Source: a virus. From it: 64,000 nt of DNA. The DNA lies in the IMG/VR virus record IMGVR_UViG_3300036761_003779, positions 41,879 through 105,878 of that record; one strand, written 5' to 3'. A model generated the notes under the pieces. That model searched no databases. It saw only the letters and a program-made list of their open reading frames with translations, and had not been told where the DNA came from. Numbering within the stretch: position 1 is the first letter of the stretch; each line of letters opens with the position of its first letter. The translations under genes were made by a program, and so were the position numbers. This document shows, piece after piece, positions 1 through 64,000 of the stretch.

Positions 1-2410
1 TCCGGGTGCCGAAGCCGGTGAAGAACCCCGAGTTGTGCGCGGCGTTGAGGGCAGCGTGGTTGAAGAACCCGCCGTCGATGGTGTGGAAGCCGTCGTTCCA
101 CTCGTAGAGGGCGTCGAACATGGCGGTGACGCCGTCTCCACCCGAACTCCCCACGCCCGCCTGGTTGGCCGGGATCGTGACCGACAGGTCCAGCGTCGCG
201 GGGTCGTACACCGTGAAACCCAGGGTGGTCCCGCCCTTGCAGAGGATGACCCCAAACCTCCAGATGGTGTACAGGTTCCCCAGGACGCAGGCGGACATCA
301 CCACGTCGTTCTTCCCTCCGCGCCCGCACACGTTGAAGGGCGCGAACCCCGTGAACGTGATCCGCTGGAAAAGAACGGTCCCATCCCCCTCCAGGGCGAC
401 CAAGTTGCCGAGGTGGTAGCTGAAGTCGTAGGGAGCGGGTGCCGTGAGGGCGATCTCGGTCGCAGGCTGGACGATGCGGAACGTGGCCCCGGGACCGGGG
501 TCGACCGAGAAGAGTACAGTCGGGATGACGGTCGTGGCGATGTTGGCCCGGACGGTGCGGAGGTCCCCGAGCGCCGGACCGCTGGTGATCTCCACCATCA
601 GACCCGTGAACTGGTCCACGGGGAATGTCAAGGTGGAGAGGCCGATCGACGTCAGGCTGTTGATGTCGGAGACCCAGGGGGAGCCGGCGTTGTCGGCAAC
701 CACGGTCAGGCCCGCGCCGCCGTCGACGAGGATGTGGGCGGTGTCGGCAACGTCCCGCTCGAGGGTGTCGTTCCAGGCCCAGTCGAAGCCGGGACCCTCC
801 AGGTTGACGTGGACGTTGTGCCGGACGTAGTGGGGGATCTTGGCGTAGACCCCCGCCCTCGTCTGCACCGCCGTGGCCGGCGTCAGCCCGTCGTTGGCGT
901 CGTCCCCCGTGACGCTGTTGGCGTAGAGTACCATGTCGGCGACGGTTGCGCTGTGGAACCCGGGGTCATTCTTCGTGACGTAAGGGTTGGTCGCGGCGGG
1001 GGTTCCATAGCTTCCAGCGAGAGCCGCCTTCTCCCCAGCGGAGGGATCGTTGGGGGTTCCCGTGAACGTCATCGAGCCGGTGCCAGCCACGTACCCCTCG
1101 ACGTGGCTGTTGCGGAGCGTGACGACGCCGTTGTTCGTGTGGGTTCCTCTCACGAAGCTGTCGTAGGCAAGGAGGGTGAGCCCGGCCGGAACCGTCACCG
1201 CGCCGGCCGCGCCCCACCGGCACGCCTGCGGGGCCACGGTGTAGAGGGAGGTCCCGCCGATGGCGTACGAGACCGCTCCGCTCTGGAACACGCCGTTGGC
1301 GAGCAGCGTGCCGTCCTTGCCGGTCGACGGGATGGGCAGGGTGTCGTTCATCGTGAGGCTGAGCGCGCCCTGGAGCTGCCCGCCCGCGATGTAGGACCAG
1401 GCCACGTTCACGAAGGCGATGGCGCACTCGCTGTACGGGGTGTCCATCGAGAAGTTGTTCACGCAGGTCACGGCCAGCGTGCCGGTCCCCGTGAACTTGC
1501 AGTGGTCCCAGAACACGTCGTTGAACGCGCTCGCGGGTCCGGCTGGGCCGGTGATGACCACTGGCTTGCTGAAGATGAGCCCGCTCACCAGCAGAGCCTT
1601 GAGGTTGCTGTTCAGCGCGGCGGACTGGAGCGCGTTACCGGCGACCGGGTTGATGGACACGTAGCCGTCGGCCTGGAGCTTGAGGTACTGGAGACCGAGG
1701 TGCTCGAGGAGCAGGTTCTCCACGTAGATGCCGGAGGCGATCTCGATGACGTGGTAGGCCGCCGAGCCCAGCGCGGCGACCGCGTTGATCGCCGCCTGGA
1801 TGGTCTTGTACGGTCGCTCGGCGGACCCGTCGGCGGTGTAGACGTCCGCCCGGCTGCCGTCAACGTGGTGCTTGAACTGCTCCGGGAAGATCGTGTCCAG
1901 CTTGGTCCGGTACTCGTTCCCGGTGGCCGGCGTGCCGTAGGTTCCGGCCAACGCTGCTTTCTCCCCCGCGGTTGGGATCGTCGAAATTGCGTCCGCGCCC
2001 CCGTCCTCATGGTCGCTCCCGTGGGTGTCCGGGATCTGCGGGTCCGCCGCCTGCCCGGAGAGCCCCGCGATCGAGATCTCGTCCGCGCCTCCGTCCTCGT
2101 GCGTCGAGGCGTGGAGACCGGGCGCCGGGCCGGAGACGGTCAGGCCCGGCGTGCTGTACTCCGGTTGACCGTCCCACTCGTAGTCGACGCTGGCGGCCTG
2201 CGCCTGGAGCGCCGTGAAGTCCCCGGCCTCGAGCCCCCCGCTGACGCCGTTGATCGGGTCAACGGTCAGACTTGGGCGAAGCTCCGAGGTGACGTTGACC
2301 GCCTGCCCGCGCGCCGGTGGCGCCGCTGAGGCGGGTATCTTCGGTGCGGATGGTTTCCCGCGCGCCAGTGTCACCCGTGAGCCGGTCTTGTTGAAAGCGT
2401 ACAGTGCCAT
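1..2410 (-). CDS. Tail spike/fibre protein, beta-helix type (3' end outside window)
   Basis: An open frame from ATG 2410 to the left window edge encodes at least 803 residues. A purine-rich site (AGAGAGG) precedes the start. Near residues 100-113 and 130-142 are two HxSxHEDGGADxIS motifs, a sequence common in phage tail fibres. Two GEKAALAG(T/S)YGTP segments follow, also typical of phage adhesins. From about residue 185 the text (DGSAERPYKTIQAAINAV, GIYVENL) and later repeats resemble the right-handed beta-helix of pectate-lyase-like tail spikes. The likely role is receptor or polysaccharide binding at the baseplate; no catalytic residues can be assigned. It follows the lysis cassette and is the last gene visible. 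The family call is by motif reading only. Confidence 0.8.
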   Translation of the reverse strand, partial: MALYAFNKTGSRVTLARGKPSAPKIPASAAPPARGQAVNVTSELRPSLTVDPINGVSGGLEAGDFTALQAQAASVDYEWDGQPEYSTPGLTVSGPAPGLHASTHEDGGADEISIAGLSGQAADPQIPDTHGSDHEDGGADAISTIPTAGEKAALAGTYGTPATGNEYRTKLDTIFPEQFKHHVDGSRADVYTADGSAERPYKTIQAAINAVAALGSAAYHVIEIASGIYVENLLLEHLGLQYLKLQADGYVSINPVAGNALQSAALNSNLKALLVSGLIFSKPVVITGPAGPASAFNDVFWDHCKFTGTGTLAVTCVNNFSMDTPYSECAIAFVNVAWSYIAGGQLQGALSLTMNDTLPIPSTGKDGTLLANGVFQSGAVSYAIGGTSLYTVAPQACRWGAAGAVTVPAGLTLLAYDSFVRGTHTNNGVVTLRNSHVEGYVAGTGSMTFTGTPNDPSAGEKAALAGSYGTPAATNPYVTKNDPGFHSATVADMVLYANSVTGDDANDGLTPATAVQTRAGVYAKIPHYVRHNVHVNLEGPGFDWAWNDTLERDVADTAHILVDGGAGLTVVADNAGSPWVSDINSLTSIGLSTLTFPVDQFTGLMVEITSGPALGDLRTVRANIATTVIPTVLFSVDPGPGATFRIVQPATEIALTAPAPYDFSYHLGNLVALEGDGTVLFQRITFTGFAPFNVCGRGGKNDVVMSACVLGNLYTIWRFGVILCKGGTTLGFTVYDPATLDLSVTIPANQAGVGSSGGDGVTAMFDALYEWNDGFHTIDGGFFNHAALNAAHNSGFFTGFGTR

Positions 2411-2429
2411 TCTCAGCCTCTCTTTTCTT

Positions 2430-2446
2430 ACGTGCTAGGGGCACGT
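2430..2446 (+). terminator. Small hairpin between tail spike and upstream gene
   Basis: ACGTGC-TAGGG-GCACGT is a perfect 6-bp stem with a 5-nt loop in the short gap between two minus-strand genes. On the plus strand it is followed by TTTT, on the minus strand by a purine-rich ribosome-binding region. It could be a weak plus-strand terminator or an mRNA structure near the spike start. Confidence 0.3.
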
Positions 2447-2456
2447 TTTGCGCTGT

Positions 2457-2714
2457 CTAGGTGAGGTTCCCCATCGCGTCCCGCCAGTCGGTCCCGTCGG
2501 ACCAGTTGGGAGCGCGGTCGTCCACGTTCCAGATCGAGGAGCCCGGCGGAACCTTGCTCGCGTCCGGTCGCGTTGCGTTGCTGTACACCCGGGCGTTCAG
2601 CTCGTTGAGGAGGCGCGGGAGGGTAAGCCCGATCGGTCGCGAATTTCCGCCCTCCGTGATGCCCTCCCCGCCGGCGAAATGGTTGTCCCTGAGTGGAAAG
2701 TTGAACTCTGGCAT
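2457..2714 (-). CDS. Small virion-region protein of unknown function (85 aa)
   Basis: Starts at ATG 2714 after a GGAGAG site. The soluble 85-residue product begins MPEFNFPLRDNHFAGGEG and has no membrane segment or recognised motif. It lies between the lysis cassette and the tail spike, so it may be a spike accessory or assembly factor, but that is position-based inference. Its codon use matches the surrounding structural genes. Confidence 0.7.
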   Translation of the reverse strand: MPEFNFPLRDNHFAGGEGITEGGNSRPIGLTLPRLLNELNARVYSNATRPDASKVPPGSSIWNVDDRAPNWSDGTDWRDAMGNLT

Positions 2715-2752
2715 GAGGATTCTCTCCGTTTCTAGTGAACCTTGATGTCACA

Positions 2753-2758
2753 AGTATA
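2753..2758 (-). promoter_or_regulatory. Possible -10 element in the gap before the 85-aa gene
   Basis: The 82-bp gap at 2715-2796 is less GC-rich than its surroundings and contains TATACT on the minus strand, which would start transcription about 30 nt before ATG 2714. No convincing -35 box lies 16-18 nt upstream, so this is a weak call. Confidence 0.25.
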
Positions 2759-2796
2759 GCCACACCCCCGGAACCGCCATGCTCGTAAATGTATCC

Positions 2797-3297
2797 CTAG
2801 CGGACCGCGGCCGCCGTCCCAGCGCAGATCCCGCCGCCAAGGAGGAGGCCCAGGCCCATCGTTAGGTAGCCGGACTTGTACCAGGGTTCGGAGACAGAGA
2901 GCCGCTCCAGGGACCGCTCGTAGAGCGCGGAGCGCCGGAGGAGGTCCCCCTCCAGGGCGGTCCGCTTCTCCCGCTCCGCGGTAAGCGCCGCGTCCGCCGT
3001 CTTCACCGTGGCCGCCGCACGCGCCGCCGCCTCCCGCTTGGCCGCCTCCAGCTCGAGGGCCAGTCGCGCGGCCCGGGCGTCCAGTTCCGCGAGCGTCCTG
3101 GCCAGCGCCGCCGGCGTCAGGAGGATGCCGGCAAACGGCGCCTTCTCCCCGGCCGCTACCATGGCCCGGCGGAGGTCCTCAGCCGCGGGGGGTGGGGTCG
3201 CCCCGCCCGAGGGCTCCGCCCAGGATCTCGTCCAGCCGGCGGAGCAGAGCGTCAGGATCGCCAGCCATGTCACGGTACTTCTGAGCATTGTCCGCAT
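2797..3297 (-). CDS. Exported coiled-coil protein overlapping spanin-like gene (lysis accessory)
   Basis: The chosen start, ATG 3297, has GGAGG six bases upstream and gives 166 aa. The N-terminus (MLRSTVTWLAILTLCSAGW) looks like a signal peptide with a cysteine at its end; Leu at -1 is a poor lipobox. A charged Ala/Arg/Glu coiled coil follows (about residues 55-125). The C-terminus ends with a glycine-rich hydrophobic segment (LTMGLGLLLGGGICAG). The first 119 nt lie inside the upstream gene in another frame, the arrangement seen for Rz/Rz1 spanin pairs. However, an outer-membrane spanin would not normally have a C-terminal membrane segment, so the role as spanin partner is only suggested. Confidence 0.6.
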   Translation of the reverse strand: MRTMLRSTVTWLAILTLCSAGWTRSWAEPSGGATPPPAAEDLRRAMVAAGEKAPFAGILLTPAALARTLAELDARAARLALELEAAKREAAARAAATVKTADAALTAEREKRTALEGDLLRRSALYERSLERLSVSEPWYKSGYLTMGLGLLLGGGICAGTAAAVR

Positions 3298-3553
3298 CGA
3301 GCGCCTCCAGTCTCGTCTTCTTCCACTCCGCGATGTCACGGATCTCCGCCTCCAGCTCCCGGGCAACCCGCTCCGTCGCCTCCCGCCCCCGCTTCTCCGC
3401 GGCCGCCTCCGCCTCCAGGCGGGTCCGCTCGGAGTCGATCAGGCCGGCGCGGTCCACCGCCGGCGCCGCCTTCTTCCGGAGGAGAAGCCAAAGGCCGAGG
3501 AGCACCAGGCCCACGGCCCCGCCGCCCAGGAGCATCCAGCCCCACCAGGGCAT
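3179..3553 (-). CDS. Inner-membrane spanin-like protein (Rz-type architecture)
   Basis: Starts at ATG 3553 with AGGAGG upstream, just after the holin stop, and gives 124 aa. The N-terminal segment MPWWGWMLLGGGAVGLVLLG is a single membrane anchor. A KK cluster follows, then a long charged coiled coil (residues 30-100, rich in Glu/Arg/Ala). This is the layout of an i-spanin, which spans the periplasm to help disrupt the outer membrane at lysis. It sits directly behind the holin and overlaps the next gene. Part of its coiled-coil sequence is duplicated in the holin tail. Architecture supports the call; there is no sequence-level proof of the family. Confidence 0.6.
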   Translation of the reverse strand: MPWWGWMLLGGGAVGLVLLGLWLLLRKKAAPAVDRAGLIDSERTRLEAEAAAEKRGREATERVARELEAEIRDIAEWKKTRLEALDADNAQKYRDMAGDPDALLRRLDEILGGALGRGDPTPRG

Positions 3554-3554
3554 C

Positions 3555-4256
3555 TCAGCCCTCCTTCTTGGCCGGCGCGGCCGCCGGCTGGGTGGCCGGG
3601 AACATCGCCACCTTTTCCGCGATGTCACGGATCTCCGCCTCCCGCCCCCGCTTCTCCGCGGCCGCCTCCGCCGCCGGCGTCGCCTTCGGGACCGCCGGCG
3701 CGGCGACCGCCATCGCGGACTCCGCCTCCGGGATCTTGGCCAGGATGAGGGCGCGGAGCTTCTCCTTGGCCTTCTCGGACCCCATCAGCTTGGCGTCCAC
3801 GCTCCGGATCAGGTCGAAGGCCCACTCCTCCTTCTGCGCGCCCGTGCTCTTAGGCTTCCCCTCCCCGAGGGCGGTCGACGCCTTCTTCTCCGCGTACAGC
3901 GCCGCCTTCCCGGCCAGGCTGTCTAGAGTCGCCAGGTCCACCTTGATCCCCAGCTTCCGCAGGAGCAGGAACCCGAGCGCGGAGATGACCGGGACGAAGA
4001 TGGCGAGCGCCGCGATCAGGAGGTCCACGAGGAGGGACTGCCACCAGCTCTGCTCCCCGGCCGCCTTGGGCGCCTCCGCCGCCGGCGTCGCCTTCGGGAC
4101 CGCCGGCGCGGCCGCCGGCTGGGTGGCCGGGATCATCGCCACCTTTCCCTCGACCTTCAGTACCGCCGCCGGCTTGGCATCCGGCGCCGCGTTGGCCGCC
4201 GGCGCCGCGGCGATAAGGAGGGACAGAATGGTCAGGACTACCAGCTTGCGTCTCAT
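3555..4256 (-). CDS. Holin of the LLH (superfamily 6) type with a duplicated, mosaic C-terminus
   Basis: ATG 4256 is chosen because AAGGAGA lies 7 nt upstream; the frame is open further upstream without such a site. The 233-aa product has a signal-like N-terminus (MRRKLVVLTILSLLIAAAPA), a Pro/Ala linker and a strong membrane segment (LLVDLLIAALAIFVPVISAL). A block follows (LGIKVDLATLDSLAGKAALY ... LRALILAKIPEAES) that resembles LLH-family phage holins. Holins permeabilise the inner membrane at lysis. The last 55 residues repeat the Pro/Ala linker (APAVPKATPAAEA, KVAM-PATQPAAAPA) and contain EKRGRE and AEIRDIAE, copies of pieces of the neighbouring spanin-like gene. Confidence 0.65.
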   Translation of the reverse strand: MRRKLVVLTILSLLIAAAPAANAAPDAKPAAVLKVEGKVAMIPATQPAAAPAVPKATPAAEAPKAAGEQSWWQSLLVDLLIAALAIFVPVISALGFLLLRKLGIKVDLATLDSLAGKAALYAEKKASTALGEGKPKSTGAQKEEWAFDLIRSVDAKLMGSEKAKEKLRALILAKIPEAESAMAVAAPAVPKATPAAEAAAEKRGREAEIRDIAEKVAMFPATQPAAAPAKKEG

Positions 4257-4279
4257 GCGAGTTCTCCTTGTCTGGGGGT

Positions 4280-4513
4280 TCATGTCGACTCCCCGTAGGG
4301 CGGGTTGGGGGAGAGGTCTGCCTCGGCAAACGCCGTCCGGTCCTCCACCAGCCCGCGCCGGTTCTCCGCGTCCTTGACGTACTCGACCGTGACCCCGCGC
4401 CGGCACTGCGCGACGATGGTCACTGCATGGCCCGTCAAGAGCGGGTCGTCTCCGAGGACTGGGGGGTCCCCGGTCCAGCGCTTCACGTTCACGTCCTTGC
4501 TCAGTGCGGCCAT
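4280..4513 (-). CDS. Small protein of unknown function (77 aa)
   Basis: Starts at ATG 4513 behind AGGAGG (7-nt spacing). The soluble product begins MAALSKDVNVKRWTGDPPVL and includes an alternating hydrophobic stretch (HAVTIVAQCRRGVTVEYV) that suggests a small beta fold. It lies just upstream of the holin in the transcription direction, after the adsorption genes. No family is recognised; it could be a small tail or lysis accessory protein. Confidence 0.65.
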   Translation of the reverse strand: MAALSKDVNVKRWTGDPPVLGDDPLLTGHAVTIVAQCRRGVTVEYVKDAENRRGLVEDRTAFAEADLSPNPPYGEST

Positions 4514-4527
4514 ATGGCCACCTCCTC

Positions 4528-4815
4528 TCAGGTCACGTCGCCGTTGAAGGCGGTCCACTCCCAGAGCTTCACCCCGCCGCTCCAGCCCGACACGGGCGCG
4601 TAGATGGAGATCGGCGGGTCCCAGGTCAGGTGTTTCCCCGCCTTCTTGAAATGAGCCGGGTGCGCCGGAACGCCCTTCAGCCGGACCTCGTAGTCGTCCG
4701 GGAGGTCGTCCTTCACCGTGTGTTTGACCACCGTCCCGCGCTGCCCATGTCTCGTGGACTTCCCCGGCCCCGCCTCGAGGACCCGGGCGTCCAGCGCCTT
4801 CTCCGGCCTTGCCAT
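4528..4815 (-). CDS. Small protein of unknown function (95 aa)
   Basis: ATG 4815 is preceded by GAAGGAG. The basic N-terminal half leads into KGVPAHPAHFKKAGKHLTWD and a beta-rich C-terminus (PISIYAPVSGWSGGVKLWEW). No signal peptide, membrane segment or known motif is visible. It is tightly packed between the 837-aa structural protein and the 77-aa gene, so it is probably co-expressed with the late tail genes. Confidence 0.65.
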   Translation of the reverse strand: MARPEKALDARVLEAGPGKSTRHGQRGTVVKHTVKDDLPDDYEVRLKGVPAHPAHFKKAGKHLTWDPPISIYAPVSGWSGGVKLWEWTAFNGDVT

Positions 4816-4819
4816 CTGT

Positions 4820-7333
4820 CTACTCCTTCGGCCCGGCAACGATGATCTCGTCCCAGACCTCCATGTGGTCTACCTCGAAGCGGCGGACGTTCGTCCCCAG
4901 GACGCCGACCTGGCTCACGTGGAGGAAGGGCTGAACCCGCTTGTCCAGCCAGTCGGAGGCGCCCAGGCCGGCGAGACGGATATTCAGGGCGCTCACGGAG
5001 GACATCCCGGTCATCCAGTAGCTGATCGAGTTGACGGAGGTGTCCACCTCGAAGTAGAACTCCAGCCAGCCGGAGTCGTTGTTCGTGTTCCCGGAGGAGT
5101 CGAAGGTGGCCGCCGGTGCGCTGTTGTCGACCGGCCCGCCGGTTGAGCAGCGGGAGAACAGCTCCCAGTTCGCGCCGACGTTAGCGGTGTCATAGACCCG
5201 GAACTGGATGCACTCCGTTGTGGTCAGGCTGTTGAAGATCCCGAGCCCGTACCAGACGCACTGGTTGACCTGAATGGGGCGCGCCCGGGCGTAGAAGCGG
5301 AGCCGGCGGTAAACCGCCCCGGAGGTCCGGAGGATCCAGCAAGCCGGCCCCTCCCAGGAGAGCCCGTCCCCGGAGGCAATCCCCGCCGTGTCGATGTGGA
5401 GGATGTCCCCCTGACCCTGCATCCCGGTGCCAAAGATGTTCGTGTCGTTGAAGGAGGACGTCCCGCCGTTCCCCCAGGTTCGCGCCCACCACCGCTCGCT
5501 CCCCGGGAGCCCGATGGCCGACTCCGCGTAGTCGAAGCGGTCGACGAAGCGGTGGACGTCCGCCATCCGGCCGAAGGGCGTCCAGCGCATGATCTCCGTC
5601 CCGCGCTCGTCGAAGAGCCCAACCTGCCGGGTGGAGGGCTTCCCGAAGATGGGACCACTCGTCTGCTGCATTGGCTTGACGTTGAGCGCGTACTTGTCCG
5701 CCGCGCCCGACCCCTGAACCAGGGTCCGGAGGTCCAGGCCGCACTTCGTGTGAACCCCGGACTCCGCACCCACCGTCCCGATCCACTGCCCCAGTTGGAG
5801 GCGGCCACCCGGGCTCCCGTAGGCGGGCGCGTCGAAGTCGAGGCTCAGGAGGTCCCGCTGGTCCATCATCCCGGTCGTTGAGCTGATCCGGTTGTTCTTG
5901 GCGTTGACTAGCTTCCCGTAGCCGCGGCTCGGGGCAAGTGTGAGCATCGGCGTGCTGCTCCCGTTCCCGTCGATCCCGGGGAGGAGGAGCCCGAGCCAGT
6001 GGAGGATCGTCGAGGGTGCCGCGGAGGGCAGACCGTTGGAGAAGACCATGCGCGGCTGCATCACGGAAGCGACCTGACCGGTGAGTGCCGGCCAGGCCGG
6101 GGTGACTCCCGTCTGGAAGTCCCGGCATGCGACGGTGTTCGCCCCGACGCTGACGAAGGCGTACACGCCCGCGTAGGCGCCCGTCTTGAGCCAAATGAAC
6201 TGAACGTCCTTGTCCAGGTACCAGGCCAACGGGTTGGCGGAGGCGAAGGTGATCGTGTCCCCGGAGATGCTGCAGTTCTCGTTCCGGATCCCCCCGAACT
6301 CCTGGCAGAGCAGGAGCGGGACGGAGGAGACGTCCCCCATGAGGACCTCCAGGCTGAGCTGGAAGTAGTCGGTGCTGGCGAGCCGGCTGAGTCGGAGCTG
6401 CGCATTGTGGAGGTCGTCCGGTCCGGCGGAATCCGTGTTCATCTCCACCGCGCCGGCGTCCACCTCGATGGCGCGTCCGGAGCCCGCGGAGCCCGTACCG
6501 TCGTAGGCCAGGTCGAGGGTCGGCGGCATGAGGCCTGCCGTCACGTCGATCTGCCCCGCCGTGCTGAAGGCCACCGGCGTCCCGCCGGCACCCACGCCCG
6601 TCACCGAGCCGAGGTAGACGTAGGGATCCGTCACGCTCAGGTCCGTGTTCCTCCGGACCGTCACCCCGGTGGCCGCCGCCGTATAGTCGGTGGCCAGGAC
6701 GGAGGCGGAGCCGCTCCCCTGCCCGAGGAGCCCGGTCGTCACGACCACGTTTTGTCCGCCGGTCCACTGCACCGGGAGGTCCCGCTCGATGGCAACGTCC
6801 TCCTCCACGGTCTTCGGGGAGTTCAGCCACACCGTGACCTTCCGGCCGGCGTGGGAGACCCCGGACTCGAAGAGGGCGTCCACCACGAAGCGGAGCGTCC
6901 CGGCCACCTCCGTTACGCTGTTCGGGTTCCCGGAGAGCCCGATCCGGTCCTCCAGCATGTCGTAGTCGAGGAGCCCGGTCCGCGGGTTCCGGTCGATCCC
7001 CGTCGGGGTGAGGCAATGCCGCACGGCCGCGTAGTAGGTGACCCCCACCGTGTTCTGGAACTGGATCCCCGTCGCGTCCCCGGACGCGAGGGTGAGGATC
7101 AGGACGTGCCCCTCCCCGTCGAGGCACTCGACCGGGAGCGCGTCCACCTTGAACTTGTCCGCCCCGTCCGCGGAGAGGGTGGCGGTCCCGAAGACCCCGC
7201 GGCGGCCGCCAACCACCCGGTGGAGGGTCTCGTACAGCTCCTCTGCCAGGTAGTCAAAGAAGGTGTCCTTGAACCGCGTCTGCGGGAGGTGCCGCTTGTC
7301 CGCGAAGTTTGTCCTGAGGTTCCCGGTTGGCAT
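4820..7333 (-). CDS. Large tail/adsorption protein (837 aa)
   Basis: Runs from ATG 7333. The N-terminus (NLRTNFADKRHLPQTRFKDT) precedes a region like baseplate-attached proteins (ATGIQFQNTVGVTYYAAVRH). A long Gly/Thr/Ser-rich beta-structured body follows. The last third (YRRLRFYARARPIQVNQCVW ... FEVDTSVNSISYWMTGMSSV) looks like a jelly-roll or lectin-like domain. Size, composition and position between the I-like baseplate gene and the lysis cassette suggest a tail fibre or receptor-binding protein. The exact fold cannot be read from sequence alone. Confidence 0.7.
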   Translation of the reverse strand: MPTGNLRTNFADKRHLPQTRFKDTFFDYLAEELYETLHRVVGGRRGVFGTATLSADGADKFKVDALPVECLDGEGHVLILTLASGDATGIQFQNTVGVTYYAAVRHCLTPTGIDRNPRTGLLDYDMLEDRIGLSGNPNSVTEVAGTLRFVVDALFESGVSHAGRKVTVWLNSPKTVEEDVAIERDLPVQWTGGQNVVVTTGLLGQGSGSASVLATDYTAAATGVTVRRNTDLSVTDPYVYLGSVTGVGAGGTPVAFSTAGQIDVTAGLMPPTLDLAYDGTGSAGSGRAIEVDAGAVEMNTDSAGPDDLHNAQLRLSRLASTDYFQLSLEVLMGDVSSVPLLLCQEFGGIRNENCSISGDTITFASANPLAWYLDKDVQFIWLKTGAYAGVYAFVSVGANTVACRDFQTGVTPAWPALTGQVASVMQPRMVFSNGLPSAAPSTILHWLGLLLPGIDGNGSSTPMLTLAPSRGYGKLVNAKNNRISSTTGMMDQRDLLSLDFDAPAYGSPGGRLQLGQWIGTVGAESGVHTKCGLDLRTLVQGSGAADKYALNVKPMQQTSGPIFGKPSTRQVGLFDERGTEIMRWTPFGRMADVHRFVDRFDYAESAIGLPGSERWWARTWGNGGTSSFNDTNIFGTGMQGQGDILHIDTAGIASGDGLSWEGPACWILRTSGAVYRRLRFYARARPIQVNQCVWYGLGIFNSLTTTECIQFRVYDTANVGANWELFSRCSTGGPVDNSAPAATFDSSGNTNNDSGWLEFYFEVDTSVNSISYWMTGMSSVSALNIRLAGLGASDWLDKRVQPFLHVSQVGVLGTNVRRFEVDHMEVWDEIIVAGPKE

Positions 7334-7342
7334 GTCTTCTCC

Positions 7343-8878
7343 TTATGACGGCCCGCCGCCCGTCCCGTAGATCCCGATGGACATCTCCGGGCCGATCCGG
7401 ACGGACTCGAGTGGGTGCCGGAACATCTCCACGTAGGTAGCCGTGAGACGCTGGGACGTCCCGGCGGCCAGCTCCAGGCACCCGGAGACCAGAGCGGAGT
7501 CCGTGACCTCCCCCAGGTGCTTCCCGTCCAGCTCCGCCTGGATGAGGTTCCCGCCACCGCTGACCGGGGTCACGTCCACGGCAAAGGTGTAGTTCAGGTC
7601 GAAGTGGAAGACCGGGAGCGGGACCGTCAGGAGGGAGGTCCGCGCGCCGGCCAGGACCCGATCGACCGTCACGGTGGCGCCGACCCCGCCCGTGGCGGTG
7701 AGGCGCAGCGCGTAGAAGTTGGAGGCGTCCTGGTGGTAAAAGCGGAACTCCCCCCAGCGCCCGACCACGTTCATCCCCAGCCGGAACCGCGCCAGGGCGT
7801 AGTAGTTGACCCAGGTCCCGGAGTTGTCCCGATCCACCCGGATCACGGAGTCCTCGACGCCGCTCAGGAGCTGGACCTCCCCCGCGTCCTGGTCCGAGGT
7901 CGCCTCCCCGGAGACAACGGTCCAGTCGAAGGTCCGCCGGAAGGAGTCCAGGAAGGTCACGTATCGGATGAAGATCCGCTCATTGGCCGAGCGGAGGACC
8001 CGGGTCAGGTTCTCGACCAGCTCCCGGTTCAGGTCCCCGTTGTCCGGGACCCGGAGGTCCGAGCAGTACTCGTCCGGGTCCACGCCCACCCGGTAGCTGT
8101 TCTCGAAGAGGGGCTCGCCCCCGGGCGCCAGGCCCAGTGCGACGGAGGGCGTGCTGACCTTGTTCTCCAGGGTCAGCGGATCCCAGTAGGAGGTGAGCGT
8201 GGCCACCACCCCCCGGGTCGTCAGACAGGTGACGCGGACCCGATGTGGGACCGCTTCCCCGCTCCCCAGGAGCCCGTTCACGCTGAAGTGGATTAGCCCG
8301 GGTCCGACCACCGTGACCTCGTCCGGCGGGATGGAGACCTCCATCCCCGGCGCGTCGATGAGCCACGGGTCCACGTCCGGGATCTCCTCGAAGCCCAGCT
8401 CCGCGGAGTCGACCAGGACCCTGAAGAGGAAGTAGTTGACGATCCGGACCTCCCCCACCATGACCGCCTCGAGGACCTCCTGGAGGCCCGCCTCCGTCCC
8501 CTTCCGCTTCCAGGTCCGGACGGCCATTGCGACGAGCCGCCGCAGCTCCGCCTCCGTGAGGTTCCCGGTGAGGTAGTCCAGGGTGGAGGTCAGGCCGACG
8601 AGCCACTTGACGTGCTTCAGCGCCGCCAGGGTGGTGTGCTCCACGTCGTAGAGGAGACGGAGGGTCTGAACCCGCTCGTACGTGTCCTCGAACTCGCTCT
8701 GCGCCGCCGCCAGCCAGCGGAGGATCAGCTCCCCTCCCTCCGCCTTGTCCGAGTCCCGGAGGGACTGGATGAGCATCATGTAGATGTCGTGCGGGAACGC
8801 CTCCGCCTCCATCGTCCGGTAGGCGATAAAGGAGATCGCGGAGGGGTCGATGGGATTGTTGACAAGGTCGGAGATCAT
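7343..8878 (-). CDS. Tail/baseplate protein with P2 gpI-like N-terminal domain (511 aa)
   Basis: ATG 8878 follows a GGAGGG site. In residues 1-150 the segment VKWLVGLTSTLDYLTGNLTE...RLVAMAVRTWKRKGTEAGL matches the pattern of the phage tail protein I / TIGR02242 group (a WL..LG core followed by a helix with RR.L...A...+.+G...GL). These proteins join the baseplate wedge to tail fibres. The remaining 350 residues are beta-rich (YRVGVDPDEYCSDL; VVGRWGEFRFYHQDASNFYA), with a lectin-like appended module. It lies downstream of the J-like gene as in other contractile phages, though separated by several large adsorption genes. Confidence 0.75.
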   Translation of the reverse strand: MISDLVNNPIDPSAISFIAYRTMEAEAFPHDIYMMLIQSLRDSDKAEGGELILRWLAAAQSEFEDTYERVQTLRLLYDVEHTTLAALKHVKWLVGLTSTLDYLTGNLTEAELRRLVAMAVRTWKRKGTEAGLQEVLEAVMVGEVRIVNYFLFRVLVDSAELGFEEIPDVDPWLIDAPGMEVSIPPDEVTVVGPGLIHFSVNGLLGSGEAVPHRVRVTCLTTRGVVATLTSYWDPLTLENKVSTPSVALGLAPGGEPLFENSYRVGVDPDEYCSDLRVPDNGDLNRELVENLTRVLRSANERIFIRYVTFLDSFRRTFDWTVVSGEATSDQDAGEVQLLSGVEDSVIRVDRDNSGTWVNYYALARFRLGMNVVGRWGEFRFYHQDASNFYALRLTATGGVGATVTVDRVLAGARTSLLTVPLPVFHFDLNYTFAVDVTPVSGGGNLIQAELDGKHLGEVTDSALVSGCLELAAGTSQRLTATYVEMFRHPLESVRIGPEMSIGIYGTGGGPS

Positions 8879-8888
8879 GCGTCCCTCC

Positions 8889-10277
8889 TCACGGCTCCGC
8901 CTTGACGGAGAGCTGGTACGACGCTCCCAACGTCTGCGGCGTGGTGATCACCTTCACGCGGTCCGGGGCAATCCGCTCCACGATCTCCGCGCGGAGCCCG
9001 CCCGAGAAGACGTAGGCGGAGGGGTTGATGAGGTCCGCGTTGTCCGCCATCTCCCGGTCGAAGGCCACCTCCAGGGTCCGGGAGCTGGTGGCGACGACGG
9101 AGGTTACACGCGGGTGGGAGACCACCGCCATGTAGTCCGAGAGCGCCCCCGTGATGGAGGCCCCGGTGACCGTCTCGAGGTCCCCGACCACCTCCAGTCG
9201 GTACGCCTCACCGTCCGTCGTGAGCGGGATGATCAGCCGCACCGTCGTGGAGTTGACGACCACCACCGCGGTCGGGTGGAAGACCCCGGCGGGGAGGCCA
9301 ATGTACAGCGCTGTCAGCTCGTAGCTAAGTGGGTCCCGGAGGGCGTCCCCGGGCTCCCCGAGCAGCTCCATGGCGTAGGCAAAGTGGAGCGTGATCTCGC
9401 TGTCCCCCGTCTGATCCGTGGTGATAAACCCGGTGACGTTGAAGGTCTGGAAGGAGTAGACCGTCATGCCCGCGTTCGGGATCGGGGAGGCGTTGTCCTG
9501 CGCGGTTACGCGGACCCGACAGAGCATGTCCGGCTCGAACGGGACAACGTGCTCGATCCAGTAGCGGTAGCCGTTCGGGAGCGCGGTCCGCGAGGCCGGG
9601 TAGCCCGGCTGCTCCGCGTCGTTCTGCCAGATCGTCTCCCAGGTCCCGGCGCCGCGGTCCAGCTCGATCTTGGTGGCGTCGACGTTCACGCCCGTCTCAT
9701 CGTCGACAACCTCCAGGATGATGTCCGCGTCCAGGGCGACGATGGCCTGACCCGGATAGGGGTCCTGGTTCTGGAGCACCGGCGGGTCGATGTCCGGGTC
9801 GATGTCGATGGACGTGTCCGCCTGGAAGCCGGCAGCGAGGCCCCAGAACTCGTGGAGCGTCGAGGCGTCCGGGAGGTCCGTCCCGCCGACGGTGGTGAAC
9901 TCCACCTGCGGCGTCGTCCCGTCCCCGCCCACGACCACGTGCCCGTAGGTGTCAGTCAGGTGCCGGACGAGGAGGGTATATTCCCGCGGCCGGACCGGGA
10001 ACTCCTCCGTGACCAGGTCGACCGTGGCGGAGTTGACCAGCTCAACCCAGAGGACGTACAGGCGCCGCCCGGTCTCCTTCTCCCGGAGGTGGTAGTTGTC
10101 CGGGTTCCCGATGAGGGAGGAGGCCGGGTCCACGCTCAGCGGCCACTCGAAGGTCACGCGGCAGCGGCAGGAGAGCCCCGTGGCGCTCGCCCCCGTGACC
10201 TCCGTCCCAACAGGCTCTATGCCCTCCGAGAGGGTGAGGACGTCCGCCCCGAAGGAAAAGGCGTTCACGATCCTCAT
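8889..10277 (-). CDS. Ig-like structural protein (462 aa)
   Basis: Starts at ATG 10277, overlapping the previous stop by 4 nt. It contains several beta-sandwich-like segments: DIILEVVDDETGVNVDATKI, and a C-terminal repeat typical of bacterial Ig-like (SbsA/Big) domains (VTSVVATSSRTLEVAFDREM ... LINPSAYVFSGG; LRDPLSYELTAL). Such modules occur in phage tail and fibre proteins. No enzyme motif is visible. It probably decorates or extends the baseplate. Confidence 0.65.
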   Translation of the reverse strand: MRIVNAFSFGADVLTLSEGIEPVGTEVTGASATGLSCRCRVTFEWPLSVDPASSLIGNPDNYHLREKETGRRLYVLWVELVNSATVDLVTEEFPVRPREYTLLVRHLTDTYGHVVVGGDGTTPQVEFTTVGGTDLPDASTLHEFWGLAAGFQADTSIDIDPDIDPPVLQNQDPYPGQAIVALDADIILEVVDDETGVNVDATKIELDRGAGTWETIWQNDAEQPGYPASRTALPNGYRYWIEHVVPFEPDMLCRVRVTAQDNASPIPNAGMTVYSFQTFNVTGFITTDQTGDSEITLHFAYAMELLGEPGDALRDPLSYELTALYIGLPAGVFHPTAVVVVNSTTVRLIIPLTTDGEAYRLEVVGDLETVTGASITGALSDYMAVVSHPRVTSVVATSSRTLEVAFDREMADNADLINPSAYVFSGGLRAEIVERIAPDRVKVITTPQTLGASYQLSVKAEP

Positions 10278-12715
10278 GAGAGCACCCCCAGCGCGTAGGT
10301 GTGCCGCGCGTCCTCGGTCAGAAGCCCCTCCGCCCAGACCGTGTGCGTGTTCAGGTGGATGACCACGACCCGGTTGACGGCCTGGCCCCAGTCAAGGTTG
10401 CAGACCAGGAACTCGTCAGAGCCGTCCCGCGCGTAGGCGATGGCGGAGACCGCCAGGAAGGGCGGGAGGATGTCGTGGTTGGACCCGGGCTTGTAGACCG
10501 GGCAGCCGTACTCGAACGCCCACGCCCCGGGCCACTCCGAGACGTAGATCCCGTCGTCCGTGGCCACGTACAGCCGCGTGGGGGAGGGGCGGAGGGCCAG
10601 CCGCCACTGGGCCACGTACGAGGCCGGGTAGTGCGGCCACTCCTTCATGTACTGCGTGGCAAACGGGAAGCCGTCGAAGCCCGCCTCCCAGGCGGTCTTG
10701 GGGGCGGAGCGGATCCTCCGCGTGCTTGTCTCGATCCAGAGGACCTGTCCGGAGGGGTCGAAGGCGCACCACTCCACGCCGTCCTCGTCCACGGAGTAGG
10801 TGCTCTCCGGGTTCGGGGCGGCCGCCAGGAAGTTGCCGGGCTTCGAGCGGAAGATCTCCAGGCCGAGGCCGCCGCCCACCGCCCAGTGAAGGTAGCCCCC
10901 GGAGTCCTCCTGGTCGTAGAGCGCGACGGAGTTGCTCCCGTAGGTCTTCACCGCCCAGTCGTCGTAGTCCCCCTGGTACCCCTTCCCGGCGTTTCGGTGG
11001 ACCAGCGCCCCGGAGGCGTGCTGGCTCCCGCAGTAGAAGCCCCCGCAGATCGTCGAGGCCGCCAGCCGGTGAATCCGCGCCCGGTCCAGGCGGAAGTCGA
11101 TGAGGATGGCCCCACCCTCGACCGTCCAGGAGCAGCCCACGCTGTAGGAGATCAGGAGGACCCCGTTGCACCACGCGACCCGGTGGACGTAAGGGCTCGA
11201 GCCGTCGTGGAGGAGGTTGTTCGTCCCCCGGTTGAAGCCCATCCAGAGCTTCTTCGCCGCCGCGTCCATCAGCTCGATGGAGGTGGCGGTTGTCAGCACG
11301 GCCAGCTCCGCCGGCATGTCCGCCAGGAGGCCGCGCTCCGCGCCCGCGACCGCCCCCTCCCGGTACCAGCCGGCCCGGTTGGACGTCAGGCCGGAGTTGA
11401 TGGCGAAGCTCGAGAACTTCACGGAGCCCGTCCGGGAGGCGGACCCATCCATCCCAAGGTGGACGTAGACGTCCCCCTGCAGCGACGCGTGGGTGTAGTT
11501 GCTCCCAACCTGGACCCACGTGGCGCCGCTCCAGCGGTAGCCGGAGAGCGTCCCGGCAACCCGGGTGATCCGCAGCTTCCCGGAGACGTCCGAGGTCGTG
11601 AAGGTCCCGAGGGAGACCCAGGTCCCGGACTGCTCCCGCGCCGCCTCGTAGCGCCCGCCGGAGACGTTCCCGCGCCGCTGGATCTGGAAGTCGTTCGACC
11701 CACCGGCGCCGCCCACGTTGGCGGCAACGAACATGATCGCGGTGATCTCGTCCCCGCTGACCGTGTAGGCGGCGAAGTCGGCCTGGATGTCGAAGTCCCC
11801 CGTCAGGAGGACCCACTTCAGGTCGGAGGTCACGCGCGCGGTCTGGTAGCCCCAGGCCGGCGTCCCAAGGTGCGTGAACGTCAGCTCCCCGTCCGCGGTC
11901 AGCGTCGCGGTCCCGTAGGCGTCCGACCACCCAAGCGGGTCCTCCCCCGGGAAGCGCCACGCCAGCCGGTTCTTCCCGCCCGCCATCGACCCGAAGCCGC
12001 CCGGCCCGCACTCCTCCCCGTGGTCGTAGAAGCGCCCGTTGCGTGCCGCCCCCGTGTGCCCGAGGCCCGGCGTCCCGAACGTCCCCCGCGTCGTGTCGAC
12101 GAGGATGGCGTCGTAGTGCCAGGCCGCGTTCGCCGTCTCCCGCCCGTCCGCGTCGTAGATGTCGTCCCCCCAGTCCGAGAGCCCGGAGCCCGGGAGGGAC
12201 AGCTCCCAGTTGAGGGTGTCCTCCGCCCCGCCGCGGTCCAGGGCGCCGAGGAGGACGCCCCGGCTCTCCCCCGCGACGGCGTCGTGGAGCAGGATCCGGT
12301 CCGCCGGGCGCGTGAACTCGACCGCGCCCGCGAAGAGGTGGACCAGCCGGTCCTCCAGGCTCCCCGCCTGCGCGCTCTCGTCCGCCCGGGACATGAGCTG
12401 GTCGCCGAGCGTGAGCGGGTCCGCGCCCCAGAGCCGCGGCTGCCGCGGGTCGAGCCCGGGGTTAAGGAGCGCCGCCGCGTCGAAGGCCCCGGCCCCGGGG
12501 TCCGGGCCGCTCGGGGTCCCCGCCCCGTCGTCACCCGTCACGTCCAGCGGGCTCCGGCTCGCCCGCCCCGGAACGCGCTGGCCCATCCCGGCCGCCTGCC
12601 CGCCCACGCCCTCCGCGGCCGCCGGCCCGCCCGCGTCCGCCTGCTCCCCGGCGTCAAACGCCCCGCCGCCGGGGTAGGAGTTGGTGGGGAAGTTGTCTCG
12701 CTCTTGGTCCGCCAT
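10274..12715 (-). CDS. Large beta-propeller-like adsorption protein A (813 aa)
   Basis: The N-terminal 90 residues are low-complexity Gly/Ala/Pro (GGGAFDAGEQADAGGPAAAE). A SLEDRL helix follows, then a lectin/laminin-G-like region (LLTGDFDIQADFAAYTVSGD ... FQIQRRGNVSGGRYEA). The C-terminal half has recurring W/Y-G-D blades (KKLWMGFNRGTNN, GVLLISYSVGCSW, GLGLEIFRSKPG, TRLYVATDDGIYVSEW) that look like a beta-propeller. It overlaps its downstream neighbour by 4 nt. The protein downstream of the wedge genes has a similar propeller; both are probably tail-tip or baseplate receptor-binding components. Confidence 0.65.
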   Translation of the reverse strand: MADQERDNFPTNSYPGGGAFDAGEQADAGGPAAAEGVGGQAAGMGQRVPGRASRSPLDVTGDDGAGTPSGPDPGAGAFDAAALLNPGLDPRQPRLWGADPLTLGDQLMSRADESAQAGSLEDRLVHLFAGAVEFTRPADRILLHDAVAGESRGVLLGALDRGGAEDTLNWELSLPGSGLSDWGDDIYDADGRETANAAWHYDAILVDTTRGTFGTPGLGHTGAARNGRFYDHGEECGPGGFGSMAGGKNRLAWRFPGEDPLGWSDAYGTATLTADGELTFTHLGTPAWGYQTARVTSDLKWVLLTGDFDIQADFAAYTVSGDEITAIMFVAANVGGAGGSNDFQIQRRGNVSGGRYEAAREQSGTWVSLGTFTTSDVSGKLRITRVAGTLSGYRWSGATWVQVGSNYTHASLQGDVYVHLGMDGSASRTGSVKFSSFAINSGLTSNRAGWYREGAVAGAERGLLADMPAELAVLTTATSIELMDAAAKKLWMGFNRGTNNLLHDGSSPYVHRVAWCNGVLLISYSVGCSWTVEGGAILIDFRLDRARIHRLAASTICGGFYCGSQHASGALVHRNAGKGYQGDYDDWAVKTYGSNSVALYDQEDSGGYLHWAVGGGLGLEIFRSKPGNFLAAAPNPESTYSVDEDGVEWCAFDPSGQVLWIETSTRRIRSAPKTAWEAGFDGFPFATQYMKEWPHYPASYVAQWRLALRPSPTRLYVATDDGIYVSEWPGAWAFEYGCPVYKPGSNHDILPPFLAVSAIAYARDGSDEFLVCNLDWGQAVNRVVVIHLNTHTVWAEGLLTEDARHTYALGVLS

Positions 12716-12716
12716 G

Positions 12717-14444
12717 TCACACCACCAGGAAGCCGTGCGCGGTCATCGCGCCCGCCTCCTCCAGGGTTGGGTGCGTCACCGCCCGGATGACCACGTCGTC
12801 GTGGCACCGGACCGCGAAGGCGCCGCCCAGTGGCCAGGAGGAACCGACGAGGTAGTCCGTCTTGAGCGCGCGGAGGAGCTGGATCCGCTGGACCGCCGCG
12901 GTCTCCCCCGGGAGGACCTCCCCGCCGGGCGGGCTCCCAAAGACCCCGCCCCCGCCGCCGCCCGCGATCGTGTAGCAGAGGTCGTACCCAAGGGAGACCC
13001 GGTGGACCCGCCAGACCCCGGAGGCGCCCCCGCAGTACACGTGGTTGGCGCCAACCGCGAGGGAGGTGACCGCCTCCGGAAGCTCCACCGCGGCGGAGAT
13101 CCGGCCCCGGAGGTCCCCATGCCCGGCGGTGAGCGGGTCCACGAGGACCCCGCGCCGGTAGTCTAGGCCGGCGCGGATCAGCCGGTTCTGCTGGCTCCAC
13201 CACATCTCCCCGGACCGCCCGAAGGCCACCCGCCGGATGTCCCCGACGTTGTAGACGAGGGCGGAGGGATTCTGCCAGTACTGGAACTGACCCGCGTTAT
13301 TGAGGAACTCGACGACCTCCAGCCCGTCCTCCCCGACCTGCGCCGCCCAGGCCCGCCGCGGGTCCGCCGGGTCGACGGAGACCGCCAGCGCGTGGACGTC
13401 CTCGTTGTTGATCCAGAGGGAGGGGGAGACCCCCGTGGGCGTCCACGGGTTCCCCGTGTTCCGGTTGACGATGGTCTGCCCGGCGGTCAGCCACCAGTGC
13501 CCGTCCGCGCGGATCAGCTGACCCGCGTTCTGCCCGGTGGCCTTGAAGTCCACCGCGAACAGGCCGCCGTTCTCCCAGGAGTTGGTCCGCATGCCCGCGT
13601 ACAGGACCCCGTTGACCATGCAGACGTCCCGGACGGACTCCACGCCCCGGCCCAGGAAGTGGAACTCCGTGGAGGTCGCACTGTTCCCCAGCCTGAACCG
13701 CATCCAGACCGTCAGCGTCCCGCCGGCGTGGTAGAGGTCCAGGTCGTAGATCACCACCTCCAGCCGGTCGACGATGATCAGGGCCAGGTCCGGGAAGTCG
13801 TCCCGGACCCCGCGGTCCTGGGAGGACGCCTCGGACGCCCAGGGCGCCCAGACCGGCCCCGCGTCCTCCACGCCGTTCGTGTACTTCTTCCCGTTCTGCG
13901 CGTAGCCGGAGAAGCCGCCCGCCGTCGGGGTGTGCCAGGCGTCCTTCGTCGCGTCGTAGACGAAGGCCCGGTACACCCAGTACGTCGTCAGGTGCTGATG
14001 CCCGTCCGCGTCGAGGGTCGGGAGCTGCGCGTTGTACTGCGGGTCCGCCCCCTGCCACCGGCGGTCCCGGTCGAGCGGCGCCGTCACCCCCTGCACGCCG
14101 TTCTGGTTCTCGGAGGAGAACCAGGCCCGCGTCGACAGCTGCAGCTCCACCGTCGGCGCCGCGTCGCTGTACCCCACCCCCGCCGCGCGCGTGCCGTCCG
14201 CCTCCGCGGCGTCCGCCTCCGCGGAGCCCTCCGGGAGCCGGAGGCCCGTAGAGAACTCCGGCTGCGGGCGCCTCGGTCCGCCGGCGTCCAGGAAGCGGTA
14301 GGCGTCGCATGCGCCGGCCGCGGGCTTTGGCCCCACCTCCTCCCCCGCCGGCGCCTCCGCCGGCCCGGGGAGGATCTTCTGGAGGTCCTTCCCGATGTCG
14401 AGGAGGAGCCGGTCCTCCAGGGCTCCTGCGCACGTCCTAGCCAC
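12717..14444 (-). CDS. Beta-propeller-like adsorption protein B (575 aa)
   Basis: GTG 14444 with GGAGG upstream overlaps the end of the 85-aa gene. An N-terminal ALEDRLLLDIGKDLQKILPG helix, like the SLEDRL element of protein A, precedes an Ala/Pro/Gly linker. The main body has propeller-like blades (GVLYAGMRTNSWENGGLFAV, WAAQVGEDGLEVVEF, VAVGANHVYCGGASGVWRVH). It lacks the lectin-like middle of protein A. The two adjacent genes look like diverged relatives that share attachment and propeller modules. Confidence 0.65.
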   Translation of the reverse strand: MARTCAGALEDRLLLDIGKDLQKILPGPAEAPAGEEVGPKPAAGACDAYRFLDAGGPRRPQPEFSTGLRLPEGSAEADAAEADGTRAAGVGYSDAAPTVELQLSTRAWFSSENQNGVQGVTAPLDRDRRWQGADPQYNAQLPTLDADGHQHLTTYWVYRAFVYDATKDAWHTPTAGGFSGYAQNGKKYTNGVEDAGPVWAPWASEASSQDRGVRDDFPDLALIIVDRLEVVIYDLDLYHAGGTLTVWMRFRLGNSATSTEFHFLGRGVESVRDVCMVNGVLYAGMRTNSWENGGLFAVDFKATGQNAGQLIRADGHWWLTAGQTIVNRNTGNPWTPTGVSPSLWINNEDVHALAVSVDPADPRRAWAAQVGEDGLEVVEFLNNAGQFQYWQNPSALVYNVGDIRRVAFGRSGEMWWSQQNRLIRAGLDYRRGVLVDPLTAGHGDLRGRISAAVELPEAVTSLAVGANHVYCGGASGVWRVHRVSLGYDLCYTIAGGGGGGVFGSPPGGEVLPGETAAVQRIQLLRALKTDYLVGSSWPLGGAFAVRCHDDVVIRAVTHPTLEEAGAMTAHGFLVV

Positions 14445-14694
14445 CGACTACCTCCGTGAACCCGTCGCTCCAGACCTTCATATCCCCCTCCCCGGAGGAG
14501 ACGAGCGCGGTCACTGCCGGGATCCCCGCCCATGCCGTGGCCGGGTCCGCCTCAAAGACCGCGGAGATCTCGTCCCCCGGGAAGTCCGCCGCCGTGGCGT
14601 CCCTCGCCGCCTGCGCCGCCCCGGCGTCCTCGTGCGGTCCCATGACGCCCCAGCCGTGCTCCCCGGCCCGCTTCCAGCTGTAGAAGTGCTTCAC
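14437..14694 (-). CDS. Small protein of unknown function (85 aa)
   Basis: GTG 14694 is preceded by AGGAGG (6-nt spacing). The soluble product (KHFYSWKRAGEHGWGVMGPH ... MKVWSDGFTEVVGG) is acidic and contains no recognised motif. It overlaps the start of propeller gene B by 8 nt and follows two tandem paralogues, so translation is probably coupled. Possibly a small baseplate component or chaperone for the adhesin. Confidence 0.6.
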   Translation of the reverse strand: MKHFYSWKRAGEHGWGVMGPHEDAGAAQAARDATAADFPGDEISAVFEADPATAWAGIPAVTALVSSGEGDMKVWSDGFTEVVGG

Positions 14695-14707
14695 GACGCG
14701 CCTCCTC

Positions 14708-15352
14708 TCAGATCGTCACCAGCTTCAGGGTGTACTCGATGAGTAGCACCTGACTGGCCGTCTTGTTGATGATCACCGCCCGCCCCGCGGCGTCCTTGAT
14801 CCGGACGCGGCAGATACGGGCGCGGCTCACATACCCTGCCACGGAGTCCGCGTCCGCGGCAAAGTGGATCCCCACGGACCTGATGTCGCTGGAGACCCCC
14901 TCCGAGGGGAGGAATAACCACCGGCTCCGGCACTCCACCGACTCCCGCCCATCCCCGGCCACCGCGATCCGGGTGGTCTCGATCACGTCCTCGACGAACC
15001 GCTTGCCCCCACCCCCCGCCGTCTCCGCCTGGGTGTACATAGTCTCGTAGTAGCCGGTGGCAAGCTCCTCGTACGTGGGCTCGGAGGCGGTCGTCATCAG
15101 GGTAACGATCCCGAGTGCCGCGGCCGCCGTCCCGCCAAGGTCGAAGGGGTCCGTCACGTCCGGACCGCCCATCAGCTGGGAGAAGAGGAAGGCCGCGAAG
15201 TTGTCGAAAACCAGGTTCCGCGCCCGGTATCCCCCCAGGAGCGGGAGCCCGCGGAGGAGGGCGTCCGCCTCCCCCCGCCGGAGCGCCGCGCGGAAGTCCG
15301 CGTCCCGGAGTCCCCGGGCGTCGCGGTGGGTCAGTTCGAAGGTCCCTTGCAT
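14708..15352 (-). CDS. Structural paralogue 1 (214 aa)
   Basis: Shares a common plan with the next gene upstream. Both have an N-terminal RDLRD/GLRDADFRAA segment, LDALLRGLP, a central EPTYEE/TEW..(G)YY element, KRF(V/I)ED.IE, WLFLPSEGVSSDIRS, and a C-terminal RIKDAAGRAVIINKT...LL(I/V)EY. They are clearly a tandem duplication. The conserved C-terminal half is beta-rich and resembles phage structural proteins with no named family. They lie between the baseplate and propeller genes, which suggests a baseplate or tail-fibre adaptor. ATG 15352. Confidence 0.7.
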   Translation of the reverse strand: MQGTFELTHRDARGLRDADFRAALRRGEADALLRGLPLLGGYRARNLVFDNFAAFLFSQLMGGPDVTDPFDLGGTAAAALGIVTLMTTASEPTYEELATGYYETMYTQAETAGGGGKRFVEDVIETTRIAVAGDGRESVECRSRWLFLPSEGVSSDIRSVGIHFAADADSVAGYVSRARICRVRIKDAAGRAVIINKTASQVLLIEYTLKLVTI

Positions 15353-15363
15353 GGCCGCCCCTC

Positions 15364-15999
15364 CTACACCGTGACGAGGGTGGCCACGTACTCGACGAGG
15401 AGGACGTGACGGTTCGTCTTGTTGATGATGATGGGGAGCCCCGCCTGGTTCTTCAGCCGGATCCGAGCGAAGCGGTAGGTGTAGGATTCGTAGAGGTAGT
15501 CTCCATCCAATCGGAAGTAGACGGCCAGGGATCGAATGTCACTCGAGACCCCCTCCGAGGGGAGGAACAGCCACCGCTCCCGGAGGGTGATCTCCTCCCG
15601 CCCGTCGGGCGCGCACTGGATCTGATGCGCCTCAATGTGGTCCTCGATGAACCGCTTCGCACCCGCTCCCGCGGTGTTCGGTTGCGTGGAGGGTCCACCG
15701 TAGTACTGCTCCGTCCACTCCGTGTAGGTTGGCTCCGCGTCCAGGGTGCAGAGGTTGAGGTGCGCGAACGCGGCCGCGGATGAGTTCAACGCAATCTGAG
15801 CGTACCCAGCCCCGGACATCAGGTTGACGAACTGGTAGACGGCGAACCAGTTGAAGATCAGGTTCTCCCCCTCCGCCTTCCGCTCCGTCGGGAGACCCCG
15901 GAGGAGGGCGTCCAGCTCCCCCGCCCGGGCGGCCGCGCGGAAGTCCTCGTCCCGGAGATCCCGCGACGCCTTCAGCTCGAGCTTGAAGTGACCGATCAT
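15364..15999 (-). CDS. Structural paralogue 2 (211 aa)
   Basis: ATG 15999. It aligns with the downstream 214-aa protein along its whole length, with identical WLFLPSEGVSSDIRS and near-identical IINKTN..VLLVEYVATLVTV ends. The N-termini differ (MIGHFKLELKASRDLRDEDF here). The pair may form a hetero-oligomer in the baseplate periphery. No catalytic motif, signal peptide or membrane segment is visible. Divergence is large enough that the duplication is old. Confidence 0.7.
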   Translation of the reverse strand: MIGHFKLELKASRDLRDEDFRAAARAGELDALLRGLPTERKAEGENLIFNWFAVYQFVNLMSGAGYAQIALNSSAAAFAHLNLCTLDAEPTYTEWTEQYYGGPSTQPNTAGAGAKRFIEDHIEAHQIQCAPDGREEITLRERWLFLPSEGVSSDIRSLAVYFRLDGDYLYESYTYRFARIRLKNQAGLPIIINKTNRHVLLVEYVATLVTV

Positions 16000-16008
16000 G
16001 GCGCCCTC

Positions 16009-18327
16009 CTAAGCCACCGGCAGGTCGCCGGAGACGTTGACCCGGTAGATGATGGTGAGCGCCTCCAGCGGGAGCTTCCGGACGACCTGGGTCAGGCCCG
16101 TCTTCTGCTCCTGGGAAGTGGAGAGCCCGAGCTTGGCGTTGGCCGTCCCGCCGGCCGCCGTCGACACCTTGTCGAGCTGGCTGTTGTAGCCGGCCACCGT
16201 GGCCCGGATCCAGAGGAAGCCGGCCTGGCTCCGGATCGCCTCCAGCCCGTAGCCCCGGAGCTGCTTGTTCAGGGCGTCCGCGACGGTCTGGACGTCGTTG
16301 TTTGCGATGCTCCCGGACGTGACCAGGCTCCCGAAGCTGAAGGTCCGCCAGACGCCGACCGGCCCGGGCGTCCCCGGCCCCGTCGGGGCGCCGGAGGTCG
16401 CCAGCTTGACCGCGTCGTCCACCCCCGCCGTGAAGGTGATCGAGGCCAGCTCCTCCATGATGTAGAACTCCGCCACCTCGACCGCCTTGGAGGTCACGAA
16501 CGCCTGCCCGGACGTGATCTTGATCCCCCGGGTCGCGCGCGGTGAGTTGAACCTGAACTCATAGCCCCGCTCCCCGCCGTCGAAGATCTCCGTGGCCTTC
16601 CCAGAGCCGGTGAAGTCCACCTCCGCGCCCACGTCCGTCCAGTGGAGCGGCTGCGCCGGCTCGAGGAGGTTCGGGTCCCCGCCCACCTTGCTCGCATCCA
16701 GGAACTGGATCTTGAAGGTATTGAGGCAGTTGTCCTTAGGCGTCCCGGGCGGGAGGACGATGCGGACCCCGTGGACGTTCTGGTCCGCGGCCCAGATCCG
16801 CGCCAGCTCGTGCGGCCCGGTCACGTCTACACTCCGCCACTTCCGCTCCCCGAGGTCCACGACCCCGGTGCTCGCCTCCGCCTCCACGTTCCCGTCGAAG
16901 GCGCCGTCCCCGGTGCTCACCGTCACGACCTGCGCCGCGAAGCCGGCGGTCTCGTTGGAGACCGCCTCCAGGACGAGGACGTCCCAGGAGGTCAGGACGG
17001 TGACGATCCGCTTCGCCCCGTTGTTCCCGGCACCGGAGCCGGAGATGTCCAGCGTTCGCCCCTCGTCCGCGGCGGTGAAGTTCCCGTTCTTCATCCGGAC
17101 CCGCTTGTCGCTGGCCCAGATCTGATCCCCGACCGCGGTGGCGACGGACCGCTCCGTCACGTCCTCGTTCGAGGTCTGGTAGTAGCCCGCGCCATGCCCG
17201 TCCCCGAGGAGGTCCCCCAGGACGTACTTGTAGAGGGAGGTCGACTCGTGGACGTACACCCGGTCGGAGATCCCCTGGAGGAGCGGCGGGAGCCCGATGA
17301 CGGAGCGGACCCCGACGAGGCTGTCCGCCTCCCCGTCCCCGCACTGGATCCCGGCGGCCAGGCCGACCGCCTTAATGGGGAGGTTGTCGATGTAGTCGTC
17401 CGCGATCTCCAGCGCCGTCCCGCCGGTCATCCCGGAGACCGTGAGCGTCCCGCCGGTGTGCGTGATGGTCTTCGCCCCGATGGCGCCGCCCGTGTCGTGG
17501 GCGAGGGAGACGATCCCGGAGCCGCCGTTCGAGGCGGTGATGAAGAGCGTCGTAGCCAGGAGGGAGTTGACGACCGCGATGGTCAGGTCCCGCATCTGGT
17601 CCGCGGTCTCCGTCCCGGCGAAGCGGATGGGGACGTGGTTCGCCGGGTCCCCGTCCCACTCCGCCACGGAGGCGTCCGAGTCAAACTCGAACGTGAGCGC
17701 GTCGTTGATCCCGTCCGGGAGCGTGAACGTCGAGCCGTTCAGCCCGCCCGTCGAGCCGGCCGGGACGGTCACGGAGCCCGTGGCGTAGGTGGGCGTGTTG
17801 GCCTGCGCGAAGAAGACGTACTCAATCTCGCGGTAGGGTGCAGTTGTAGGGTACGCGATGGAGTTCCGCTTCATCCCCGGCCCGGTCGTGTCCGAGATCA
17901 GGATGGCGCGAACGCCCTTCCCCGGGAGCGCCGGGTTGACCGGGACCCGCGCATCGTACGCCCCGTCGCTCTCCGCCCACTTCACGCGGGCGTCCCCCGC
18001 CTTTGGCGGGATCGCCTCCGGGTGGTCCGCCGCCATGAAGAAGGCCGGGAACGGGTTGGTCGTCTGAGAGATGACGATGTCCGTGGGCACGTAGGGTCCG
18101 CCCGGGTGCCCAATGAGGGCGCGGTGCATGAAGGCGGAGAGCCCACGCTTCGTGATCTTGTTCTTGCTCCGGAGGTCCTGGAGCGGGTCAACCCGCGGCG
18201 ACCACTCCCCGTCCGCCCCGTGGAGGAGAAGGTCCTCCAGCTGCAGCGGCCGCCCAGCGGCGTCAATGCCGCGCTGCCTGATGAACCGGAACGAACCGGA
18301 GATCCCAGCGAAGCCCTTGCCCTTCAT
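16009..18327 (-). CDS. Large baseplate/tail protein (772 aa)
   Basis: ATG 18327 is chosen because GGAGG lies 5 nt upstream; a GTG four codons earlier overlaps that site. The protein starts MKGKGFAGISGSFRFIRQRG and is beta-rich throughout, with a discoidin-like stretch near residues 480-600 (RKWRSVDVTGPHELARIWAA, FRFNSPRATRGIKITSG). The C-terminus includes VSTAAGGTANAKLGLSTSQE. It lies directly after the J-like baseplate gene. A role as a wedge or fibre-anchoring protein is likely from position; no family is named with confidence. Confidence 0.65.
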   Translation of the reverse strand: MKGKGFAGISGSFRFIRQRGIDAAGRPLQLEDLLLHGADGEWSPRVDPLQDLRSKNKITKRGLSAFMHRALIGHPGGPYVPTDIVISQTTNPFPAFFMAADHPEAIPPKAGDARVKWAESDGAYDARVPVNPALPGKGVRAILISDTTGPGMKRNSIAYPTTAPYREIEYVFFAQANTPTYATGSVTVPAGSTGGLNGSTFTLPDGINDALTFEFDSDASVAEWDGDPANHVPIRFAGTETADQMRDLTIAVVNSLLATTLFITASNGGSGIVSLAHDTGGAIGAKTITHTGGTLTVSGMTGGTALEIADDYIDNLPIKAVGLAAGIQCGDGEADSLVGVRSVIGLPPLLQGISDRVYVHESTSLYKYVLGDLLGDGHGAGYYQTSNEDVTERSVATAVGDQIWASDKRVRMKNGNFTAADEGRTLDISGSGAGNNGAKRIVTVLTSWDVLVLEAVSNETAGFAAQVVTVSTGDGAFDGNVEAEASTGVVDLGERKWRSVDVTGPHELARIWAADQNVHGVRIVLPPGTPKDNCLNTFKIQFLDASKVGGDPNLLEPAQPLHWTDVGAEVDFTGSGKATEIFDGGERGYEFRFNSPRATRGIKITSGQAFVTSKAVEVAEFYIMEELASITFTAGVDDAVKLATSGAPTGPGTPGPVGVWRTFSFGSLVTSGSIANNDVQTVADALNKQLRGYGLEAIRSQAGFLWIRATVAGYNSQLDKVSTAAGGTANAKLGLSTSQEQKTGLTQVVRKLPLEALTIIYRVNVSGDLPVA

Positions 18328-18394
18328 CTCTTCCTCCACGCGGACCAGCGGGTCCGCATCTGGCCCACCGCGGCGCGTCCGCGGGGAGCGGTTG

Positions 18395-20845
18395 TTAGGT
18401 CGTCGGCGGGACGATGGAGACCGTCAGGGACCCGCTATCCAGGAAGGGCAGCTCGTCCTCCGACATCTCCACGTCCGCGGCCGGGTCCGTCACGTCCACG
18501 TCGAACACGTTCCCGGGGGAGATCTGGAAGATCTCGGACTCGATCCGGGAGAGCGGGACTCGACCCCCGAACCGCCACACGAACTGCGCGCCGTCCGAGG
18601 TCTTGGCGGTGGGGGAGAGGAGCGTGGCCAGAGTCGTCTTTACCAGAGACTCCGTGAGCGCCGCATTTGCCTCGATAACCACGGTGATCCCGAGGAGGCG
18701 CGGCGTGAAGTTGATGACCGTGACCTCCGTGTTGGCCTGACCGACCCCGGTCACCCCGGTGATCGGGTTCCCGTTGAAGTATTCCTCCAGCTCGTCCTTG
18801 ACGGAGGAGGAGATGGCCACGCCGTTCGTCCCCACCACGATGAGCTTGATGGTCTTCGGCCCGAAGCCCTCCTCGACCGCCTTGGCGCGCACGACCGGCC
18901 GCGTCCCGGCGGAGGAGGTGAAGGCCAGGGCCAGGGTCTCGTAGTCCTCCGGCGCGACCGCCCGGTTCCCCGTCCGGAGGGAGGCCGGACCCTCCTCCTT
19001 CACGAGCGCCAGGGACTCCTCGGAGGCGCCGTCCGCCTCCCGCCACCCGGAGGCCGGGCGCGGGTTCGTGACGGACTTGACCCAGGAGGAGCCGTCCGAG
19101 TTCACGATGATGGTGTCCGCCCCCACGTTCCCCTCGTCCGTCGCGTTGGAGCGGTACTCGAACCGGATGTTATCCGTCCCGAGCGGCGGGACCTTCCCGT
19201 GCGTCCCGTCCCCGAACCGGACCGTGAGGACTCCCTGCGCGTTCTGGTCGACGACGAAGTGCCGGTCCTTCGGGCCGGAGGTGACGAGGGAGTCCCCGTC
19301 CACGGTCAGGTTGCTCCACTCGATCTCCCCGCCGCCCTCGTCCACGAAGACCGCCACCGTGTCCCGGAGGCCCGGGGAGGTGGCTAGGACGAACTCCTGC
19401 CCCGGGTTCCCGTCGGAGGAGACCAGGGGCTCGCTCTCGACCGTCTCCCCCTGCACCGCGTCCTGGAGGACGTACTGGCTCCCCCCGTCGATCCGGACCC
19501 GGTTCAGGACCGGCTCCGTGGGGGTGGAGACGGAGATCACGCGGTAGCGGAGGAAGAAGCCCTCCACGCTCTGGACCGCGACCGGCTGCCAGTTCTCCCG
19601 GAGGGTCTGCGGGAGCGTGAAGGTCAGGTCCCCGTCCTCCGTCAGGTCCGTCGTCCCGTCGTCCTGTTCCGGGAGCGGGTTCCAGTCCGTCCCCACGGAG
19701 TAGTCCTCCGGGTCCACGGAGGGCGTCCCGGACTGCCCCAGGAAGCCGCTCGACTCGACCAGGTTCTTCCCGCCGGAGAAGTAGGACTTGACCACCTCGT
19801 ACACGCCCGTCGGGAGGTACGTCATCCGGATCAGCGCGCCGCTCCGGTCCGGGGTCCCGAGGAGGGAGGTGAGCTCGAACTGGAAGGAGGCGCCGATGTT
19901 CACGACGTCGTCCGGGGTCTCGTCCGAGAGGTCCGGGTCGTAGTATTCCCAGACGCCCGTGATCCCGGCGCCCACCGTCTGGAGGGTCACCCCGAGCTGG
20001 TCCCACATCGCGTACAGGGAGCCGAAGTACAGTTTGTCCCCCGCCTCGACGCTCGCCCAGGGCGTCCAGTAGGGCGCGCCGGAGGTGTTCACGTCCGAGG
20101 CGTGGTTTGAGGAGAAGGCCCGGATGGTCCAGGTGAGGTTGGTCTCCAGGATGAAGAGCGGGTCCTCCCCGCCCAGCGTGGCCGCCAGCCGGACGCGGGA
20201 GAGCGCCCCGGTCTGGAGGACCGCCGCGATGATGAAGGTCCCGTAGTTGCCCAGGGAGGAGTTCCCCAGCTCGACCTCCTTCCCGATATCCGCGGTGGAG
20301 ACCGCCATCGAGGCGGACTCGAACGCGGTCGGGTCCCCGAAGACGGTGACGCCGTCCGTCCCGCCCCGGTCCTTCTCCAGGGCGAAGGCCGCGTCGAGGA
20401 CGTTCGACGGCCCGACGTACAGCTCGTCGATGACCTCGAACGGGACTGGTTCGGACTCCTCCGTCCGCTCCGTCTCGAAGAGCGCCGCCGCCTCGAGGAC
20501 CTGGACCGAGGTGGACGGGACCTGCGCCAGCTCGATCAGCAGCTCCGCCACGCCCGAGCTGTAGTCCCGCATCTGGAAGTCGATGAGCTTCAGGAGGAGC
20601 CGCGCAGAGTCCGCCAGTTTGCACGTGGGGAGGAGGTTCTCACAGGCCGCCAGGTCGAGGAGGACGTTGTTCAGGTGTCCGACGAGCGCGAAGGCCCGCT
20701 CGAGCTGGATGAAGGGCTCCTCCGCTACCTCGGAGGAGACCTCCGGCGCGTTCACCCGGTTGAAGATCCGGAGTCGCCGGAGGATCTCTGCATAATAAAA
20801 CCCCGAAAACTGGAAGTCAGGGACGATGATCTTGGTGGTACTCAC
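18395..20845 (-). CDS. Baseplate J-like protein (816 aa)
   Basis: GTG 20845 overlaps the gp25-like stop (GTGA). The C-terminal 250 residues follow the baseplate J pattern: AGTRPVVRAKAVEEGFGPKT, IKLIVVGTNGVAISSSVKDE, LEEYFNGNPITGVT, then a TEVTVINFTP..LGITVVIEA strand and VPLSRIESEIFQISPGN. The N-terminal 300 residues are extra compared with P2 gpJ and include helical segments (LNNVLLDLAACENLLPTCKL) and beta-rich inserts. J-like proteins form the inner wedge of contractile baseplates. The neighbours gp25-like, gp5-like and gpD-like support the call. Confidence 0.85.
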   Translation of the reverse strand: MSTTKIIVPDFQFSGFYYAEILRRLRIFNRVNAPEVSSEVAEEPFIQLERAFALVGHLNNVLLDLAACENLLPTCKLADSARLLLKLIDFQMRDYSSGVAELLIELAQVPSTSVQVLEAAALFETERTEESEPVPFEVIDELYVGPSNVLDAAFALEKDRGGTDGVTVFGDPTAFESASMAVSTADIGKEVELGNSSLGNYGTFIIAAVLQTGALSRVRLAATLGGEDPLFILETNLTWTIRAFSSNHASDVNTSGAPYWTPWASVEAGDKLYFGSLYAMWDQLGVTLQTVGAGITGVWEYYDPDLSDETPDDVVNIGASFQFELTSLLGTPDRSGALIRMTYLPTGVYEVVKSYFSGGKNLVESSGFLGQSGTPSVDPEDYSVGTDWNPLPEQDDGTTDLTEDGDLTFTLPQTLRENWQPVAVQSVEGFFLRYRVISVSTPTEPVLNRVRIDGGSQYVLQDAVQGETVESEPLVSSDGNPGQEFVLATSPGLRDTVAVFVDEGGGEIEWSNLTVDGDSLVTSGPKDRHFVVDQNAQGVLTVRFGDGTHGKVPPLGTDNIRFEYRSNATDEGNVGADTIIVNSDGSSWVKSVTNPRPASGWREADGASEESLALVKEEGPASLRTGNRAVAPEDYETLALAFTSSAGTRPVVRAKAVEEGFGPKTIKLIVVGTNGVAISSSVKDELEEYFNGNPITGVTGVGQANTEVTVINFTPRLLGITVVIEANAALTESLVKTTLATLLSPTAKTSDGAQFVWRFGGRVPLSRIESEIFQISPGNVFDVDVTDPAADVEMSEDELPFLDSGSLTVSIVPPTT

Positions 20846-21279
20846 GCTTCACCTCCCATGGCCCCGGAGTAGTTGACCCGCGGGGAACTCTGGAGGGCGT
20901 CTTTCAGGTTGCTCTCGACCTCCCCCTCCCGGTCCGCCTCCAGGTCGACGTACTTGACGCGGGCGATCAGCTCCTCCCCGGCGTTCTCCATCACGAGCCC
21001 ATCCTCCGGCGCCAGGCGGGCGATCTCCGCCTCCCGGAGCCGGGCGAAGAAGCGGGTGACCTCTCGGCGCGCGCGGACCATGACGGAGGCCGCGTTGACG
21101 GAGAAGACGATCTGCTCGGAGATGCCGACCTCGACGCCCCCGCCGGTCTGGAACGGGTTGCGGGAGTAGTTGGGCGTCAGCCCCACCCGGATGCACTGCT
21201 CCGTGTAGGGCGTCCCCTGGATCAGCTGGGCGCCCCCGCGCTTGTTGGTCCGGACCGGCACCGCGAATCCTTTGGCCAT
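20842..21279 (-). CDS. gp25/gpW-like baseplate wedge protein (145 aa)
   Basis: The segment GLTPNYSRNPFQTGGGVEVG...IVFSVNAASVMVRARREVTRFF, followed by EPRVNYS-like SSPRVNYSGA at the end, matches the T4 gp25/P2 gpW lysozyme-like wedge group in size and layout (N-terminal strand, helices, then a C-terminal strand). It has no lysozyme catalytic residues, as is usual. It overlaps the J-like start by 4 nt and follows the gp5-like spike gene, the standard contractile-tail order. Confidence 0.75.
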   Translation of the reverse strand: MAKGFAVPVRTNKRGGAQLIQGTPYTEQCIRVGLTPNYSRNPFQTGGGVEVGISEQIVFSVNAASVMVRARREVTRFFARLREAEIARLAPEDGLVMENAGEELIARVKYVDLEADREGEVESNLKDALQSSPRVNYSGAMGGEA

Positions 21280-21287
21280 GCTCCTTC

Positions 21288-22037
21288 TTACTCCGTCTTA
21301 CATTTGGTGGACAACCAAGTGTTCTTGGCCGCCTTGAAGGCGTTCACCGCGGAGAGGTACGTCCCCGCCGCCGTGGTCGCAGCCGTGACCCCGGAGGACT
21401 GCGCCTGCCAGGCCGCCTGCAGCGCCTCGAAGGCCACCTTGAGCGGTACCAGCGGCCCGGTGCAGGCGGACGCCAGCGCCGTGTACTGCGTCACGTTCGC
21501 GTCCGCGCAGGTCTGGCACGTCCCGAGGTACGTCTGGAGGGCGGTCACCCAGGCCGCCTCCGCGGTCAGGTACGTCTCGAGCTGCATGTTGAAGGTGTCC
21601 CCGCGCATCAGCGGGTGAGAGGCGTCCTCCTCCCCGAGCCGCGTCTTGGCGGAGATGAGGGCCAGGATCCCCTTCTTCCGATCGAAGAGGAGGACCAGCT
21701 CCCCCACCTTCATGCCGCCGCGCTCCGTCGGGTCCGAGGCGAACTCCGTCGGGATGGCGTCCTTGTCCGTGTACTGCGCGCCGGTCCACCGCGCGGAGGT
21801 CTCCCCCGCGGACCGCTCCCGCCCGGACTCGACCTCTACCTCGACGAGGGAGCCCACCTTCGGGACCATATAGAAGCCCTCCCCCTTGCCGGCAAACGGC
21901 CAGGAGGCCGGGATCCAGGTCTCGTCGTCCCCCAGGTTCTGACCCTCCAGCACCGCGTCGACCTGGACCTGGAGGCGCCCGAGCTTCTTGGGGTCCTCAT
22001 TCTTGAGGACCTTCCCAAAGTGCTTCTCCGGGATCAT
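21288..22037 (-). CDS. Baseplate spike protein with gp5/VgrG-type OB domain (249 aa)
   Basis: ATG 22037 overlaps the hub gene stop (ATGA). The N-terminal part (FGKVLKNEDPKKLGRLQVQV ... ETWIPASWPFAGKGEGFYMV, PKVGSLVEVEVE) has the classic gp5/Phage_base_V OB-fold pattern with LGR-QV and P-VGS-V-V motifs. Further VGELVLLFDRKKGILALISA continues the fold. The C-terminal 110 residues are Ala/Thr-rich and probably helical (TALQTYLGTCQTCADANVTQ). It forms the central spike under the tail tube. No lysozyme domain is present. Confidence 0.8.
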   Translation of the reverse strand: MIPEKHFGKVLKNEDPKKLGRLQVQVDAVLEGQNLGDDETWIPASWPFAGKGEGFYMVPKVGSLVEVEVESGRERSAGETSARWTGAQYTDKDAIPTEFASDPTERGGMKVGELVLLFDRKKGILALISAKTRLGEEDASHPLMRGDTFNMQLETYLTAEAAWVTALQTYLGTCQTCADANVTQYTALASACTGPLVPLKVAFEALQAAWQAQSSGVTAATTAAGTYLSAVNAFKAAKNTWLSTKCKTE

Positions 22038-23236
22038 GCGTCCGCCTCCTCCTGCTTGGCCCCGGAGATGTTCCGCGGCGTCCCGACGACGGACTTCAGG
22101 GCTACCTTGTTGGCGGAGAACTCCGTCTCGTAGAGCGCCCCCTCCCCCATCTTCTGGGTCACCGCCGTCATCTGCCAGTCCCCGGAGAACCGCGGGCCAA
22201 GCCCCTTCAGCTCGTGGACGTGCCCCAGGCGGACGTCCGGGGAGCCGAGGATGGCCCCGCGCCCGAAGACGAAGTCGTTCTGACGCCGCTCGAACCACGC
22301 CTGGGCCCACCGCTTGCAGTCCGCCGCGGAGGTGAAGCGGCGGTCCATGACGACCTCCTCCCGCTGACCGAAGACGGTCAGGACCACGGAGGGTCCGTTG
22401 GGGATCCCCTTCCTGAGCTTCTCCTTCCCGGTGGCCGCCGCGAAGCGGGTCTTCTCCGCGTCCTTCTTCTTGACCTCCACGGCGATCCGGTGGAATTTGC
22501 GGGTCTTGGGGTCCAGGTACTGGACCTCGAGCTTCGTGGTCTGGGAGGGTAGGCTCATCTTGGGGTCGAAGTCGAGGAGCGTCGCGTCCGGCTCCCCGGT
22601 CCCGTAGATGAATTTGTGCTTCGTTGGCTGGTCCTCCACGTCCGGCGGCCCCCAGTACCCCACGTGCGTCCCCTTCTCCGGGTCCCAGCGGACCCAGCAG
22701 ACGAAGGAGTGGTACGAGGCCAGGTCCTGGAGGAACTGCCACCGGGTCGTCCCCTTCTTCCGGACCCGGGTCACCGTCGGCTTGGTCTGGAAGACGAAGG
22801 GCGCGAAGCCCTCCTCCTTGAAGATCTTGGAGACGACGTCGGAGTCCCGCACCTTCCGGTAGACCTTCCCCTTGTCCTTGGCCCCGGTGTCCATCAGGAG
22901 CCGGGAGGCGTCGTGCGCCACGATCGTCAGCCGCGGCATCCCGGAGCGCGGGAAGGAGGGGTCCGGCTTCACGATCGTCCCCCGGTTCATGAAATGCAAG
23001 GCTTTCCCGGCGTACCCCATCCAGAGGTCCAGGGTGTTCCCCTCCGCGAAGACCCGCTCGTCGAGGAAGACGAAGTTGGGGTTCATGACCTGGAGGGTGA
23101 TCTTCGAGGCGGAGTTCTGCTCCTCGTGGTACTCGACGGAGGAGATGAACTGGGTGATGTCCTCCTTGAGCTTTGTACCCTCCACTACAATCAGGTAGCG
23201 GGGAGCCAGCATCGCGCCAAGCGTGTCCAGGGCCAT
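22034..23236 (-). CDS. Baseplate hub protein, gpD-like (400 aa)
   Basis: Residues 10-60 (PRYLIVVEGTKLKEDITQFI..VEYHEEQNSASKITLQV) and 150-240 match the late control D / T4 gp27-like hub family, which is built of two tube-like beta barrels. The insertion after them (SDVVSKIFKEEGFAPFVFQT) is the typical domain containing D..V...I..E.GF. Hub proteins join the tube to the spike. It is flanked by the spike gene (4-nt overlap) and a 109-aa gene. It has no unusual residues for the family. Confidence 0.8.
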   Translation of the reverse strand: MALDTLGAMLAPRYLIVVEGTKLKEDITQFISSVEYHEEQNSASKITLQVMNPNFVFLDERVFAEGNTLDLWMGYAGKALHFMNRGTIVKPDPSFPRSGMPRLTIVAHDASRLLMDTGAKDKGKVYRKVRDSDVVSKIFKEEGFAPFVFQTKPTVTRVRKKGTTRWQFLQDLASYHSFVCWVRWDPEKGTHVGYWGPPDVEDQPTKHKFIYGTGEPDATLLDFDPKMSLPSQTTKLEVQYLDPKTRKFHRIAVEVKKKDAEKTRFAAATGKEKLRKGIPNGPSVVLTVFGQREEVVMDRRFTSAADCKRWAQAWFERRQNDFVFGRGAILGSPDVRLGHVHELKGLGPRFSGDWQMTAVTQKMGEGALYETEFSANKVALKSVVGTPRNISGAKQEEADA

Positions 23237-23566
23237 CTAGGCGCCCTCCCCGCCCCCGTTGGGGCTCCCGGGTCCCGGAGGCCCGGCCGGGGTCGTAGCG
23301 CCCGGCGTTGGGGCGCTGGCTGCGCCTGGCGAGGGTCCGGGCACCACGTCCTCGTCCGCCCAGACCACCTTCGTCTTCCCGCGGTGCCCGTGGACCCGCC
23401 GGACGTGCTCGATCCCGCCCGGCCAGTAGTGGACGCAGGGGGAGTCCCCGAGCCAGCGGACGGAGACGTCCCCGCCGCTCCAGAGGACGCCCTCCGCCAC
23501 GATCCCGGTCCCGGAGGTCCCAGTCTCGTCCTCGATCCGGACCAGGTAGAAGACCCGCGCTGCCAT
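23237..23566 (-). CDS. Small tail-region protein (109 aa)
   Basis: The N-terminal 70 residues (ARVFYLVRIEDETGTSGTGI ... HYWPGGIEHVRRVHGHRGKT) form a compact beta-rich unit. The C-terminus is a disordered Pro/Gly/Ala tail (PGPSPGAASAPTPGATTPAG). It is wedged between the hub and tube-initiator genes without spacing, so is probably translated with them. No family recognised. A small linker or assembly factor is possible. Confidence 0.65.
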   Translation of the reverse strand: MAARVFYLVRIEDETGTSGTGIVAEGVLWSGGDVSVRWLGDSPCVHYWPGGIEHVRRVHGHRGKTKVVWADEDVVPGPSPGAASAPTPGATTPAGPPGPGSPNGGGEGA

Positions 23567-23569
23567 GGC

Positions 23570-24391
23570 TTACAGGAACTCCCCGCCGGCGGTGTCCGAG
23601 AACACCGTGACGTAGCGGTCCCGGCCCCGGCGGTCGAAGAGCGCGCGCCGGACCTCCTCCGCCTTCTCGTAGCCGGACCCGCTCCGGAAGGCGTGGAACT
23701 CCGGCTGGACCGGGAGGGTCAGGAGGTGCTCCTCCGGGTAGACGTGAACCGGGTCCCGCGGCCGGAGGTCCGCCAGGAGCATCCCGGGCGTCCGCGGGTT
23801 CAGCTGCCGGAGGAGGACGCCCAGGAGCGGGTTCCCGTACTCGTCCTGGGCCAGCGCCTCGTAGGTGTCCCCGCGCTTGGCCCGCCGGATCCGCGTGAAC
23901 TTCTCCGGGACGGAGGGGTCCGTGACCTTCCACTGGACCTCCTCGTACCGCATCAGCGTGATGGAGAGCGTGGCCCCGCGGAAGGTGCCGTCGTCCCGGA
24001 TCTCGTCGTAGGTCACCCCGCCGATGCTCTTGACGAGGCAGTCCATCTGGAGGGTCTCGAGCCCGCCCCAGGCGAAGCAGCAGACCGGCGGCCGCTTCAG
24101 GTCCGAGTTCCGGCGGACCAGGTTCTCGAGCCGGAGGAGCCGCTCCTCCACCGAGTCCGTGGAGTCCGTCGCCCAGAGCTTGGCCTGGAAGCTGATCTCC
24201 TCCAGCTCCCCGGAGATCCACTGCAGGATGGGGTAGTCGCGGTTCACGGACTTCCCGACCGCGATGTCCGCGGCGACCGTCTTGGAGACGGACTGCGGGA
24301 TGAACTGGCCGACGATGTCCTCCTTCCGGTCGAGGTCCACGATCAGCCAGAGCTTCTTGCTGGGCCCGGAGGCCCCGATACCGGCGCTCAT
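23570..24391 (-). CDS. Tail-tube initiator protein with CIS-tube and LysM-like domains (273 aa)
   Basis: The first 170 residues (QFIPQSVSKTVAADIAVGKS ... ISFQAKLWATDSTDSVEERL, LPPVCCFAWGGLETLQMDCL) match the contractile injection system tube-initiator domain. The C-terminal part (FTRIRRAKRGDTYEALAQDE ... LLRQLNPR) is a degenerate LysM-like module, as in XkdP and T4 gp53-type proteins. It caps or starts the tail tube on the baseplate. Its position right after the tape measure supports this. It overlaps nothing but has only a 1-nt gap to the tape-measure stop. Confidence 0.75.
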   Translation of the reverse strand: MSAGIGASGPSKKLWLIVDLDRKEDIVGQFIPQSVSKTVAADIAVGKSVNRDYPILQWISGELEEISFQAKLWATDSTDSVEERLLRLENLVRRNSDLKRPPVCCFAWGGLETLQMDCLVKSIGGVTYDEIRDDGTFRGATLSITLMRYEEVQWKVTDPSVPEKFTRIRRAKRGDTYEALAQDEYGNPLLGVLLRQLNPRTPGMLLADLRPRDPVHVYPEEHLLTLPVQPEFHAFRSGSGYEKAEEVRRALFDRRGRDRYVTVFSDTAGGEFL

Positions 24392-27064
24392 CTAGTACGC
24401 TCCTCCGAAGGCGAAGCCGCGCTGGAGCAGGGACGTCCGCTCCCCGGGCTTCAGGGTGACCCCGCTCCGCTCCATCTGGTCGAGCTGGACCTCCGCCACC
24501 GCCAGGGCAATCTTCTTCCCGTCGATGCTCACCGGGACCTCGATCCGGACCGTCCCGCCCCCGCCGCCCCCGCCCGCCGGCGGGGAGGTCCGCCCGGGGT
24601 CCCCACCGCCCAGCGCGCCGGCGCCCACCTGCCCGGCCATCCCGCCGCCCATCCCGGAGGTGACCGCCGCCGCCAGGACCGCCCGGTTCAGGACGACGTC
24701 CCCCGCGGAGACCCCGAGGATGCCGCCGGACGTGACCATCGCGTCCCCCGCCTTCTTCGGGGCCACCGGCGTGACGCCCGCCGGCGCGGCCGCCCCCGGG
24801 ATCCGGTTGAGCGTCGCGTCGAGCCGGGTCAGGATGGAGGTCATCTGCTGGGCGTTGATGGTCCCCTGCGCCATCTGCTGCGTGAGGAAGGCGGTCACCC
24901 GCCCCGTGGCAAACTCCTTGGTCAGCTCCGTCCGCCCGCCGCCCTCCGTCCCGACCGTCTTCATCCCCTGCCCGGCGAAGCCGGCCAGGGTCTCCGCCAT
25001 CTGCGCGGCGTTCTTCTCCGTCACGGACACGCCGAAGTTGGCCACGCGGAGCTTCGACGCCTGGATCTCCGCCTGGTTGAAGAGGTTGTAGAGCCCGGTG
25101 GAGAGCTTGTCGCTGATGCCGAACTTCTTGTCCAACCAGCTCCCGAGGGCGTAGCCCGCCGTGCCCGCCGCGCCGACCGCGGCGCCGAAGATGCCTAGCT
25201 TGGCCGCCAGCGGCATCGCGCTCCCAGCGATCGAGCCGAGGGAGGAGGAGAGCGTCGAGCCGATGAGCGGGATCTTCGAGATGACCCCGTTCAGGGTCGC
25301 CCGCCAGCCCGCCGCCTGCTCCCCGAGCCCGGTCCCGCCCGCGCCCGGCCCGGTCCCGAACCCCGGCTTGAGGCCCGCCCCGCCCATCTCGCCGAAGTTG
25401 ACCACCCGGACGGGCTGCGCGGTCAGGGTCTCCGCGAACTTCCCCACCTTCCCGAGGAGGCCGCCGGCGCCGCCGGCCAGCTTCCCGAGCCAGGGGACCT
25501 TCGAGGCCAGCGCCCCGAAGAGCCCGCCCACCGCCTTCGAGGCCAGGGAGAAGGCGCCCACCATGGCCTTCCCGGCGCCCCACGCCATCTGGACCATCCC
25601 GCCCAGGAGCTTCGTGACGCCGAAGAGGACCGCGGAGACCGGGCCAATCGCCACCAGGAGGAGGCCGAACTTCGTGGCCAGGCGCGCCGTCCCCTCCGCG
25701 CCCTCCTTCCCGGTGAAGCCGAGCCACCGCCCCACTCCCCCGAGGGAGGAGAGGACGGAGGCGATCGTGGCCTTGGCGGACTCGAAGCCCGCCCGGATCC
25801 CGCGCGCCACCTCGAGGAAGACCGGCGGGAGGGTCTTGAGCTGCTTCAGCGCCTCCGGGTCCGTGATCTTCTCCCCGCGGACCACGCGGAGCGCCAGCGC
25901 CAGGTTCGAGAGGGCGTCCGCCGCCTTGCTCATCCCGCCCTTGGTGAAGCCGGAGAGCATCCCGAACATCTCGATGGAGACCCCCTCCATCGCGGAGGTG
26001 ACCAGCTCGAGCTGCCCGGTGAAGGACTGGAGGCGCAGGTCCGCCATCTTCTTCGCGGACTGCCCGGTCTCCACCGCCAGCTCCGCCTGCGTCTTCCGGA
26101 AGCGGGCCATGTCCTCCCCGGTGAGGTTGAAGGCGGAGCCGAGGGACTTGGCCTGGATGCCGAAGATCTTGGACGCGATGGACGCCCGCTTCACCGGGTC
26201 CGGGATCTTCCGGAGCTTATCCGCCAGGTTCAGGAAGACGTCCGGGAGCGCCCGCATCCCGCCCTTCTCGTCCTTGAAGATCGACTGGGAGGTTATCCCC
26301 AGCTGGGCCATGGCGGCCCGGGACTGCTTCGTCGGGTTGACCAGCTTCTGGAGGGACATCCGGAGCGCGGTCCCGGAGAGGGTCCCCTTGATGCCGATGT
26401 CGTGGAGGGCGCCCAGCGCGCCGACGGTAGCCTTGAAGTCGTAGCCCAGCTCCCGGGCGGCCGGCGCGGCGAACTTCAGACCCTCCTGGAGGGAGACCAT
26501 CGAGGCGTTGGTCCGGGCGGACGCCAGGGCCAGTGTCCCCGCGATCATCGTCGCGTCCTTCCCGGCAAGGGCGAAGGCGCGGGTGTTCGCGGCCACCATC
26601 TCCGCCGCGGTCGAGAGGGAGATCCCCTCCGCGGCCGCCGCGTTGAGGACGCCCGGGACCGCGGACATGATGTCCTTCACGGAGAAGCCCGCGCGGGACA
26701 GCTCCGTCATGGCGTCCGCCGCCTCCGACGCCGTGTACTTCGTCTGCGCGCCGAGGGTCTTGGCCAGGCCGGAGAGCGCCACCTCGTCCGTCTTGGACAT
26801 GTCGAGGGCGACCGCCTTCAGGTTGGCCATCGACTGCTCGAACATGACCCCGGACTTCATCATGTAGGCAAAGGCGCCGCCCACCGGGACGGAGACCATG
26901 GCGATGTTCCCGAGCCCGCGGGACATCGTCCCCATGCCGTCCGAGATGCCCTTGAAGGAGGACTTGAGCGCGGCCGCGGTTCGCCCCACCTTGCCCATGG
27001 CGGCGGAGGCGCCCTTGTCGACGAACTCCAGGATGGCCGCAAGGCCGAACTGCCGGATAGCCAC
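24392..27064 (-). CDS. Tape measure protein (890 aa)
   Basis: Residues 60-330 match the TP901-type tape-measure core: FEQSMANLKAVALDMSKTDE, LGAQTKYTASEAADAMTELS, AGFSVKDIMSAVPGVLNAAA, IGIKGTLSGTALRMSLQKLV. Hydrophobic and Gly-rich segments occupy residues 470-680 and may form the part injected into the membrane. The C-terminus is Gly/Pro-rich. The length of a tape measure sets tail length. At roughly 0.15 nm per residue this would correspond to about 130 nm, a normal myovirus tail. It follows the two-frame chaperone gene. Confidence 0.9.
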   Translation of the reverse strand: MAIRQFGLAAILEFVDKGASAAMGKVGRTAAALKSSFKGISDGMGTMSRGLGNIAMVSVPVGGAFAYMMKSGVMFEQSMANLKAVALDMSKTDEVALSGLAKTLGAQTKYTASEAADAMTELSRAGFSVKDIMSAVPGVLNAAAAEGISLSTAAEMVAANTRAFALAGKDATMIAGTLALASARTNASMVSLQEGLKFAAPAARELGYDFKATVGALGALHDIGIKGTLSGTALRMSLQKLVNPTKQSRAAMAQLGITSQSIFKDEKGGMRALPDVFLNLADKLRKIPDPVKRASIASKIFGIQAKSLGSAFNLTGEDMARFRKTQAELAVETGQSAKKMADLRLQSFTGQLELVTSAMEGVSIEMFGMLSGFTKGGMSKAADALSNLALALRVVRGEKITDPEALKQLKTLPPVFLEVARGIRAGFESAKATIASVLSSLGGVGRWLGFTGKEGAEGTARLATKFGLLLVAIGPVSAVLFGVTKLLGGMVQMAWGAGKAMVGAFSLASKAVGGLFGALASKVPWLGKLAGGAGGLLGKVGKFAETLTAQPVRVVNFGEMGGAGLKPGFGTGPGAGGTGLGEQAAGWRATLNGVISKIPLIGSTLSSSLGSIAGSAMPLAAKLGIFGAAVGAAGTAGYALGSWLDKKFGISDKLSTGLYNLFNQAEIQASKLRVANFGVSVTEKNAAQMAETLAGFAGQGMKTVGTEGGGRTELTKEFATGRVTAFLTQQMAQGTINAQQMTSILTRLDATLNRIPGAAAPAGVTPVAPKKAGDAMVTSGGILGVSAGDVVLNRAVLAAAVTSGMGGGMAGQVGAGALGGGDPGRTSPPAGGGGGGGTVRIEVPVSIDGKKIALAVAEVQLDQMERSGVTLKPGERTSLLQRGFAFGGAY

Positions 27065-27076
27065 GCGCGTCCTCCT

Positions 27077-27280
27077 CTAGCGCCGGCGCGGTATCTTAGG
27101 CCCCGCCTCCGGCGCGGTCCCCGGCAGCTTCGGCCGCTTCTTCCGGGCGCGGTCTATCCGGGCGAGGACCCAGGCCCGCTTCTCCGGGGTCATCTCCCGG
27201 ACGTCCGCCGCCCGGTAGGCGCCCTCGCTCCCGAGGACGATGGCAAACTCCTCCTCCCAGAGCCGCTCCCGCGGTGTCAC
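27077..27280 (-). CDS. C-terminal extension of tail assembly chaperone, made by -1 frameshift
   Basis: The 67 codons from GTG 27280 (MTPRERLWEEEFAIVLGSEG ... RKKRPKLPG) lack any Shine-Dalgarno site and overlap the stop of the upstream chaperone gene (GTGA). The frame is exactly -1 relative to that gene, and a canonical slippery heptamer lies 15 nt before the overlap. The most likely product is a 374-aa fusion: 302 chaperone residues, then RAFLP, then these 67. It corresponds to the T part of lambda gpG-T, which recruits the tape measure. Independent translation from the GTG cannot be excluded. Confidence 0.75.
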   Translation of the reverse strand: MTPRERLWEEEFAIVLGSEGAYRAADVREMTPEKRAWVLARIDRARKKRPKLPGTAPEAGPKIPRRR

Positions 27281-28200
27281 TGGGAGGAAGGCGCGAAAAA
27301 ATCGTCATACGACCAGTTGATGCCCTGGCGGAACTCCCGCCGGCAGCTCGGGCATTGGTCCCGGATCTCCATCACCAGCCCGCCGCCGCACTGGTCGATC
27401 TCCCGGACCAGCCGGTTGATCTCCCGCGGCGCCATGGTCCGGAGGTGCTCCGCGGTCAGGAAGACCGGCCCCTCTGGCGCGCCCTTCAGCCCGATCACGC
27501 CCTGCTGGATCGTCACCAGCTTGAACTTGGCCGGGTTCGTCAGGAGCGTCGGGTCCTCCGTCTCCATGAAGGCCCAGCGGACCGGCCCCACCTTGAACTC
27601 CGTGAGCCGCTTCCCCGCGTACGTGACGCCCGTCTCGAGCTTGACCTCCCTCGACGGGACCTCGTCGAAGACCTTGACCTCCAGGGTCCGGAGGTCCCCG
27701 GTGTAGCCCCGGACGGGCTTCCGGCAGGCGGAGCAGGTGAACTCCTTCAGGGAGAGCCCCGGGCCCAGCGCGCCGATCCGGATCCAGACGTAGACCGCGA
27801 GGGCGTCCGAGAAGTAGAGGGAGCGGACCAGGAGGCGCCGCTCGCTCCGCTTCATCTTCGTCACGTCGATGCTCCCGACCCGGGAGAGCCCGTGCCCGAT
27901 GACCTCCGAGACGTAGACGTTGAGGGACATCTGCTGGTTCTCGGAGGCCAGCTCCCCGAGGCGCTCCTCCAGCTCGTAGGTCCAGTCGGTCAGCTCGAAG
28001 TCCAGGTGCTTCTGACCGGTCTGGTCCGTGTACCCGAGCGGGAGCCGCTTCCCGACCGCGGTCAGCGTGGGGAGCCTCTCCTCCGCCGCCCCCGCCTCCC
28101 CGTCCAGGGCGGCAAGGTCCGCCGGGACGTCCCCGAGGCGCGCGTCCCCATTGCCGGGCGCCCGGTCCTTCTTCTCTGTCTGTTCTTGGGTAGAACTCAT
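27277..28200 (-). CDS. Tail assembly chaperone / T4-baseplate-like zinc-ribbon protein (307 aa)
   Basis: The N-terminal 45 residues are charged and flexible. The core (FELTDWTYELEERLGELASE ... KMKRSERRLLVRSLYFSDAL) and the two CxxC pairs (CSACRKPV near residue 157 and CPSCRREF near residue 288) resemble the T4 baseplate gp26/gp51-like family, which is encoded before the tape measure in many myoviruses. That location also makes it the functional equivalent of gpG chaperones. The two separated CxxC pairs probably bind one zinc ion. A slippery heptamer at codons 301-302 allows a -1 frameshift into the next frame. Confidence 0.7.
   Translation of the reverse strand: MSSTQEQTEKKDRAPGNGDARLGDVPADLAALDGEAGAAEERLPTLTAVGKRLPLGYTDQTGQKHLDFELTDWTYELEERLGELASENQQMSLNVYVSEVIGHGLSRVGSIDVTKMKRSERRLLVRSLYFSDALAVYVWIRIGALGPGLSLKEFTCSACRKPVRGYTGDLRTLEVKVFDEVPSREVKLETGVTYAGKRLTEFKVGPVRWAFMETEDPTLLTNPAKFKLVTIQQGVIGLKGAPEGPVFLTAEHLRTMAPREINRLVREIDQCGGGLVMEIRDQCPSCRREFRQGINWSYDDFFAPSSQ
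27295..27301 (-). other. Programmed -1 frameshift site (T TTT TTC)
   Basis: On the coding strand codons 300-302 read gaT TTT TTC, an exact X XXY YYZ heptamer in the zero frame. After a -1 slip translation continues CGC GCC TTC into the 67-codon downstream frame. A run of six T is conspicuous in this GC-rich genome. No stable downstream stem or pseudoknot was traced by eye. Confidence 0.7.
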
Positions 28201-28311
28201 CTAGCCGCCTCCAAGTGGGCCCGCTCGCGCGAGCCGTTGTGAGGTCCGTCAGGATCTCGGGGCGCCCCAGTTTGCCGCCGCGCGGTCTGTTGGCGCCCGG
28301 TTCCCCGCCCG

Positions 28312-28326
28312 CCCGGTTAAACCGGG
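28312..28326. repeat. Perfect palindrome at the tube-protein stop codon
   Basis: CCCGGTT-A-AACCGGG is a perfect 7-bp inverted repeat with a single central base. It covers the TAA stop of the tail tube gene. The loop is too short for a normal terminator hairpin and no T-run follows. It lies at the edge of a 116-bp gap before the chaperone gene; a protein-binding site or RNA-processing signal is possible. Confidence 0.4.
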
Positions 28327-28757
28327 ATCAGGCGGTCGCACTTGAACGTCCACTCGGTGACGTTCAGCTCCCCCTCGTTGTTCATCTCCAGGTCCGCGGT
28401 CTTTCGCTTCGACGGGAACAGCCCGATGAGGTTGTAGGTCCGCGTCTGGAGCCGGGAGATGCTCTGGATGAGGAGCGTGGCCGCCTTCTTGTAGACCGGG
28501 AGCACGGGGTCCTGGGACATCAGGAACCACGACTCGAGGAAGGCGTCCTCCACCGTGTGATGTTTCGGGTGCTGGGCCGTGAACTCCATGGACTTTGTGT
28601 TCCCCCCGGACGCGACCGTGCGGTCCGGCAGGTCCACCGTCTCCAGCTCCTCCTCCAGCCCGTCGATGCTGGTGAAGGTGATGATGGGCGGCCCACCCAC
28701 CACGATCATCTGGTAGTTGTTGACCGGGATGTGGTCCGGCAGGATGATTCCCTTCAT
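28317..28757 (-). CDS. Tail tube protein (146 aa)
   Basis: Matches the gp19-like/contractile tube pattern: N-terminal PDHIPVNNYQMIVVGGPPII, FTSIDGLEEELETVDLPDRT, then ESWFLMSQDPVLPVYKKAAT and the C-terminal LIGLFPSKRKTADLEMNNEG..VTEWTFKCDR. Size is typical for a myovirus tube monomer. It polymerises inside the sheath. It lies between the sheath/small tail gene and the chaperone gene, the usual order. Confidence 0.8.
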   Translation of the reverse strand: MKGIILPDHIPVNNYQMIVVGGPPIITFTSIDGLEEELETVDLPDRTVASGGNTKSMEFTAQHPKHHTVEDAFLESWFLMSQDPVLPVYKKAATLLIQSISRLQTRTYNLIGLFPSKRKTADLEMNNEGELNVTEWTFKCDRLIPV

Positions 28758-28832
28758 CGTCTCTCCTCCTTCGGGCGGACGCGCCGCGCGGCCTCGCGCT
28801 AGGTCCCCTTGACGGTCTTCAGCGCGGCCGGG

Positions 28833-29141
28833 TTACTCCTCCGCGACGAAGCGGTAGGTGTCCCCGGCGTTATTGATCGCCGCGTCCGTCCCCAGTCCGA
28901 AGCCCTCCGTCTTCAGGGTGACGCCCTGCGTGGTCACGAGGGTCCGCGCGCCGGCCGCCGCCGTCTTGAGGAAGGAGGCGTCCGCCATCCCCTCGACGTG
29001 CTCCGCCTTGTCGATGGAGGTGGTCATCCGGTAGATGCTGACGCGCTTGGGCTTGAAGCCCACCTTGTCCCCGATCATGTCCAGCGCCGCGCCGGTTCCG
29101 GTGTACACGCCGGCAACTGCTCTTGCGATTCCGCTTCCCAT
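28833..29141 (-). CDS. Small tail protein (102 aa)
   Basis: ATG 29141 is chosen because GGAGG lies 6 nt before it; an ATG two codons earlier is too close to that site. The product (GSGIARAVAGVYTGTGAALD ... AINNAGDTYRFVAEE) is beta-rich and Gly/Ala-rich, soluble, with no named family. Between the sheath and tube genes it may be a tube-like, tail-terminator or decoration component. Confidence 0.65.
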   Translation of the reverse strand: MGSGIARAVAGVYTGTGAALDMIGDKVGFKPKRVSIYRMTTSIDKAEHVEGMADASFLKTAAAGARTLVTTQGVTLKTEGFGLGTDAAINNAGDTYRFVAEE

Positions 29142-29188
29142 GTTCATCCTCCGTGAAGGGGTTGTCCGTTTCTGCCCGTCCGCGCGGG

Positions 29189-29215
29189 AGACCACCCCCC
29201 GCGCGCCCGTGGTCT
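29189..29215 (-). terminator. Hairpin at the end of the sheath gene
   Basis: AGACCAC and GTGGTCT form a perfect 7-bp stem around a 13-nt G/C-rich loop, starting within the sheath stop codon. There is no T-run, so it may attenuate transcription or protect the 3' end of sheath mRNA rather than terminate fully. Confidence 0.4.
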
Positions 29216-31559
29216 AATCGACCGCGTCGAAGATGCCGGCCTTGCCGACCACGATCTTGAACCGCTCCACCGTGTCCGCGAGCTTCAGGATTAGCTCCGC
29301 GTTCAGGTCCCCGGCGGAGAGGGTCAGGTCCGTGTTGTTCTCCTCGTCGATCTTCAGCTTCATGGCCTCGTCGAAAGTCTTGCCCCGGAGGGCGCCCTTC
29401 GTCCACTCCGGGAGGAAGAAGGCCCGGAGGGTCGTCGCCACTCGATGCCACGCCGTCGGGTTGTTGATGGCGAAGATGATCCAGTCGAAGTTCTCCCGGA
29501 TGAGGTTCTCATAGTGGCTCATCTGAGACCGCTGATGGTACCACTTCCACTCGCTCGTCGGAGAGAGCGTCCGGTCCCCCCAGAGGATGCAGGTCCCCTG
29601 GCGGAACTTGACCACGTTCAGCCCCTGCGGGTTGAGGATCTCCTCGTTCAGCGCCTCCTGGGTCTCCGGGTTCCCGGTCGGCAGCTCCAGGACGTCCGGG
29701 AGCGTCACCTCGATGCCCGCCGGTGCCTTGTGATAGCCGTCGTACTGACGCGCCGTCAGCGCCTCCCGGCCGAGGATCATTCCGATGAGGGTCTGCTCCT
29801 TCATCGGGATGTCCGAGGCCCCGGGCGTCGCGTCCGGGTCCAGGACGGAGCCGAAGGACGGGAAGTGCGTCGAGGCGTAGTCGGACCGCCCGATCGTGTT
29901 GTTGATGTAGTCCACCACGTCCGCCTCCGCCGTGTAGGCGGCCGGGATCTGGACCTTGAAGGTCCAGTTCATCGCGGCGGCGAACTCGATGCCCGCCTTC
30001 TGGAGGACCGTCGAGGTCAGCCCCGGGATGGCCAGCTTAACCAGCCCCTTGTTCTTTCCGAAGATCCGGCGGAGCGTGGAGAGGTTCGGGTCGAAGGCCG
30101 GGAGGAAGTCCGCGTCCGTGACCGCGGAGCCGTTGTTCCCACCCTCGAACTCCTGCCGGTACGCGAGCATGAAGACCGCGCCCGCGGTGATGACCCCGTC
30201 GTCCGTCAGGTCCATCCCGGTCCGGACGGAGACGGTGGAGCGGGTGTTCGACTCGATGTAGAAGGAGAAGTTGGGCTGGTTGACGATGTCCGGCCAGATC
30301 GTCCCGCCCTTCAGCTCGTTCGGGACCCAGGCCATGATCTCGATGGTCACGGTGTCCCCGTCCGCCAGGACGGTCGCGCCGTTGGTCACGGTCACGGTCC
30401 CGATCTCGTCCCCGAGGTTGGTGGCCACCCCGCTGAAGGCCGCCTGGAGCTTCGTCAGCCCGAGGGAGGAGACCCACTCGATGTCCGCCCCGGCGTTATC
30501 GACCGTCCCCACCAGGGTCTGCTGGCGCACCAGCGTCCCGCGGGTGAACGCCGTCGTCGGGTTGGCGGAGGTCGGGGAGTCAACGGTCACGTCCGGGTCC
30601 GCGATCCCGATGGTCGTGGCCGTGATGGTCTTGTTCTGCCCGTAGAAGTTGGCCGGGCGGACCCCCGCCACGGTCTTGTCCCCGGAGTAGAGGTCCTCCG
30701 CGACGATTTCCCGGTTGGACGGGTCGTCGTTGATGACCCGGACCCAGTAGTTGGGCTTGGTCGGGTCCGCGGAGAGGTTGTTGTAACCCTTCCCGACCAG
30801 GCCGCCGTCCACGTAGATCTTCAGGGAAAACTCCGCCGTCGGCTTCTCGTCCCCGTTCCCGATGACGACCGCGAGGTGGTTGTCGTTCCCGAGCCAGTCC
30901 ACGTTCTCCCGGGTGAGGGCGTAGCGGTTCGCGGGCGTCCCGGCACCGGCCGCCCAGTCGGTGGCCAGGTCCTGGTCCGCCTCGACGGAGACGACCCCCG
31001 CCGCGGTGTTCCCCACGATCCGGTACGTCTTGGTCGTGACCTTCTTGAGCTGGAGGACCCCGCCCGCCCACTCATTCTCGATCATCGGGTCCCCGGTGTC
31101 GAGCGTGGTCGCGGTGAGGTCCCCGGCCCCCGTGATCTCGTCGAGGTACGTCCGCCGCTGGCCGCCCCAGATCCCGCCGTTCTTGGCGTACAGCTTGCCC
31201 AGGACCTTCCGGCCGGAGGCCGGCGCCGCCGCCGTCCCCTGCCGGGTGTAGAGCGTGATCTCCGCCTGAACCTCGTCCCCGCCGGTCACGCGGTAGGTGA
31301 TCACCTCGCCGGCGCCGCGGCCCAGCTTGAAGAAGTCGAGGACCGCCGTGGGCGCCTCCGACTCCAGGATCCGGCCGCCGTTCCGGCGCTTGAAGTCCAG
31401 GACGCCGGAGAGGAAGGCCGGGACCCCTGGCTCCCCGCGCTCGAACTCCCCGATCATGACCGTGACCCCGTAGGGAGCCGCGATGATCTGCTGGTCCCCC
31501 TCCTTCTCCTCCACCTGGACGCCCGCGCCAAGGACTGGGCCGAATCTTTTGACCGCCAT
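29214..31559 (-). CDS. Tail sheath protein (781 aa)
   Basis: The N-terminus (GVQVEEKEGDQQIIAAPYGV..MIGEFERGEPGVPAFLSG) is the classic start of contractile sheath proteins. The C-terminal 200 residues (GIEVTLPDVLELPTGNPETQ, EEILNPQGLNVVKFRQGTCI, LWGDRTLSPTSEWKWYHQRS, INNPTAWHRVATTLRAFFLP) match the conserved sheath C-terminal domain. It is longer than the 400-500 aa of minimal sheaths, with inserted surface domains in the middle (residues 130-430). It fixes the phage as a myovirus. Confidence 0.93.
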   Translation of the reverse strand: MAVKRFGPVLGAGVQVEEKEGDQQIIAAPYGVTVMIGEFERGEPGVPAFLSGVLDFKRRNGGRILESEAPTAVLDFFKLGRGAGEVITYRVTGGDEVQAEITLYTRQGTAAAPASGRKVLGKLYAKNGGIWGGQRRTYLDEITGAGDLTATTLDTGDPMIENEWAGGVLQLKKVTTKTYRIVGNTAAGVVSVEADQDLATDWAAGAGTPANRYALTRENVDWLGNDNHLAVVIGNGDEKPTAEFSLKIYVDGGLVGKGYNNLSADPTKPNYWVRVINDDPSNREIVAEDLYSGDKTVAGVRPANFYGQNKTITATTIGIADPDVTVDSPTSANPTTAFTRGTLVRQQTLVGTVDNAGADIEWVSSLGLTKLQAAFSGVATNLGDEIGTVTVTNGATVLADGDTVTIEIMAWVPNELKGGTIWPDIVNQPNFSFYIESNTRSTVSVRTGMDLTDDGVITAGAVFMLAYRQEFEGGNNGSAVTDADFLPAFDPNLSTLRRIFGKNKGLVKLAIPGLTSTVLQKAGIEFAAAMNWTFKVQIPAAYTAEADVVDYINNTIGRSDYASTHFPSFGSVLDPDATPGASDIPMKEQTLIGMILGREALTARQYDGYHKAPAGIEVTLPDVLELPTGNPETQEALNEEILNPQGLNVVKFRQGTCILWGDRTLSPTSEWKWYHQRSQMSHYENLIRENFDWIIFAINNPTAWHRVATTLRAFFLPEWTKGALRGKTFDEAMKLKIDEENNTDLTLSAGDLNAELILKLADTVERFKIVVGKAGIFDAVD

Positions 31560-31571
31560 GGGTTCCTCCGT

Positions 31572-32918
31572 CTATGTTTCGAATGTCTCTGGCGATGAGG
31601 TTGGGACCGGCGCCCCACGCAGGAGCGCGTCCACCTCCACCTCATCGTCGATGGCCGCCCAGGAGAGCCTGACGCGCTGCACGCCGTGCGCGTCCCGCGC
31701 CGCCCGGAGCTGCTGAGTGAGGTCCTCCAGGCGGAACTCCGCCCGAAAGGCACGGACGTCCGCGTCGTCTAGCGCCGGCGCCTGCGCGTTGAACTGGTCC
31801 ATCAGGTGGATGCGGAAGCGCCGGTCCGTGCCCCTCGACCGGAGGAACGGACCGGCCTCCGCGCTCGGCCCGACCGCAAGGAGCTTGGTGAGCGCCTCGA
31901 GGAGGCGCGCCTGCTCTCTGCTGCGGTTGGTCCGAACTTCCATCTCGATCCTGAAGGTCGATCTGAAGGGCGCCGGGATCTCCACCCCGTTGCCCGTGTC
32001 CTTGCGCACGATACCGCGCTCGGCGCTCATCGGGTAGAAGGATGAGAGGACCGTCTCCGCGTCCCGGAGTACGACCTGCGGGAGCTTCCCCAGCTCCTCC
32101 CAGTCCTGGTTCGTGTCCCAGGCCACCTGCGCCCGCGCCCGCATCCGGAGGAACGGGACCCCGGCCGCCGGTATCCCCGCACCGGAGAGGGTCAGGACCT
32201 TCGTCCCCGGGTTGTAGGAGGCGAGGAGGTCCGTCAGGTGCTCCGGGTCCGCGGCGTGGTCGTAGACCGCCTCCGCGCCCGTCAGGGTCAGGTCCGCCTC
32301 GTCCCGGTACTCCGTCAGGTCGATGGAGGTCGCGTCCGCCGGGAGCGGCGGGAGGGCCATCTCGACCGGGAAGACCGCCTCCTCCTGGACCGTGGCCGTC
32401 AAGGAGTCGAGGAGGAGGTCGTTCAGCCAGTCCACCTCCCCCTCCCAGAGGACTGCCACGTGGGAGACCACCGGGGTCACCTTCGCGTCCGTCGTCAGGA
32501 GGTTGAAGGTCACGGCAAAGGCCCGGTTCGCGGTCACCGGGAGGGTCGGGAGGTGGGCGGAGACCTCCGCCTCCGTGTTCCAGTCCCCCGGCCCGGCGAT
32601 CGCCCAGCCCGCGCCGTCCCAGAACTTGTCCGCCGTCCCGTCCCAGATCCGGAGCCCCACGGAGGTCCCCTCCGGGGTCTCCGCGGTCACGTGTAACATG
32701 AGGAGCCGCCGGACCGCGCCCGGCCGCGCGGTGGGCGTCCGGACGTACAGGTCCGCGTCGAGCGGATAAAGGAAGGTCGACTGTAGCTTCAGCTTGGCGC
32801 AGAAGTCCGCCGGGTCGAGCCGGATCTTCGCGGCGTCCGAGATGACGGAGGCCGCCCGGGCGTCGAAGCCCTGGTTGGGCTCCCAGTAGAGGTCCGTGAG
32901 GATGCGGCTGAGGCTCAT
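31572..32918 (-). CDS. Neck/tail structural protein of unknown family (448 aa)
   Basis: Starts at ATG 32918, overlapping the upstream stop. The sequence has an N-terminal motif seen in tail completion proteins (ILTDLYWEPNQGFDARAASV), a lectin-like middle (VGLRIWDGTADKFWDGAGWA) and a C-terminal region EIEMEVRTNRSREQARLLEA. It is soluble. Position just before the sheath gene suggests a tail-terminator or neck function. No family can be named firmly. Confidence 0.6.
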   Translation of the reverse strand: MSLSRILTDLYWEPNQGFDARAASVISDAAKIRLDPADFCAKLKLQSTFLYPLDADLYVRTPTARPGAVRRLLMLHVTAETPEGTSVGLRIWDGTADKFWDGAGWAIAGPGDWNTEAEVSAHLPTLPVTANRAFAVTFNLLTTDAKVTPVVSHVAVLWEGEVDWLNDLLLDSLTATVQEEAVFPVEMALPPLPADATSIDLTEYRDEADLTLTGAEAVYDHAADPEHLTDLLASYNPGTKVLTLSGAGIPAAGVPFLRMRARAQVAWDTNQDWEELGKLPQVVLRDAETVLSSFYPMSAERGIVRKDTGNGVEIPAPFRSTFRIEMEVRTNRSREQARLLEALTKLLAVGPSAEAGPFLRSRGTDRRFRIHLMDQFNAQAPALDDADVRAFRAEFRLEDLTQQLRAARDAHGVQRVRLSWAAIDDEVEVDALLRGAPVPTSSPETFET

Positions 32919-33550
32919 AGCTTCTTGAGGGTAACGCGGACCCCTTCGCCCAGGGCCACCTTAATGCGCTCCTCCGCCTCCAGGAAGGGCTCAAGGATGA
33001 AGGGGCGGCCGCGGACCACCCAGGTGCGCGCGCCGGCCCCCCGCAGGCCGGAGGCGTCGATCTTGACCCCCTCCGCCTTCCCGAAGCGCCCACCCTTCCC
33101 CCGCCGCTGCTTCCCCCGCCCGGCCCGCTTCCGCATCTCCGCGAAGATGGCCGCGCGGACCTTCTCCGTCACCTTGATGGTGAACCCGTTGTGGAGCGCC
33201 GCCGCCACGTTGACCAGCCCCTTCCCGCCCTTCCCCCGGGCGGACCGCTTGACGCCAACCGCGCCGGCGACCCCGTCCGCCGTGACCTCCGCCTCCGCGG
33301 AGATGCTCTGCCGGAGGTCCCCCCGGTCCACGAGCGGCCGACTGCTCCGCTTGACCATGACCGTGAGCGGGGAGTTCGGCACCCCGTGCTTCTCCGCGTC
33401 GATATACTCCACGACGTCCCGGCGGAGGAGGTGACACTGCTCCAGGACCTTCCGGCGCAGCTCCTCCTGGAAGGCCCGCTTGGCGCGCGCTGGGTTGAGG
33501 AAGTTGAGGAAGGAGTCCCAGGCCCCGGAGAGGGTGAGCTTGGCACCCAC
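32915..33550 (-). CDS. Tail completion / virion morphogenesis protein (211 aa)
   Basis: Shows the layout of the phage virion morphogenesis (gpS/HK97 gp10-like) group. There is a helical start (AKRAFQEELRRKVLEQCHLL), PLVDRGDLRQSI in the middle, a basic linker (GRGKQRRGKGGRFG), and a C-terminal RPFILEPFLEAEERIKVAL helix. The PL.D.G.L..SI and R.F motifs are characteristic. It probably helps close the head-tail joint or tail end. Confidence 0.7.
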   Translation of the reverse strand: MGAKLTLSGAWDSFLNFLNPARAKRAFQEELRRKVLEQCHLLRRDVVEYIDAEKHGVPNSPLTVMVKRSSRPLVDRGDLRQSISAEAEVTADGVAGAVGVKRSARGKGGKGLVNVAAALHNGFTIKVTEKVRAAIFAEMRKRAGRGKQRRGKGGRFGKAEGVKIDASGLRGAGARTWVVRGRPFILEPFLEAEERIKVALGEGVRVTLKKL

Positions 33551-33553
33551 GGG

Positions 33554-34003
33554 TCAGGCCGCCAACCGGTCGTTGAACCGGACCTCCAGGAGGGTGCAGC
33601 CACCCTGGTCCGTGTAGCCGGCGACGTCCCGGAAGAAGAGGACGTACATGTCCACCGCTCGACGCCCGATCCGGACGATTCGGTCCCCGCGGGCAATCGC
33701 CACGGTGAGGGTCCCGTCCGGGTTCTCCGTGGCCACGCCCGCCGCCAGCAGGTCCACGACCCTGAAGAGCAGGTAGCCCTTCCAGTCCTCCTCCACGCCC
33801 CCGGCCGGGAAGGTGGGAAGGGCGATCTGCCCGTCATTCCAGTTGACCTGCGCCACGAGGGAGAGGGAGGCGCCCGTCCCCGGCCCGTCCTCGTTCCGCC
33901 AGACCTGCCGGACCGGCTCCCGGGCCACCGGGTCGAGGACCGTAACCGCCCGCTCCATGCGCCGGATCTCGACCGGGATCGGGTGTATCAAGTTAGGGAT
34001 CAC
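33554..34003 (-). CDS. Head-tail joining protein (149 aa)
   Basis: GTG 34003 overlaps the upstream stop (GTGA), the same coupling used elsewhere in the window; no better start exists upstream. The product (IPNLIHPIPVEIRRMERAVT ... GDRIVRIGRRAVDMYVLFFR) resembles small stopper proteins of the head-tail connector in size, charge and position. There is no catalytic motif. Family assignment rests on synteny. Confidence 0.55.
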   Translation of the reverse strand: MIPNLIHPIPVEIRRMERAVTVLDPVAREPVRQVWRNEDGPGTGASLSLVAQVNWNDGQIALPTFPAGGVEEDWKGYLLFRVVDLLAAGVATENPDGTLTVAIARGDRIVRIGRRAVDMYVLFFRDVAGYTDQGGCTLLEVRFNDRLAA

Positions 34004-35013
34004 TGCACCGACCTCCCGGAAAGCCGCCGGAACATGGTCCGTGGCGCCCGCATCAAGAGTGGCCCCTTGTAGGCCGCTAGGATAGCGTCCAGCTCCGCGT
34101 CCCCCGTCCCGCTCGTGCTCCAGGACTTGGAGGTCACCGCGGCGTCGGACCACTTCTTCCGATGACGGTCCGTCTCCTCCTCAATGACCGGTCCGGCCGG
34201 ACCGGCGGAACCGCTCGAGCTGTACAGGGGCGCAAGGCCGCGCACGGCCAGCTTCCGGACCGCGTACTTAATGGGCGCCGGCGTCGAGCCGTCCGGCTCG
34301 ATGAAGCCGAAGGTCCCGACCAGGCGCTGGTTCTTCTCCCCCACCAGGAAGGTGAAGCTGTTCCGCTGGACCGGCCCCACGCCCTCGAAGATCGAGGTCT
34401 CCGCGGAGACCAGCTTCACCCGCGGGTTCTTCCGGTCGTCTCGCCCGGCCTCCCCGCGCCCGCTGTACACCACGTACCGGGAGGGGTCCTGCGCGGCGTC
34501 CCAGACCCCGTTGAGCCCGTTCAGGTAGAGGGCGGTGATCGAGATGATGGGGACCGGGAGCTGGAGGAGCGTCGTCCCGCTCCCGTCCAGGTCCCAGGTC
34601 AGCTGCCGCGGGACGAACCACTGCCGGCAGAGCCGCTCCACGTACGCCTGCCAGGTCTGGATGGACTGGAGGATCCGGGCGTCCGAGACGGAGGCCGGGA
34701 CCCCCTCGTCCCGCACGTCCTGGATCGAGACGTACAGCGCGTCGGCCTCCCCCTGGATGGGGTCCGAGAGGGAGGACTCGAGGAGGGTGATCGAGTGGAA
34801 GTAGCTCGTCTTGTAGTAGAAGGCAGGGTCGCCCGCCACGTCGTCGTAGGTGTAGACCGTCTGCCCGGTCAGCAGCGGGATGCGCGTCCCGGGCGCCGTG
34901 ATCTCCGCGTAGGGTCCGACCAGGACCGGTGCGCGGTAGACCTTCATCACGTCGAAGAGGGTCAGGACGTTGTCGAGCTTCTCGACCGTCACGGTCAGCT
35001 TGATCGTTGCCAT
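34000..35013 (-). CDS. Head-tail connector/adaptor protein (337 aa)
   Basis: The middle part (DALYVSIQDVRDEGVPASVS...QTWQAYVERLCRQWFVPRQL, LPVPIISITALYLNG) is typical of the gp6-like adaptor family: two helices with IQ.WQ..IE..C.+.F, followed by a strand LP..PI..I..L. An extra N-terminal beta domain (residues 1-85) resembles an Ig or fibronectin module. It binds beneath the portal. The final 60 residues are Ser/Gly-rich and basic. Confidence 0.7.
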   Translation of the reverse strand: MATIKLTVTVEKLDNVLTLFDVMKVYRAPVLVGPYAEITAPGTRIPLLTGQTVYTYDDVAGDPAFYYKTSYFHSITLLESSLSDPIQGEADALYVSIQDVRDEGVPASVSDARILQSIQTWQAYVERLCRQWFVPRQLTWDLDGSGTTLLQLPVPIISITALYLNGLNGVWDAAQDPSRYVVYSGRGEAGRDDRKNPRVKLVSAETSIFEGVGPVQRNSFTFLVGEKNQRLVGTFGFIEPDGSTPAPIKYAVRKLAVRGLAPLYSSSGSAGPAGPVIEEETDRHRKKWSDAAVTSKSWSTSGTGDAELDAILAAYKGPLLMRAPRTMFRRLSGRSVQ

Positions 35014-35501
35014 CAGACCTCCTCCGCTCCGGCGATCTTAGGGCGGAGCGCGTCCGCTGTCTTCACTTCTGGGCGGACCTCCTCCGCCTCCCCGATGAGC
35101 GGCGTCCCGGGGTCCACGTCCGCGCCGCCCGCGTCCGCTATCCGCGGCCGGAGGTCCCCCGCGTCCCGGATCCGCGGGGAGAGGACGTCCAGGGAGACGA
35201 ACTGAGGGAGACCGCCGCCGGCGCCGCCGGTGGAGGTGGCCGCCTCCGTGTCGTAGTAGGCGAAGAGGACGTCCCCCGGGTCGTCCGTCGAGCCCGGGCG
35301 CGGCCCGACTGGCGGGATCTTCATCCGGAAGGTCCCCAGCGTCGGGTCCGTCTCCTCCCAGCCGTTGTCGAGCGTCCGCTTGAGCTGCTGGCCGTTCAGG
35401 AAGACAACGAGGGAGCCCGCCCGATAGTAGGTGGGGACGGAGAAGTCCCGGTTGACCCCGTTCACCGCCCCGGAGACCGGCTCGATGCGGGAGGACGCCA
35501 T
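35013..35501 (-). CDS. Small virion protein with duplicated fold and decad repeats (162 aa)
   Basis: The first 85 residues (GAVNGVNRDFSVPTYYRAGS, LVVFLNGQQLKRTLDNGWEE, TDPTLGTFRM) are a beta domain shared with the next gene and with a family of phage decoration proteins. The C-terminal half carries imperfect ten-residue repeats (LSPRIRDAGD, LRPRIADAGG, VRPEVKTADA, LRPKIAGAEE). Overlaps its neighbours by 1 nt. The function is probably capsid or neck decoration. Confidence 0.65.
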   Translation of the reverse strand: MASSRIEPVSGAVNGVNRDFSVPTYYRAGSLVVFLNGQQLKRTLDNGWEETDPTLGTFRMKIPPVGPRPGSTDDPGDVLFAYYDTEAATSTGGAGGGLPQFVSLDVLSPRIRDAGDLRPRIADAGGADVDPGTPLIGEAEEVRPEVKTADALRPKIAGAEEV

Positions 35502-35737
35502 CAGACCACCTCCTCGTAGAAGACGAAGACGTTGTCCCCGACCTTGGGCGCCCGCCGGAGCCGGAAGGTCCCGAGGGTCGGGTCCACCTCCTCGTAGCCG
35601 TCCTCGAAGTCCCGGGAGAGCAGGCGCCCGTTCCAGAGCGCCCGGAGGGAGTTAGGTTCGTAGGACTCCGGCGCGGCGAAGTCCCGGTTGCTCCCGTCTA
35701 CGGGCCCAGCGGCCTCGACCAGGTGGACCGCCGCCAT
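35501..35737 (-). CDS. Small virion protein, paralogue of the 162-aa protein (78 aa)
   Basis: Aligns with the N-terminal domain of the downstream gene: GPVDGSNRDFAAPESYEPNS, LRALWNGRLLSRDFEDGYEE, VDPTLGTFRL. It lacks the repeat tail. The pair is a tandem duplication in which one copy gained or lost the decad repeats. No enzyme motif is visible. Confidence 0.65.
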   Translation of the reverse strand: MAAVHLVEAAGPVDGSNRDFAAPESYEPNSLRALWNGRLLSRDFEDGYEEVDPTLGTFRLRRAPKVGDNVFVFYEEVV

Positions 35738-35738
35738 C

Positions 35739-35993
35739 TCACTCCCTCCCCTCCGCGTCCTCCACGTCCTCCGGGTCCATCGGGATCAGCGGGCACTTCG
35801 CCCCGAGCTTCTCCAGACAGCGCCGGTTGACGTCCTCCACAACCTGACCCTGCCGCTGCCACGCGGATTCCGCCAGCGTCTGGCGTGTCTCGATAGACTT
35901 CAGGCGCCCGTCCACGCGGTCTAGCTTCCGGAGGACCTCGAGGACCAGCTCCCGCGTCGGCTGGGTCCGCCGCTTGGGCTTCTCCGCCGTCAT
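35739..35993 (-). CDS. Small coiled-coil protein (84 aa)
   Basis: Basic N-terminus (EKPKRRTQPTRELVLEVLRK), a heptad-like helix LDRVDGRLKSIETRQTLAES, and a C-terminal region with two cysteines (NRRCLEKLGAKCPLIPMDPE). No signal peptide or membrane segment. It is between the hydrolase gene and the decoration pair; function unknown. Confidence 0.6.
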   Translation of the reverse strand: MTAEKPKRRTQPTRELVLEVLRKLDRVDGRLKSIETRQTLAESAWQRQGQVVEDVNRRCLEKLGAKCPLIPMDPEDVEDAEGRE

Positions 35994-35996
35994 GTC

Positions 35997-36878
35997 CTAG
36001 ATCCGCGCCGCGAACACGTCCGCCACCGCCTCCGCGATCTCCGCCCAGTACTCAGAGCGCGCCGCGTAGCACTGCTCGAGCTGCACGCCCCCACCGCCGG
36101 CGGTCAGCCAGTTGACCAGGTTCGCCGGGGAGGTCCCGGCCAGCGGGTCGTCCGGACCCGCCAGGCGCACATCGATCCCAGTACCGGCAAGCGCCGCCTC
36201 GACCGCCGCCCGGACCTCCTCCCGGAGGTCCTCCGGCGCGGCGCCGCCAACGACAACGTCCGGGTCCGACATGCCGTGGAAGGCCACGGCGTGGAGGAAG
36301 CCCCGGTCCGCAATGCCGCCCAGGAGCGGGAAGGAGACCCGGTGGATCTCCGTCGACGTGATGTGCCAGCGGTCGAAGGCCCCGCCGCCGTCCCGCCAGC
36401 CCTTGCAGCGCCAGGCGGCCGCGGGCTTCCCGGAGAGGACGGCCAGAACGTGCTCCGCCTGCTCGTCCGTGTTGTTCTCGATCGCCCCGCCGTGCGGCGC
36501 CAGGATCACCAGGCCCGCCGGGGAGAGCCCGGACTCGTCGAGCCGCTCCACGAACTCGCTCTGCGCCTCCGCCTCCGCGTCCGTCAGGGTGGGGTGCGGG
36601 ACCTGGGAGTCGAGCGTCCCGGTGAACTCGAGGGAGGTCCCCAGGCGGGAGCGCCCGGCCGCCCCCATCCGGACGATCGAATCCGGGCTCTCCTGCCGGG
36701 TCTCCCCGACCGTGAAGAGCGCGTACTGGGTTGCGTTCCGCTTCACGCGGACCTGATGCCCCGCCGCGCGGTTCACGGTGGCCAGCTTCTCCGGGTCCGC
36801 GGAGAGGTGCGTCCCATTCTCGATGAGGTCCGTCTGACTCGAGAGCGCCTTCTTAACGCTCGCTGCGTAGGTTCCCAT
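35997..36878 (-). CDS. Poly-gamma-glutamate hydrolase-like protein (293 aa)
   Basis: ATG 36878 is chosen because AAGGAG lies upstream. The signature elements of the poly-gamma-glutamate hydrolase family are present in order. They are LVILAPHGGAIENNTDEQAE, an aromatic segment AAWRCKGWRDGGG, RWHITSTEI, a VAFHG motif, VVVGGAAPEDL, LAGTSPANLVNW and GVQLEQCYAARSEYW. The conserved His/Glu residues expected to hold the zinc ion (APHGG, E of IENNT, H of HITS, FHG) are all there. Such enzymes cut capsular poly-gamma-glutamate. It lies among head and neck genes and has no signal peptide, so it may be carried on the virion. Confidence 0.85.
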   Translation of the reverse strand: MGTYAASVKKALSSQTDLIENGTHLSADPEKLATVNRAAGHQVRVKRNATQYALFTVGETRQESPDSIVRMGAAGRSRLGTSLEFTGTLDSQVPHPTLTDAEAEAQSEFVERLDESGLSPAGLVILAPHGGAIENNTDEQAEHVLAVLSGKPAAAWRCKGWRDGGGAFDRWHITSTEIHRVSFPLLGGIADRGFLHAVAFHGMSDPDVVVGGAAPEDLREEVRAAVEAALAGTGIDVRLAGPDDPLAGTSPANLVNWLTAGGGGVQLEQCYAARSEYWAEIAEAVADVFAARI

Positions 36879-36903
36879 TGTCCTCTTCTCCTTCATCTGA
36901 GGT

Positions 36904-37755
36904 TCACTGTCCGGGTTGTCCCGAGAGCATGTAGCCGGTATACCGAAGCTCCTGCTGATGCACGTGGATCCCATTGGTCAGGGTGTCGCCCGCGTGGGAG
37001 TGCTCCCGCGCCAGCCAGAGGACCATCAGGTCTTTCCCAACGTTGAAGGCCGCCGCCGGGATCGTCAGGTCGATACTGTAGATCCGGTCCCCCAGGTCCG
37101 TCGAGTGGTCCACCGTCAGCGCCGCCGTCCCGTCGTACGCCCCAAGGTCCTCCCCGACGGAGCGGAAGGCATACTTGAGGTACCAGCAACTGGCCTTGCC
37201 GTTCCCCGGCGCCACGCCGTGGCTGATGTAGATCCGCATCGCCACGTCCCCCGAGGCGTAGTTCTGGGGCGGCCGCCGCACGAGCCGGTTCCGCCCCTCC
37301 GTGTCCGTCCCGCTCCCCGCGTACAGGAGGGAGGGCACGTCGTTGTTCGAGGAGGTGGAGACGTCCCCGCCCTTCACGTCCCCGTCCACCGGGTAGGTGA
37401 TCCGGCACGTGCCCACCGCGGTCGGGGACGTCCCGATCAGGATCCGCTCGTCGTGGATCGCAACTACCTCCCCGTTCGCCGTGACGACCCGAGCCAGCGG
37501 CGCGTAGAAGTCCGCCGTGGGGAAGCCGGTCAGGTTCACGACGAGGGCGCCGTCCCGGTCCAGGTAAGTGTAAGAAGTGACGTTGTCCGTCAGCGACTGC
37601 CCAAACACGCCAGGGTACGTCCCCCGCTTCCCCCCAACGTCGTATTTGAACGGGTCGACGTTCACCTTCAGCGGGTCCACGCTCGCGTAGACCAGCCCGG
37701 TGTTCAGGATGACCTGCTGAACCACCGCCCCGGAAACGGTCACCATCGTTGGCAT
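36904..37755 (-). CDS. Virion decoration/fibre protein of unknown family (283 aa)
   Basis: Soluble, beta-rich. It begins MPTMVTVSGAVVQQVILNTG and contains LDRDGALVVNLTGFPTADFY and HSTDLGDRIYSIDLTIPAAA. It follows a 386-aa protein and precedes the hydrolase gene, so it could be the structural partner that anchors that enzyme. No repeat or motif assigns a family. Confidence 0.6.
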   Translation of the reverse strand: MPTMVTVSGAVVQQVILNTGLVYASVDPLKVNVDPFKYDVGGKRGTYPGVFGQSLTDNVTSYTYLDRDGALVVNLTGFPTADFYAPLARVVTANGEVVAIHDERILIGTSPTAVGTCRITYPVDGDVKGGDVSTSSNNDVPSLLYAGSGTDTEGRNRLVRRPPQNYASGDVAMRIYISHGVAPGNGKASCWYLKYAFRSVGEDLGAYDGTAALTVDHSTDLGDRIYSIDLTIPAAAFNVGKDLMVLWLAREHSHAGDTLTNGIHVHQQELRYTGYMLSGQPGQ

Positions 37756-37768
37756 GCCTTACCTCCTC

Positions 37769-38929
37769 TCACGCGGCGGTCAGCAGGTTGCCCTTCACCC
37801 AGCACTTGAAGTAGACCGCGGCGCTGACAATGTTATCCCGGACCGTCACCCTGACCATGTCCCCCGTCCCGGCCTTGAGCTTGAGCCCGCCGCCAATCAG
37901 GTACGTGGAGGACATCATGTCCTTGGAGCTGACCACCCACTCGAAGCCGCCCGGGGGGGAGAAGTAGATGAAGGACTCGTTCTGCTTCAGGTTCTGGATC
38001 GTCCCGGCCACGCCCCCGGCAACAACCTCCACCAGGAGCCCGTTCACCAGCGGCCCGGCGGCCGACCCAAAGGCGTTGGACCCAAAGGTGACGGAGTTGG
38101 AGACCATCACAAACTTGATCTCCTGGAGGCTGACGTCCTGCGTAGCGTGGGCGTTGTAGGAGAAGACCCGCGCGGTCCCGGAGCCGTCCACGAGGAGGGA
38201 CTCCGCCCCGCCATTCTTCACGAAGTCGTTGCGGATGGAGGCCGCGGAGGGCGGGACGGAGCTAAAGGCGATCGCATCCCCCTCCGGGCTGTACAGGGTC
38301 ATCTTCAGGCGCCCACGGCCGGCCGCCGTGTCGAGGGCGTCCAGCTCGACGAGGTCCGTGGCGCCCCGCGCCACCTTCGAGGACGTCTGGAGGCGGTAGA
38401 CCGCCCCGTCCAGGATGACCCCGACCGCGTTCCCCGCGGAGTCGAAGAGGACCCACTCCGCGCGCCCGGCCGCGTTGGTCCGGACCGTCCGGACGTTCGT
38501 GCCGTCCCAGCCGGCCAGGAGGACCGGCGCCCCGGAGGGCGGGGAGCCGGCGAGCGCCGCGCCCACGACCTCCGGGCGGCCCACGCTGTCCGTCTTGTGC
38601 GCCCGTACATTCGTCCCGTCCTGTCCGGCGGCCAGGACCGGGTTCTGGGTCGGGGGAGCGCCGCCCGCGTCGCTCCCCTTCACCGCCCAGGGAGGCGTCC
38701 CCTGCTGGACGGTCCAGGCCCCGCTCTGGATGGCGTCGACGTTCCCGATATTGTTGTCCCCGGCCGGGAGCGGGTCCGTGATCTTCTTGACCCCCGCCGT
38801 GTCCCGGATGGCCGCGAGTATGGTCTTGACGTCCCCGAGGGTCCCCTCCTTGGCCGGGTCGATCTTGTTCCCCGCGGCGTCGAGGATGTTGATCTCGCCC
38901 CCGTCTATCTCGACGACGTAGGTGATCAT
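37769..38929 (-). CDS. Head fibre/decoration protein (386 aa)
   Basis: Contains two copies of a PVLLAG(W/Q)DGTNVR-(T/A)-(T/K)T motif (NPVLAAGQDGTNVRAHKTDS and APVLLAGWDGTNVRTVRTNA), common in phage fibres and decoration proteins. The C-terminal half is a beta-sandwich-like domain (YSPEGDAIAFSSVPPSAASI ... VRDNIVSAAVYFKCWVKGN). Likely bound to the capsid or neck. ATG 38929 overlaps the upstream gene by 4 nt. Confidence 0.65.
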   Translation of the reverse strand: MITYVVEIDGGEINILDAAGNKIDPAKEGTLGDVKTILAAIRDTAGVKKITDPLPAGDNNIGNVDAIQSGAWTVQQGTPPWAVKGSDAGGAPPTQNPVLAAGQDGTNVRAHKTDSVGRPEVVGAALAGSPPSGAPVLLAGWDGTNVRTVRTNAAGRAEWVLFDSAGNAVGVILDGAVYRLQTSSKVARGATDLVELDALDTAAGRGRLKMTLYSPEGDAIAFSSVPPSAASIRNDFVKNGGAESLLVDGSGTARVFSYNAHATQDVSLQEIKFVMVSNSVTFGSNAFGSAAGPLVNGLLVEVVAGGVAGTIQNLKQNESFIYFSPPGGFEWVVSSKDMMSSTYLIGGGLKLKAGTGDMVRVTVRDNIVSAAVYFKCWVKGNLLTAA

Positions 38930-39387
38930 GCGACCGTCTCCGTCCAGTCGATGGAGGCCACCTTCCCGTTCCCATCCCGGGTGAAGACCCCCGTCATCCG
39001 CTGTTTCTCCGCCCCGGCCGCGGTATAGTGGACGACGTCAAGCTGGGAGACCTTCCCGGCCGCCCGGATGATGAGGACCTCCCGGACCCGGACCGTCTTC
39101 CCGGCGTCCGTCCAGAAGACGACGGAGGTCACCCGCCCGGCGGTCCGGACGACCTCCTGGAAGCACGTCTCCGAGAGCCCGTGGATCAGCGTGTCAAGGA
39201 CCTCGTGCTGCGCCTCCGTGATCCCGCGCGGGTCGAAGACGCCCGCCGCGTCCTCCAGCTTAAACTGCCCGTCCGCGTACAGGATCCCGCCGGCCGCCGT
39301 GGGGATGGTCCCCGGCGCCTGCTCCGTGAGGAGGATCTCCTCCGACTCCTGGAGCGGCCCCGGGAACCTGTCCGGCGTGTTAGGCAT
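38926..39387 (-). CDS. Small virion-region protein (153 aa)
   Basis: ATG 39387 overlaps the upstream stop (ATGCCTAA) and is preferred over a longer form that lacks a ribosome-binding site, although the site here is also weak. The protein (ADGQFKLEDAAGVFDPRGIT ... VREVLIIRAAGKVSQLDVVH) is soluble with a helix and beta-rich end. Unknown function; probably a partner of the adjacent 386-aa protein. Confidence 0.6.
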   Translation of the reverse strand: MPNTPDRFPGPLQESEEILLTEQAPGTIPTAAGGILYADGQFKLEDAAGVFDPRGITEAQHEVLDTLIHGLSETCFQEVVRTAGRVTSVVFWTDAGKTVRVREVLIIRAAGKVSQLDVVHYTAAGAEKQRMTGVFTRDGNGKVASIDWTETVA

Positions 39388-40021
39388 CCGCAGGCGCCCC
39401 CGGCTTGGCCTTCTTGACGCGCGGAGCATGCGACTGGGGCGCCTTCAGGGGGACGATCCTCCCCTTACCCTTCCCATTCCCACCGCCCCCGCCTACAGCC
39501 TCCTGGGTCCCCGGGGCACGCTGTCCGTTGGGAGTCCCGCGCCCGCTCCAGTCCTCCTCATTCCCCTCCACCTCCTTGGCCCGGCGGAAGGCAAGGATGC
39601 TGGCGGTCACGTCCCCGAGAGCGGAGGCAGCCGCGATGTTGAGCCCGTCGACCTTCCCGGCCGCCCGGTTCAGCTCCACCGTCCGCGCCTCCCCCGCCTC
39701 CCGGACGGAGAGGACCGCGGCCGCCAGGACCTGGATCAGCTCCTTCCCGAGGGCGGGGTCCAGCTTCTCGTCCTTGACGCGCTGCTTCACGATCTCGATG
39801 TGTTGCTGAACGATGGGCCCGGCCTGCCGGAGCCCGGCCGCGACGCCCTTCAGCTCGTGGAAGTTGGGCGCCGCCTCCGCTAGCTTCTCCCGAATCCCCC
39901 GGAAGACCCTGAGGGAGGTCTCCGCGCGGTCCAGCATGACCGGCGCCTCCGCCAGCTCCGCGCGGTAGTCACCCAGAGCAAGGACCGCGGCGTCGAGTTG
40001 CGCAAGCAGCTTCAGTGGCAT
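39380..40021 (-). CDS. Helical virion-region protein with basic tail (213 aa)
   Basis: Residues 1-150 are predicted helical by composition (LDAAVLALGDYRAELAEAPV ... LGKELIQVLAAAVLSVREAG). They are followed by a Gly-rich linker and a Lys/Arg/Pro-rich tail (GKGKGRIVPLKAPQSHAPRV). The basic tail may contact DNA or the capsid interior. No family recognised. The gene ends in a TAA overlapping the next start. Confidence 0.55.
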   Translation of the reverse strand: MPLKLLAQLDAAVLALGDYRAELAEAPVMLDRAETSLRVFRGIREKLAEAAPNFHELKGVAAGLRQAGPIVQQHIEIVKQRVKDEKLDPALGKELIQVLAAAVLSVREAGEARTVELNRAAGKVDGLNIAAASALGDVTASILAFRRAKEVEGNEEDWSGRGTPNGQRAPGTQEAVGGGGGNGKGKGRIVPLKAPQSHAPRVKKAKPGAPADA

Positions 40022-40096
40022 GGAATCCTCATCACCCGGCCAGGTCAGGAGGGAAGGTTAGCGCCGCGGACCGCCCGGTGTGAACTGTGCTGCGTC

Positions 40097-41803
40097 CTAT
40101 GCGAAGCCGACGGAGATGACGACGTCCCCGGCCTTGATGCCCTTCGGGAAGTCGAACATAACATCCCCATTGGACGGCGTGCTCCCGGGGTAGACGTCAC
40201 CGGTCCCGGCCGCGGCCGCGCCCCGGAGGAGCCGCCCGTTGAGGAAGACGAACATGTCCGCGGTCGTGGCACCCACCGCCATCGCCAGCGTGTAGCCAGT
40301 CTGGGAGAAGGTGGCCGCCGGGACGTTCACGCCCTGCCCGTAGTTGGAGCCCGCGATAAAGAGGAAGACGTCGTCCAGGCCCGCGCCGCCCTGCTCGATG
40401 GCGTACTTGATGGCCGCGGAGATGGAGGCGTGCGGCCCGCCGGTCAGCGCGGAGATGGCCCCCGCCGTCGCGTCGTCGAGCGGGATCGCCGTGGTCTGCT
40501 GGGCGGTCTCGAAGGAGAGGACGTCGTCCGCCTCGAGCTTCAGGTTGCCCGCGCCCGCCCCGGCGTTCCGGGAAGCGATGAGCAGCTCCTTCGCCCCGGC
40601 CGCGTTGGCGGCCTGGATGAGGTGGGAGTCATCCGTGAAGTCCGCGTCCAGGACCACCCCGTCCATCACGACGTTCCCCGCGTTCGCGTCGAGGGTCACG
40701 CCCACGCCGTCCACGGTCACCGGCTGCCCGGTGGAGAGGAGCTTCAGGGCGGCCGCGCCGGCGTCGATCTGCCCGGCGGTCACGCCCAGGTTGAGCGGCG
40801 TCCCGCCGGAGTCCACCGTCACGCCGTTGTCGATGTCCACGACCCCGGCCGCGCCGACGTTCACGTCCAGGAGGTCCGCGTTGACCTCCACCTCGTCCCC
40901 GGCCACCGCCGGCGCCAGCATGAGGAGGCTCCGCGCGCCGCCGCTGTCCTGGAAGTTGAGGGCCACCGCGTCGTTGATCCGCCAGTAGACGTTCGTGGCC
41001 TGAGTGGCCGGAGTCGTCCCCTGGTTGTCGATGGCGGTGTCGAGGTCCACCGTGACCGCGCCGGAGCCAATGTCGACGAAGGGCGACCGGCGGAGGAAGT
41101 CGATCTTGTTCCAGGTGTCGAGGTACTGCCTATCGACGAAGGCGATGTTGATGACCTTGTTCTGGATGTCCGCAACCGGGACCGCCTCGAGGTCGTCGTG
41201 GGTCGCGTTGACGCGGACGAAGGAGATCTGCGCCCGCTCCGGCGTCGTGTCCGTGAAGGCCGCGCCATCCGTGGCGCCCGTCTCGTGCTGAAGGAGCGCC
41301 CAGACCTCCCGGCTGCTCGAGAGGATCGGGTCGCCAGTCGTGGCGTTGACCACCGCGCAGAGGTTCTCCGGGTTGATGGCGTTCGCGCCCGCGACCTCCG
41401 CGAGGGAGTGCGCCCCGAAGGAGGCGTTGAGCGCCGTGGGGAGGCCGACCTGGATGCCGGAGATCGCCTTGATATTGAGGCCGCCCGCCGGCAGCTCGTT
41501 CCCGGCGACGGAGATCACCTTCCAGTTCTGCGCGTTGGGGACCGTGATGTCCGTGAGCAGCTGTAGCTCCCGGTCCGCCAGTTTCTCGTCGAGGAAGGTC
41601 TTGGCCGCGATGGCCGCGATGGAGAGGTCCGGCGCGGTCTCCCAGGCCACCTCCCCGAGGATGTCTGCCACCTGACTGGCCAGGTAGGAGACGGTATCCG
41701 CCAGGTCCACCGCGTTCGCGTCGTGGTTGGTCGGGGTTAGGGTATCGTCGATGCCGGACCCCTCGGTATGCATCTGGTCCTGGCGGAGTCTCGAAACGGC
41801 CAT
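40097..41803 (-). CDS. Head fibre-like protein (568 aa)
   Basis: ATG 41803 has GGAGG upstream. The first 250 residues include helical and beta parts (DLADTVSYLASQVADILGEV). Residues 280-470 are repetitive and rich in Val/Asp/Ala/Gly (VTVDSGGTPLNLGVTAGQID, VTLDANAGNVVMDGVVLDAD), like a beta-helix or fibre shaft. The C-terminus (FVFLNGRLLRG ... MFDFPKGIKAGDVVISVGF) is the LNG-type head found in capsid fibres. A capsid-decoration or fibre role is likely. Confidence 0.65.
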   Translation of the reverse strand: MAVSRLRQDQMHTEGSGIDDTLTPTNHDANAVDLADTVSYLASQVADILGEVAWETAPDLSIAAIAAKTFLDEKLADRELQLLTDITVPNAQNWKVISVAGNELPAGGLNIKAISGIQVGLPTALNASFGAHSLAEVAGANAINPENLCAVVNATTGDPILSSSREVWALLQHETGATDGAAFTDTTPERAQISFVRVNATHDDLEAVPVADIQNKVINIAFVDRQYLDTWNKIDFLRRSPFVDIGSGAVTVDLDTAIDNQGTTPATQATNVYWRINDAVALNFQDSGGARSLLMLAPAVAGDEVEVNADLLDVNVGAAGVVDIDNGVTVDSGGTPLNLGVTAGQIDAGAAALKLLSTGQPVTVDGVGVTLDANAGNVVMDGVVLDADFTDDSHLIQAANAAGAKELLIASRNAGAGAGNLKLEADDVLSFETAQQTTAIPLDDATAGAISALTGGPHASISAAIKYAIEQGGAGLDDVFLFIAGSNYGQGVNVPAATFSQTGYTLAMAVGATTADMFVFLNGRLLRGAAAAGTGDVYPGSTPSNGDVMFDFPKGIKAGDVVISVGFA

Positions 41804-41866
41804 CACTACCTCCAATGGAAGGTTTGACCCCTCCAAGGTAGCGCGGGCGATCCCGGACCGGCAGCG

Positions 41867-42220
41867 TTATGAAGGAGGCGTCCAGCGCGCGCGGCCCCGC
41901 TTGTCCAGGTCCACCCGGAAGCGGCCGGAGCGCCCGTTGAGGAACATCGTGAGGGAAAGGAGGACCCCGTCAGAGAGGGCGGAGACCCGCTCCGCGGCCG
42001 GCTCCCCCGCCCGGTCCCGGAGGACCTCGGCGGAGAAGCGGACCCCCCGGAAGCGCCGCGGGAGCGGAAGATCCGCCCGCGCCCCGCCCGTCCCGAGGGC
42101 CACGCCCGTGAGCGCGCCCCCGTCCGGACCGGACGCCAGGGTCTCCCACCCCCGGAGCCCGTCCGGGGTCAGGATGTCGAAGGGCATGACCCTCCCGTCG
42201 ATGAGGCTGGCGTACAACAA
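41867..42220 (-). CDS. Small head-region protein (117 aa)
   Basis: The earliest start is TTG 42220 without a clear ribosome site; ATG at residue 12 follows GGGAGG at very short spacing and is an alternative. The product has a soluble beta-rich body (LPRRFRGVRFSAEVLRDRAG) and a basic C-terminus (GRFRVDLDKRGRARWTPPS). Unknown function. Confidence 0.55.
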   Translation of the reverse strand: MLYASLIDGRVMPFDILTPDGLRGWETLASGPDGGALTGVALGTGGARADLPLPRRFRGVRFSAEVLRDRAGEPAAERVSALSDGVLLSLTMFLNGRSGRFRVDLDKRGRARWTPPS

Positions 42221-42241
42221 GCGGCACCGTCCGCCGGCGGT

Positions 42242-42664
42242 CTACCTCCCGCCGGGCTTCTTCCCGCCGGGCTTCCCGCTCGGCTTCTCGGAGACGGCCG
42301 CCCGCTGCTTCCCGGGCTTCCGGATCTTCCCCCGCTCCCGGAGCAGCTCCACCTGCCGCCCGTGCGGAAGGTGCGCGATGCCCTCCTGCTCCGCGAGCTT
42401 GGCGATCTCCGCCTCCCCGGCCCCGCGCCGGTCCACCCGCTTGCTCTCCACGTAGGGCTGGACGGTCAGGCGGTTGTAGAGGTCCGGCTCCGCCTGCTTG
42501 ATGTGCTCCAGTTCGTCCCGCGTCACCGTCTTCGGGATCCCGGGGAACAGGCGGAGGACGCCGAAACAGCTGCGCTGCAGCGCTCCCCCATCCTTCTTCT
42601 TCTCCGGGACCTCGACGGTCGCCGAGGGCGCGGACCGGAGCGTCACGATCGTTCTCTCCGTCAT
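42242..42664 (-). CDS. Small head-region protein with basic tail (140 aa)
   Basis: Contains LRLFPGIPKTVTRDELEHIK (a short helix-rich unit also seen in phage head-tail proteins). The C-terminus is very basic (EKPSGKPGGKKPGGR). It overlaps the next upstream gene by 4 nt. Possibly a capsid or DNA-contacting accessory protein; family unknown. Confidence 0.55.
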   Translation of the reverse strand: MTERTIVTLRSAPSATVEVPEKKKDGGALQRSCFGVLRLFPGIPKTVTRDELEHIKQAEPDLYNRLTVQPYVESKRVDRRGAGEAEIAKLAEQEGIAHLPHGRQVELLRERGKIRKPGKQRAAVSEKPSGKPGGKKPGGR

Positions 42665-42978
42665 TTCTCTCCTCCTTCCACGCCGGTCACCCGAAACCTC
42701 GAGTTGACCGACACGGTGGAGAGGATCCGCTGATCCGTCACGACCACCGGCCGACCGGAGATGAACCGCACACCGTGGACCTCGTAGCTGCTTCCCTCCA
42801 CGAGTTCCACCTTGGCCGCACGGACCTTCGGGGCAGGCGCCTCCGGCGCCGGCTCCAGCATCCGCTTGACCGTGGGGGCGGACTTCACCTCTGCCGGCTG
42901 GGTGGACGTGACCTCGACCCGCTTCTCCTCCTCCGCCGCCGGCTTGGGCCGGCGCGTGGTGGCGATGATCTTGGTCAT
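42661..42978 (-). CDS. Small head-region protein (105 aa)
   Basis: N-terminal Lys/Arg/Pro/Glu-rich linker (60 residues), then a compact beta unit AKVELVEGSSYEVHGVRFIS followed by GRPVVVTDQRILSTVSVNSRF. The second half looks like the small barrel of decoration or connector proteins. It is the first gene after the capsid gene, behind a hairpin. Confidence 0.55.
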   Translation of the reverse strand: MTKIIATTRRPKPAAEEEKRVEVTSTQPAEVKSAPTVKRMLEPAPEAPAPKVRAAKVELVEGSSYEVHGVRFISGRPVVVTDQRILSTVSVNSRFRVTGVEGGEK

Positions 42979-42990
42979 CTGTCCCTCCGT

Positions 42991-43035
42991 GGCTAGGGCG
43001 GCGGAGGCGAGACTACCCCGCCCCCGCCCCTAGCC
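42991..43035 (-). terminator. Imperfect GC-rich hairpin after the major capsid gene
   Basis: GGCTAGGGCGG and CCGCCCCTAGCC pair (one bulged base) across a 22-nt loop that can itself fold. It lies 9 nt beyond the capsid stop. No T-run follows, but in GC-rich genomes such hairpins can slow or stop RNA polymerase, or stabilise the abundant capsid mRNA. Confidence 0.45.
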
Positions 43036-43044
43036 GGCCAAGGC

Positions 43045-44238
43045 TCAGTCGAGCCCGATGTTGATCCCCTTCACCGTCGCGGTGACCTCCTCCACCTGGA
43101 CGCTCACCTTCGTCGTGATGGCGAACTGGTTCACGCCCTTGTAGATGTCCCGGTCCGTCTCGATCCGGACGTCCCGGCCGATGGCGAGGATCAGGTTCTG
43201 GAAGTCCGCCAGGACGATCTGCCCACCGGAGTGGTAGGTGATCTTGAAGATCCCGCCGGCCGCCATCGCGCCGCCGCCCACGGAGGTGACCGTCCCGAGG
43301 GTCCGGTCGACCGTGTAGTCCGTGGTCTCGAGGAGCGGCGTCACCGGGGAGGCGCCGAGGGTCGACGGGGTGACCACCACGGTCGTCCCGATGTGGTTGT
43401 AGCGGAGGACGACCGTCACCGGCGCGGCGCCGAAGGTCTTGTGCTCGACCACCCGCGGGTCCGGCTCGAGGAGCGGGACCGGGATCATCGGCACGCCGAA
43501 GACCGGGATGGTCCCGGCGGAGGTCAGGGCGGAGTCGCCGGCGGCGGTGGTCCGGGAGCTGACCTTCTCCCTCCAGTTCTGCTCCATGTCCAGGGCCATC
43601 AGGAAGCGCAGGTTGCGCCGGGTCCGGCGGAACTTCACCGGCATCTTCTTGATCATGCCGCTGAAGATCTGCGACGAGAGGTTGGCGCCGTCCGCGTCGT
43701 AGATGTTCCCGGCGTCCAGGAGGCGGAGCCACCCGTCGAACATGGCCATGAAGGAGTCCTTCACGACCTGGGTGGTGCTGCCGCCCTCCAGGAGGTCCGC
43801 CTCGGTGCGGGCGGGTCCCAGGACGTCGCCGTTGATGAAGACCTCCTCGAGGTCGTTCGCGGTCTGAGTCGCCATCAGGCGGACGACGGTGTCCTCCACC
43901 GCCTCCCCCTCGATGTTCAGCTCCGCGAAGTTGTCGGAGATCTCGAAGGGCGTCATGACCTCACGCGGGGTGAGGGTCACCTTCGAGGTGCTCACGCCGC
44001 GGCGGAGGCCGGGGTCCTTAGCCTCCTCCTTGGGCACGCTCACGCGCTGCCCGACGCCGATCTTGTCGATCTGCATGTTCTCGTTGCGGAAGCGGACCAC
44101 GCGGACCGACCCCTTCAGCTCCGTGACGTCGATCACGAAGTCGATGAAGGTGTTGGCCTGCACGTCGTTGAGCTTCCCCGCGGCGGCGATGTCCGCCGTG
44201 GTGATGATGGCCTTCTGGACCAGCTCCTCGTTCGTCAT
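43045..44238 (-). CDS. Major capsid protein (397 aa)
   Basis: Contains the HK97-fold features of the P2/T4-unrelated myovirus capsid group. They are an N-terminal helical region (MTNEELVQKAIITTADIAAA), an E-loop area (VRVVRFRNENMQIDKIGVGQ), and a P-domain spine VVRLMATQTANDLEEVFING. RRTRRNLRFLMALDMEQNWR and PVFGVPMIPVPLL follow. Residues 270-345 look like an inserted beta domain before the conserved LADFQNLILAIGRDVRIETD and YKGVNQFAITTKV end. Position after the protease/scaffold gene is standard. It is flanked by hairpins, fitting high expression. Confidence 0.9.
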   Translation of the reverse strand: MTNEELVQKAIITTADIAAAGKLNDVQANTFIDFVIDVTELKGSVRVVRFRNENMQIDKIGVGQRVSVPKEEAKDPGLRRGVSTSKVTLTPREVMTPFEISDNFAELNIEGEAVEDTVVRLMATQTANDLEEVFINGDVLGPARTEADLLEGGSTTQVVKDSFMAMFDGWLRLLDAGNIYDADGANLSSQIFSGMIKKMPVKFRRTRRNLRFLMALDMEQNWREKVSSRTTAAGDSALTSAGTIPVFGVPMIPVPLLEPDPRVVEHKTFGAAPVTVVLRYNHIGTTVVVTPSTLGASPVTPLLETTDYTVDRTLGTVTSVGGGAMAAGGIFKITYHSGGQIVLADFQNLILAIGRDVRIETDRDIYKGVNQFAITTKVSVQVEEVTATVKGINIGLD

Positions 44239-44310
44239 TGTCCTATCCTCCTGCTTGCCGGCGTCCTTCCGTCTGCCGGACGGGTTGTTGCCCGCGGACC
44301 TCGCCGGCCG

Positions 44311-44775
44311 CTAGGCGGGATTCCTCTTCTGCGCGCGCTGAACCACCGAGTGGACCGCGCTCCCGGCCCACTTGCTCTTCGTCGCCGGGGTGGGCTCCGG
44401 CGGCCGGGTCGTCGCGTCCGGGACGGACTCCCCCTTGGCGACCGCGCGGACCGTCTCCATCTTCCCGATGACCGCGCCCTGCTCCTCCAGCTTCTTGTTG
44501 ACGCCCGCGAGCCCGTCCTCGACCGCCTTCTGGACGATCGCGGGGAGTCCCTCGAGCCGCTTGGCCACGGCCGCGTCCACGGCGGACTCGACCGCCTTCT
44601 GGACGTCCACCGTCGGCTCCGGCGCCGGCGGGGTCACCGCGGGGGGCGTCACCGCCGCCGCGGGGGGAGCCGGCGGGATCGCCGGCGGGGTCGTGACGGG
44701 CGCGGCCGCCTGCGGCGGCGGAGCGGCCTTGGCGGTCTCCGTGGGCGCCGCCTGTCCTTCGTGCTTCGTGCTCAT
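44311..44775 (-). CDS. Nested scaffold protein (154 aa, in-frame start within protease gene)
   Basis: ATG 44775 lies in frame inside the protease gene and has AAGGAG and GAGAGG just upstream, a far better ribosome site than expected by chance. The product (STKHEGQAAPTETAKAAPPP ... helix VDVQKAVESAVDAAVAKRLE ... KNPA) is low-complexity plus coiled coil, the usual build of phage scaffolds. This is the lambda C/Nu3 arrangement, where the scaffold is also the protease C-terminus. It would be made in excess before capsid assembly. Confidence 0.65.
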   Translation of the reverse strand: MSTKHEGQAAPTETAKAAPPPQAAAPVTTPPAIPPAPPAAAVTPPAVTPPAPEPTVDVQKAVESAVDAAVAKRLEGLPAIVQKAVEDGLAGVNKKLEEQGAVIGKMETVRAVAKGESVPDATTRPPEPTPATKSKWAGSAVHSVVQRAQKRNPA

Positions 44776-45993
44776 GTCCTCTCTCCTTCTCTTTACGATG
44801 AAGAACTCCTCCTCGTTGGCGGCTGCGTCCACGATGGACACCTCCTCGACTCGGAGGTCAACGAACCTGCTCTTGGCGGGGTCCCCCTCGGCCTTCTCCA
44901 GGTGTTCCGGCGCCCGCTTCTCCGCGCGCGCCTCGCCCTCGTCCTCCTTGGGCCCATCCCCCTCCACGGGCACCCGGCGGGCGAAGCCGCCGATGGAGAG
45001 CCCGTTCAGCTTCTTCTCCCGGACCCGCTTGACCAGCTCCGGGTCGTCCGTGAACAGCTCCTGGTACCAGGTCCCCTCCGCGATCTTCTTCACGCCCCCG
45101 TCCGGGAGCGGGAACTCGAAGTCGACCGGGGCGATCACGTTCTGGATGATCTTGACCTTCTCGGAGACGTCCTTCTTGTGCATGAAGCCGACGGTCTGGA
45201 ACTCCCGCATGAAGCGTTCGTTCGCCCGCCGGATCTCCTCCGCGGCGGTCACGTCTCCCTCGATGTCGGGGACCTCGGGCTTCATCACGATCCCGAACAT
45301 CCGGACCTGCTTCCCCTCGTCCTCCCCCTCCTCCGCCTTCCGGACGTACAGCTCCCCGCGCTTGGTCACCGCGGAGGGCGCCACCGCGCTCGGCTCGTCC
45401 TTCGGGTCCCCGGCGTCCGGGACCGCGCGGAGGACCGGCTCCCCCGCCGGGACCTCCCGCCGCGTCCCGACCACCGCGGAGATGTCCCGCGAGATCCGCT
45501 CCCGGCGGAGGGTCGTGAACTCGAAGGCGTCCTCCGGGACCACCTCCGCGTGAATCACGTCCGCCCGGACCTTGATCTCCCGCGGCGGCATCCCGTGGTT
45601 CTCCGCCCAGGACCGCGCCGCCGGCGCCGCTCGGAACTTGTCCACGGCGAACTCCAGCTCGTGGACGTCCTCGATCGTCAGGTTCAGCGGGAGCAGGAGG
45701 GCATTCCCGCGCGCCGCCGCTTCCTCGTTCTTCGTCATCTTCTCCTCCTTCAGGCGCCCGACGACCCCCTTGACGCCGTCCGTGACCTCGATGGTCCGGA
45801 GGGTCCCGTCCTGGAAGTCGCCCGGCTCCCGCTGACGGAAGCGCCAGCTGTCCCCGGTCTCGTCCGGCGCGCCCGCCTTGACCTTGAAGTCGTGGTCCCG
45901 GACCCACTTCGAGGCGCCCTCCCGCGTGGGGAAGGTCTCCTTGGAGAGGATCAGGGTCTGCATGACCATCTGCTTCTCTGTCTCCGTTGCCAT
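44311..45993 (-). CDS. XkdF-like prohead protease with C-terminal scaffold region (560 aa)
   Basis: ATG 45993 is chosen because the text from MATETEKQMVMQTLILSKET onward is protein-like, unlike the open sequence upstream, which is antisense to another real gene's frame. Residues 230-400 match the XkdF-type capsid maturation protease (FMREFQTVGFMHKKDVSEKV, VIAPVDFEFPL, GTWYQELFTDDPELVKRVRE, KKLNGLSIGGFARRV). This likely includes the serine in SIGG and the histidine in FMHK. After residue 405 is a Pro/Ala/Thr linker and a helix (VQKAVESAVDAAVAKRLEGL) typical of scaffolds. The same C-terminal part has its own start. A second in-frame ATG (45738) with AAGGAGG may give a shorter form. Confidence 0.8.
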   Translation of the reverse strand: MATETEKQMVMQTLILSKETFPTREGASKWVRDHDFKVKAGAPDETGDSWRFRQREPGDFQDGTLRTIEVTDGVKGVVGRLKEEKMTKNEEAAARGNALLLPLNLTIEDVHELEFAVDKFRAAPAARSWAENHGMPPREIKVRADVIHAEVVPEDAFEFTTLRRERISRDISAVVGTRREVPAGEPVLRAVPDAGDPKDEPSAVAPSAVTKRGELYVRKAEEGEDEGKQVRMFGIVMKPEVPDIEGDVTAAEEIRRANERFMREFQTVGFMHKKDVSEKVKIIQNVIAPVDFEFPLPDGGVKKIAEGTWYQELFTDDPELVKRVREKKLNGLSIGGFARRVPVEGDGPKEDEGEARAEKRAPEHLEKAEGDPAKSRFVDLRVEEVSIVDAAANEEEFFIVKRRREDMSTKHEGQAAPTETAKAAPPPQAAAPVTTPPAIPPAPPAAAVTPPAVTPPAPEPTVDVQKAVESAVDAAVAKRLEGLPAIVQKAVEDGLAGVNKKLEEQGAVIGKMETVRAVAKGESVPDATTRPPEPTPATKSKWAGSAVHSVVQRAQKRNPA

Positions 45994-46001
45994 GACCCCT
46001 C

Positions 46002-47027
46002 TCAGTCCGGGACGACCACGCTGCGGCAGCGCCCGTGCAGCGGCGGCCAGATGACCCCCGCCGCGGTCAGCGCCCGGCTTGCCTCCTGCGGCCCCCGGTC
46101 CCCGATGATCTCCCGGATCTCGCCCGCGCTCCGCCAGCCGGCCAGGTCCTTCACCGCGTCCGGGTCCTCCGCCGACTCCACGCGGTCCATCAGGGACACG
46201 CCGTCGGAGACCAGGAACACCCGGTCGTGAAGCTCCGCGCACTGCTCCGAGGTCCGCTCGTCCATGACCGCCTGGAACCTGTACCGCTCGATCCCCGCGT
46301 CCCGGAGCCCGCGGAGCGCCCCGGAGGCGCTGACCCGCGCCCGGACCGTCCCGGAGAGCATCTCGAAGTAGCTCCCCTTGCTCCCGCGCCAGGTCCCCGG
46401 GACCTCGGCCGCCGGGTGCCTGGCGGTAATGACCCCCTCCATGATCCGCCCCACGTCCGCCCGACCCAGGCCGCGGAGCAGCGCCTCGCGCTGGACCGTC
46501 GCCAGGATCGTCCGGGAGAGGTGTTTCCCCCAGAGGTCCCCGATCCACCAGAGCTGCTGGCGCGCGGAGGCCGCAATCGCGCCCCGGTCCGCCCGGGAGA
46601 GGGTGGCGGAGATCCGCCCCGCCGCCTTCGGGTCCGTCGCGCGCACCGCCTCCTTCGTCCGGCGCTTGGCCAGGAGGGTCATCACGCCCAGCGCCGTGGC
46701 GAGGATCTTCAGGGTCTTGATGGTGCTCCGGTCCTCCAGCTTCGCCCCGATCTCCCCGAGCATCCCCTCGACCTCCGCGACCGCCACCTCCTCCTCGGGG
46801 AGCTCCGCGAGCGCCTCCGCCGCGGCCGGGTTGTAGTCCCCGGTCCAGTCCGCGTCGAGGTCGTCCGCCAGGTCCTGCTCCAGGGCGCGGTCCCGCGCGT
46901 CCTCCCGGAGGACCGGCTCCCGGGTCCTCCCGGAGACGGTGTCCGCCAGGGTGATCAGCTCCCCGTGGGAGAGCCCGGTCAGGAACTCCGGAGTGATCGC
47001 GGCCGCGGTCTTGGCGTCCAGCTCCAC
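46002..47027 (-). CDS. Head morphogenesis protein, Mu gpF / SPP1 gp7-like (341 aa)
   Basis: GTG 47027 starts next to the portal stop. The C-terminal 100 residues carry the signature YRFQAVMDERTSEQCAELHD..VF and WPPLHGRCRSVVVPD, conserved in minor capsid proteins of the gpF/gp7 group. The N-terminal half is helical (TKEAVRATDPKAAGRISATL). These proteins bind the portal and enter the head in small numbers. Its place between portal and protease supports the call. Confidence 0.85.
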   Translation of the reverse strand: MELDAKTAAAITPEFLTGLSHGELITLADTVSGRTREPVLREDARDRALEQDLADDLDADWTGDYNPAAAEALAELPEEEVAVAEVEGMLGEIGAKLEDRSTIKTLKILATALGVMTLLAKRRTKEAVRATDPKAAGRISATLSRADRGAIAASARQQLWWIGDLWGKHLSRTILATVQREALLRGLGRADVGRIMEGVITARHPAAEVPGTWRGSKGSYFEMLSGTVRARVSASGALRGLRDAGIERYRFQAVMDERTSEQCAELHDRVFLVSDGVSLMDRVESAEDPDAVKDLAGWRSAGEIREIIGDRGPQEASRALTAAGVIWPPLHGRCRSVVVPD

Positions 47028-49148
47028 TCAGTCCTCCTCCGGCTCCGGCTCGTCGCGGAGGTCCAGCGCCGGCGGCACGAAGCCGCCGAAGCGGGTGGCC
47101 GCCTCCGCGCGGATCATCTCCGTCAGGCGGGAGAAGGCGTCCGTGGGGTCCGTGGGGTCCCCGTCCGCGGACTCGAAGGCCGGCTCAAGCGAGCGGTCCC
47201 GCGGCCCGCCGCCCCCGACCTGGAGCCCGGAGCGCCCCTGACTCGTGGGCTCCCCGCCACCGGGCGCCGCAGAGGCGGAGGCGGTCTTCATGATCTGCGC
47301 CAGCGTGAGCGAGAAGGGCTGGTCCGGCGGGAGCAGGTCCGCGTCCACGTCCCCCAGGTCCTCGTTGACGACCCGGGACAGGAGCTTCCGCGCGATGCGC
47401 GGCGTCAGCCCGCCCGTCTTCTCCCCGGAGGCCAGGAGCTTGACCAGCTCCGCGTTCTCCGTCACGTTCGGGGAGTTGGACCGGAAGACGGACCAGGCGA
47501 TCTCCAGGCGGAGGAGGACGTCCCGCGTGAAGAAGCGGTCCACCTTGGCGCGCTCCGGCGCGAAGACCTGCTCGTCCCCAAGCTTCCGGCTCGCCTCGAT
47601 GGTCTTCCCGGTGAAGTCCTCGCTCTTGCCCACGTAGATGGGCGGGAAGCGCCAGGCCCGGCGCGTCCGCTCGTCGTTGGCCGCCTGGTAGTTGACGAAG
47701 AGGGCGTCCGTGTGCTGCTCCTTCGTCAGGGGCTGGATCTCGATCTTCATCGAGCCCGGGTCCCGCATCCCCTCCATCACCGGCTCCGCCTCGAGGAGGA
47801 GGAACTTGCTGTAGTTGTCGTCCCCCTGGATGGCCGCCTCGACGAACTCCTCGATCCGCTCCAGGGACTCGTCGTCCAGCTTCCCGTTGGAGACCGTGAT
47901 GGCCAGGGACGGGATGTTGTTGTTCTTGAAGGTGGTGAAGTTGATCTCCTCCGCGGCCCGGGAGCCGAAGATGGAGAAGAGGTGCCCGACGTAGCGCGGG
48001 AGACCGTAGGGACTCCGCGTGCAGTACAGCCGCCGGTGTCGGACCGGGTTCGCGGCGTCCCGGACCGGGAAACCCGCGAGCCCGCGGGTCACGACCAGCC
48101 GCTCCGGGGTCCCGCCCAGTGTGAAGCGGGCCAGCTCCTCCGTCCCCTCCGCCGTCAGCTCCTCGCGCGTCACCACGTGCCCGTCCACGCAGGAGATGAG
48201 CCGCGGATCCCCCAGCTCCTTGAACCAGATCACCCGCCGGTCCCGCACCTGGACGTAGCGCCGGAACCGCTTGAAGCGGAGCTGCTGCTTCAGCTCGTAG
48301 GAGACCTCCACCCGGACCTGCTTCCGGACGCTGACCTCCCCGTCCCCCGCCGCCCCCTCCCGCATCGTCTCCGCCGGCATCCCGGGCTCCCCGGGCGACT
48401 CCTCCGGCTCCTCCGGTGCGAGCCAGCCCGGCTCCCCCTCCCCCGGCTCCCCCGGCGCGATCTCCGGGACCTCCTCGAGGCGGACCGACTTCTGGACCCG
48501 CGGGTCCAGGTACTCCGTCAGCTCCGCGTCCGCGCGCCCGATGCGCATCGTCCAGGCGGGGAGGTGGTTCAGCCCGTCCAGCTTGCCCGTCCCGGGGACC
48601 TCGATGAACTCCACGTAGCAGTTCCCGGTGGCCTCGAGGTCCCGCCGGAGCTTGTCCCGGAGGTCCTCGATGGACTCCCCCTCCGCGCAGGCGTTCTCAA
48701 AGAAGTTCTCCGCGCGGACCCGCTCCTCCTCCAGCGCCGTCAGGACCTCCAGGGAGGTGTCCTCGTTCACCGGGATCCGCGGCTCGAGCCGCCACCCGAA
48801 GGACTCGATGTTCACCGCCATGGCGTCGATGCAGGGACCCAGCTCCGTGCTGTTCTCCGGCATCACCGCCAGGGTGAGGACGTCGAAGGGCGGCTGGACG
48901 ACCTTCCCCTCCCGCTCGAGGCGGGTCAGGGGGTCGTCCTCGATCTTCTGGGTGCTGCCCGCGGAGGTCCCGGGGGAGGAGGGCGCCGGCTCCGCCTCGG
49001 CCTGCAGGCGGAGCCGCTCCCCCCGCGTCCCCTTCGTGCGCATCCCGGCCAGACCGAAGACCGCCGCGCGGATGGCGTTGACGTTCCGCTTGGTGATCTC
49101 CGCCGCCGTGCCCTCGCGGGCAATCGGGACCTCCGCCCCCAACGTCAT
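47028..49148 (-). CDS. Portal protein (706 aa)
   Basis: The core (TLAVMPENSTELGPCIDAMA, TGNCYVEFIEVPGTGKLDGL, RRYVQVRDRRVIWFKELGDP, YCTRSPYGLPRYVGHLFSIF, NNIPSLAITVSNGKLDDESL) matches the PBSX/XkdE-type portal family: tunnel, stem and wing elements in the normal order. Residues 200-270 are an acidic Pro/Glu/Gly insert. The C-terminus is acidic (DLRDEPEPEED). The ring of twelve forms the DNA gate and motor dock. It follows the terminase genes. Confidence 0.9.
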   Translation of the reverse strand: MTLGAEVPIAREGTAAEITKRNVNAIRAAVFGLAGMRTKGTRGERLRLQAEAEPAPSSPGTSAGSTQKIEDDPLTRLEREGKVVQPPFDVLTLAVMPENSTELGPCIDAMAVNIESFGWRLEPRIPVNEDTSLEVLTALEEERVRAENFFENACAEGESIEDLRDKLRRDLEATGNCYVEFIEVPGTGKLDGLNHLPAWTMRIGRADAELTEYLDPRVQKSVRLEEVPEIAPGEPGEGEPGWLAPEEPEESPGEPGMPAETMREGAAGDGEVSVRKQVRVEVSYELKQQLRFKRFRRYVQVRDRRVIWFKELGDPRLISCVDGHVVTREELTAEGTEELARFTLGGTPERLVVTRGLAGFPVRDAANPVRHRRLYCTRSPYGLPRYVGHLFSIFGSRAAEEINFTTFKNNNIPSLAITVSNGKLDDESLERIEEFVEAAIQGDDNYSKFLLLEAEPVMEGMRDPGSMKIEIQPLTKEQHTDALFVNYQAANDERTRRAWRFPPIYVGKSEDFTGKTIEASRKLGDEQVFAPERAKVDRFFTRDVLLRLEIAWSVFRSNSPNVTENAELVKLLASGEKTGGLTPRIARKLLSRVVNEDLGDVDADLLPPDQPFSLTLAQIMKTASASAAPGGGEPTSQGRSGLQVGGGGPRDRSLEPAFESADGDPTDPTDAFSRLTEMIRAEAATRFGGFVPPALDLRDEPEPEED

Positions 49149-49546
49149 GGCAGCCTCCCGTACACCGGCACCCCGTAGACCTCGAGGCGGACCTTACCGC
49201 CGCCCACGATCCCGGTGACCTCGAAGAAGACGGACTCCGAGTGGGCCACGCGGAAGACCTTGCGGGTCCCCGGCACGGCCATCGCCAGCACCACCGGGGT
49301 GGCCTCCGGGACGAAGGCGCCGTTGTCCGGCGTCCCGTCCGCGTGTTCCGCCCAGAAGTGAGGCTCGATAGTCGCACCCGTGCAGGGCGCGACCGGCGTG
49401 GCAACGAGCACGACCTCGTCGAAGTCGCAGCAGTTGATCCCCGCCTCCTTCTTCACCGGCAGCGCGGCGTCCGCCGCCGCCACCTCCCGGAAGCAGGAGG
49501 ACGTCGGGGAGTGCGGGACCCGCGCGGTTGGCGTGACGGCTGGCAT
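49145..49546 (-). CDS. Small head-region protein (133 aa)
   Basis: Overlaps the portal start by 4 nt. The product (INCCDFDEVVLVATPVAPCT ... VFRVAHSESVFFEVTGIVGG) is a beta-rich small protein, soluble. Similar small genes between terminase and portal occur in many phages; function unknown. Confidence 0.6.
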   Translation of the reverse strand: MPAVTPTARVPHSPTSSCFREVAAADAALPVKKEAGINCCDFDEVVLVATPVAPCTGATIEPHFWAEHADGTPDNGAFVPEATPVVLAMAVPGTRKVFRVAHSESVFFEVTGIVGGGKVRLEVYGVPVYGRLP

Positions 49547-49549
49547 GGA

Positions 49550-50092
49550 TCACCTCCCCCGGAGCGTGGTCGGCAGGAAGCCCCACTTGCCGGACTCGGG
49601 CTTCTCGATCTCGATGATCTGCTCGGACTCCGGCGCGGCCGCCGGCTCCCCGGCCGCCGCCTCCGCGCCCGGCTCCGGCGCGGACTTGGCCGCCGGCTCC
49701 GCGGAGACCGGGACGAAGGCCACGCGGACCTCCACCGGCTCCCCGAACTTGATCGCCCCGTCCGCGCCGCGCTCGAAGGACGCCTTGAAGAGCCGCCCCG
49801 TATTGGCGTCCCGGACGATGACGTGGGCGTCGAAGATGCCCTCGACCCAGGCGTCCAGGCTCCCGTTCGCCAGGACGATCCGGTCCGTCATGACCGCCCC
49901 GCAGATCGTGTGGACGAACTCCATCAGCTCCTCACCCTCCCGGAGGGCCAGCTTGCCCACGCGGACGAACCGCCGCCCCAGGTTGCTCTCCCGGCGGAGC
50001 GCCGCCAGCTTCTGGACCTGCTCGTCCGTCAGCCGCGCGCCGCTCTGGATGGCCTTCTTCAGCTCGACCAGCTCCGCCCCGTTCTTCATCAT
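49550..50092 (-). CDS. Small protein between terminase and portal (180 aa)
   Basis: An N-terminal helical region (VELKKAIQSGARLTDEQVQK) is followed by a beta core (VHTICGAVMTDRIVLANGSL) and an Ala/Pro/Glu-rich tail. It overlaps the terminase stop. No family recognised; it could be a packaging or head accessory protein. Confidence 0.6.
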   Translation of the reverse strand: MMKNGAELVELKKAIQSGARLTDEQVQKLAALRRESNLGRRFVRVGKLALREGEELMEFVHTICGAVMTDRIVLANGSLDAWVEGIFDAHVIVRDANTGRLFKASFERGADGAIKFGEPVEVRVAFVPVSAEPAAKSAPEPGAEAAAGEPAAAPESEQIIEIEKPESGKWGFLPTTLRGR

Positions 50093-51630
50093 CGTACACC
50101 TCCTGCGGTGATGGAGATCCCGGCGCGCAGCCGCCGCGTCCGGGGTCCCCCGAAAAGTCCGACCTTCCGCTTCCGCGTCTTCCGTGCCCGGACCACGCAG
50201 CCCAGCGTCACCGCCAGGTCAAGGGCGTCGAACAGATCGTCGTACCTCCCCTTGGGGAAGCCAACCAGTTGGTCCTCCAGGTCCGAGTGGAGGCTCCGCC
50301 GGTGGAAGATCCTCCCGGCCTCGTAGCGCGCGGCCAGCTTCCACGCGCGGGTCACCTTGTCCGTCAGCGTCACGATCGGGACGCAGCGGTCCCCGATGGT
50401 CTCCCCCAGCTCCCGGTACACGGCATGCAGGCGCGCCTTCTGGAAGGCGGTCGCCTCGATCCCGAACCGGATGGGGTCCCAGCGGTCGAAGATGTACTCC
50501 GCCCGCGCGATCTGCATGCCGTAGGGAATCTTGCCATGGTAGCGGTCCAGGACATAGACCCGGAGCCCATGTTGACTCTCGTTCTCCCGGTCGTCGACCC
50601 CGATGACCGCGTCCGCGTACTCATCCTGCTGCTCCTCCTCCGCGATCGCCAGATCGCACGCGCTCCAGACCTTGAGCTCAAGCCGCCGGACCAGGTCCTC
50701 CGGCTCCTCGTCGTACCAGATGAACATCTCGTCCTTGAAGATGTCCCCCTTCATCCGCTTGGTGCTCTGCTGCATCTGACTGTCGAAGTGGGCGGAGCCC
50801 ATGGAGATCCGGAGCGCCTTCAGATCCTCCGTCGGGAGCATCTCCTCCAGGACGGAGACCCCGTTCACGTCCGCCGCCCCGGTCTCCGGGTTCACCAGCG
50901 CCGGGACCTCGCAGACGTTCCCGGCGAACTTGGCGTCCTCCTCGATGGCGCGCCCGTAGACGTCCTCAGGGTGATAGCGCGTCCCGACGAGGTCCATCTC
51001 CCCCGGGGTCCCGTCCGCCCGGACCATCATCAGGGTCGGGACGAGCGTCTTGTAGAAGAAGGTGTGGATCCGCTCCCGCTCCCCGTCCGTCCGGGAGTTC
51101 TTCTCGTCCACAAGGTCGTCCGCCTTCACGTGGTCGAAGTGCTTGGAGGTGACCGGCCCGTCCGCGCCGGCGGCGAGCCAGGTCGGCTCCTTGAACTGCC
51201 GGGTCCGCGTCTTGACCGTGGCCTCCCCCGTCCCCCACTTCTCCCCGCGGAGGTCCCCGAACAGCTCGCAGAAGCGGTCCACCAGGAAGCAGCCCTGGAT
51301 CTCCGCCAGGATGTCCTTGGACTGATCCTTGACGCGGGAGCCAATGAGGATGCGGATGTTGGGCTCCACCAGCGGGAGGAGCACGGAGTCCACGACGGTC
51401 AGGATCGTCGACTTCCCGGAGCCCCGCGGCGCCAGGTAGATTCGCCACGGCCCGGGGAGGTTTCGCTTCGCCTGGATCAGAATCCAGTGGAAAGGCAGGA
51501 CGTCGTAGCCCAGGACCCGCGCCAGGACGTCCAGCCGCCGGTCCTCCCGGATGAGCTTCCGCTGAAGCTCCGCCTTTGACTCGGCGATCTTGTCCAGTTC
51601 CTTCCGGATCTCATCGGCGGTCGGGATCAT
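50089..51630 (-). CDS. terL: Large terminase subunit (513 aa)
   Basis: Walker A (APRGSGKST, residues 67-75) and a Walker B-like acid cluster (HVKADDLVDE, about residues 165-175) define the packaging ATPase. The nuclease half has VWSACDLAIAEEEQQDEYAD near residue 325 and the acid-containing GRYDDLFDALDLA near residue 480, matching the RNase H-like fold that cuts concatemers. The length is typical. The gene starts 104 nt from the divergent plus-strand gene and begins the long late minus-strand transcript unit. Confidence 0.92.
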   Translation of the reverse strand: MIPTADEIRKELDKIAESKAELQRKLIREDRRLDVLARVLGYDVLPFHWILIQAKRNLPGPWRIYLAPRGSGKSTILTVVDSVLLPLVEPNIRILIGSRVKDQSKDILAEIQGCFLVDRFCELFGDLRGEKWGTGEATVKTRTRQFKEPTWLAAGADGPVTSKHFDHVKADDLVDEKNSRTDGERERIHTFFYKTLVPTLMMVRADGTPGEMDLVGTRYHPEDVYGRAIEEDAKFAGNVCEVPALVNPETGAADVNGVSVLEEMLPTEDLKALRISMGSAHFDSQMQQSTKRMKGDIFKDEMFIWYDEEPEDLVRRLELKVWSACDLAIAEEEQQDEYADAVIGVDDRENESQHGLRVYVLDRYHGKIPYGMQIARAEYIFDRWDPIRFGIEATAFQKARLHAVYRELGETIGDRCVPIVTLTDKVTRAWKLAARYEAGRIFHRRSLHSDLEDQLVGFPKGRYDDLFDALDLAVTLGCVVRARKTRKRKVGLFGGPRTRRLRAGISITAGGVR

Positions 51631-51689
51631 GCGGTAAAGGTGTACACCGGGTCCGGTGGCGGTCCCACTCCAATGAGCGCATCTACCGC

Positions 51690-51717
51690 TAGACCCGGGC
51701 GCCCCCGCTGTTAAGAT
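51690..51717 (+). promoter_or_regulatory. Candidate promoter for the plus-strand gene
   Basis: TAAGAT (51712-51717) fits a -10 box. TAGACC 16 nt before it is a weak -35. Transcription would begin near 51724, at the AGGAGG site that precedes ATG 51735. The 104-bp region 51631-51734 separates divergent terminase genes and also contains a GTGTACAC palindrome nearer the large-terminase start. Confidence 0.4.
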
Positions 51718-51734
51718 GGGGTCAGGAGGCCAGG

Positions 51735-52508
51735 ATGAGCAGCAACACAGCCAAGCTCCAGGACGTCCTGGAGGGGAGGACCGGGAACCGCGCCCGGACC
51801 CTCCGGGTGGCCCGGGAGGGTCTGCCGCACCTCAACGCGCAGGGGACGAACGGCGTGGACAACCTCCAGGCGCTGAACAAGCGCCGGCGGGACGTCGTCC
51901 AGTACCGCGCCTGCGTGGCGCTCGGGTGGGCCCGGGAGCAGATCCTGGAGGAGACCGACTGGCCGCTCCAGCGCCTCATGGCCGTGGAGCAAATCGTCCG
52001 GGAGGAGGACCGCCGGATCTGGGGGCAGGTGGACCCGGTGGCCGTCTTCGCGGAGTACCGCGAGCAGCAGCTCCTCTGCGCCAAGGAGCTGGAGGACCTG
52101 GCGACCTCCTTCCGGGACTCCCGGCAGTTCTCCGCGCTGGTCGGCGCGGTCAAGGCCCGGTCGGACCTCCTGGACAAGATCATCAAGGTGGGCCAGGAGC
52201 TGGGGCTCATCAAGCGAGCGGCCCGGGAGATCAGCGTCCACGGAGCCGTGGACGTCCGCTCCCTCTCCGTCTCGGAGCTGCGCGTCCACCTGGAGAAGGA
52301 GGTCTCCGGCCTCCGGAAACTCCTGGCGCCGCCGCCCGACGTCTCCGGCGCCCCCGGCGTCGTCCTCCGGCGCGTCCTGACCGGCCGCAGTCAGGAGGTG
52401 GGCGGAAACATCGCGAATGAGGCACCCCCGACAGCCCAGGAGCCCGCCAACCCGGCCCCCCGGGCGTCCGGGCCTCGGGTCAAGCGCCTCGCGCCGGACG
52501 AGCCCTAG
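51735..52508 (+). CDS. Candidate small terminase subunit (257 aa), only plus-strand gene
   Basis: ATG 51735 follows AGGAGG. Residues 45-90 (LNKRRRDVVQYRACVALGWA, REQILEETDWPLQRLMAVEQI) have a helix-turn-helix pattern. They are followed by a long helix for oligomerisation (EQQLLCAKELEDLATSFRDS ... VKARSDLLDKIIKVGQELGL) and a disordered C-terminal tail. This layout, with its place beside the large terminase, fits a small terminase that recognises DNA for packaging. The last 29 nt overlap the end of a convergent minus-strand gene. Family membership is inferred, not recognised. Confidence 0.6.
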   Translation: MSSNTAKLQDVLEGRTGNRARTLRVAREGLPHLNAQGTNGVDNLQALNKRRRDVVQYRACVALGWAREQILEETDWPLQRLMAVEQIVREEDRRIWGQVDPVAVFAEYREQQLLCAKELEDLATSFRDSRQFSALVGAVKARSDLLDKIIKVGQELGLIKRAAREISVHGAVDVRSLSVSELRVHLEKEVSGLRKLLAPPPDVSGAPGVVLRRVLTGRSQEVGGNIANEAPPTAQEPANPAPRASGPRVKRLAPDEP

Positions 52509-52680
52509 CGCGCTCCAGGCGCTGCTCCCACCTTCTCTCACACGCCTCGCACCGCTCCGTCGCCGGCCGGCAGTCCCGGGCGCAGCCCGGACAGAGCCAG
52601 ACGTCGTGCCCGCAGCGCGCGCGGACCCTCCGCGCCTCCGCGCCGCACATCTCGCAGGCGACCCGCTTCACCGCCGCCAC
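52480..52680 (-). CDS. Small zinc-ribbon protein (66 aa)
   Basis: GTG 52680 follows GGAGG; the N-terminus is short. The sequence contains CEMCGAEARRVRARCGHDVW and LCPGCARDCRPATERCEACE, several CxxC pairs suited to two zinc sites. A basic tail follows. It overlaps the convergent small-terminase gene. A DNA- or RNA-binding adaptor role is possible; no family is named. Confidence 0.55.
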   Translation of the reverse strand: MAAVKRVACEMCGAEARRVRARCGHDVWLCPGCARDCRPATERCEACERRWEQRLERARARPARGA

Positions 52681-52892
52681 CACCCCTCCGGCGCGTCCGG
52701 GAGCAGGTCCACGTAGCGCGCCGCGGTCCGCCAGATCCGCCGGCATCCAGCGCAGCGGACCGCGGAGAACCGGCTCGGGGTCCGGCGATAGCCGGCAAAG
52801 GCGGAGTGGTTGCAGCGCCGCTGAGTGACCTCCCAGCGCCGCTCCGCCGGGGGCTTCCGGCTCTCCGGGCAGGTGCAGACGTTCCCGCTCAC
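52668..52892 (-). CDS. Small cysteine/histidine-rich protein (74 aa)
   Basis: GTG 52892 overlaps the upstream stop (GTGA). It includes CTCPE, RRCNHSAFAGYRRTPSRF and RCAGCRRIW, i.e. a CxC, a CxH and a CxxC, enough for a zinc site. It is basic (pI high by composition), so it may bind nucleic acid. Confidence 0.5.
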   Translation of the reverse strand: MSGNVCTCPESRKPPAERRWEVTQRRCNHSAFAGYRRTPSRFSAVRCAGCRRIWRTAARYVDLLPDAPEGWWRR

Positions 52893-53137
52893 TGGAGCGC
52901 CCTCACGACGAGCCGCCCGACCGGGGTGAAGGCGGTCCAGCGGACGGTCGTGACCATCGAGAAGCCCGCGTCCGCCATCACGCGGTCCCGGGAGCGGACC
53001 GCGTTCATGGCATCGGCGGCCGACGGGTGGCGCTCCTCCGAGCCCGGGTCCCAGCGGAGGACCCACTCGGAGCCGTCGCGCGCCTCCTCGATCTCGACGG
53101 TCGACGCGCGGAAGTTCCCGCGATCTCGGTACGGCAT
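52889..53137 (-). CDS. Small protein of unknown function (82 aa)
   Basis: ATG 53137 is preceded by GGAGGAGG. The sequence reads PYRDRGNFRASTVEIEEARD ... MADAGFSMVTTVRWTAFTPV and has a beta-helix-beta appearance, soluble, no motif. It lies in the block of small early-looking genes. Confidence 0.55.
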   Translation of the reverse strand: MPYRDRGNFRASTVEIEEARDGSEWVLRWDPGSEERHPSAADAMNAVRSRDRVMADAGFSMVTTVRWTAFTPVGRLVVRALQ

Positions 53138-53138
53138 C

Positions 53139-53447
53139 TCAGTCCTCCTCCCCGGCATGCCAACGCCTGGGAACGTAGCGCGGGACCACCTCCTCCTGAA
53201 GCTCCACGCAGCCCCTCCAGTTCAGGGCGGCCAGGAGGAGCGCCCGCCGCGGGAGGTCCCGGAAGACCACCCGCTCGATCTCGAAGTCCTCCCCGTAGCG
53301 GTGCCCCGCCAGCCGCGGACTCACCCGGATCAGCTCCGCGCGCCGGCGCCGCGCCGCCCCGAGGGAGCCGAACCACTCGTCGTGGTCCTCCCCCTCCCCC
53401 TGACTCTCGTCCGCGCAGATGCCCAGGCGGTAGAGGGTAACTCCCAT
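53139..53447 (-). CDS. Small protein of unknown function (102 aa)
   Basis: ATG 53447 has CGGAGGG upstream and overlaps a stop. The product (GVTLYRLGICADESQGEGED ... RRRAELIRVSPRLAGHRYGE) resembles small phage proteins with a beta-alpha-beta unit. An acidic linker and basic helix occur. No family recognised. Confidence 0.55.
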   Translation of the reverse strand: MGVTLYRLGICADESQGEGEDHDEWFGSLGAARRRRAELIRVSPRLAGHRYGEDFEIERVVFRDLPRRALLLAALNWRGCVELQEEVVPRYVPRRWHAGEED

Positions 53448-53449
53448 CC

Positions 53450-53704
53450 TCAGCCCTCCGTCCCGTACACGTCGGCGGCCGCCTCCGCCTCCTCCGCGTC
53501 GAAGTGCCGCCCGCAGGCGCGGCAGCAGTACATGAGCTGGAAGCCCGACTCCCCGTTGTCCTCGTGCGGCCCGCGGTCCCCGCACTCCGGGCAGGTGACC
53601 AGATTCTCCCCGCGCGCCTTCAGCTCCGCCGCCAGCCGCGTCAGGCCCGCCTGGTCCCCCGCCAGGAGGAGGTCCACCGCCATCTGATCCGCCGTCCGCG
53701 CCAT
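53450..53704 (-). CDS. Small zinc-ribbon protein (84 aa)
   Basis: An N-terminal helix (ARTADQMAVDLLLAGDQAGL) is followed by CPECGDRGPHEDNGESGFQL and YCCRACGRHF: a CxxC...CxxC zinc ribbon. The C-terminus is acidic. It overlaps the next gene by 1 nt. It may regulate transcription or bind DNA ends. Confidence 0.55.
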   Translation of the reverse strand: MARTADQMAVDLLLAGDQAGLTRLAAELKARGENLVTCPECGDRGPHEDNGESGFQLMYCCRACGRHFDAEEAEAAADVYGTEG

Positions 53705-53916
53705 CAGAGCACCTCCCCGTCCTGCGCGTCCTCGAGCGCCGCGCGATAGCCGCGGAGCCAGTTCGGCTCGTCCTTCGCGAGGCGGACCAGCGCCGCCACG
53801 TTCCGCGCCATCCAGGCGTAGCCGTTCCGCGCCAGGTCCGAGCGCCCCACCGCCAGCCCCGCCTGGAATTTCCGAACCGCCTTCTCGCTCTTCATCTTGC
53901 TCTCCGTCGTTTGCAT
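53704..53916 (-). CDS. Small protein from a leaderless transcript (70 aa)
   Basis: ATG 53916 has no ribosome-binding site; a -10 box ends 6 nt upstream, so mRNA should begin at or within 1-2 nt of the start codon. The sequence is basic and helical (KMKSEKAVRKFQAGLAVGRS ... NGYAWMARNVAALVRLAKDE). First gene of the small zinc-ribbon cluster; function unknown. Confidence 0.6.
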   Translation of the reverse strand: MQTTESKMKSEKAVRKFQAGLAVGRSDLARNGYAWMARNVAALVRLAKDEPNWLRGYRAALEDAQDGEVL

Positions 53917-53922
53917 ACCCTC

Positions 53923-53950
53923 ATCTTAGCACATGGAAAGAATCTGTCCA
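53923..53950 (-). promoter_or_regulatory. Promoter for leaderless gene at 53916
   Basis: -35 TGGACA (53945-53950), 16-bp spacer, -10 TAAGAT (53923-53928), then 6 nt to ATG. The -35 overlaps the inverted repeat TCTGTC-TG-GACAGA, a likely operator. Confidence 0.65.
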
Positions 53951-54026
53951 GACAGAAAATGAGCGCGGTCGAAGAAAAGAGGAGGGAGCGGCCGGGTCGG
54001 AGGCGGAGCCTCCCGAGTGCGCCGGG

Positions 54027-54275
54027 TCAGTCGGGTCGGAGGACCTTCTCGCGGGGGAGGCGCCGGACCTCCCCGGAGCGGCCCACCGCCGACCTTCGGT
54101 AGCTCCTGGGGAACCAGGCGAGGGCGTCCGCCTCCCGGATCACCCAGAAGCGGCCGACGCGGAGGGCGGGGAGCCGCCCCTCGGCGACCGCCGCGTGGAC
54201 CGCCGGCCGGGTGACGCCGCGGAGCGCGGCGACCTCCGGGACGGAGAGGAGTCGGTTGCCTTGGGTCGCGTCCAT
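54027..54275 (-). CDS. Excisionase-type helix-turn-helix protein (82 aa), leaderless
   Basis: Residues 7-60 (NRLLSVPEVAALRGVTRPAV, HAAVAEGRLPALRVGRFWVI, READALAW) match the small helix-turn-helix fold of excisionase/MerR-like DNA-binding domains (S..E.A..L.V....V...+..G.+P....GR.W.+). The basic C-terminus may extend DNA contact. ATG 54275 has no ribosome site and lies 6 nt after a -10 box. Likely a transcription regulator; its own promoter region contains a palindrome that it could bind. Confidence 0.75.
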   Translation of the reverse strand: MDATQGNRLLSVPEVAALRGVTRPAVHAAVAEGRLPALRVGRFWVIREADALAWFPRSYRRSAVGRSGEVRRLPREKVLRPD

Positions 54276-54281
54276 GCCTAC

Positions 54282-54310
54282 AGGGTAGCTCGACCCGCTG
54301 GGTCTGTCCA
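54282..54310 (-). promoter_or_regulatory. Promoter for leaderless HTH gene
   Basis: -35 TGGACA (54305-54310), 17-bp spacer, -10 TACCCT (54282-54287), 6 nt to ATG 54275. Same geometry as two other promoters in the window. Confidence 0.6.
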
Positions 54311-54314
54311 GATG

Positions 54315-54328
54315 TTTCCGCACGGAAA
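54315..54328. promoter_or_regulatory. Palindromic operator candidate 1
   Basis: TTTCCG-CA-CGGAAA, perfect 6-bp arms, immediately upstream of the -35 box of the HTH gene. A nearly identical site preceded by GATG (plus strand) occurs at 55091, before the Myb-like gene. The shared core is GATGTTTCC-N4-GGAAA. Confidence 0.5.
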
Positions 54329-54332
54329 GAAC

Positions 54333-55049
54333 TCAGGGCACGCGCGGGAGCAGCCGGAGGACCACCCCCCCGATCCGGACCTCCCCGCCCGCGAACCCGG
54401 GCGCGGTCGCCAGGTCCCCGAGCGCGCGGAGGACCTCGGCGGAGACCTCCACCGCGCCCGGAGCCGGGACCGGGACCGCGCGCTCGCCGAGCGGGTGCAG
54501 CGCAAGGACCGCCTCGACCGCCGGCCCAAGCGGGTCCAGCGGCAGGTCAGAGTGGAGGAGGCCGACGAGGCCCGCGACGTGCGCCGCGTTCTTCTCCGCC
54601 GCGCCGCCGCGGGTCGTCAGGCTCCGCCGGACCGCGGCCACCGCGCCGGGGGAGCGGAGCGGGAAGCCGGCACGCCGGACCGCCTCCGCCAGCCGCCCGG
54701 CGGGCAGCCCCGGGTCCCGGCGGACGACCCGGAGGAGCGCCGCCACCTCCGCGCCGGTCCAGTGCGTGCGGTCCGCGGCGTTCACCCGGACCCGCGGGGT
54801 CCGGCGGACCCCGGCCAGGACCTCGGGGGCGGACGCCCCGAGGAGCCCGCGGAGGACCTCCGCCCGGCGGTGCCGGGAGCCCGCGGAGGAGGTCAGGACC
54901 CAGACGGTCTCGACGACCGCCTTCCCGCTCCGCCGGGGGTAGCCCGCCCGGGCAAGCCGCTCCGCAAGCTCCTCCCCCGCAAGGCCACGCGGGAGGGCAA
55001 GGAGGGCGTCGAGTTCTGACCGGGTCCAGCGCGTCGAAGTGGATGACAT
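54333..55049 (-). CDS. Protein with two Myb/SANT-like repeats (238 aa)
   Basis: ATG 55049 has GGAGG upstream. Two related N-terminal units are seen: STRWTRSELDALLALPRGLA...AGYPRRSGKAVVETV (residues 5-50) and RTHWTGAEVAALLRVVRRDP...AGFPLRSPGAVAAV (about 92-140). Each has a leading W, a central helix and an RS..AV helix, the pattern of Myb/SANT-like DNA-binding repeats. The C-terminal 90 residues are Leu/Pro-rich with no motif. It probably binds DNA; its position next to the large non-coding block suggests replication initiation or regulation. Confidence 0.6.
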   Translation of the reverse strand: MSSTSTRWTRSELDALLALPRGLAGEELAERLARAGYPRRSGKAVVETVWVLTSSAGSRHRRAEVLRGLLGASAPEVLAGVRRTPRVRVNAADRTHWTGAEVAALLRVVRRDPGLPAGRLAEAVRRAGFPLRSPGAVAAVRRSLTTRGGAAEKNAAHVAGLVGLLHSDLPLDPLGPAVEAVLALHPLGERAVPVPAPGAVEVSAEVLRALGDLATAPGFAGGEVRIGGVVLRLLPRVP

Positions 55050-55090
55050 CTCCCTCACCTCCGGGTAGGGTTAGGCCGGGTGAGCGGATG

Positions 55091-55104
55091 TTTCCCCGCG
55101 GAAA
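55091..55104. promoter_or_regulatory. Palindromic operator candidate 2
   Basis: TTTCC-CCGC-GGAAA, with the same GATG flank as the site at 54315. It is 40 bp upstream of ATG 55049 and could serve the same regulator. Confidence 0.45.
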
Positions 55105-55215
55105 TGAGCCGGGAGCCGGCGGGGTGCCGCACCCCCTGCGGACTAGCCCCCCTGCGCCGCGCCCTGCCATGCCCGCCCGGCCCGGCCGCACCCCCCATGC
55201 GCCCATGTAGGCAGG

Positions 55216-55239
55216 ACCCCCACAGAGACCCCCAGAGAG
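55216..55239. repeat. Tandem 12-bp repeat
   Basis: ACCCCCACAGAG is followed directly by ACCCCCAGAGAG (11 of 12 identical). An iteron-like arrangement within the non-coding block. Confidence 0.5.
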
Positions 55240-55360
55240 CGCCTCCCCTCCCGCCCGCGGCGGGGCGGGGCGGCCCGGGCGGGGAGCTCCGCGGGAGCGC
55301 GCGCCCTGCCCTCCCCTCCCGCGACGGGGGCGGAGGGCGGCCGCCCGGCCTCCCGCCCGG

Positions 55361-55380
55361 ACAGACCCCAGAGGGTCTGT
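55361..55380. repeat. Perfect 8-bp hairpin
   Basis: ACAGACCC-CAGA-GGGTCTGT, a stable stem with a tetraloop. No T-run follows on either strand, so it is not a typical terminator. Confidence 0.55.
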
Positions 55381-55406
55381 CTGCGGAGGACACGAGCGCC
55401 TGCCGC

Positions 55407-55472
55407 CCTACATGTAGGTCTGGGGTTCCCTAGGCGCACACATGTATGCGTGGCGCAGCGCGCCTGGCGCGC
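55407..55472. repeat. Cluster of palindromes
   Basis: CCTACATGTAGG (55407-55418) is a perfect 12-bp palindrome. GCGCGCC-T-GGCGCGC (55458-55472) is a perfect 7-bp inverted repeat. A related ACATGTATGCG lies between them. They sit just beyond the end of the 276-aa gene. Confidence 0.5.
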
Positions 55473-55487
55473 AGGGCGCTGAGTAGG

Positions 55488-56318
55488 CTACATCGCCAGG
55501 CCCCCGCCCGCCTGGCGCCCGCCTCCTCCCCTCCCCTTCCCCCCGCCTCGACCCGGCTTGACCGAGGCAATTGGTTTCGATTCCAACCGATTCTTGGCCC
55601 CGGTCCCGCCCCGTTCCCCCTCCTCCGCCCCGACGCCCCGCGAGGCCGGGTCCGCCAGCTCCGCCTCCAGCCGCCTCATTGCCTCCCCCAGGTCCTGGGG
55701 CGGGAGCGGGGAGCCCAGCTCCCCCAGCGCGTTCCCGTGCATGGCCAGCCCGTTCACGACCTGCCCCGCCCTGGTCAGGTAGGAGACGTCGGGGTCCGGG
55801 CAGGCGGCCGCGTCCCGGGCGCCCGTGGTCCGCCTCCCGCCCCCGGGGAGCGCCTCCGCCCTCCGGAGGATCTTGGCCGCCTCCGAGGTCACGCGGTAGC
55901 GGCCCAGGGGCCTCCCCGCGACGCGGTCGACCCTGGGTTCCCCGCGCGCGCCGAGCCTGGGCTCCCAGACCGGGTCCGGGTCCGCGAGGGCGAAGACCGT
56001 CCCCTCCCGCCCGCCGCGGTTCCACTTGAAGAGTGGCGGCGGCCTCCCCCACGTGGACGCCTCCCAGAGCGGGATGACCAGGCGCTCGAGGGTCTCCGCG
56101 TTCACGAGCGGGAAGCGCGCGCGGAGCCCGGCGTCCGCCCAGAGCCGCCGGAGGAGGGCGTGCGTGACGCCCGCCGTGACGTGCTCCAGGAGGGCGGTCA
56201 CGAGGCGCCGCAGCTCGGCGGCGGCCGCCGGGTTGTCCGCGTCCCGCAGGGCGCCGAGGGCGTCCCGCCGCGCGTCCCGCGCCTCCCGGTCCGTGGTCCT
56301 GTAGGGGTTCACGCTCAT
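55488..56318 (-). CDS. Protein of unknown function, early-type region (276 aa)
   Basis: ATG 56318 has AGGAGGAAG upstream. The protein is hydrophilic: an N-terminal basic helix (YRTTDREARDARRDALGALR), a helical part with LLEHVTAGVTHALLRRLWAD, then LFKWNRGGREGTVFALADPD and a Gly/Arg-rich tail. The middle (RPLGRYRVTSEAAKILRRAE) could be a winged-helix unit. The arrangement suggests a replication or DNA-binding protein next to the non-coding block; no family is recognised. Confidence 0.6.
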   Translation of the reverse strand: MSVNPYRTTDREARDARRDALGALRDADNPAAAAELRRLVTALLEHVTAGVTHALLRRLWADAGLRARFPLVNAETLERLVIPLWEASTWGRPPPLFKWNRGGREGTVFALADPDPVWEPRLGARGEPRVDRVAGRPLGRYRVTSEAAKILRRAEALPGGGRRTTGARDAAACPDPDVSYLTRAGQVVNGLAMHGNALGELGSPLPPQDLGEAMRRLEAELADPASRGVGAEEGERGGTGAKNRLESKPIASVKPGRGGGKGRGGGGRQAGGGLAM

Positions 56319-56518
56319 CTTCCTCCCTCCTCCTCCCGCTTCCGGCGGGCAGCGGGGCAGCGCAGGCAGCGCTCGTAGAGGCTCATCACGTCCAGCCCGG
56401 GCTCGACGCCCGCCGGGCAGGGCTCCCGGACGAGGTACTCCTGACCCTGGCCGCCCGAGACGAGGAGCCGGGCGCCGCAGTGGAAGACCGCTCGGCCGTC
56501 CCAGACGTGCTTGCCCAT
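56315..56518 (-). CDS. Small protein of unknown function (67 aa)
   Basis: ATG 56518 overlaps the next start (ATGA). The product (GKHVWDGRAVFHCGARLLVS ... CLRCPAARRKREEEGGR) includes CLRCP and an isolated Cys/His pair, then a charged tail. Small zinc site possible. Confidence 0.5.
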   Translation of the reverse strand: MGKHVWDGRAVFHCGARLLVSGGQGQEYLVREPCPAGVEPGLDVMSLYERCLRCPAARRKREEEGGR

Positions 56519-56542
56519 GCCTCGCCCTAGTCGAGCCTGAGC

Positions 56543-56776
56543 TCAGTTCGGGGGTGCGCCGGTCGGCGCGAGGTTGAAGGCGTCCGTCACGACCGGGGAG
56601 CCGTCCGGCATGACGCCCGCGAGGACGCGCCCGCTCGGGACGCCCGCGAGCCGGAGGACCGCGGCGCAGTGCCCGCAGGCGGGGAGGAAGCCGGGCGGCC
56701 CGACGAAGACGGCGCAGGGGGCTCCGTGGAGGTGGAAGGCCCGCCCGCAGACGGGGCAAGGAGCAGGACAATCGTC
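56543..56776 (-). CDS. Zinc-ribbon coding segment in -1 frame of its neighbour
   Basis: From about 56776 the minus-strand frame reads DDCPAPCPVCGRAFHLHGAP and later LPACGHCAAVLRLAG, a convincing zinc-ribbon protein ending NLAPTGAPPN. No start codon or ribosome site is found near its beginning. The upstream gene loses protein-like character at exactly this place, so the two frames probably belong to one product (-1 shift) or are separated by a sequencing or real indel. The coordinates give the convincing part only. Confidence 0.45.
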   Translation of the reverse strand, partial: DDCPAPCPVCGRAFHLHGAPCAVFVGPPGFLPACGHCAAVLRLAGVPSGRVLAGVMPDGSPVVTDAFNLAPTGAPPN

Positions 56777-56922
56777 AGGCAGTGGAACGCGCTGTCCGAC
56801 GACAGGCGGACCTCCGCCCGCCTTGGCTCCCAGCCGGGGTTTGCGCGCAGCCAGGCGGTCACGCGCTCCCCGAGCGCCTCCCGCTCCCGCGCCCTCGTTG
56901 CGCTGAAGACCCGCACGACCAT
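56587..56922 (-). CDS. Small phage protein, sporulation-protein-like fold; C-terminus doubtful (111 aa)
   Basis: ATG 56922 has GGAGG upstream. Residues 1-52 (VVRVFSATRAREREALGERV, TAWLRANPGWEPRRAEVRLS, SDSAFHCLTIV) look like small phage/Bacillus proteins of the Cse60-like kind. After about residue 52 the sequence turns into Ser/Pro/Arg-rich text typical of a wrong frame, while the -1 frame encodes a zinc ribbon. The reading beyond that point is therefore uncertain. Confidence 0.5.
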   Translation of the reverse strand: MVVRVFSATRAREREALGERVTAWLRANPGWEPRRAEVRLSSDSAFHCLTIVLLLAPSAGGPSTSTEPPAPSSSGRPASSPPAGTAPRSSGSRASRAGASSRASCRTAPRS

Positions 56923-56940
56923 TGCCCGCCTCCTTCCTCT

Positions 56941-57090
56941 TCACGCGGCCTCCCTCAGGACCCGCTCGGCCCGCTTCCTCAGTCCGGCGACCGCCCAGGG
57001 CCAGGCGTACAGATACTCCCTGCCGGCCAGCATCGCGCCGAAGGCGTCCCGCGTCCAGACGTGCCCGCCCGGCCAGGAGGGTCCGCTCAT
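56941..57090 (-). CDS. Very small protein (49 aa)
   Basis: ATG 57090 overlaps the stop of a preceding short reading (ATGA). The sequence GPSWPGGHVWTRDAFGAMLA, GREYLYAWPWAVAGLRKRAE is protein-like; the longer frame upstream is not. Weak ribosome site. Function unknown. Confidence 0.4.
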   Translation of the reverse strand: MSGPSWPGGHVWTRDAFGAMLAGREYLYAWPWAVAGLRKRAERVLREAA

Positions 57091-57185
57091 CGGTCGTACC
57101 TGTCCTCGGGTGGGTCCGGGTGGTCCCCGATCTCCTCGGCGGTCTGCGGCGCCCGCTCCCGGTCCCAGGCGTTCAGGAGAGAACA

Positions 57186-57314
57186 TCACTCCCTCCATAA
57201 TCGAGAACGAGCTGAGCGAAAGTCCGCCGCGCGGACCAGGTAGACGAACCAGGCGGTCCCCTGGGTGATCAGGAGGACGTCCCCGGCCCGCGCCGCCGTG
57301 ATGATCTCGCTCAT
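57186..57314 (-). CDS. Very small protein (42 aa), possible readthrough
   Basis: ATG 57314 overlaps the exonuclease stop (ATGA). The product SEIITAARAGDVLLITQGTA, WFVYLVRAADFRSARSRLWR is partly hydrophobic. After its TGA the same frame continues with a protein-like CSLLNAWDRERAPQTAEEIG ... DRYDR to a stop that overlaps the next ATG, which hints at readthrough or a recent nonsense change. Confidence 0.45.
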   Translation of the reverse strand: MSEIITAARAGDVLLITQGTAWFVYLVRAADFRSARSRLWRE

Positions 57315-58183
57315 TCCCACTCCCGCAGCCGCGCGCCTAGGAGCCGGAGCCCCGAGGCGGAGAAGAAGGTCCGCGCCTCCGCCAGGTCCAGGCGCCCGAT
57401 GTTGGCGTGGATCGGGACCTCGTGGAGGGAGACCAGCCAGCGCATCAGCTCGAGCCGCTCCCGCGCGCCCGGCTCGAGGAGCTTCAGGAAGGAGGTCCGG
57501 ACCCGCGGCTCGAGGGAGAGGATCCGCTCCGTCGAGTAGATCGAGCCCTCCAGGTGGTCCATCCTCACGCCGTTGACGAGGTCCTCGACCAGACTCGAGC
57601 GCCACTCCACGAGCGCCGTGGCCGTCTTCTCCCCGATCCCCGGCATCCCGGGCACGCCGTCCCCGGAGTCGCCCGCCAGCGCCTTCCAGTCCCGGTAGAC
57701 GTGCGGGGAGAAGCCGAGGAACTTCTCCGCGCCCTGCTCCCCGAGGAGGTGCTCCTTCGAGCCCACCTTCAGGAGGACGACCACGCGCCCGTCCACGAGC
57801 TGGATCATGTCCCGGTCCCGCGTCAGGACGAGGACCTTCCCCGGAGCGGCCCGCGCCATCGTCCCCAGGACGTCGTCCGCCTCCCAGCCCGGGCTCCACG
57901 CCTGGTGGACGCCGAGGAGCGGGAGGAGGGAGCGCAGCTCCGCCGCCTGCTCCTCGTAGTCGCTCCCGCCAAAGCCCCCGTGCTCGCGGTTCGCCTTGTA
58001 CTCCGGGAACCGCGCCCGGCGCCCGGAGACGTTGTCCCGCGCGTCCCAGGCCACCGTGATGGGGCGCCCGCGCTCCTCCTCGTGGAGCTTGAAGACCCGG
58101 AGGAGGAAGCGGTGGCAGAGCGCCGCCTGCCCGGGCACGAAGGCCGCCTTGGCAAAGCCGGAGCCGTCGATGAGTACGGTCAA
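57311..58183 (-). CDS. 5'-3' exonuclease, FEN/T5-exonuclease type (290 aa)
   Basis: TTG 58183. Motifs of the PIN/FEN group appear in order: LIDGSGFAKAAF, WDARDNVSGRRARFPEYKAN, EADDVLGTMAR, VLTRDRDMIQLV and the helix-hairpin-helix LAGDSGDGVPGMPGIGEKTA. All the acidic metal ligands typical of DNA polymerase I N-terminal nuclease (D of LIDG, EADD, TRDRD, GDSGDG) are present. It removes RNA primers and flaps in replication or repair. Overlaps the preceding small gene. Confidence 0.9.
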   Translation of the reverse strand: MTVLIDGSGFAKAAFVPGQAALCHRFLLRVFKLHEEERGRPITVAWDARDNVSGRRARFPEYKANREHGGFGGSDYEEQAAELRSLLPLLGVHQAWSPGWEADDVLGTMARAAPGKVLVLTRDRDMIQLVDGRVVVLLKVGSKEHLLGEQGAEKFLGFSPHVYRDWKALAGDSGDGVPGMPGIGEKTATALVEWRSSLVEDLVNGVRMDHLEGSIYSTERILSLEPRVRTSFLKLLEPGARERLELMRWLVSLHEVPIHANIGRLDLAEARTFFSASGLRLLGARLREWE

Positions 58184-58338
58184 TCTCGCCTCCTCCCGGT
58201 CCAGTAGACGTGGATGACGAGCCCGGGGAGCGGGCAGACCCAGACCTCGAGCCGCCGGACGCCCCAGGGGTCCGGCCGCCGGTCCCAGAACAGGCCAACC
58301 CAGAGGTCCCGCGGCTCGAGCTTCACCTCGACCCGCAT
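58180..58338 (-). CDS. Very small protein (52 aa)
   Basis: ATG 58338. The sequence (RVEVKLEPRDLWVGLFWDRR, PDPWGVRRLEVWVCPLPGLV, IHVYWTGRRRD) has strongly alternating hydrophobic/charged strands and resembles small phage beta proteins. Its stop overlaps the exonuclease start. No family. Confidence 0.5.
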   Translation of the reverse strand: MRVEVKLEPRDLWVGLFWDRRPDPWGVRRLEVWVCPLPGLVIHVYWTGRRRD

Positions 58339-58670
58339 CGCGCCCTCTCGAACCGCCGCGCCCGGCGCGCCGCCCAGGCGACCGCCGCGGCGAAGGTCGT
58401 GTCCCGCTCCGCGTCCCGGTCCCAGCTCCGGGCGCACGCGGCGCAGAAGAGCATCCCGGAGCGCGGCCGCTCCGCGCAGACCAGGCAGGAGAGGTCGAGC
58501 CGCTTCCGCCGCTCCCTGGGCCCGTGGGTCTCCTCCGTCCCGTCCCCGCTCCCGGCCTCCCCGCACTTCTCGCACATCCAGCGGTAGCGCCGGCGGCCGC
58601 GGACCTCCCGGAAGACCCGCTCCCCGGCCAGGACCTCGTAGGCGAGCCGCCCGCCGCATGGCTTCCTCAC
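58323..58670 (-). CDS. Zinc-ribbon protein (115 aa)
   Basis: GTG 58670 overlaps the thyX stop (GTGA) and follows GGGGAGG. Contains WMCEKCGEAGSG, LSCLVCAERPRSGMLFCAAC, ARSWDRD: two CxxC pairs plus one more, fitting a zinc ribbon, and a basic end. Could be an accessory to nucleotide or DNA metabolism. Confidence 0.55.
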   Translation of the reverse strand: MRKPCGGRLAYEVLAGERVFREVRGRRRYRWMCEKCGEAGSGDGTEETHGPRERRKRLDLSCLVCAERPRSGMLFCAACARSWDRDAERDTTFAAAVAWAARRARRFERARCGSR

Positions 58671-59452
58671 GGCATCTCCTCCCCGGAGTGCGTCCGGAGC
58701 CCCTCCAGAACAACCGGGCAGACCTCCCGGAAGTGCTCGAGGACCTCCCGGACGCACTTCTTGATCTGCCACTGGGCGTGCTTGTCCAGGCGCATCCGGA
58801 AGACGTGCCGCCACTCCCGGAGGTTGAAGGTGGTGTACACCTCCGTCTTGGTGGCGTTCGGGAGGACCTCCCGCGCGTCCTCCGCCGGTATTCCGTCCTC
58901 CCGCAGGGCCATGTAGGTGCTGTACGCCAGGAGGGCGTCCCAGCAGAAGCGGAACAGCGGCGTGTCCGCCACGAGGTGCTCCGAGACCGGCTGGGAGGGG
59001 TGGGAGACGTCCACGACGGCGTGTCCGCCGGTGTCCAGGATCCGGACCACGCTCCCGGGCATGGGCGTCCCGATGGAGGGCGGGACGACGACCTTCAGCC
59101 GCGCCTTCCCCTCCTCCCCCGCGTAGTCGCAGAACCGCTGGGACTCCTGAGTGTAGGCGGCAATCCGGTGCCGGACGAGCTGGTGGGACATCGAGCGGCT
59201 CCCGATGAGGCAGGCCGTGAAGGAGGCGTGCTCGAGGATGCTCTCGTGCCCCCACTCGATGGCCACCTTCCGGACGAAGGGCTCCGCGCTCCCCGGCCGG
59301 ATCCGCCCCTCGCTCTTGTGGGAGACCCGGCCGCACTCCTCAACGAGCCGGAGCGCCCTTGCGGCCCACTCCGGGTCCTCCCGCGCCGTCACCAGCTCCG
59401 CGTGAGGCTCGACGACCTCCAGCTCGACCGCCTTCATCCACATTGTGCTCAT
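58667..59452 (-). CDS. thyX: Flavin-dependent thymidylate synthase ThyX (261 aa)
   Basis: The ThyX signature RHRx7S is present as RHRIAAYTQES (residues 94-104) followed by QRF. Other family features are GHESILEHASFTACL, SRSMSHQLVRH, and the C-terminal TFNLREWRHVFRMRLDKHAQ, W..+. The enzyme makes dTMP from dUMP using FAD and methylene-tetrahydrofolate. It is flanked by dCMP-deaminase-like and DUF3310 genes, so the group directs pyrimidines to thymidine synthesis. Confidence 0.95.
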   Translation of the reverse strand: MSTMWMKAVELEVVEPHAELVTAREDPEWAARALRLVEECGRVSHKSEGRIRPGSAEPFVRKVAIEWGHESILEHASFTACLIGSRSMSHQLVRHRIAAYTQESQRFCDYAGEEGKARLKVVVPPSIGTPMPGSVVRILDTGGHAVVDVSHPSQPVSEHLVADTPLFRFCWDALLAYSTYMALREDGIPAEDAREVLPNATKTEVYTTFNLREWRHVFRMRLDKHAQWQIKKCVREVLEHFREVCPVVLEGLRTHSGEEMP

Positions 59453-59675
59453 CCGCGTTCCCGCCTTTCCGCCGCACGAGCCGCCGGAGGTACCAGAGCG
59501 CCTTCTCCAGGTCCTTCAGCTCCGCCTCCCCGCCCTTCCGGCCCGCGCGCGCCACGTACTTGACCACGTTCCCCGCGTGGAAGCCCAGCTCCCACGCCTC
59601 GATGGCGTCGATGACCTCGATCCCGCCCAGGCAGTAGTGGGAGGGGTGGTCGATCTCCCTGCGGTTCACTTCCAT
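59340..59675 (-). CDS. DUF3310-family protein (111 aa)
   Basis: ATG 59675 follows GGGAGG (7-nt spacing). Residues 8-65 (IDHPSHYCLGGIEVIDAIEA, WELGFHAGNVVKYVARAGRK, GGEAELKDLEKALWYLRRLV) match DUF3310, found in many phages near nucleotide-metabolism genes. The C-terminal 40 residues overlap thyX in another frame and look unconstrained, so the functional domain ends at about residue 70. Role unknown. Confidence 0.85.
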   Translation of the reverse strand: MEVNRREIDHPSHYCLGGIEVIDAIEAWELGFHAGNVVKYVARAGRKGGEAELKDLEKALWYLRRLVRRKGGNADEHNVDEGGRAGGRRASRGAGDGAGGPGVGRKGAPAR

Positions 59676-60346
59676 CCGAGCGCCTCCCGGACGTCCAGGC
59701 GCTCGACCTGGACCCCGTTCCGCTTGAGGATCTTCATGGCGTCCCCCGATAACCCGTAGCGGCTGTCGTAGGGCTCCGCAAAGACCACGCGCGCCACCCG
59801 GACCCGGAGGAACCGCTTGGCGCAGTCCCAGCAGGCGCCCGCCGTCGTGTAGACCGTCGCGCCCGCCGGCGTCGTCCCGTCCAGCGCGCACTGCAGCAGG
59901 GCGTTCTCCTCCGCGTGGAGGGTCCGGACGCAGTGCTCGCCCCGGATGAGGTGCCCGCCGCTCAGCTCACCGCCGCACTTGGGGCACTTCCCGGCCTGGA
60001 TCTCCGCCTTCCCGAAGCCCCGCTCGTCCGTCCCCTCCGGGAAGCCCCCGGACCAGTCCGCGTCGCAGCCCAGACACCTCAGCTCGAAGCAGTGCGGCTC
60101 CCCGGGCGGGCTCCCGTTGTAGCCCCCGGCGATGATGCGGTGCTCCCGGACCAGGACCGCGCCCACGCCGTGCCGCCCGGCGTCCAGGAGCAGCTCCGGC
60201 CCCCGGTCGCAGGTCGAGCGGGTGGCCGCCAGGTGGGCGTGGAGCATGAAGAAATACGGCCAGTCGAGCCTTGGAATCCTCAGACGACTCGGCTGTACGC
60301 CTTTCCTAACAGGATCGCGCGAACTGTACGAACGGAAACGCTCCAT
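59666..60346 (-). CDS. dCMP deaminase-like protein with altered 5' end (226 aa)
   Basis: The core ([60 protein letters not shown]) has the cytidine/dCMP-deaminase zinc site: HAE and CWDC. The position before the first Cys is Ala where the family usually has Pro. A zinc-ribbon insert ([12 protein letters not shown] ... [12 protein letters not shown]) is common in phage deaminases. The family start (about RPDWD.YF) corresponds to RLDWPYFF. In this gene it is preceded by a segment that repeats an upstream sequence with different codons. ATG 60346 lies within the HNH gene and has no good ribosome site. Confidence 0.8.
60266..60286 (-). repeat. Recoded target copy (RLRIPRL) joined to the deaminase
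   Basis: Encodes RLRIPRL directly before DWPYFF of the deaminase. The upstream fragment at 61107-61127 encodes RLRVPRL with a different codon at every position. Flanking residues (R-R/K-G before it) are also similar. Confidence 0.55.
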
Positions 60347-60894
60347 TCTCGAGCCAACTTTCTATGAGATGTTGCACCCAGCGCGTAGGACGCGCGGATC
60401 TCTCGAACCGCCTCATCCGTCAACTTCCGGAGACTCTTCCTCTGGTCCGCGCTGTAGTGCCGCTCCCCGCGCGGGACCTTCTCCGGTGACGTCTGGGTAT
60501 AGTGCCGCTCCCCGCGCGGGACCTTCTCCGGGCGTACACGGGAGTAGTGGACGTCCCCGCGCGGGACCTTCTCCGGGTTCCGCCGCGTCCAATGGGCGTC
60601 CCCGCTCGGGTAGAGCCCCTTTGCCGCGGCGTCCGCGCAGTTGTCCACGTGGGTCCCAAGGAAGAGATGACCCGGGTTCACGCAGCGCTTGTTGTCACAT
60701 GAGTGAAGAACGAACGCCCCCTTCGAGATCTCCCCGCGGGAGAGGATCCAGGCCACGCGGTGGGCGCCCTCCAGCACTCCCCGGAATGCAAACTTCCCGT
60801 AGCCGCTCCGGAAGATAGCCGCCGTCCAGTTCCAGCACTCCGCCTCCCCGCCACGGATGTACTTCTCGTCGAACCTGGCTTGGAGCGTCTTCAC
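60280..60894 (-). CDS. HNH homing endonuclease 1 (204 aa)
   Basis: HNH core: [56 protein letters not shown], with the paired Cys and the HNH histidines. A tandem repeat linker follows: three units of PEKVPRG(D/E)(V/R)HY plus five more residues (15 aa each) and a degenerate first unit. The C-terminus ([37 protein letters not shown]) is a helix-turn-helix. It starts in ATGA overlap with the ribbon-helix-helix gene, and its last 67 nt overlap the deaminase start in another frame. A mobile homing cassette is the best reading. Confidence 0.85.
60442..60576 (-). repeat. Three 45-bp tandem repeats in HNH gene 1
   Basis: Encode three 15-residue units beginning PEKVPRG(E/D) in the linker between nuclease and helix-turn-helix. 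A fourth, diverged unit ([12 protein letters not shown]) precedes them. Near-identical DNA indicates recent duplication. Confidence 0.7.
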
Positions 60895-61043
60895 CTCCGC
60901 CCCTCCATCTCCCGCCGGAGTAGCTCCCGGACGAACTCAGACTTTGTACAGCCTAGCCGCTCGCACTCCTCCTCGAGCCACTTCATCAGAACCGGGGGGA
61001 GCCACGCAAATAGCTTCTCGATGTTCTTCTTTGGTCTTGTCAT
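60891..61043 (-). CDS. Ribbon-helix-helix (CopG-like) protein, leaderless (50 aa)
   Basis: ATG 61043 is 6 nt from a near-consensus -10 box, so the transcript should be leaderless. The protein ([49 protein letters not shown]) has a beta strand and two helices with the [10 protein letters not shown] signature. It probably represses its own promoter and controls the coupled HNH gene (ATGA overlap). A longer in-frame reading upstream to 61286 exists but crosses the promoter and a truncated gene. Confidence 0.75.
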
Positions 61044-61049
61044 GAACCT

Positions 61050-61078
61050 ATTATAGATACCTAGACAGGTTCTGTAAA
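61050..61078 (-). promoter_or_regulatory. Near-consensus sigma70-type promoter for RHH-HNH cassette
   Basis: -35 TTTACA (61073-61078), 17-bp spacer, -10 TATAAT (61050-61055), then 6 nt to ATG 61043. An inverted repeat ACAG-AAC-CTGT overlaps the -35 side and may be the operator for the encoded RHH protein. It is the most AT-rich spot in this part of the window. Confidence 0.75.
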
Positions 61079-61106
61079 GAAACGGAAGACGTTCATCTTC
61101 AGAGGG

Positions 61107-61286
61107 CAGTCGCGGAACCCGGAGCCGCGCCTCCTCCCGCCCGCGCCTCCGCGCCTCGTCCAGGGCCAGCCGGACGGACTCCACGCTCCCGAGGTTGACC
61201 ATCAGGGTCCAGGGCGCCTCCGGTTTGGACGCCCCGCGCATGTTCGCGCCCGTCCGCGGGTCGTCCGAGAAGTCGGTTTCGCTCAT
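61107..61286 (-). pseudogene. Displaced 5' gene fragment (possibly native start of the deaminase gene)
   Basis: ATG 61286 overlaps the glycosylase stop (ATGA) and the first 60 codons look coding (SETDFSDDPRTGANMRGASK ... LDEARRRGREEARLRVPRL). After RLRVPRL the sequence changes to the AT-richer RHH-HNH cassette. The next gene downstream resumes after a recoded RLRIPRL with DWPYFF. So this fragment is probably the original 5' end of the deaminase gene (or of a gene ending there), cut off by insertion. In frame it reads through into the RHH gene. Confidence 0.55.
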
Positions 61287-61831
61287 TCCACGTCCTCCAC
61301 GACGTTGTCCGCGGTTGCCGCGGCGCGCCAGATCTCCAGGTCCAGCCCCCGAGGGGTCTTCCCGGCCGCCTCCGCCTCCCGCAGGTAGATGGCCTCCAGC
61401 GCCCCGTAGAGGCGCCCGGAACCTGGTGGGGTACTAGGAGTCGGGTGCCCGCGCTCACGTAACCAGCGGAGCACGTGGCGGTCCAGGACAGCGTATTTCT
61501 CCCACGGCCGGGTCCAGGTCACGAAGAAGCGGCTCGTCTTGGGCCCAATCCCCGGGATCCGCTCCAGCTCCTCCGGGGTGACCGCGAAGAGGTCCAGCCC
61601 CGCCTCCCGGAGCGCCCGGCACGCGGCCTCCAGCTTCCCGTAGTTGCCCGTGCGGGCGGCCCGGAGGAAGGGTCCCGGCTCCCCGACCCCGAGGAACAGG
61701 ATGGGGATCCGGAGGCAGCCGCGCGGGATGACCTCCTGGAGCCGCTTGACCGCCCCGTTGGCGAACCGCGCGGACTTCCCGGCCACGACAAGGGCGTAGA
61801 CCAGCCGCCACTCGAGCTGAGCGCGGGTCAC
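61283..61831 (-). CDS. HhH-GPD DNA glycosylase (182 aa)
   Basis: GTG 61831 overlaps the previous stop (GTGA). Contains the helix-hairpin-helix LERIPGIGPKTSRFFVTW, an aspartate-bearing loop AVLDRHVLRWL, and an N-terminal helical region VYALVVAGKSARFANGAVKR. This matches base-excision glycosylases of the endonuclease III/OGG superfamily. No FeS cluster cysteines are visible. It may remove damaged or non-standard bases in phage or host DNA. Confidence 0.75.
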   Translation of the reverse strand: MTRAQLEWRLVYALVVAGKSARFANGAVKRLQEVIPRGCLRIPILFLGVGEPGPFLRAARTGNYGKLEAACRALREAGLDLFAVTPEELERIPGIGPKTSRFFVTWTRPWEKYAVLDRHVLRWLRERGHPTPSTPPGSGRLYGALEAIYLREAEAAGKTPRGLDLEIWRAAATADNVVEDVE

Positions 61832-62046
61832 CGGCACCTGCCCCTCCGGCAGTCCCGGGAGGCGCACTCCCGGTCTTGCCGGCAAACCGCGCCCGGCGCC
61901 CAGCCCCTCGGCGCCTCGCAGCGTCCGCGCCGACAGTCCCGGGAGGCGCACTCCCGGCGGTGCTCGCAGGGCGCGCCGGCGGGCTTCTCCCAGGCGAGCC
62001 CGGGAGCGGGGAGGAGGAGCAGCGCGGCGAGGAGGGCCGGCCTCAC
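61828..62046 (-). CDS. Secreted cysteine-repeat peptide (72 aa)
   Basis: GTG 62046 overlaps the previous stop (GTGA). A clear signal peptide (RPALLAALLLLPAPGLAWEK) is followed by about 48 residues with eight cysteines in two repeats: PCEHRRECASRDCRRGRCEA and VCRQDRECASRDCRRGRC. The repeats share 24 identical bp of DNA. The Cys spacing (C-x6-C-x4-C-x4-C) suggests a small disulfide-rich fold, possibly Dickkopf/colipase-like. A secreted phage peptide among metabolism genes is unusual; a role at the cell surface is possible. Confidence 0.65.
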   Translation of the reverse strand: MRPALLAALLLLPAPGLAWEKPAGAPCEHRRECASRDCRRGRCEAPRGWAPGAVCRQDRECASRDCRRGRCR

Positions 62047-62315
62047 GGCCGCGCCTCCCCCCGCTTCCGGGCGTTCATGGCGGCCCGGCACTCGTGGCAG
62101 TTCGGCTGAAGGTCGATCACGCCGTCCCCCATGTGCCGGAGCCCAACGCGCCCGACCGCCTTGGGGCGCCGGCAGCCCTGGCAGTAGACCTTCACGCGCG
62201 CCTCCGTCCCGCCGCCCGGGGTCTCCCGGAAGGTCTCCAGGAAGCGCAGGGAGATCTCGACGTCCCCGACGTGGATGCTGGTCCCCTCGACCCGGATCTC
62301 CGGTTTTCTACTCAT
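62043..62315 (-). CDS. Small zinc-binding protein (90 aa)
   Basis: ATG 62315 overlaps the upstream stop region (ATGAGTAG). After a beta-rich start (IRVEGTSIHVGDVEISLRFL) it has YCQGCRRPKA and NCHECRAAMN, two CxxC pairs for a zinc site. Basic C-terminus. Unknown function. Confidence 0.55.
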   Translation of the reverse strand: MSRKPEIRVEGTSIHVGDVEISLRFLETFRETPGGGTEARVKVYCQGCRRPKAVGRVGLRHMGDGVIDLQPNCHECRAAMNARKRGEARP

Positions 62316-62793
62316 CCTTGTCCTCCTCCGGCTCGAACTCGGCCGCGACCCACGCGCAGTCCTCCTGGATGCCCTCGAGGCGCCCCAGCGTCCCGGGGAG
62401 GCGGTCCTCCCCGTCCTCATGCCTCCGGACCGCCCGGGCCATCTCCGCGTGCGCGAAGGTCCCGAGGGTGGCCCCGAAGACCAGCGCGCGCTCCCCCATC
62501 ACGCGGCACGTCAGGCGCGCCGCCTGGACCGTCTCGTGCTCCTCCGCGGTGAGCGCCGGGTTCACCTCGCGGACCTTCTCCGCCGCCCGGAGGAGGCTGC
62601 GGCAGGCCGCCACGAAGGTCCGGAGCGGGCTGTCCTCCGGCCCGCGCGCCACCACGGCCACCGGGATCCGATCCGGCCCGGTGACCACGGAGCACTCGAC
62701 CGCCCAGCCGTCCGCCTTGAGGTCCTTCACCAGCTCCCGCATCGCCGCCAGCTCCGCCGGCGTGAACGCGGACTCGGGCATCTTGTCAGTCAT
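62308..62793 (-). CDS. Protein of unknown function (161 aa)
   Basis: Starts ATG 62793. The first part (AAMRELVKDLKADGWAVECS, VVTGPDRIPVAVVARG) is alpha/beta; the rest is helical (AACRSLLRAAEKVREVNPAL). Acidic end. No family recognised. Packed between two small genes in the nucleotide-metabolism block. Confidence 0.6.
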   Translation of the reverse strand: MTDKMPESAFTPAELAAMRELVKDLKADGWAVECSVVTGPDRIPVAVVARGPEDSPLRTFVAACRSLLRAAEKVREVNPALTAEEHETVQAARLTCRVMGERALVFGATLGTFAHAEMARAVRRHEDGEDRLPGTLGRLEGIQEDCAWVAAEFEPEEDKDE

Positions 62794-63037
62794 CGCTCCT
62801 CCACTCGGCCAGGCGCCGCTCGAGGTCGTCCCGCTCGTCCCGGAGCGCCCGGTGGAGCGTGCCCGCCATGACCAGGTCCCGGACCAGGTTGACCACGCAG
62901 ACCGCGGAGACGTCGTCCCCGCGCGTCCGCGCCTCCCGGAGGAGGTGCTTGAGCCGGTTCCGCGCCTGCGCCGCGCGCTCCGCCGGGAGGAGGTCCGCCA
63001 GGATGATGTCCGAAATTGAGTTGGGGTCTTCCGCCAT
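62786..63037 (-). CDS. Small helical protein (83 aa)
   Basis: Mostly helical and charged (AERAAQARNRLKHLLREART, LHRALRDERDDLERRLAEWR), with LVMAGTLH in the middle. It overlaps the next gene. Could be a small regulatory or adaptor protein; unknown. Confidence 0.55.
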   Translation of the reverse strand: MAEDPNSISDIILADLLPAERAAQARNRLKHLLREARTRGDDVSAVCVVNLVRDLVMAGTLHRALRDERDDLERRLAEWRSDD

Positions 63038-63065
63038 GCTCAGGGGTAGGCGGAGATGAGCGGAC

Positions 63066-63098
63066 TCAGCCGCAGCCGGTCGTCGTCCCGCAGGTGAG
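63066..63098 (-). repeat. Displaced native reductase 3' end fused to HNH gene 2
   Basis: Ten codons (LTCGTTTGCG) plus TGA, identical in protein to 63611-63640 but with 8 synonymous codon differences. GC-rich third positions match the rest of the genome, so this appears to be the original 3' end. Confidence 0.75.
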
Positions 63099-63608
63099 GG
63101 CGTTCGAGACGTGCTTCCAGATCTGCCGATTGGCTATCCGGTCCACCGTCCGCCGATTGATCCCCACGGACTCCGCGATAACGCGCCGCGACTCAGAAGG
63201 AAGGCGGAGGAGAACCTCCCGCACGCGGTCCTCGCTCATCTTCGAGGCCCCATTCCGCTCCCCATGCGCCGCCCGCTCCGGATGGAGCCGGAGTCCGTGA
63301 CGTTCCCCGCGGACGTGGACCTGCCTCCCCTTGGCCACGCAGTCCCGGACGTTCTCCGCGTGGGTCCCCGGGATCAAGTGGCTCGGGTTGCAGCACGGTG
63401 GGTTGTCACACGTATGGCGGACCGCCTCCGCGTCCGTCGGTCCGAAGGTCAGTTCGTAGGCCATGCGGTGGGCGCCAACCTCCCGCCCGTCCCGGAAGAC
63501 CCGCCCATATCCCTTCTTGCTCCGCAGTGCGGTCCAGAGCCAGCAGGCGTCCGGTCCCCCGCTCCGGTCCACGCGGCTCCAGAAGTCCGAGTTGGGTCTC
63601 CTACGCAT
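63066..63608 (-). CDS. HNH homing endonuclease 2, ending in a copy of the reductase C-terminus (180 aa)
   Basis: ATG 63608 overlaps the reductase TAA (TAATG). HNH core: ACWLWTALRSKKGYGRVF, GAHRMAYELTFG, VRHTCDNPPCCNPSHLIPGT, HAENVRDCVAKG. A linker (RGERHGLRLHPERAAHGERN) leads to a helix-turn-helix (VREVLLRLPSESRRVIAESV, GINRRTVDRI). The last ten residues LTCGTTTGCG repeat the reductase C-terminus, using GC-rich native-style codons. Probably a mobile homing gene inserted at the reductase 3' end. Confidence 0.85.
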   Translation of the reverse strand: MRRRPNSDFWSRVDRSGGPDACWLWTALRSKKGYGRVFRDGREVGAHRMAYELTFGPTDAEAVRHTCDNPPCCNPSHLIPGTHAENVRDCVAKGRQVHVRGERHGLRLHPERAAHGERNGASKMSEDRVREVLLRLPSESRRVIAESVGINRRTVDRIANRQIWKHVSNALTCGTTTGCG

Positions 63609-63640
63609 TAGCCGCATCCCGTTGTAGTTCCGCATGTCAA
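63608..63640 (-). repeat. Recoded reductase 3' end
   Basis: Encodes LTCGTTTGCG then TAA with unusual A/T-ending codons (Leu TTG, Thr ACA/ACT, Gly GGA). The A/T-ending codons begin about seven codons earlier, suggesting that a slightly longer recoded segment arrived with the HNH cassette. Confidence 0.75.
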
Positions 63641-64000
63641 ACACCTATGGCAGTTCCCGTTTGGTTCCGTGATGGCGCCGCAGTTCGAGCAGGGCGGCCC
63701 GGAGTCGTGGATCCGCCGCGTCACGTGCTCGACCGCCGCCTCGAGCGCCTCCGCGACCGTGGCGCCGCCCGCGGGCTTCTCCGCCGCCCCGAACCGCCCA
63801 CCCGGGAAGCGCCGCTCCACCCAGCGGACCAGGTAGTCGAGCGGGGAGGTCACCGCGCCGATGTCCGGGTTGTCCGAGTAGCCGAAGGGCTCGAAGCGCG
63901 TCCGCCGGAACTTCTCCGCCAGGTCGTCCCAGGGGACCCCGTACTGGAGCGCAATCGAGATCGAGGTGGCCCAGGCGTCCATGAGGCCCCGGACCGTGCT
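63608..64000 (-). CDS. nrdJ: Class II (B12-dependent) ribonucleotide reductase, C-terminal part
   Basis: The open frame extends to the right edge; the visible residues read STVRGLMDAWATSISIALQY then GVPWDDLAEKFRRTRFEPFG, SDNPDIGAVTSPLDYLVRWV, and end with CSNCGAITEPNGNCHRCLTC and GTTTGCG. This is the normal C-terminus of adenosylcobalamin-dependent reductases, with a zinc/redox cysteine tail. It converts ribonucleotides to deoxyribonucleotides. Most of the gene lies beyond the window. Its last codons are recoded. Confidence 0.9.
   Translation of the reverse strand, partial: STVRGLMDAWATSISIALQYGVPWDDLAEKFRRTRFEPFGYSDNPDIGAVTSPLDYLVRWVERRFPGGRFGAAEKPAGGATVAEALEAAVEHVTRRIHDSGPPCSNCGAITEPNGNCHRCLTCGTTTGCG

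Follow-up and report, generated by a model that had tools for sequence, protein, structure and literature searches.

Protein-matching, DNA-different gene ends beside HNH endonuclease genes in a phage genome: probable splicing-independent homing elements that recur at a low rate

Results

Two enzyme genes with duplicated ends

The window, that is, the whole 64,000-nucleotide stretch that we analyzed, is G000:C1:41879-105878 within a 105,878-bp IMG/VR virus record (G000; genome GC ~70%). It contains the following features at a ribonucleotide reductase (RNR) gene and a dCMP deaminase gene, all on the minus strand:

63608..64000, minus: 3' end of the functional RNR gene (TSCPD domain; PF12637, E 2.6e-5)
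63608..63640, minus: enzyme-side recoded RNR tail, LTCGTTTGCG plus TAA (from codons and GC3)
63066..63644, minus: HNH#2 endonuclease ORF, 192 aa (PF13392, E 3.2e-9; phrog_1872, E 1.8e-30)
63066..63098, minus: displaced native-codon RNR tail, LTCGTTTGCG plus TGA (nearer to the corresponding tail in four of the five relatives that lack HNH_3 genes)
61107..61286, minus: displaced dCMP deaminase gene fragment (N-terminal), with RLRVPRL (61107-61127) as its last residues; it resembles the intact enzyme N-terminus in relative G002, AVRDALSEAERRGREAGLRERLRIPRLPW
60891..61043, minus: small ribbon-helix-helix (RHH, CopG-type) ORF (PF01402, E 6.7e-4, slightly below the curated cut-off)
60280..60894, minus: HNH#1 endonuclease ORF, 204 aa (PF13392, E 2.5e-11; phrog_1872, E 2.4e-24)
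60266..60286, minus: enzyme-side copy RLRIPRL (GC3 0.57, versus 0.97 in the remainder of the gene)
59666..60346, minus: predicted restored functional dCMP deaminase ORF (phrog_174, E 6.5e-37; PF00383, E 9.3e-15)

The start of the RNR gene lies close to the record's beginning, and its 3' end falls within the window; the gene runs past the record end into G000:C1:1-1806, where the catalytic domain is found (PF02867, E 1.3e-127 at 208-1806). Because the gene spans both the end and the start of the record, the record is circularly permuted. Both endonucleases belong to the HNH_3 family (PF13392 scores of 43.5 and 36.7 bits, versus a curated cut-off of 24.8); a phmmer search of the PDB with HNH#2 gave no match.

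HNH#2 adjoins the end of the RNR gene, downstream of it. The RNR protein ends in ...CHRC LTCGTTTGCG and the HNH#2 frame in ...HVSNA LTCGTTTGCG, that is, the HNH#2 frame passes through the displaced RNR tail and takes the stop codon of that tail. The enzyme copy (63608-63640) reads TTG ACA TGC GGA ACT ACA ACG GGA TGC GGC TAA and the displaced copy (63066-63098) reads CTC ACC TGC GGG ACG ACG ACC GGC TGC GGC TGA; all 10 residues are the same, 7 of the 10 sense codons differ, and every change is synonymous. These 10 residues are the longest C-terminal run shared by any of the window's 250 ORF tails on the same strand (the runner-up is a low-complexity run of 7).

HNH#1 stands between the old N-terminus of dCMP deaminase (RLRVPRL) and the working enzyme (RLRIPRL). 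The upstream fragment ends in RLRVPRLP, and the RHH ORF lies behind it in the same frame; the first ATG of the enzyme ORF, at 60346, falls within HNH#1 and is a candidate start only. All seven codons differ between the displaced copy (61107-61127; CGG CTC CGG GTT CCG CGA CTG) and the enzyme copy (60266-60286; CGT CTG AGG ATT CCA AGG CTC), six synonymously and one by a V/I replacement. Thus, both duplications that an earlier note on this DNA had described, each with an HNH gene at one end of an enzyme gene and copies that match in protein and differ in DNA, are present.

Empty alleles and the polarity of the copies

For comparison we used five syntenic relatives, picked via their dCMP deaminases (63-75% identity); blastp matches of ORFs to these relatives were filtered against shadow ORFs. 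A short-pattern search for relatives of the RNR tail gave no match, and the tails were obtained from the relatives' retrieved records. The relatives contain no HNH_3 genes, versus seven in G000, and in all five the ends of the RNR and dCMP deaminase genes are single and without interruption (e.g., the dCMP deaminase N-termini RERLRIPRLPWDQFF in G002 and MFRIPRLPWDEFF in G003); the empty alleles are therefore represented.

In four relatives, the RNR tail has fewer mismatches to the displaced copy than to the enzyme copy (8 versus 12, 9 versus 11, 7 versus 14, and 9 versus 15), while the G002 tail is nearer to the enzyme copy (13 mismatches to the displaced copy, 11 to the enzyme copy). The GC3 of the enzyme-side tail is 0.50, versus 0.95 in the remaining 3' region, where no window of the same length is that low. 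The dCMP deaminase junction is a mosaic: the displaced CGGCTCCGG is identical to G002 and the enzyme's ATTCCAAGGCTC is at most one base from it, that is, by comparison with G002 the displaced copy looks native in its first three codons and the enzyme copy in its last four. By this pattern the insertion point falls within RLR|IPRL, and an altered copy of the opposite flank would then be carried at each end of the element.

Other HNH genes in the record

The earlier note had counted two HNH genes; two do carry the duplications described, and the profile search finds seven HNH_3 genes in the 105.9-kb record. The gene at 10622-11161 comes after an SbcC-like gene with an AT3-shifted tail: its last eight codons (GAT AGA AGC GGA GCT TGG AAT GAG) have a GC3 of 0.29, versus 0.94 for the gene, and only 0.8% of its windows are as low. 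On the far side of this HNH gene, GGACGGGTCCATGGCCTGA is possibly a decayed native piece, although this is suggestive only. The HNH genes at 5283 and 13295 are located at gene junctions, and those at 8139 and 39050 run antisense to open frames of the host; no scoreable duplication was found at 5283, 8040 or 13295. An HNH gene of this genome other than HNH#1 and HNH#2 sits within an intein-like insert.

A survey of HNH loci

We gathered HNH loci from viral as well as genome contigs (261 non-redundant loci other than those of the window) and searched for similar peptides encoded at both edges of the HNH ORF, a score of at least 48 being considered strong. The windows were narrowed to the HNH edges because a wide six-frame scan of GC-rich G000 had given many matches of low complexity. 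Two nulls were used, pairs drawn across loci and displaced windows of the same locus. Seven of the 261 loci have strong edge duplications, against 0.13 (cross-locus) to 0.4 (within-locus) expected; three more, with shorter matches that are individually not significant, look genuine by gene context. In the C-type layout the upstream gene is complete and the HNH gene runs into the old tail; in the N-type layout the HNH gene is preceded by the old start, with which it usually shares a frame, and the host gene restarts downstream. The ten loci, by host gene, are:

L351: uracil-DNA glycosylase (UDG), N-type, score at least 48
L225: small protein of no known family, C-type, score at least 48
L243: RuvC-like by sequence (Isoptericola genome), C-type, score at least 48
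L294: gene of unknown kind, N-type, score at least 48
L060: glycosyltransferase, N-type, score at least 48
L045: DNA polymerase A, N-type, score at least 48
L025: terminase small subunit, N-type, score at least 48
L024: tail protein, N-type, shorter match
L304: DUF5131, N-type, shorter match
L077: probably C-type, shorter match

With the window included, the C-type layout is seen at RNR, L225, L243 and probably L077, and the N-type layout at dCMP deaminase and seven survey loci; the HNH frame is fused to the displaced piece in 8 of the 12 cases (2 window, 10 survey). A duplication is detectable at ~4% of the surveyed loci and absent from ~96%, and eight HNH loci from isolates that we checked had no convincing duplication. 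For L225, L294, L351 and L045, isolate relatives were either lacking or not close enough for polarizing the copies, and a comparison with the Itty13 terminase did not polarize those of L025.

Across the 12 pairs, 76 of the differing codons are synonymous and 35 nonsynonymous, where random changes would be expected to be 25% synonymous; this excess is inflated because the pairs were selected on protein similarity. The GC3 comparison has no obvious dependence on that selection: GC3 of the copy on the functional gene is below that of both the displaced copy (p=0.005) and the remainder of its own gene (p=0.0015), and the displaced copy is no different from the remainder of the gene (p=0.91). In a strict set of nine cases, the functional-side copy is lower in eight and tied in one (p=0.004). 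Codon composition thus supports an altered copy on the enzyme side.

These results bear on several proposals of the earlier note. The scan that it had suggested, for HNH genes whose flanks encode the same residues, does place the recoded copy on the functional-gene side by GC3 (12 cases). Its polarity, with the native piece on the far side and the recoded piece on the enzyme, holds for RNR (4 of 5 relatives) and for GC3 in the 12 cases, but the dCMP deaminase junction is mixed. The arrangement does recur in unrelated phages (7/261 strong), as a general strategy would, but "many cases" is too strong for ~4% of loci; and a link to nucleotide metabolism finds no support, the other host genes being terminase, tail, glycosyltransferase and others.

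Discussion

A probable homing mechanism and its alternatives

The anatomy, the HNH-free relatives, the recurrence and the compositional polarity are all directly visible. From these we consider it probable that the elements home independently of splicing, each with a donor-borne gene end of equivalent protein and different DNA. The HNH gene would have inserted in the host coding sequence near one end, bringing a substitute for the end that it cut off. The endonuclease would cut the native site of an empty allele, and repair would copy the element into the cut allele by gene conversion, leaving the host gene with the donor-borne end and the recipient's original end on the far side of the HNH gene. 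The native recognition site would be split and not remade by the restored frame, and the occupied allele would be immune. For the C-type, the gene tail would be replaced, with the HNH frame often entering the displaced tail and using its stop; for the N-type, the HNH gene or a small RHH ORF would often continue from the displaced old start, the enzyme start being rebuilt downstream. Cleavage at the junction, immunity from the altered codons, and homing itself are what we infer from sequence. Both an altered copy selected to differ and a donor allele that has simply diverged would fit these data.

An unlikely alternative, but the one that survives best, is that the HNH genes only mark recombination boundaries, that is, they lie at the edges of exchanges and the codon differences are incidental donor sequence with no protective role. 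Nuclease genes have been reported at the edges of exchange between phages, and the enzyme-side copies are foreign in composition; however, a boundary accounts neither for a displaced, protein-matching piece that abuts the far HNH edge (in frame in 8/12) nor for the altered copy being consistently on the functional side. Ordinary duplication on insertion, with both copies then drifting in place, is improbable: it predicts the observed insert flanked by both copies, but a free displaced piece should drift, yet its protein sequence is kept and its composition is still that of the gene, and the differences are mainly synonymous. That the functional-side copy is the atypical one and the displaced copy is gene-like also argues against drift in place of a simple duplication.

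HNH genes borne by introns and inteins are common in phages, and one other HNH gene in G000 is in an intein-like insert, so the flanking pieces might be united by splicing of a degenerate group I intron or intein. This is very improbable. A search of 58500-64000 gave no Rfam RNA match, hence no known intron, at E<=1, and no Rfam intron reached gathering scores at the surveyed HNH loci; intron RNA structure of group I or II was thus not found. An intein would require a continuous frame, whereas the RNR frame stops ahead of HNH#2 and the dCMP deaminase pieces are separate ORFs. The enzymes are already complete, so the earlier note's view that splicing is unneeded stands. Chance peptide matches, of which wide-window scans of GC-rich G000 give many of low complexity, are the least credible explanation, since the 10-residue-plus-stop match is the longest in 250 ORF tails, the survey excess is 7 versus 0.13-0.4, and for the two window pairs a chance match is excluded because both copies of both are homologous to the gene ends of the syntenic relatives.

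Relation to known systems

Contrary to the claim that no named class fits, two described systems have the same plan as the homing element that we favor. In WHO elements (Torulaspora/Lachancea FBA1; Coughlan et al. 2020, PMC7282813), the FBA1 3' end is replaced by a resistant allele and the old end is displaced. The features of WHO that would be shared here are homing without splicing, exchange of the 3' end of an essential gene for a cleavage-resistant allele, and an old end past the endonuclease gene. WHO elements differ in that they reside in yeast nuclei, form clusters, have larger 3' pieces and encode an HO-like endonuclease that derives from inteins and has zinc fingers, and an N-terminal form was not described there; the phage elements have HNH_3 proteins and ends of ~7-30 codons, and occur in a 5' as well as a 3' form. 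The proteins here are HNH_3 and not HO/VDE-like intein-derived endonucleases with a zinc-finger domain, so the elements are not members of the WHO family proper, though they would work alike.

In the mORF gene hybrids of fungal mitochondria (Glomus atp6/atp9/cox2/nad3; Allomyces atp6), a foreign C-terminus is fused to the gene and the native one is displaced downstream; the proteins are near-identical and the DNA 64-81% identical, the frames are often in phase, and the native end is like that of relatives while the inserted end is unlike (PMC3630166). The mORFs encode LAGLIDADG or GIY-YIG proteins, are mitochondrial, and the described cases are C-terminal, in contrast to HNH genes in phages and prophages with N-terminal forms too. 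As in WHO and mORF systems, the endonuclease gene here lies next to a host gene that is functional and to a displaced second copy of that gene's end, the host-joined end is the DNA-different one and the displaced end the native one (with the mixed dCMP deaminase junction), and empty alleles occur in relatives.

A comparable phage case is the ShiLan domain, an HNH insertion in a mycobacteriophage methylase for which splicing was undetected and in which the first 11 in-frame residues are like the 11 to the right of the insertion; its authors weighed this likeness as a possible intron signature and not as a restoring copy (PMC11855218). Compared with uninvaded Spoonbill, the copy on the right is native (near-identical), and the one that differs in DNA is the left copy, SYEPVCVAVKP. 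The ShiLan insertion is mid-gene and the host frame reads through it, unlike the gene-end elements here. For free-standing phage homing endonucleases, replacement of the target by donor sequence is the stated general model of resistance (PMC12724721). T4 Seg/Mob and Skunavirus HNH are phage endonuclease genes as well, but they are usually intergenic, unconnected to the target gene, and without a displaced coding piece or a restored gene end.

The elements, which recur at a low rate, are in our analysis best regarded as an HNH version of WHO/mORF-type homing in phages, with an N-terminal form in addition. A description of the plan as a phage class was not found in the literature searched, which does not itself prove novelty. 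We lean, by a little, towards a recurrent undescribed phage class, HNH homing elements with a built-in recoded rescue, including an N-terminal form in which the endonuclease takes the host start codon and the gene restarts from a recoded copy. If so, WHO/mORF-type homing, known from fungi, would extend to phages, prophages and gene starts, and odd codon patches at phage gene ends would be accounted for. The sequence signature would mark likely HNH targets to within a few codons, making target prediction feasible. Such elements would also be a natural counterpart of engineered homing-and-rescue gene drives and a model for drives with a recoded rescue.

ORFs adjoining the HNH genes of the window

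At the dCMP-deaminase locus, the first endonuclease gene (HNH#1) encodes tandem repeats of the PEKVPRGE/D type (60450-60610), with the nuclease motif on one side and the C-terminal helix-turn-helix region on the other; a small ribbon-helix-helix ORF (60891-61043) is placed between HNH#1 and the displaced start of the deaminase gene, and it is in the same frame as that start. At the second locus, an 83-aa ORF (62786-63037) separates the next conserved gene from the displaced tail of RNR. Four of the five HNH_3-free syntenic relatives lack any match to this ORF, and the remaining one, G004, has only a weak match, at another place; the ORF may have arrived together with the element.

HNH genes outside the window and in another contig

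Elsewhere in the complete virus record (G000), an antisense HNH gene splits the signal-peptide region of a small gene from its conserved domain (G000:C1:8000-8480), and the host frame is uninterrupted across it. A helicase gene on the minus strand (G000:C1:38591-39531) contains an intein-like insert at the P-loop (GPCA|CIHGSTV...WHHN|SGKTE), within which an HNH_3 gene is located in antisense; the helicase frame is open throughout. In an SbcC-like gene that adjoins an HNH gene, the final eight codons (G000:C1:11073-11100) are AT-rich in the third position (GC3 of 0.29 vs 0.94 in the gene); a possible decayed native tail is located beyond the HNH gene.

Among the surveyed loci in other contigs, L157 (2842-3480) encodes a relative (59% identity) of the L025 HNH protein, the latter found at a terminase small subunit gene. 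In L157, the terminase-like peptide HAAFAAEYQVN is retained and fused ahead of the nuclease, and the downstream gene differs, as if the captured gene start moves along with the endonuclease.

What the first reader, a model, noticed from the sequence alone, without database searches (positions are those of the whole stretch)
63066..63660. HNH cassette at reductase 3' end with a codon-recoded copy of the target
The reductase ends LTCGTTTGCG. The HNH gene that follows also ends LTCGTTTGCG. The proteins are identical, but the DNA differs at nine positions in 33, all synonymous (Leu TTG/CTC, Thr ACA/ACC, Gly GGA/GGG, Thr ACT/ACG, Thr ACA/ACG, Thr ACG/ACC, Gly GGA/GGC, stop TAA/TGA). The copy at the HNH end has the genome's GC-rich codons, so it is probably the original end. 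The copy attached to the reductase is A/T-rich, foreign-looking. Inference: the HNH element entered just before these codons and brought a recoded end that keeps the reductase complete while removing the nuclease target. Reductase genes are known HNH insertion targets in phages (for example mobE in nrdA of phage Aeh1), but there the gene is split rather than repaired.
Basis: partly seen in the sequence, partly recalled or inferred. Interest (0 to 1): 0.88.

Follow-up and report, generated by a model that had tools for sequence, protein, structure and literature searches.

The report
Phage HNH nuclease with recoded rescue end
A cutting-enzyme gene has settled at the end of a phage's essential DNA-building gene, apparently bringing a reworded but same-meaning copy of that gene's last codons so the host gene stays whole and probably uncuttable; the same trick can be watched moving between cultured mycobacterium phages.

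Summary
nrdJ ends LTCGTTTGCG (TAA). An HNH_3 gene starts on that stop (TAATG) and ends in frame with a second LTCGTTTGCG (TGA). Nine of 33 bases differ and all changes are synonymous.

The downstream copy has native composition (GC3 10/10; gene body 109/111). The attached end, from GAA CCA AAC onward, is the odd one (10/19). It is the only one of 93 gene ends in this genome that low.

No near-identical HNH-less nrdJ exists, so I looked for the architecture elsewhere. In cultured mycobacteriophages the same arrangement sits at a C5-methyltransferase. The recoded tail (93 nt) and HNH (588 nt) are identical in four phages, while each phage's downstream relic differs. The Misha28 relic and its downstream DNA match the native gene of HNH-less TChen (72/72 nt). 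Among 298 HNH_3 genes, duplicated 3' ends are enriched tenfold. A second cassette in this phage has the 5'-end version, in a dCMP deaminase gene.

The mobile unit is therefore [recoded gene end + HNH], and the relic is the recipient's displaced end. Cleavage immunity is inferred, not shown. Yeast WHO elements and fungal mitochondrial mobile ORFs work this way; I found no report in phages. New variant of a known kind.

The parts
63608..64000 (-). 3' part of nrdJ (class II ribonucleotide reductase, TSCPD region); the rest lies at the other end of the contig (contig 1-2268, minus strand)
   Evidence: PF12637 TSCPD E 2.6e-05; N-part ORF 756 aa
63608..63667 (-). recoded (attached) 3' end of nrdJ: GAA CCA AAC GGG AAC TGC CAT AGG TGT TTG ACA TGC GGA ACT ACA ACG GGA TGC GGC TAA = EPNGNCHRCLTCGTTTGCG*
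   Evidence: GC3 10/19 against 109/111 in the preceding codons, Fisher p = 2e-7; lower than the HNH gene itself (144/170), p = 0.002; only such gene end among 93 genes
63606..63610 (-). TAATG overlap of the nrdJ stop and HNH start (likely translational coupling)
   Evidence: sequence; T4 mobE overlaps nrdA as UAAUGA (PMC2988022)
63066..63608 (-). HNH_3 endonuclease gene, 180 aa from ATG; own family homology ends at ...IWKHV
   Evidence: PF13392 E 3e-09; homologues align to residues ~10-169
63066..63098 (-). relic: displaced native nrdJ end CTC ACC TGC GGG ACG ACG ACC GGC TGC GGC TGA, in frame with and terminating the HNH gene; probable right homology arm
   Evidence: GC3 10/10 like the nrdJ body; 8 synonymous and 0 nonsynonymous codon differences from the attached end
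61104..61127 (-). second cassette: native copy of the dCMP deaminase 5' codons (RLRVPRLP: CGG CTC CGG GTT CCG CGA CTG CCC), left upstream of the insert
   Evidence: relative L014 is uninterrupted here...[19 protein letters not shown]
60891..61043 (-). small ORF ([50 protein letters not shown]), ribbon-helix-helix-like by eye, inside the second insert
   Evidence: ORF lies in the stretch absent from L014
60280..60894 (-). HNH_3 gene of the second cassette; its stop overlaps the recoded deaminase start region
   Evidence: PF13392 E 2.5e-11
60266..60286 (-). recoded 5' codons attached to dCMP deaminase (RLRIPRL: CGT CTG AGG ATT CCA AGG CTC)
   Evidence: all 7 codons differ from the native copy at 61104-61127, one conservative amino-acid change V/I

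Best explanation
It is a free-standing homing cassette of the 'home-and-rescue' type, made of a recoded nrdJ 3' end fused to an HNH_3 homing endonuclease gene. SHOWN by sequence: the functional gene carries a foreign-looking, synonymous copy of its last codons; the HNH follows, coupled through TAATG; the recipient's native end lies on the far side. SHOWN in the mycobacteriophage methylase version: recoded tail plus HNH move together as an identical unit into different phages, with an upstream co-conversion tract, and the junction with each recipient's own native end is fixed. INFERRED: the HNH enzyme cuts the native gene end of co-infecting phages near the insertion point. Recombination repair from the cassette-bearing genome uses the gene body as left arm and the displaced end as right arm. 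The recoded end then both restores the essential gene and is not cut. Keeping the native end on the right preserves homology for the next round and, in many cases, the stop/start overlap with the next gene.
For: nrdJ: 8/11 codons differ with no amino-acid change; the relic has native GC3 (10/10) and the attached end does not (10/19). Mycobacteriophages: HNH 588/588 nt and recoded tail 93/93 nt identical in Misha28, SkinnyPete, Awesomesauce and DocMcStuffins; no HNH-less phage has that tail (next best 72%); the upstream tract is 540 nt 100% identical between Misha28 and SkinnyPete, then 83-95%; downstream, identity stops at the relic, with three different contexts; the Misha28 relic plus downstream DNA equals TChen native. 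Enrichment over 237 HNH loci: score >=40 in 9 against 0.88 expected, >=45 in 6 against 0.27. Targets include C5-methylases at one recurrent motif (L213, L317, L315, L318), another DNA methylase-like gene (L360) and a prophage gene in Isoptericola (L401). 5'-end versions: dCMP deaminase in this phage, with empty site in L014; SSB (L300), DNA-polymerase-like (L115) and L356. No intron or other Rfam match. Yeast WHO elements were modelled and tested to work this way (PMC7282813).
Against: No cleavage or homing assay exists for any of these HNH proteins. For nrdJ there is no near-identical HNH-less relative, and the 33-nt relic cannot be placed phylogenetically. No second phage with this nrdJ cassette was found (none of 80 other viral nrdJ loci carries an HNH nearby). 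Whether the tail was recoded by selection against self-cleavage or inherited from a diverged donor gene is not settled. Only a minority of HNH_3 loci show a detectable relic.
Confidence: 0.85

Rival explanations
1. The cassette is real, but the 'recoding' is incidental: the attached end is simply the end of a diverged donor phage's gene, dragged along with the HNH, and was never selected to escape cleavage.
For: In fungal mitochondria the inserted C-terminal is interpreted as a foreign homologue (PMC3630166). The Misha28 tail has 4 nonsynonymous differences from the relic, and related mycobacteriophage methylases share some of them, such as the SA ending.
Against: The tail is more deviant in GC3 than the HNH gene it travels with (p = 0.002 for nrdJ, 1e-4 for Misha28). 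No natural gene with that tail exists among 50,697 phage records. The two copies at nrdJ have no amino-acid difference.
Confidence: 0.3
2. A tandem duplication of the nrdJ end followed by neutral drift, with the HNH inserted between the copies by coincidence.
For: Two copies flank an insert.
Against: Drift should degrade the non-functional downstream copy, but that copy keeps native codons and the functional copy is the altered one, only within its last 19 codons. The same arrangement recurs at other genes.
Confidence: 0.03
3. The LTCGTTTGCG tail of the HNH protein is a functional or conserved part of the nuclease (for example a zinc-binding tail), similar to nrdJ by convergence.
For: It is in frame and Cys-containing.
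Against: Homologues stop before it; other loci have tails that match whichever gene lies upstream; in several loci the relic is out of frame (L213, L152, L103).
Confidence: 0.03
4. An intron- or intein-type element in which the downstream copy is the true last exon and the upstream copy a decoy.
For: HNH_3 proteins are common in group I introns.
Against: No Rfam match at E <= 1 in window 60000-64000. The upstream reading frame is already complete, and the insert between the copies is almost entirely the HNH gene.
Confidence: 0.02

Closest known systems
WHO elements of Torulaspora and Lachancea yeasts (Coughlan et al. 2020, PMC7282813)
   Same: Nuclease gene just downstream of its target gene; the functional target carries a replaced, cleavage-resistant 3' end; the recipient's old 3' end is pushed beyond the nuclease and acts as homology region; mobile unit = nuclease + upstream gene end.
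   Different: Eukaryotic nuclear gene FBA1, fragments ~400 bp, intein/zinc-finger nuclease. Here dsDNA phages, HNH_3 nuclease, tails of about 20-30 codons, several target genes, and 5'-end versions.
Fungal mitochondrial mobile ORFs with C-terminal duplication (Allomyces atp6; Glomus atp6/atp9/cox2/nad3, PMC3630166)
   Same: Inserted C-terminal in phase with the gene, endonuclease ORF, native C-terminal left downstream; mostly synonymous divergence.
   Different: LAGLIDADG or GIY-YIG enzymes in mitochondria; interpreted as horizontal transfer of a foreign gene end.
T4 mobE next to nrdA/nrdB and Aeh1 mobE inside nrdA (PMC2988022)
   Same: HNH homing endonuclease at a ribonucleotide reductase gene, with start overlapping the reductase stop (UAAUGA).
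   Different: In Aeh1 the gene is split into two polypeptides; no recoded rescue end or relic described.
Collaborative homing, F-CphI with the psbA intron in cyanophage S-PM2 (PMC6083498)
   Same: A free-standing phage endonuclease paired with a separate feature that protects its own genome's target.
   Different: Protection there is by an intron interrupting the site, not by synonymous recoding.
HNH insertion at Omega lysin A, Cluster J mycobacteriophages (PMC3706429)
   Same: Free-standing HNH whose acquisition gave the upstream gene a new 3' end.
   Different: Described as loss of 35 bp and mosaicism; no recoding, relic or rescue model.
Engineered HomeR home-and-rescue gene drive (PMC7968924)
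   Same: Homing nuclease at an essential gene, carrying a re-coded 3' end plus homology arms.
   Different: Synthetic CRISPR construct in Drosophila.

Membership tests
HNH_3 homing endonuclease (PF13392) | HNH_3 domain above Pfam gathering score | tested here: met
   36.8 bits against cut-off 24.8
HNH_3 homing endonuclease (PF13392) | site-specific cleavage and biased inheritance | not testable with these tools
   needs protein and crosses
WHO/mORF-type home-and-rescue homing element | nuclease gene directly beside an intact, expressed-looking target gene | tested here: met
   nrdJ frame complete to TAA, HNH ATG overlaps it
WHO/mORF-type home-and-rescue homing element | target gene's end replaced by a diverged copy encoding the same residues | tested here: met
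   GC3 and codon comparison
WHO/mORF-type home-and-rescue homing element | displaced native end on the far side of the nuclease gene | tested here: met
   relic with native composition at 63066-63098; proven by an HNH-less relative in the methylase case
WHO/mORF-type home-and-rescue homing element | nuclease plus attached end move as a unit, relic stays recipient-specific | tested here: inconclusive
   met for the mycobacteriophage methylase cassette; no second nrdJ cassette found
WHO/mORF-type home-and-rescue homing element | nuclease cuts the native but not the replaced end | not testable with these tools
   needs purified protein
WHO/mORF-type home-and-rescue homing element | nuclease of the original families (intein-zinc finger, LAGLIDADG, GIY-YIG) | tested here: not met
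   HNH_3; so it works like these elements but is not a member of the WHO or mORF families
Group I intron with HNH ORF | group I intron structure around the ORF | tested here: not met
   no Rfam match up to E = 1
Split-gene HEG insertion (Aeh1 mobE type) | target reading frame interrupted | tested here: not met
   nrdJ reads through to a complete conserved C-terminus

The most novel reading that the evidence does not exclude
dsDNA phages carry a widespread class of natural home-and-rescue elements: HNH nucleases that travel with a synonymous, cleavage-resistant copy of the target gene's 3' (or 5') end, selected for resistance. They leave a datable scar, the displaced native end, that identifies each nuclease's target from sequence alone.
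Probability: 0.6. Interest if true: 0.82.

Novelty: new variant of a known kind. Interest (0 to 1): 0.74.

Why it matters
How a free-standing homing endonuclease avoids cutting its own genome while sitting beside an essential gene is known in phages mainly through introns or split genes. A recoded rescue end is a third solution, so far described in fungi. It explains abrupt codon-usage patches at phage gene ends and predicts the target of an uncharacterised HNH gene from its flanks. It also supplies a natural counterpart to engineered home-and-rescue gene drives. Because the methylase version occurs in cultured Mycobacterium smegmatis phages with HNH-less relatives (Misha28, SkinnyPete, Awesomesauce and DocMcStuffins against TChen and Piper2020), the whole model is directly testable.

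Tried and rejected
Search of viral contigs with the nrdJ C-terminus alone: no hits. A plain six-frame tblastx of flanks gives many spurious GC-rich matches, so it was replaced by a test against GC-matched mismatched pairs, which took only the longest upstream ORF, missed L152. Metagenome contigs could not be scanned. The nrdJ ends of L014-L017 do not decide between the copies on 33 nt. Intron: rejected. Relics at the other HNH sites of this phage (contig 5214-5684, 10622-11080, 13277-13797) are suggestive or weak and are not claimed. Among scan hits, L139, L107, L220 and the frame-dubious L148/L401 5'-type matches are not counted as evidence. Literature searches found no phage report, but only open-access papers are held. 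The T4 MobA-byp cassette (recalled from memory) could not be read here.

Full report
What is there. The window is the right part of a 105,878-base phage contig. On the minus strand, nrdJ (class II ribonucleotide reductase) continues from the other end of the contig (contig 1-2268) and ends at window 63608. Its last codons are GAA CCA AAC GGG AAC TGC CAT AGG TGT TTG ACA TGC GGA ACT ACA ACG GGA TGC GGC TAA. The stop overlaps the ATG of an HNH_3 gene as TAATG. That gene (63066-63608, 180 aa; PF13392 E 3e-09) ends ...IWKHV SNA LTCGTTTGCG, with the last ten codons CTC ACC TGC GGG ACG ACG ACC GGC TGC GGC, then TGA. The two ends share 24 of 33 bases; eight of eleven codons differ, none changing an amino acid.

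Which copy is native. The nrdJ codons in the window upstream of the odd stretch have GC3 109/111, the attached last 19 codons 10/19 (p = 2e-7), and the HNH-terminal copy 10/10. Among 93 called genes of this genome, nrdJ is the only one whose last 19 codons fall to 0.56 or below. The HNH family's homology ends before the duplicated residues. So the copy behind the HNH is the original end and the attached one is the newcomer. It is also lower in GC3 than the HNH gene beside it (144/170, p = 0.002), so it is not just DNA from an AT-rich donor that arrived with the HNH.

A second case in the same phage. The genome holds six HNH_3 genes. At window 60280-60894 another one sits at the 5' end of a dCMP deaminase. 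In the colinear relative L014 the sequence runs uninterrupted (...[19 protein letters not shown]). Here the native codons CGG CTC CGG GTT CCG CGA CTG CCC lie upstream of an ~840-bp insert, and the deaminase starts behind the HNH stop with CGT CTG AGG ATT CCA AGG CTC. Again the copy attached to the gene is the recoded one.

The natural experiment. Testing HNH_3 loci for a duplicated end of the preceding gene brought up the mycobacteriophages Misha28 and SkinnyPete (L213/L307, L302). Their C5-methyltransferase ends TCT GGA AAT GCT GTT ACA CCT TGC GCT GCA AGG GAT TTA GTT GGA GTA GTA..., then comes an HNH gene, then AAC GCG GTC ACC CCA CCG GCC GCG CGC GAC CTC GTC.... HNH-less TChen, Piper2020 and Mao1 carry the second sequence (exactly or nearly) as their uninterrupted gene end. 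The Misha28 relic is 72/72 identical to TChen, and 700 bases from there on are 99.86% identical. The HNH (588 nt) and the recoded tail (93 nt) are identical in Misha28, SkinnyPete, Awesomesauce and DocMcStuffins, whereas their relics differ and three different downstream contexts follow. Upstream identity between Misha28 and SkinnyPete is perfect for 540 nt and then drops to 83-95%. This is the signature expected of homing with co-conversion on the left and a fixed boundary on the right. Recoded tail and HNH move together, and the relic belongs to each recipient.

How general. Over 298 non-redundant HNH_3 genes from viral and bacterial contigs, 237 have a preceding same-strand gene. A duplicated 3' end scoring at least 40 occurs in 9 (0.88 expected from GC-matched mismatched pairs) and at least 45 in 6 (0.27 expected). 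Inspected cases include three further C5-methylases hit at the same GNAV motif region (L317, L315, L318), a DNA methylase-like gene (L360), an Isoptericola prophage gene (L401), and L152, L103 and L148. In ten of eleven cases including nrdJ the relic has higher GC3 than the attached end, with one tie. In seven of eleven the relic is in frame and supplies the stop of the HNH gene. 5'-end cases aligned at or near a gene start are an SSB gene (L300), a DNA-polymerase-like gene (L115) and L356 (28 residues). The 5' class as a whole is only weakly enriched (5 against 2.3 at score 45), so it rests on the individual cases and on the deaminase with its empty site.

Mechanism. Shown: a recoded gene end, the HNH and the displaced native end; unit mobility in one cultured system. 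Inferred: the HNH cuts the native end in a co-infecting phage, repair uses the gene body and the displaced end as arms, and the recoded end keeps the essential gene working and uncut. Not shown: cleavage, its specificity, and whether recoding was selected or inherited from a diverged donor.

Against what is known. Yeast WHO elements have exactly this logic, including a resistant 3' end, a downstream fragment as homology region and unit mobility (PMC7282813). Fungal mitochondrial mobile ORFs show the same anatomy (PMC3630166). In phages, T4 mobE has the same UAAUGA coupling and Aeh1 mobE splits its gene (PMC2988022); F-CphI is kept off its own genome by an intron (PMC6083498); and an HNH insertion that gave lysin A a new 3' end was noted without this model (PMC3706429). 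A survey of phage homing endonucleases holds no mention of recoding or synonymous change (PMC10448857). I found no phage precedent in the open-access library, which is not proof of absence. It works like WHO elements but is not a member of that family, because the nuclease is different.

Noticed in passing
contig 1-2268 (L004) and window 63608-64000: nrdJ spans the two ends of the contig, with roughly 40 bases apparently missing between the parts; the genome is probably circular or circularly permuted and the contig almost complete.
   Followed up: partly
L004 11142-11189 and 10622-11158 (contig, minus strand): An SbcC-like gene (GC3 0.94) has an AT-rich patch over its conserved SLITHAD motif (GC3 0.2) and recoded last codons (AGA AGC GGA GCT against CGC TCC GGG GCG in G001) just before another HNH gene; a decayed relic may follow the HNH. 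The patch may mark this nuclease's target site.
   Followed up: partly
L004 7944-8186 and 8013-8492 (+): An HNH gene lies antisense at the 5' part of an RlpA-like gene whose first conserved codons (GRLSVYKPGDGW) are AT-recoded compared with G001.
   Followed up: partly
window 60420-60640 (minus strand): The HNH protein at 60280-60894 contains three or four tandem repeats of about 16-17 residues ([12 protein letters not shown]...), possibly DNA-reading modules.
   Followed up: no
L305 (Gordonia phage Bradissa, MK433274) 1502-2164: An HNH related to the Misha28 one is followed by the methylase-end relic (NAVTPPAARDLVGVVAESLGVA*), but no methylase lies upstream: the cassette or its right half has moved or lost its gene.
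   Followed up: partly
L150 around 3950 and 4460: A non-coding, promoter-like sequence (TCCACCTGTGGTA.A.TGG) is present on both sides of an HNH gene, as if an intergenic target had been duplicated.
   Followed up: no
window 61828-62091 (minus strand): Small secreted-looking protein with two repeats of ECASRDCRRGRC, a cysteine pattern unusual in a phage.
   Followed up: no
L315, L317, L318, L213: Independent HNH cassettes hit C5-cytosine methyltransferases at the same conserved GNAV(T)PP motif, a recurrent homing target.
   Followed up: partly
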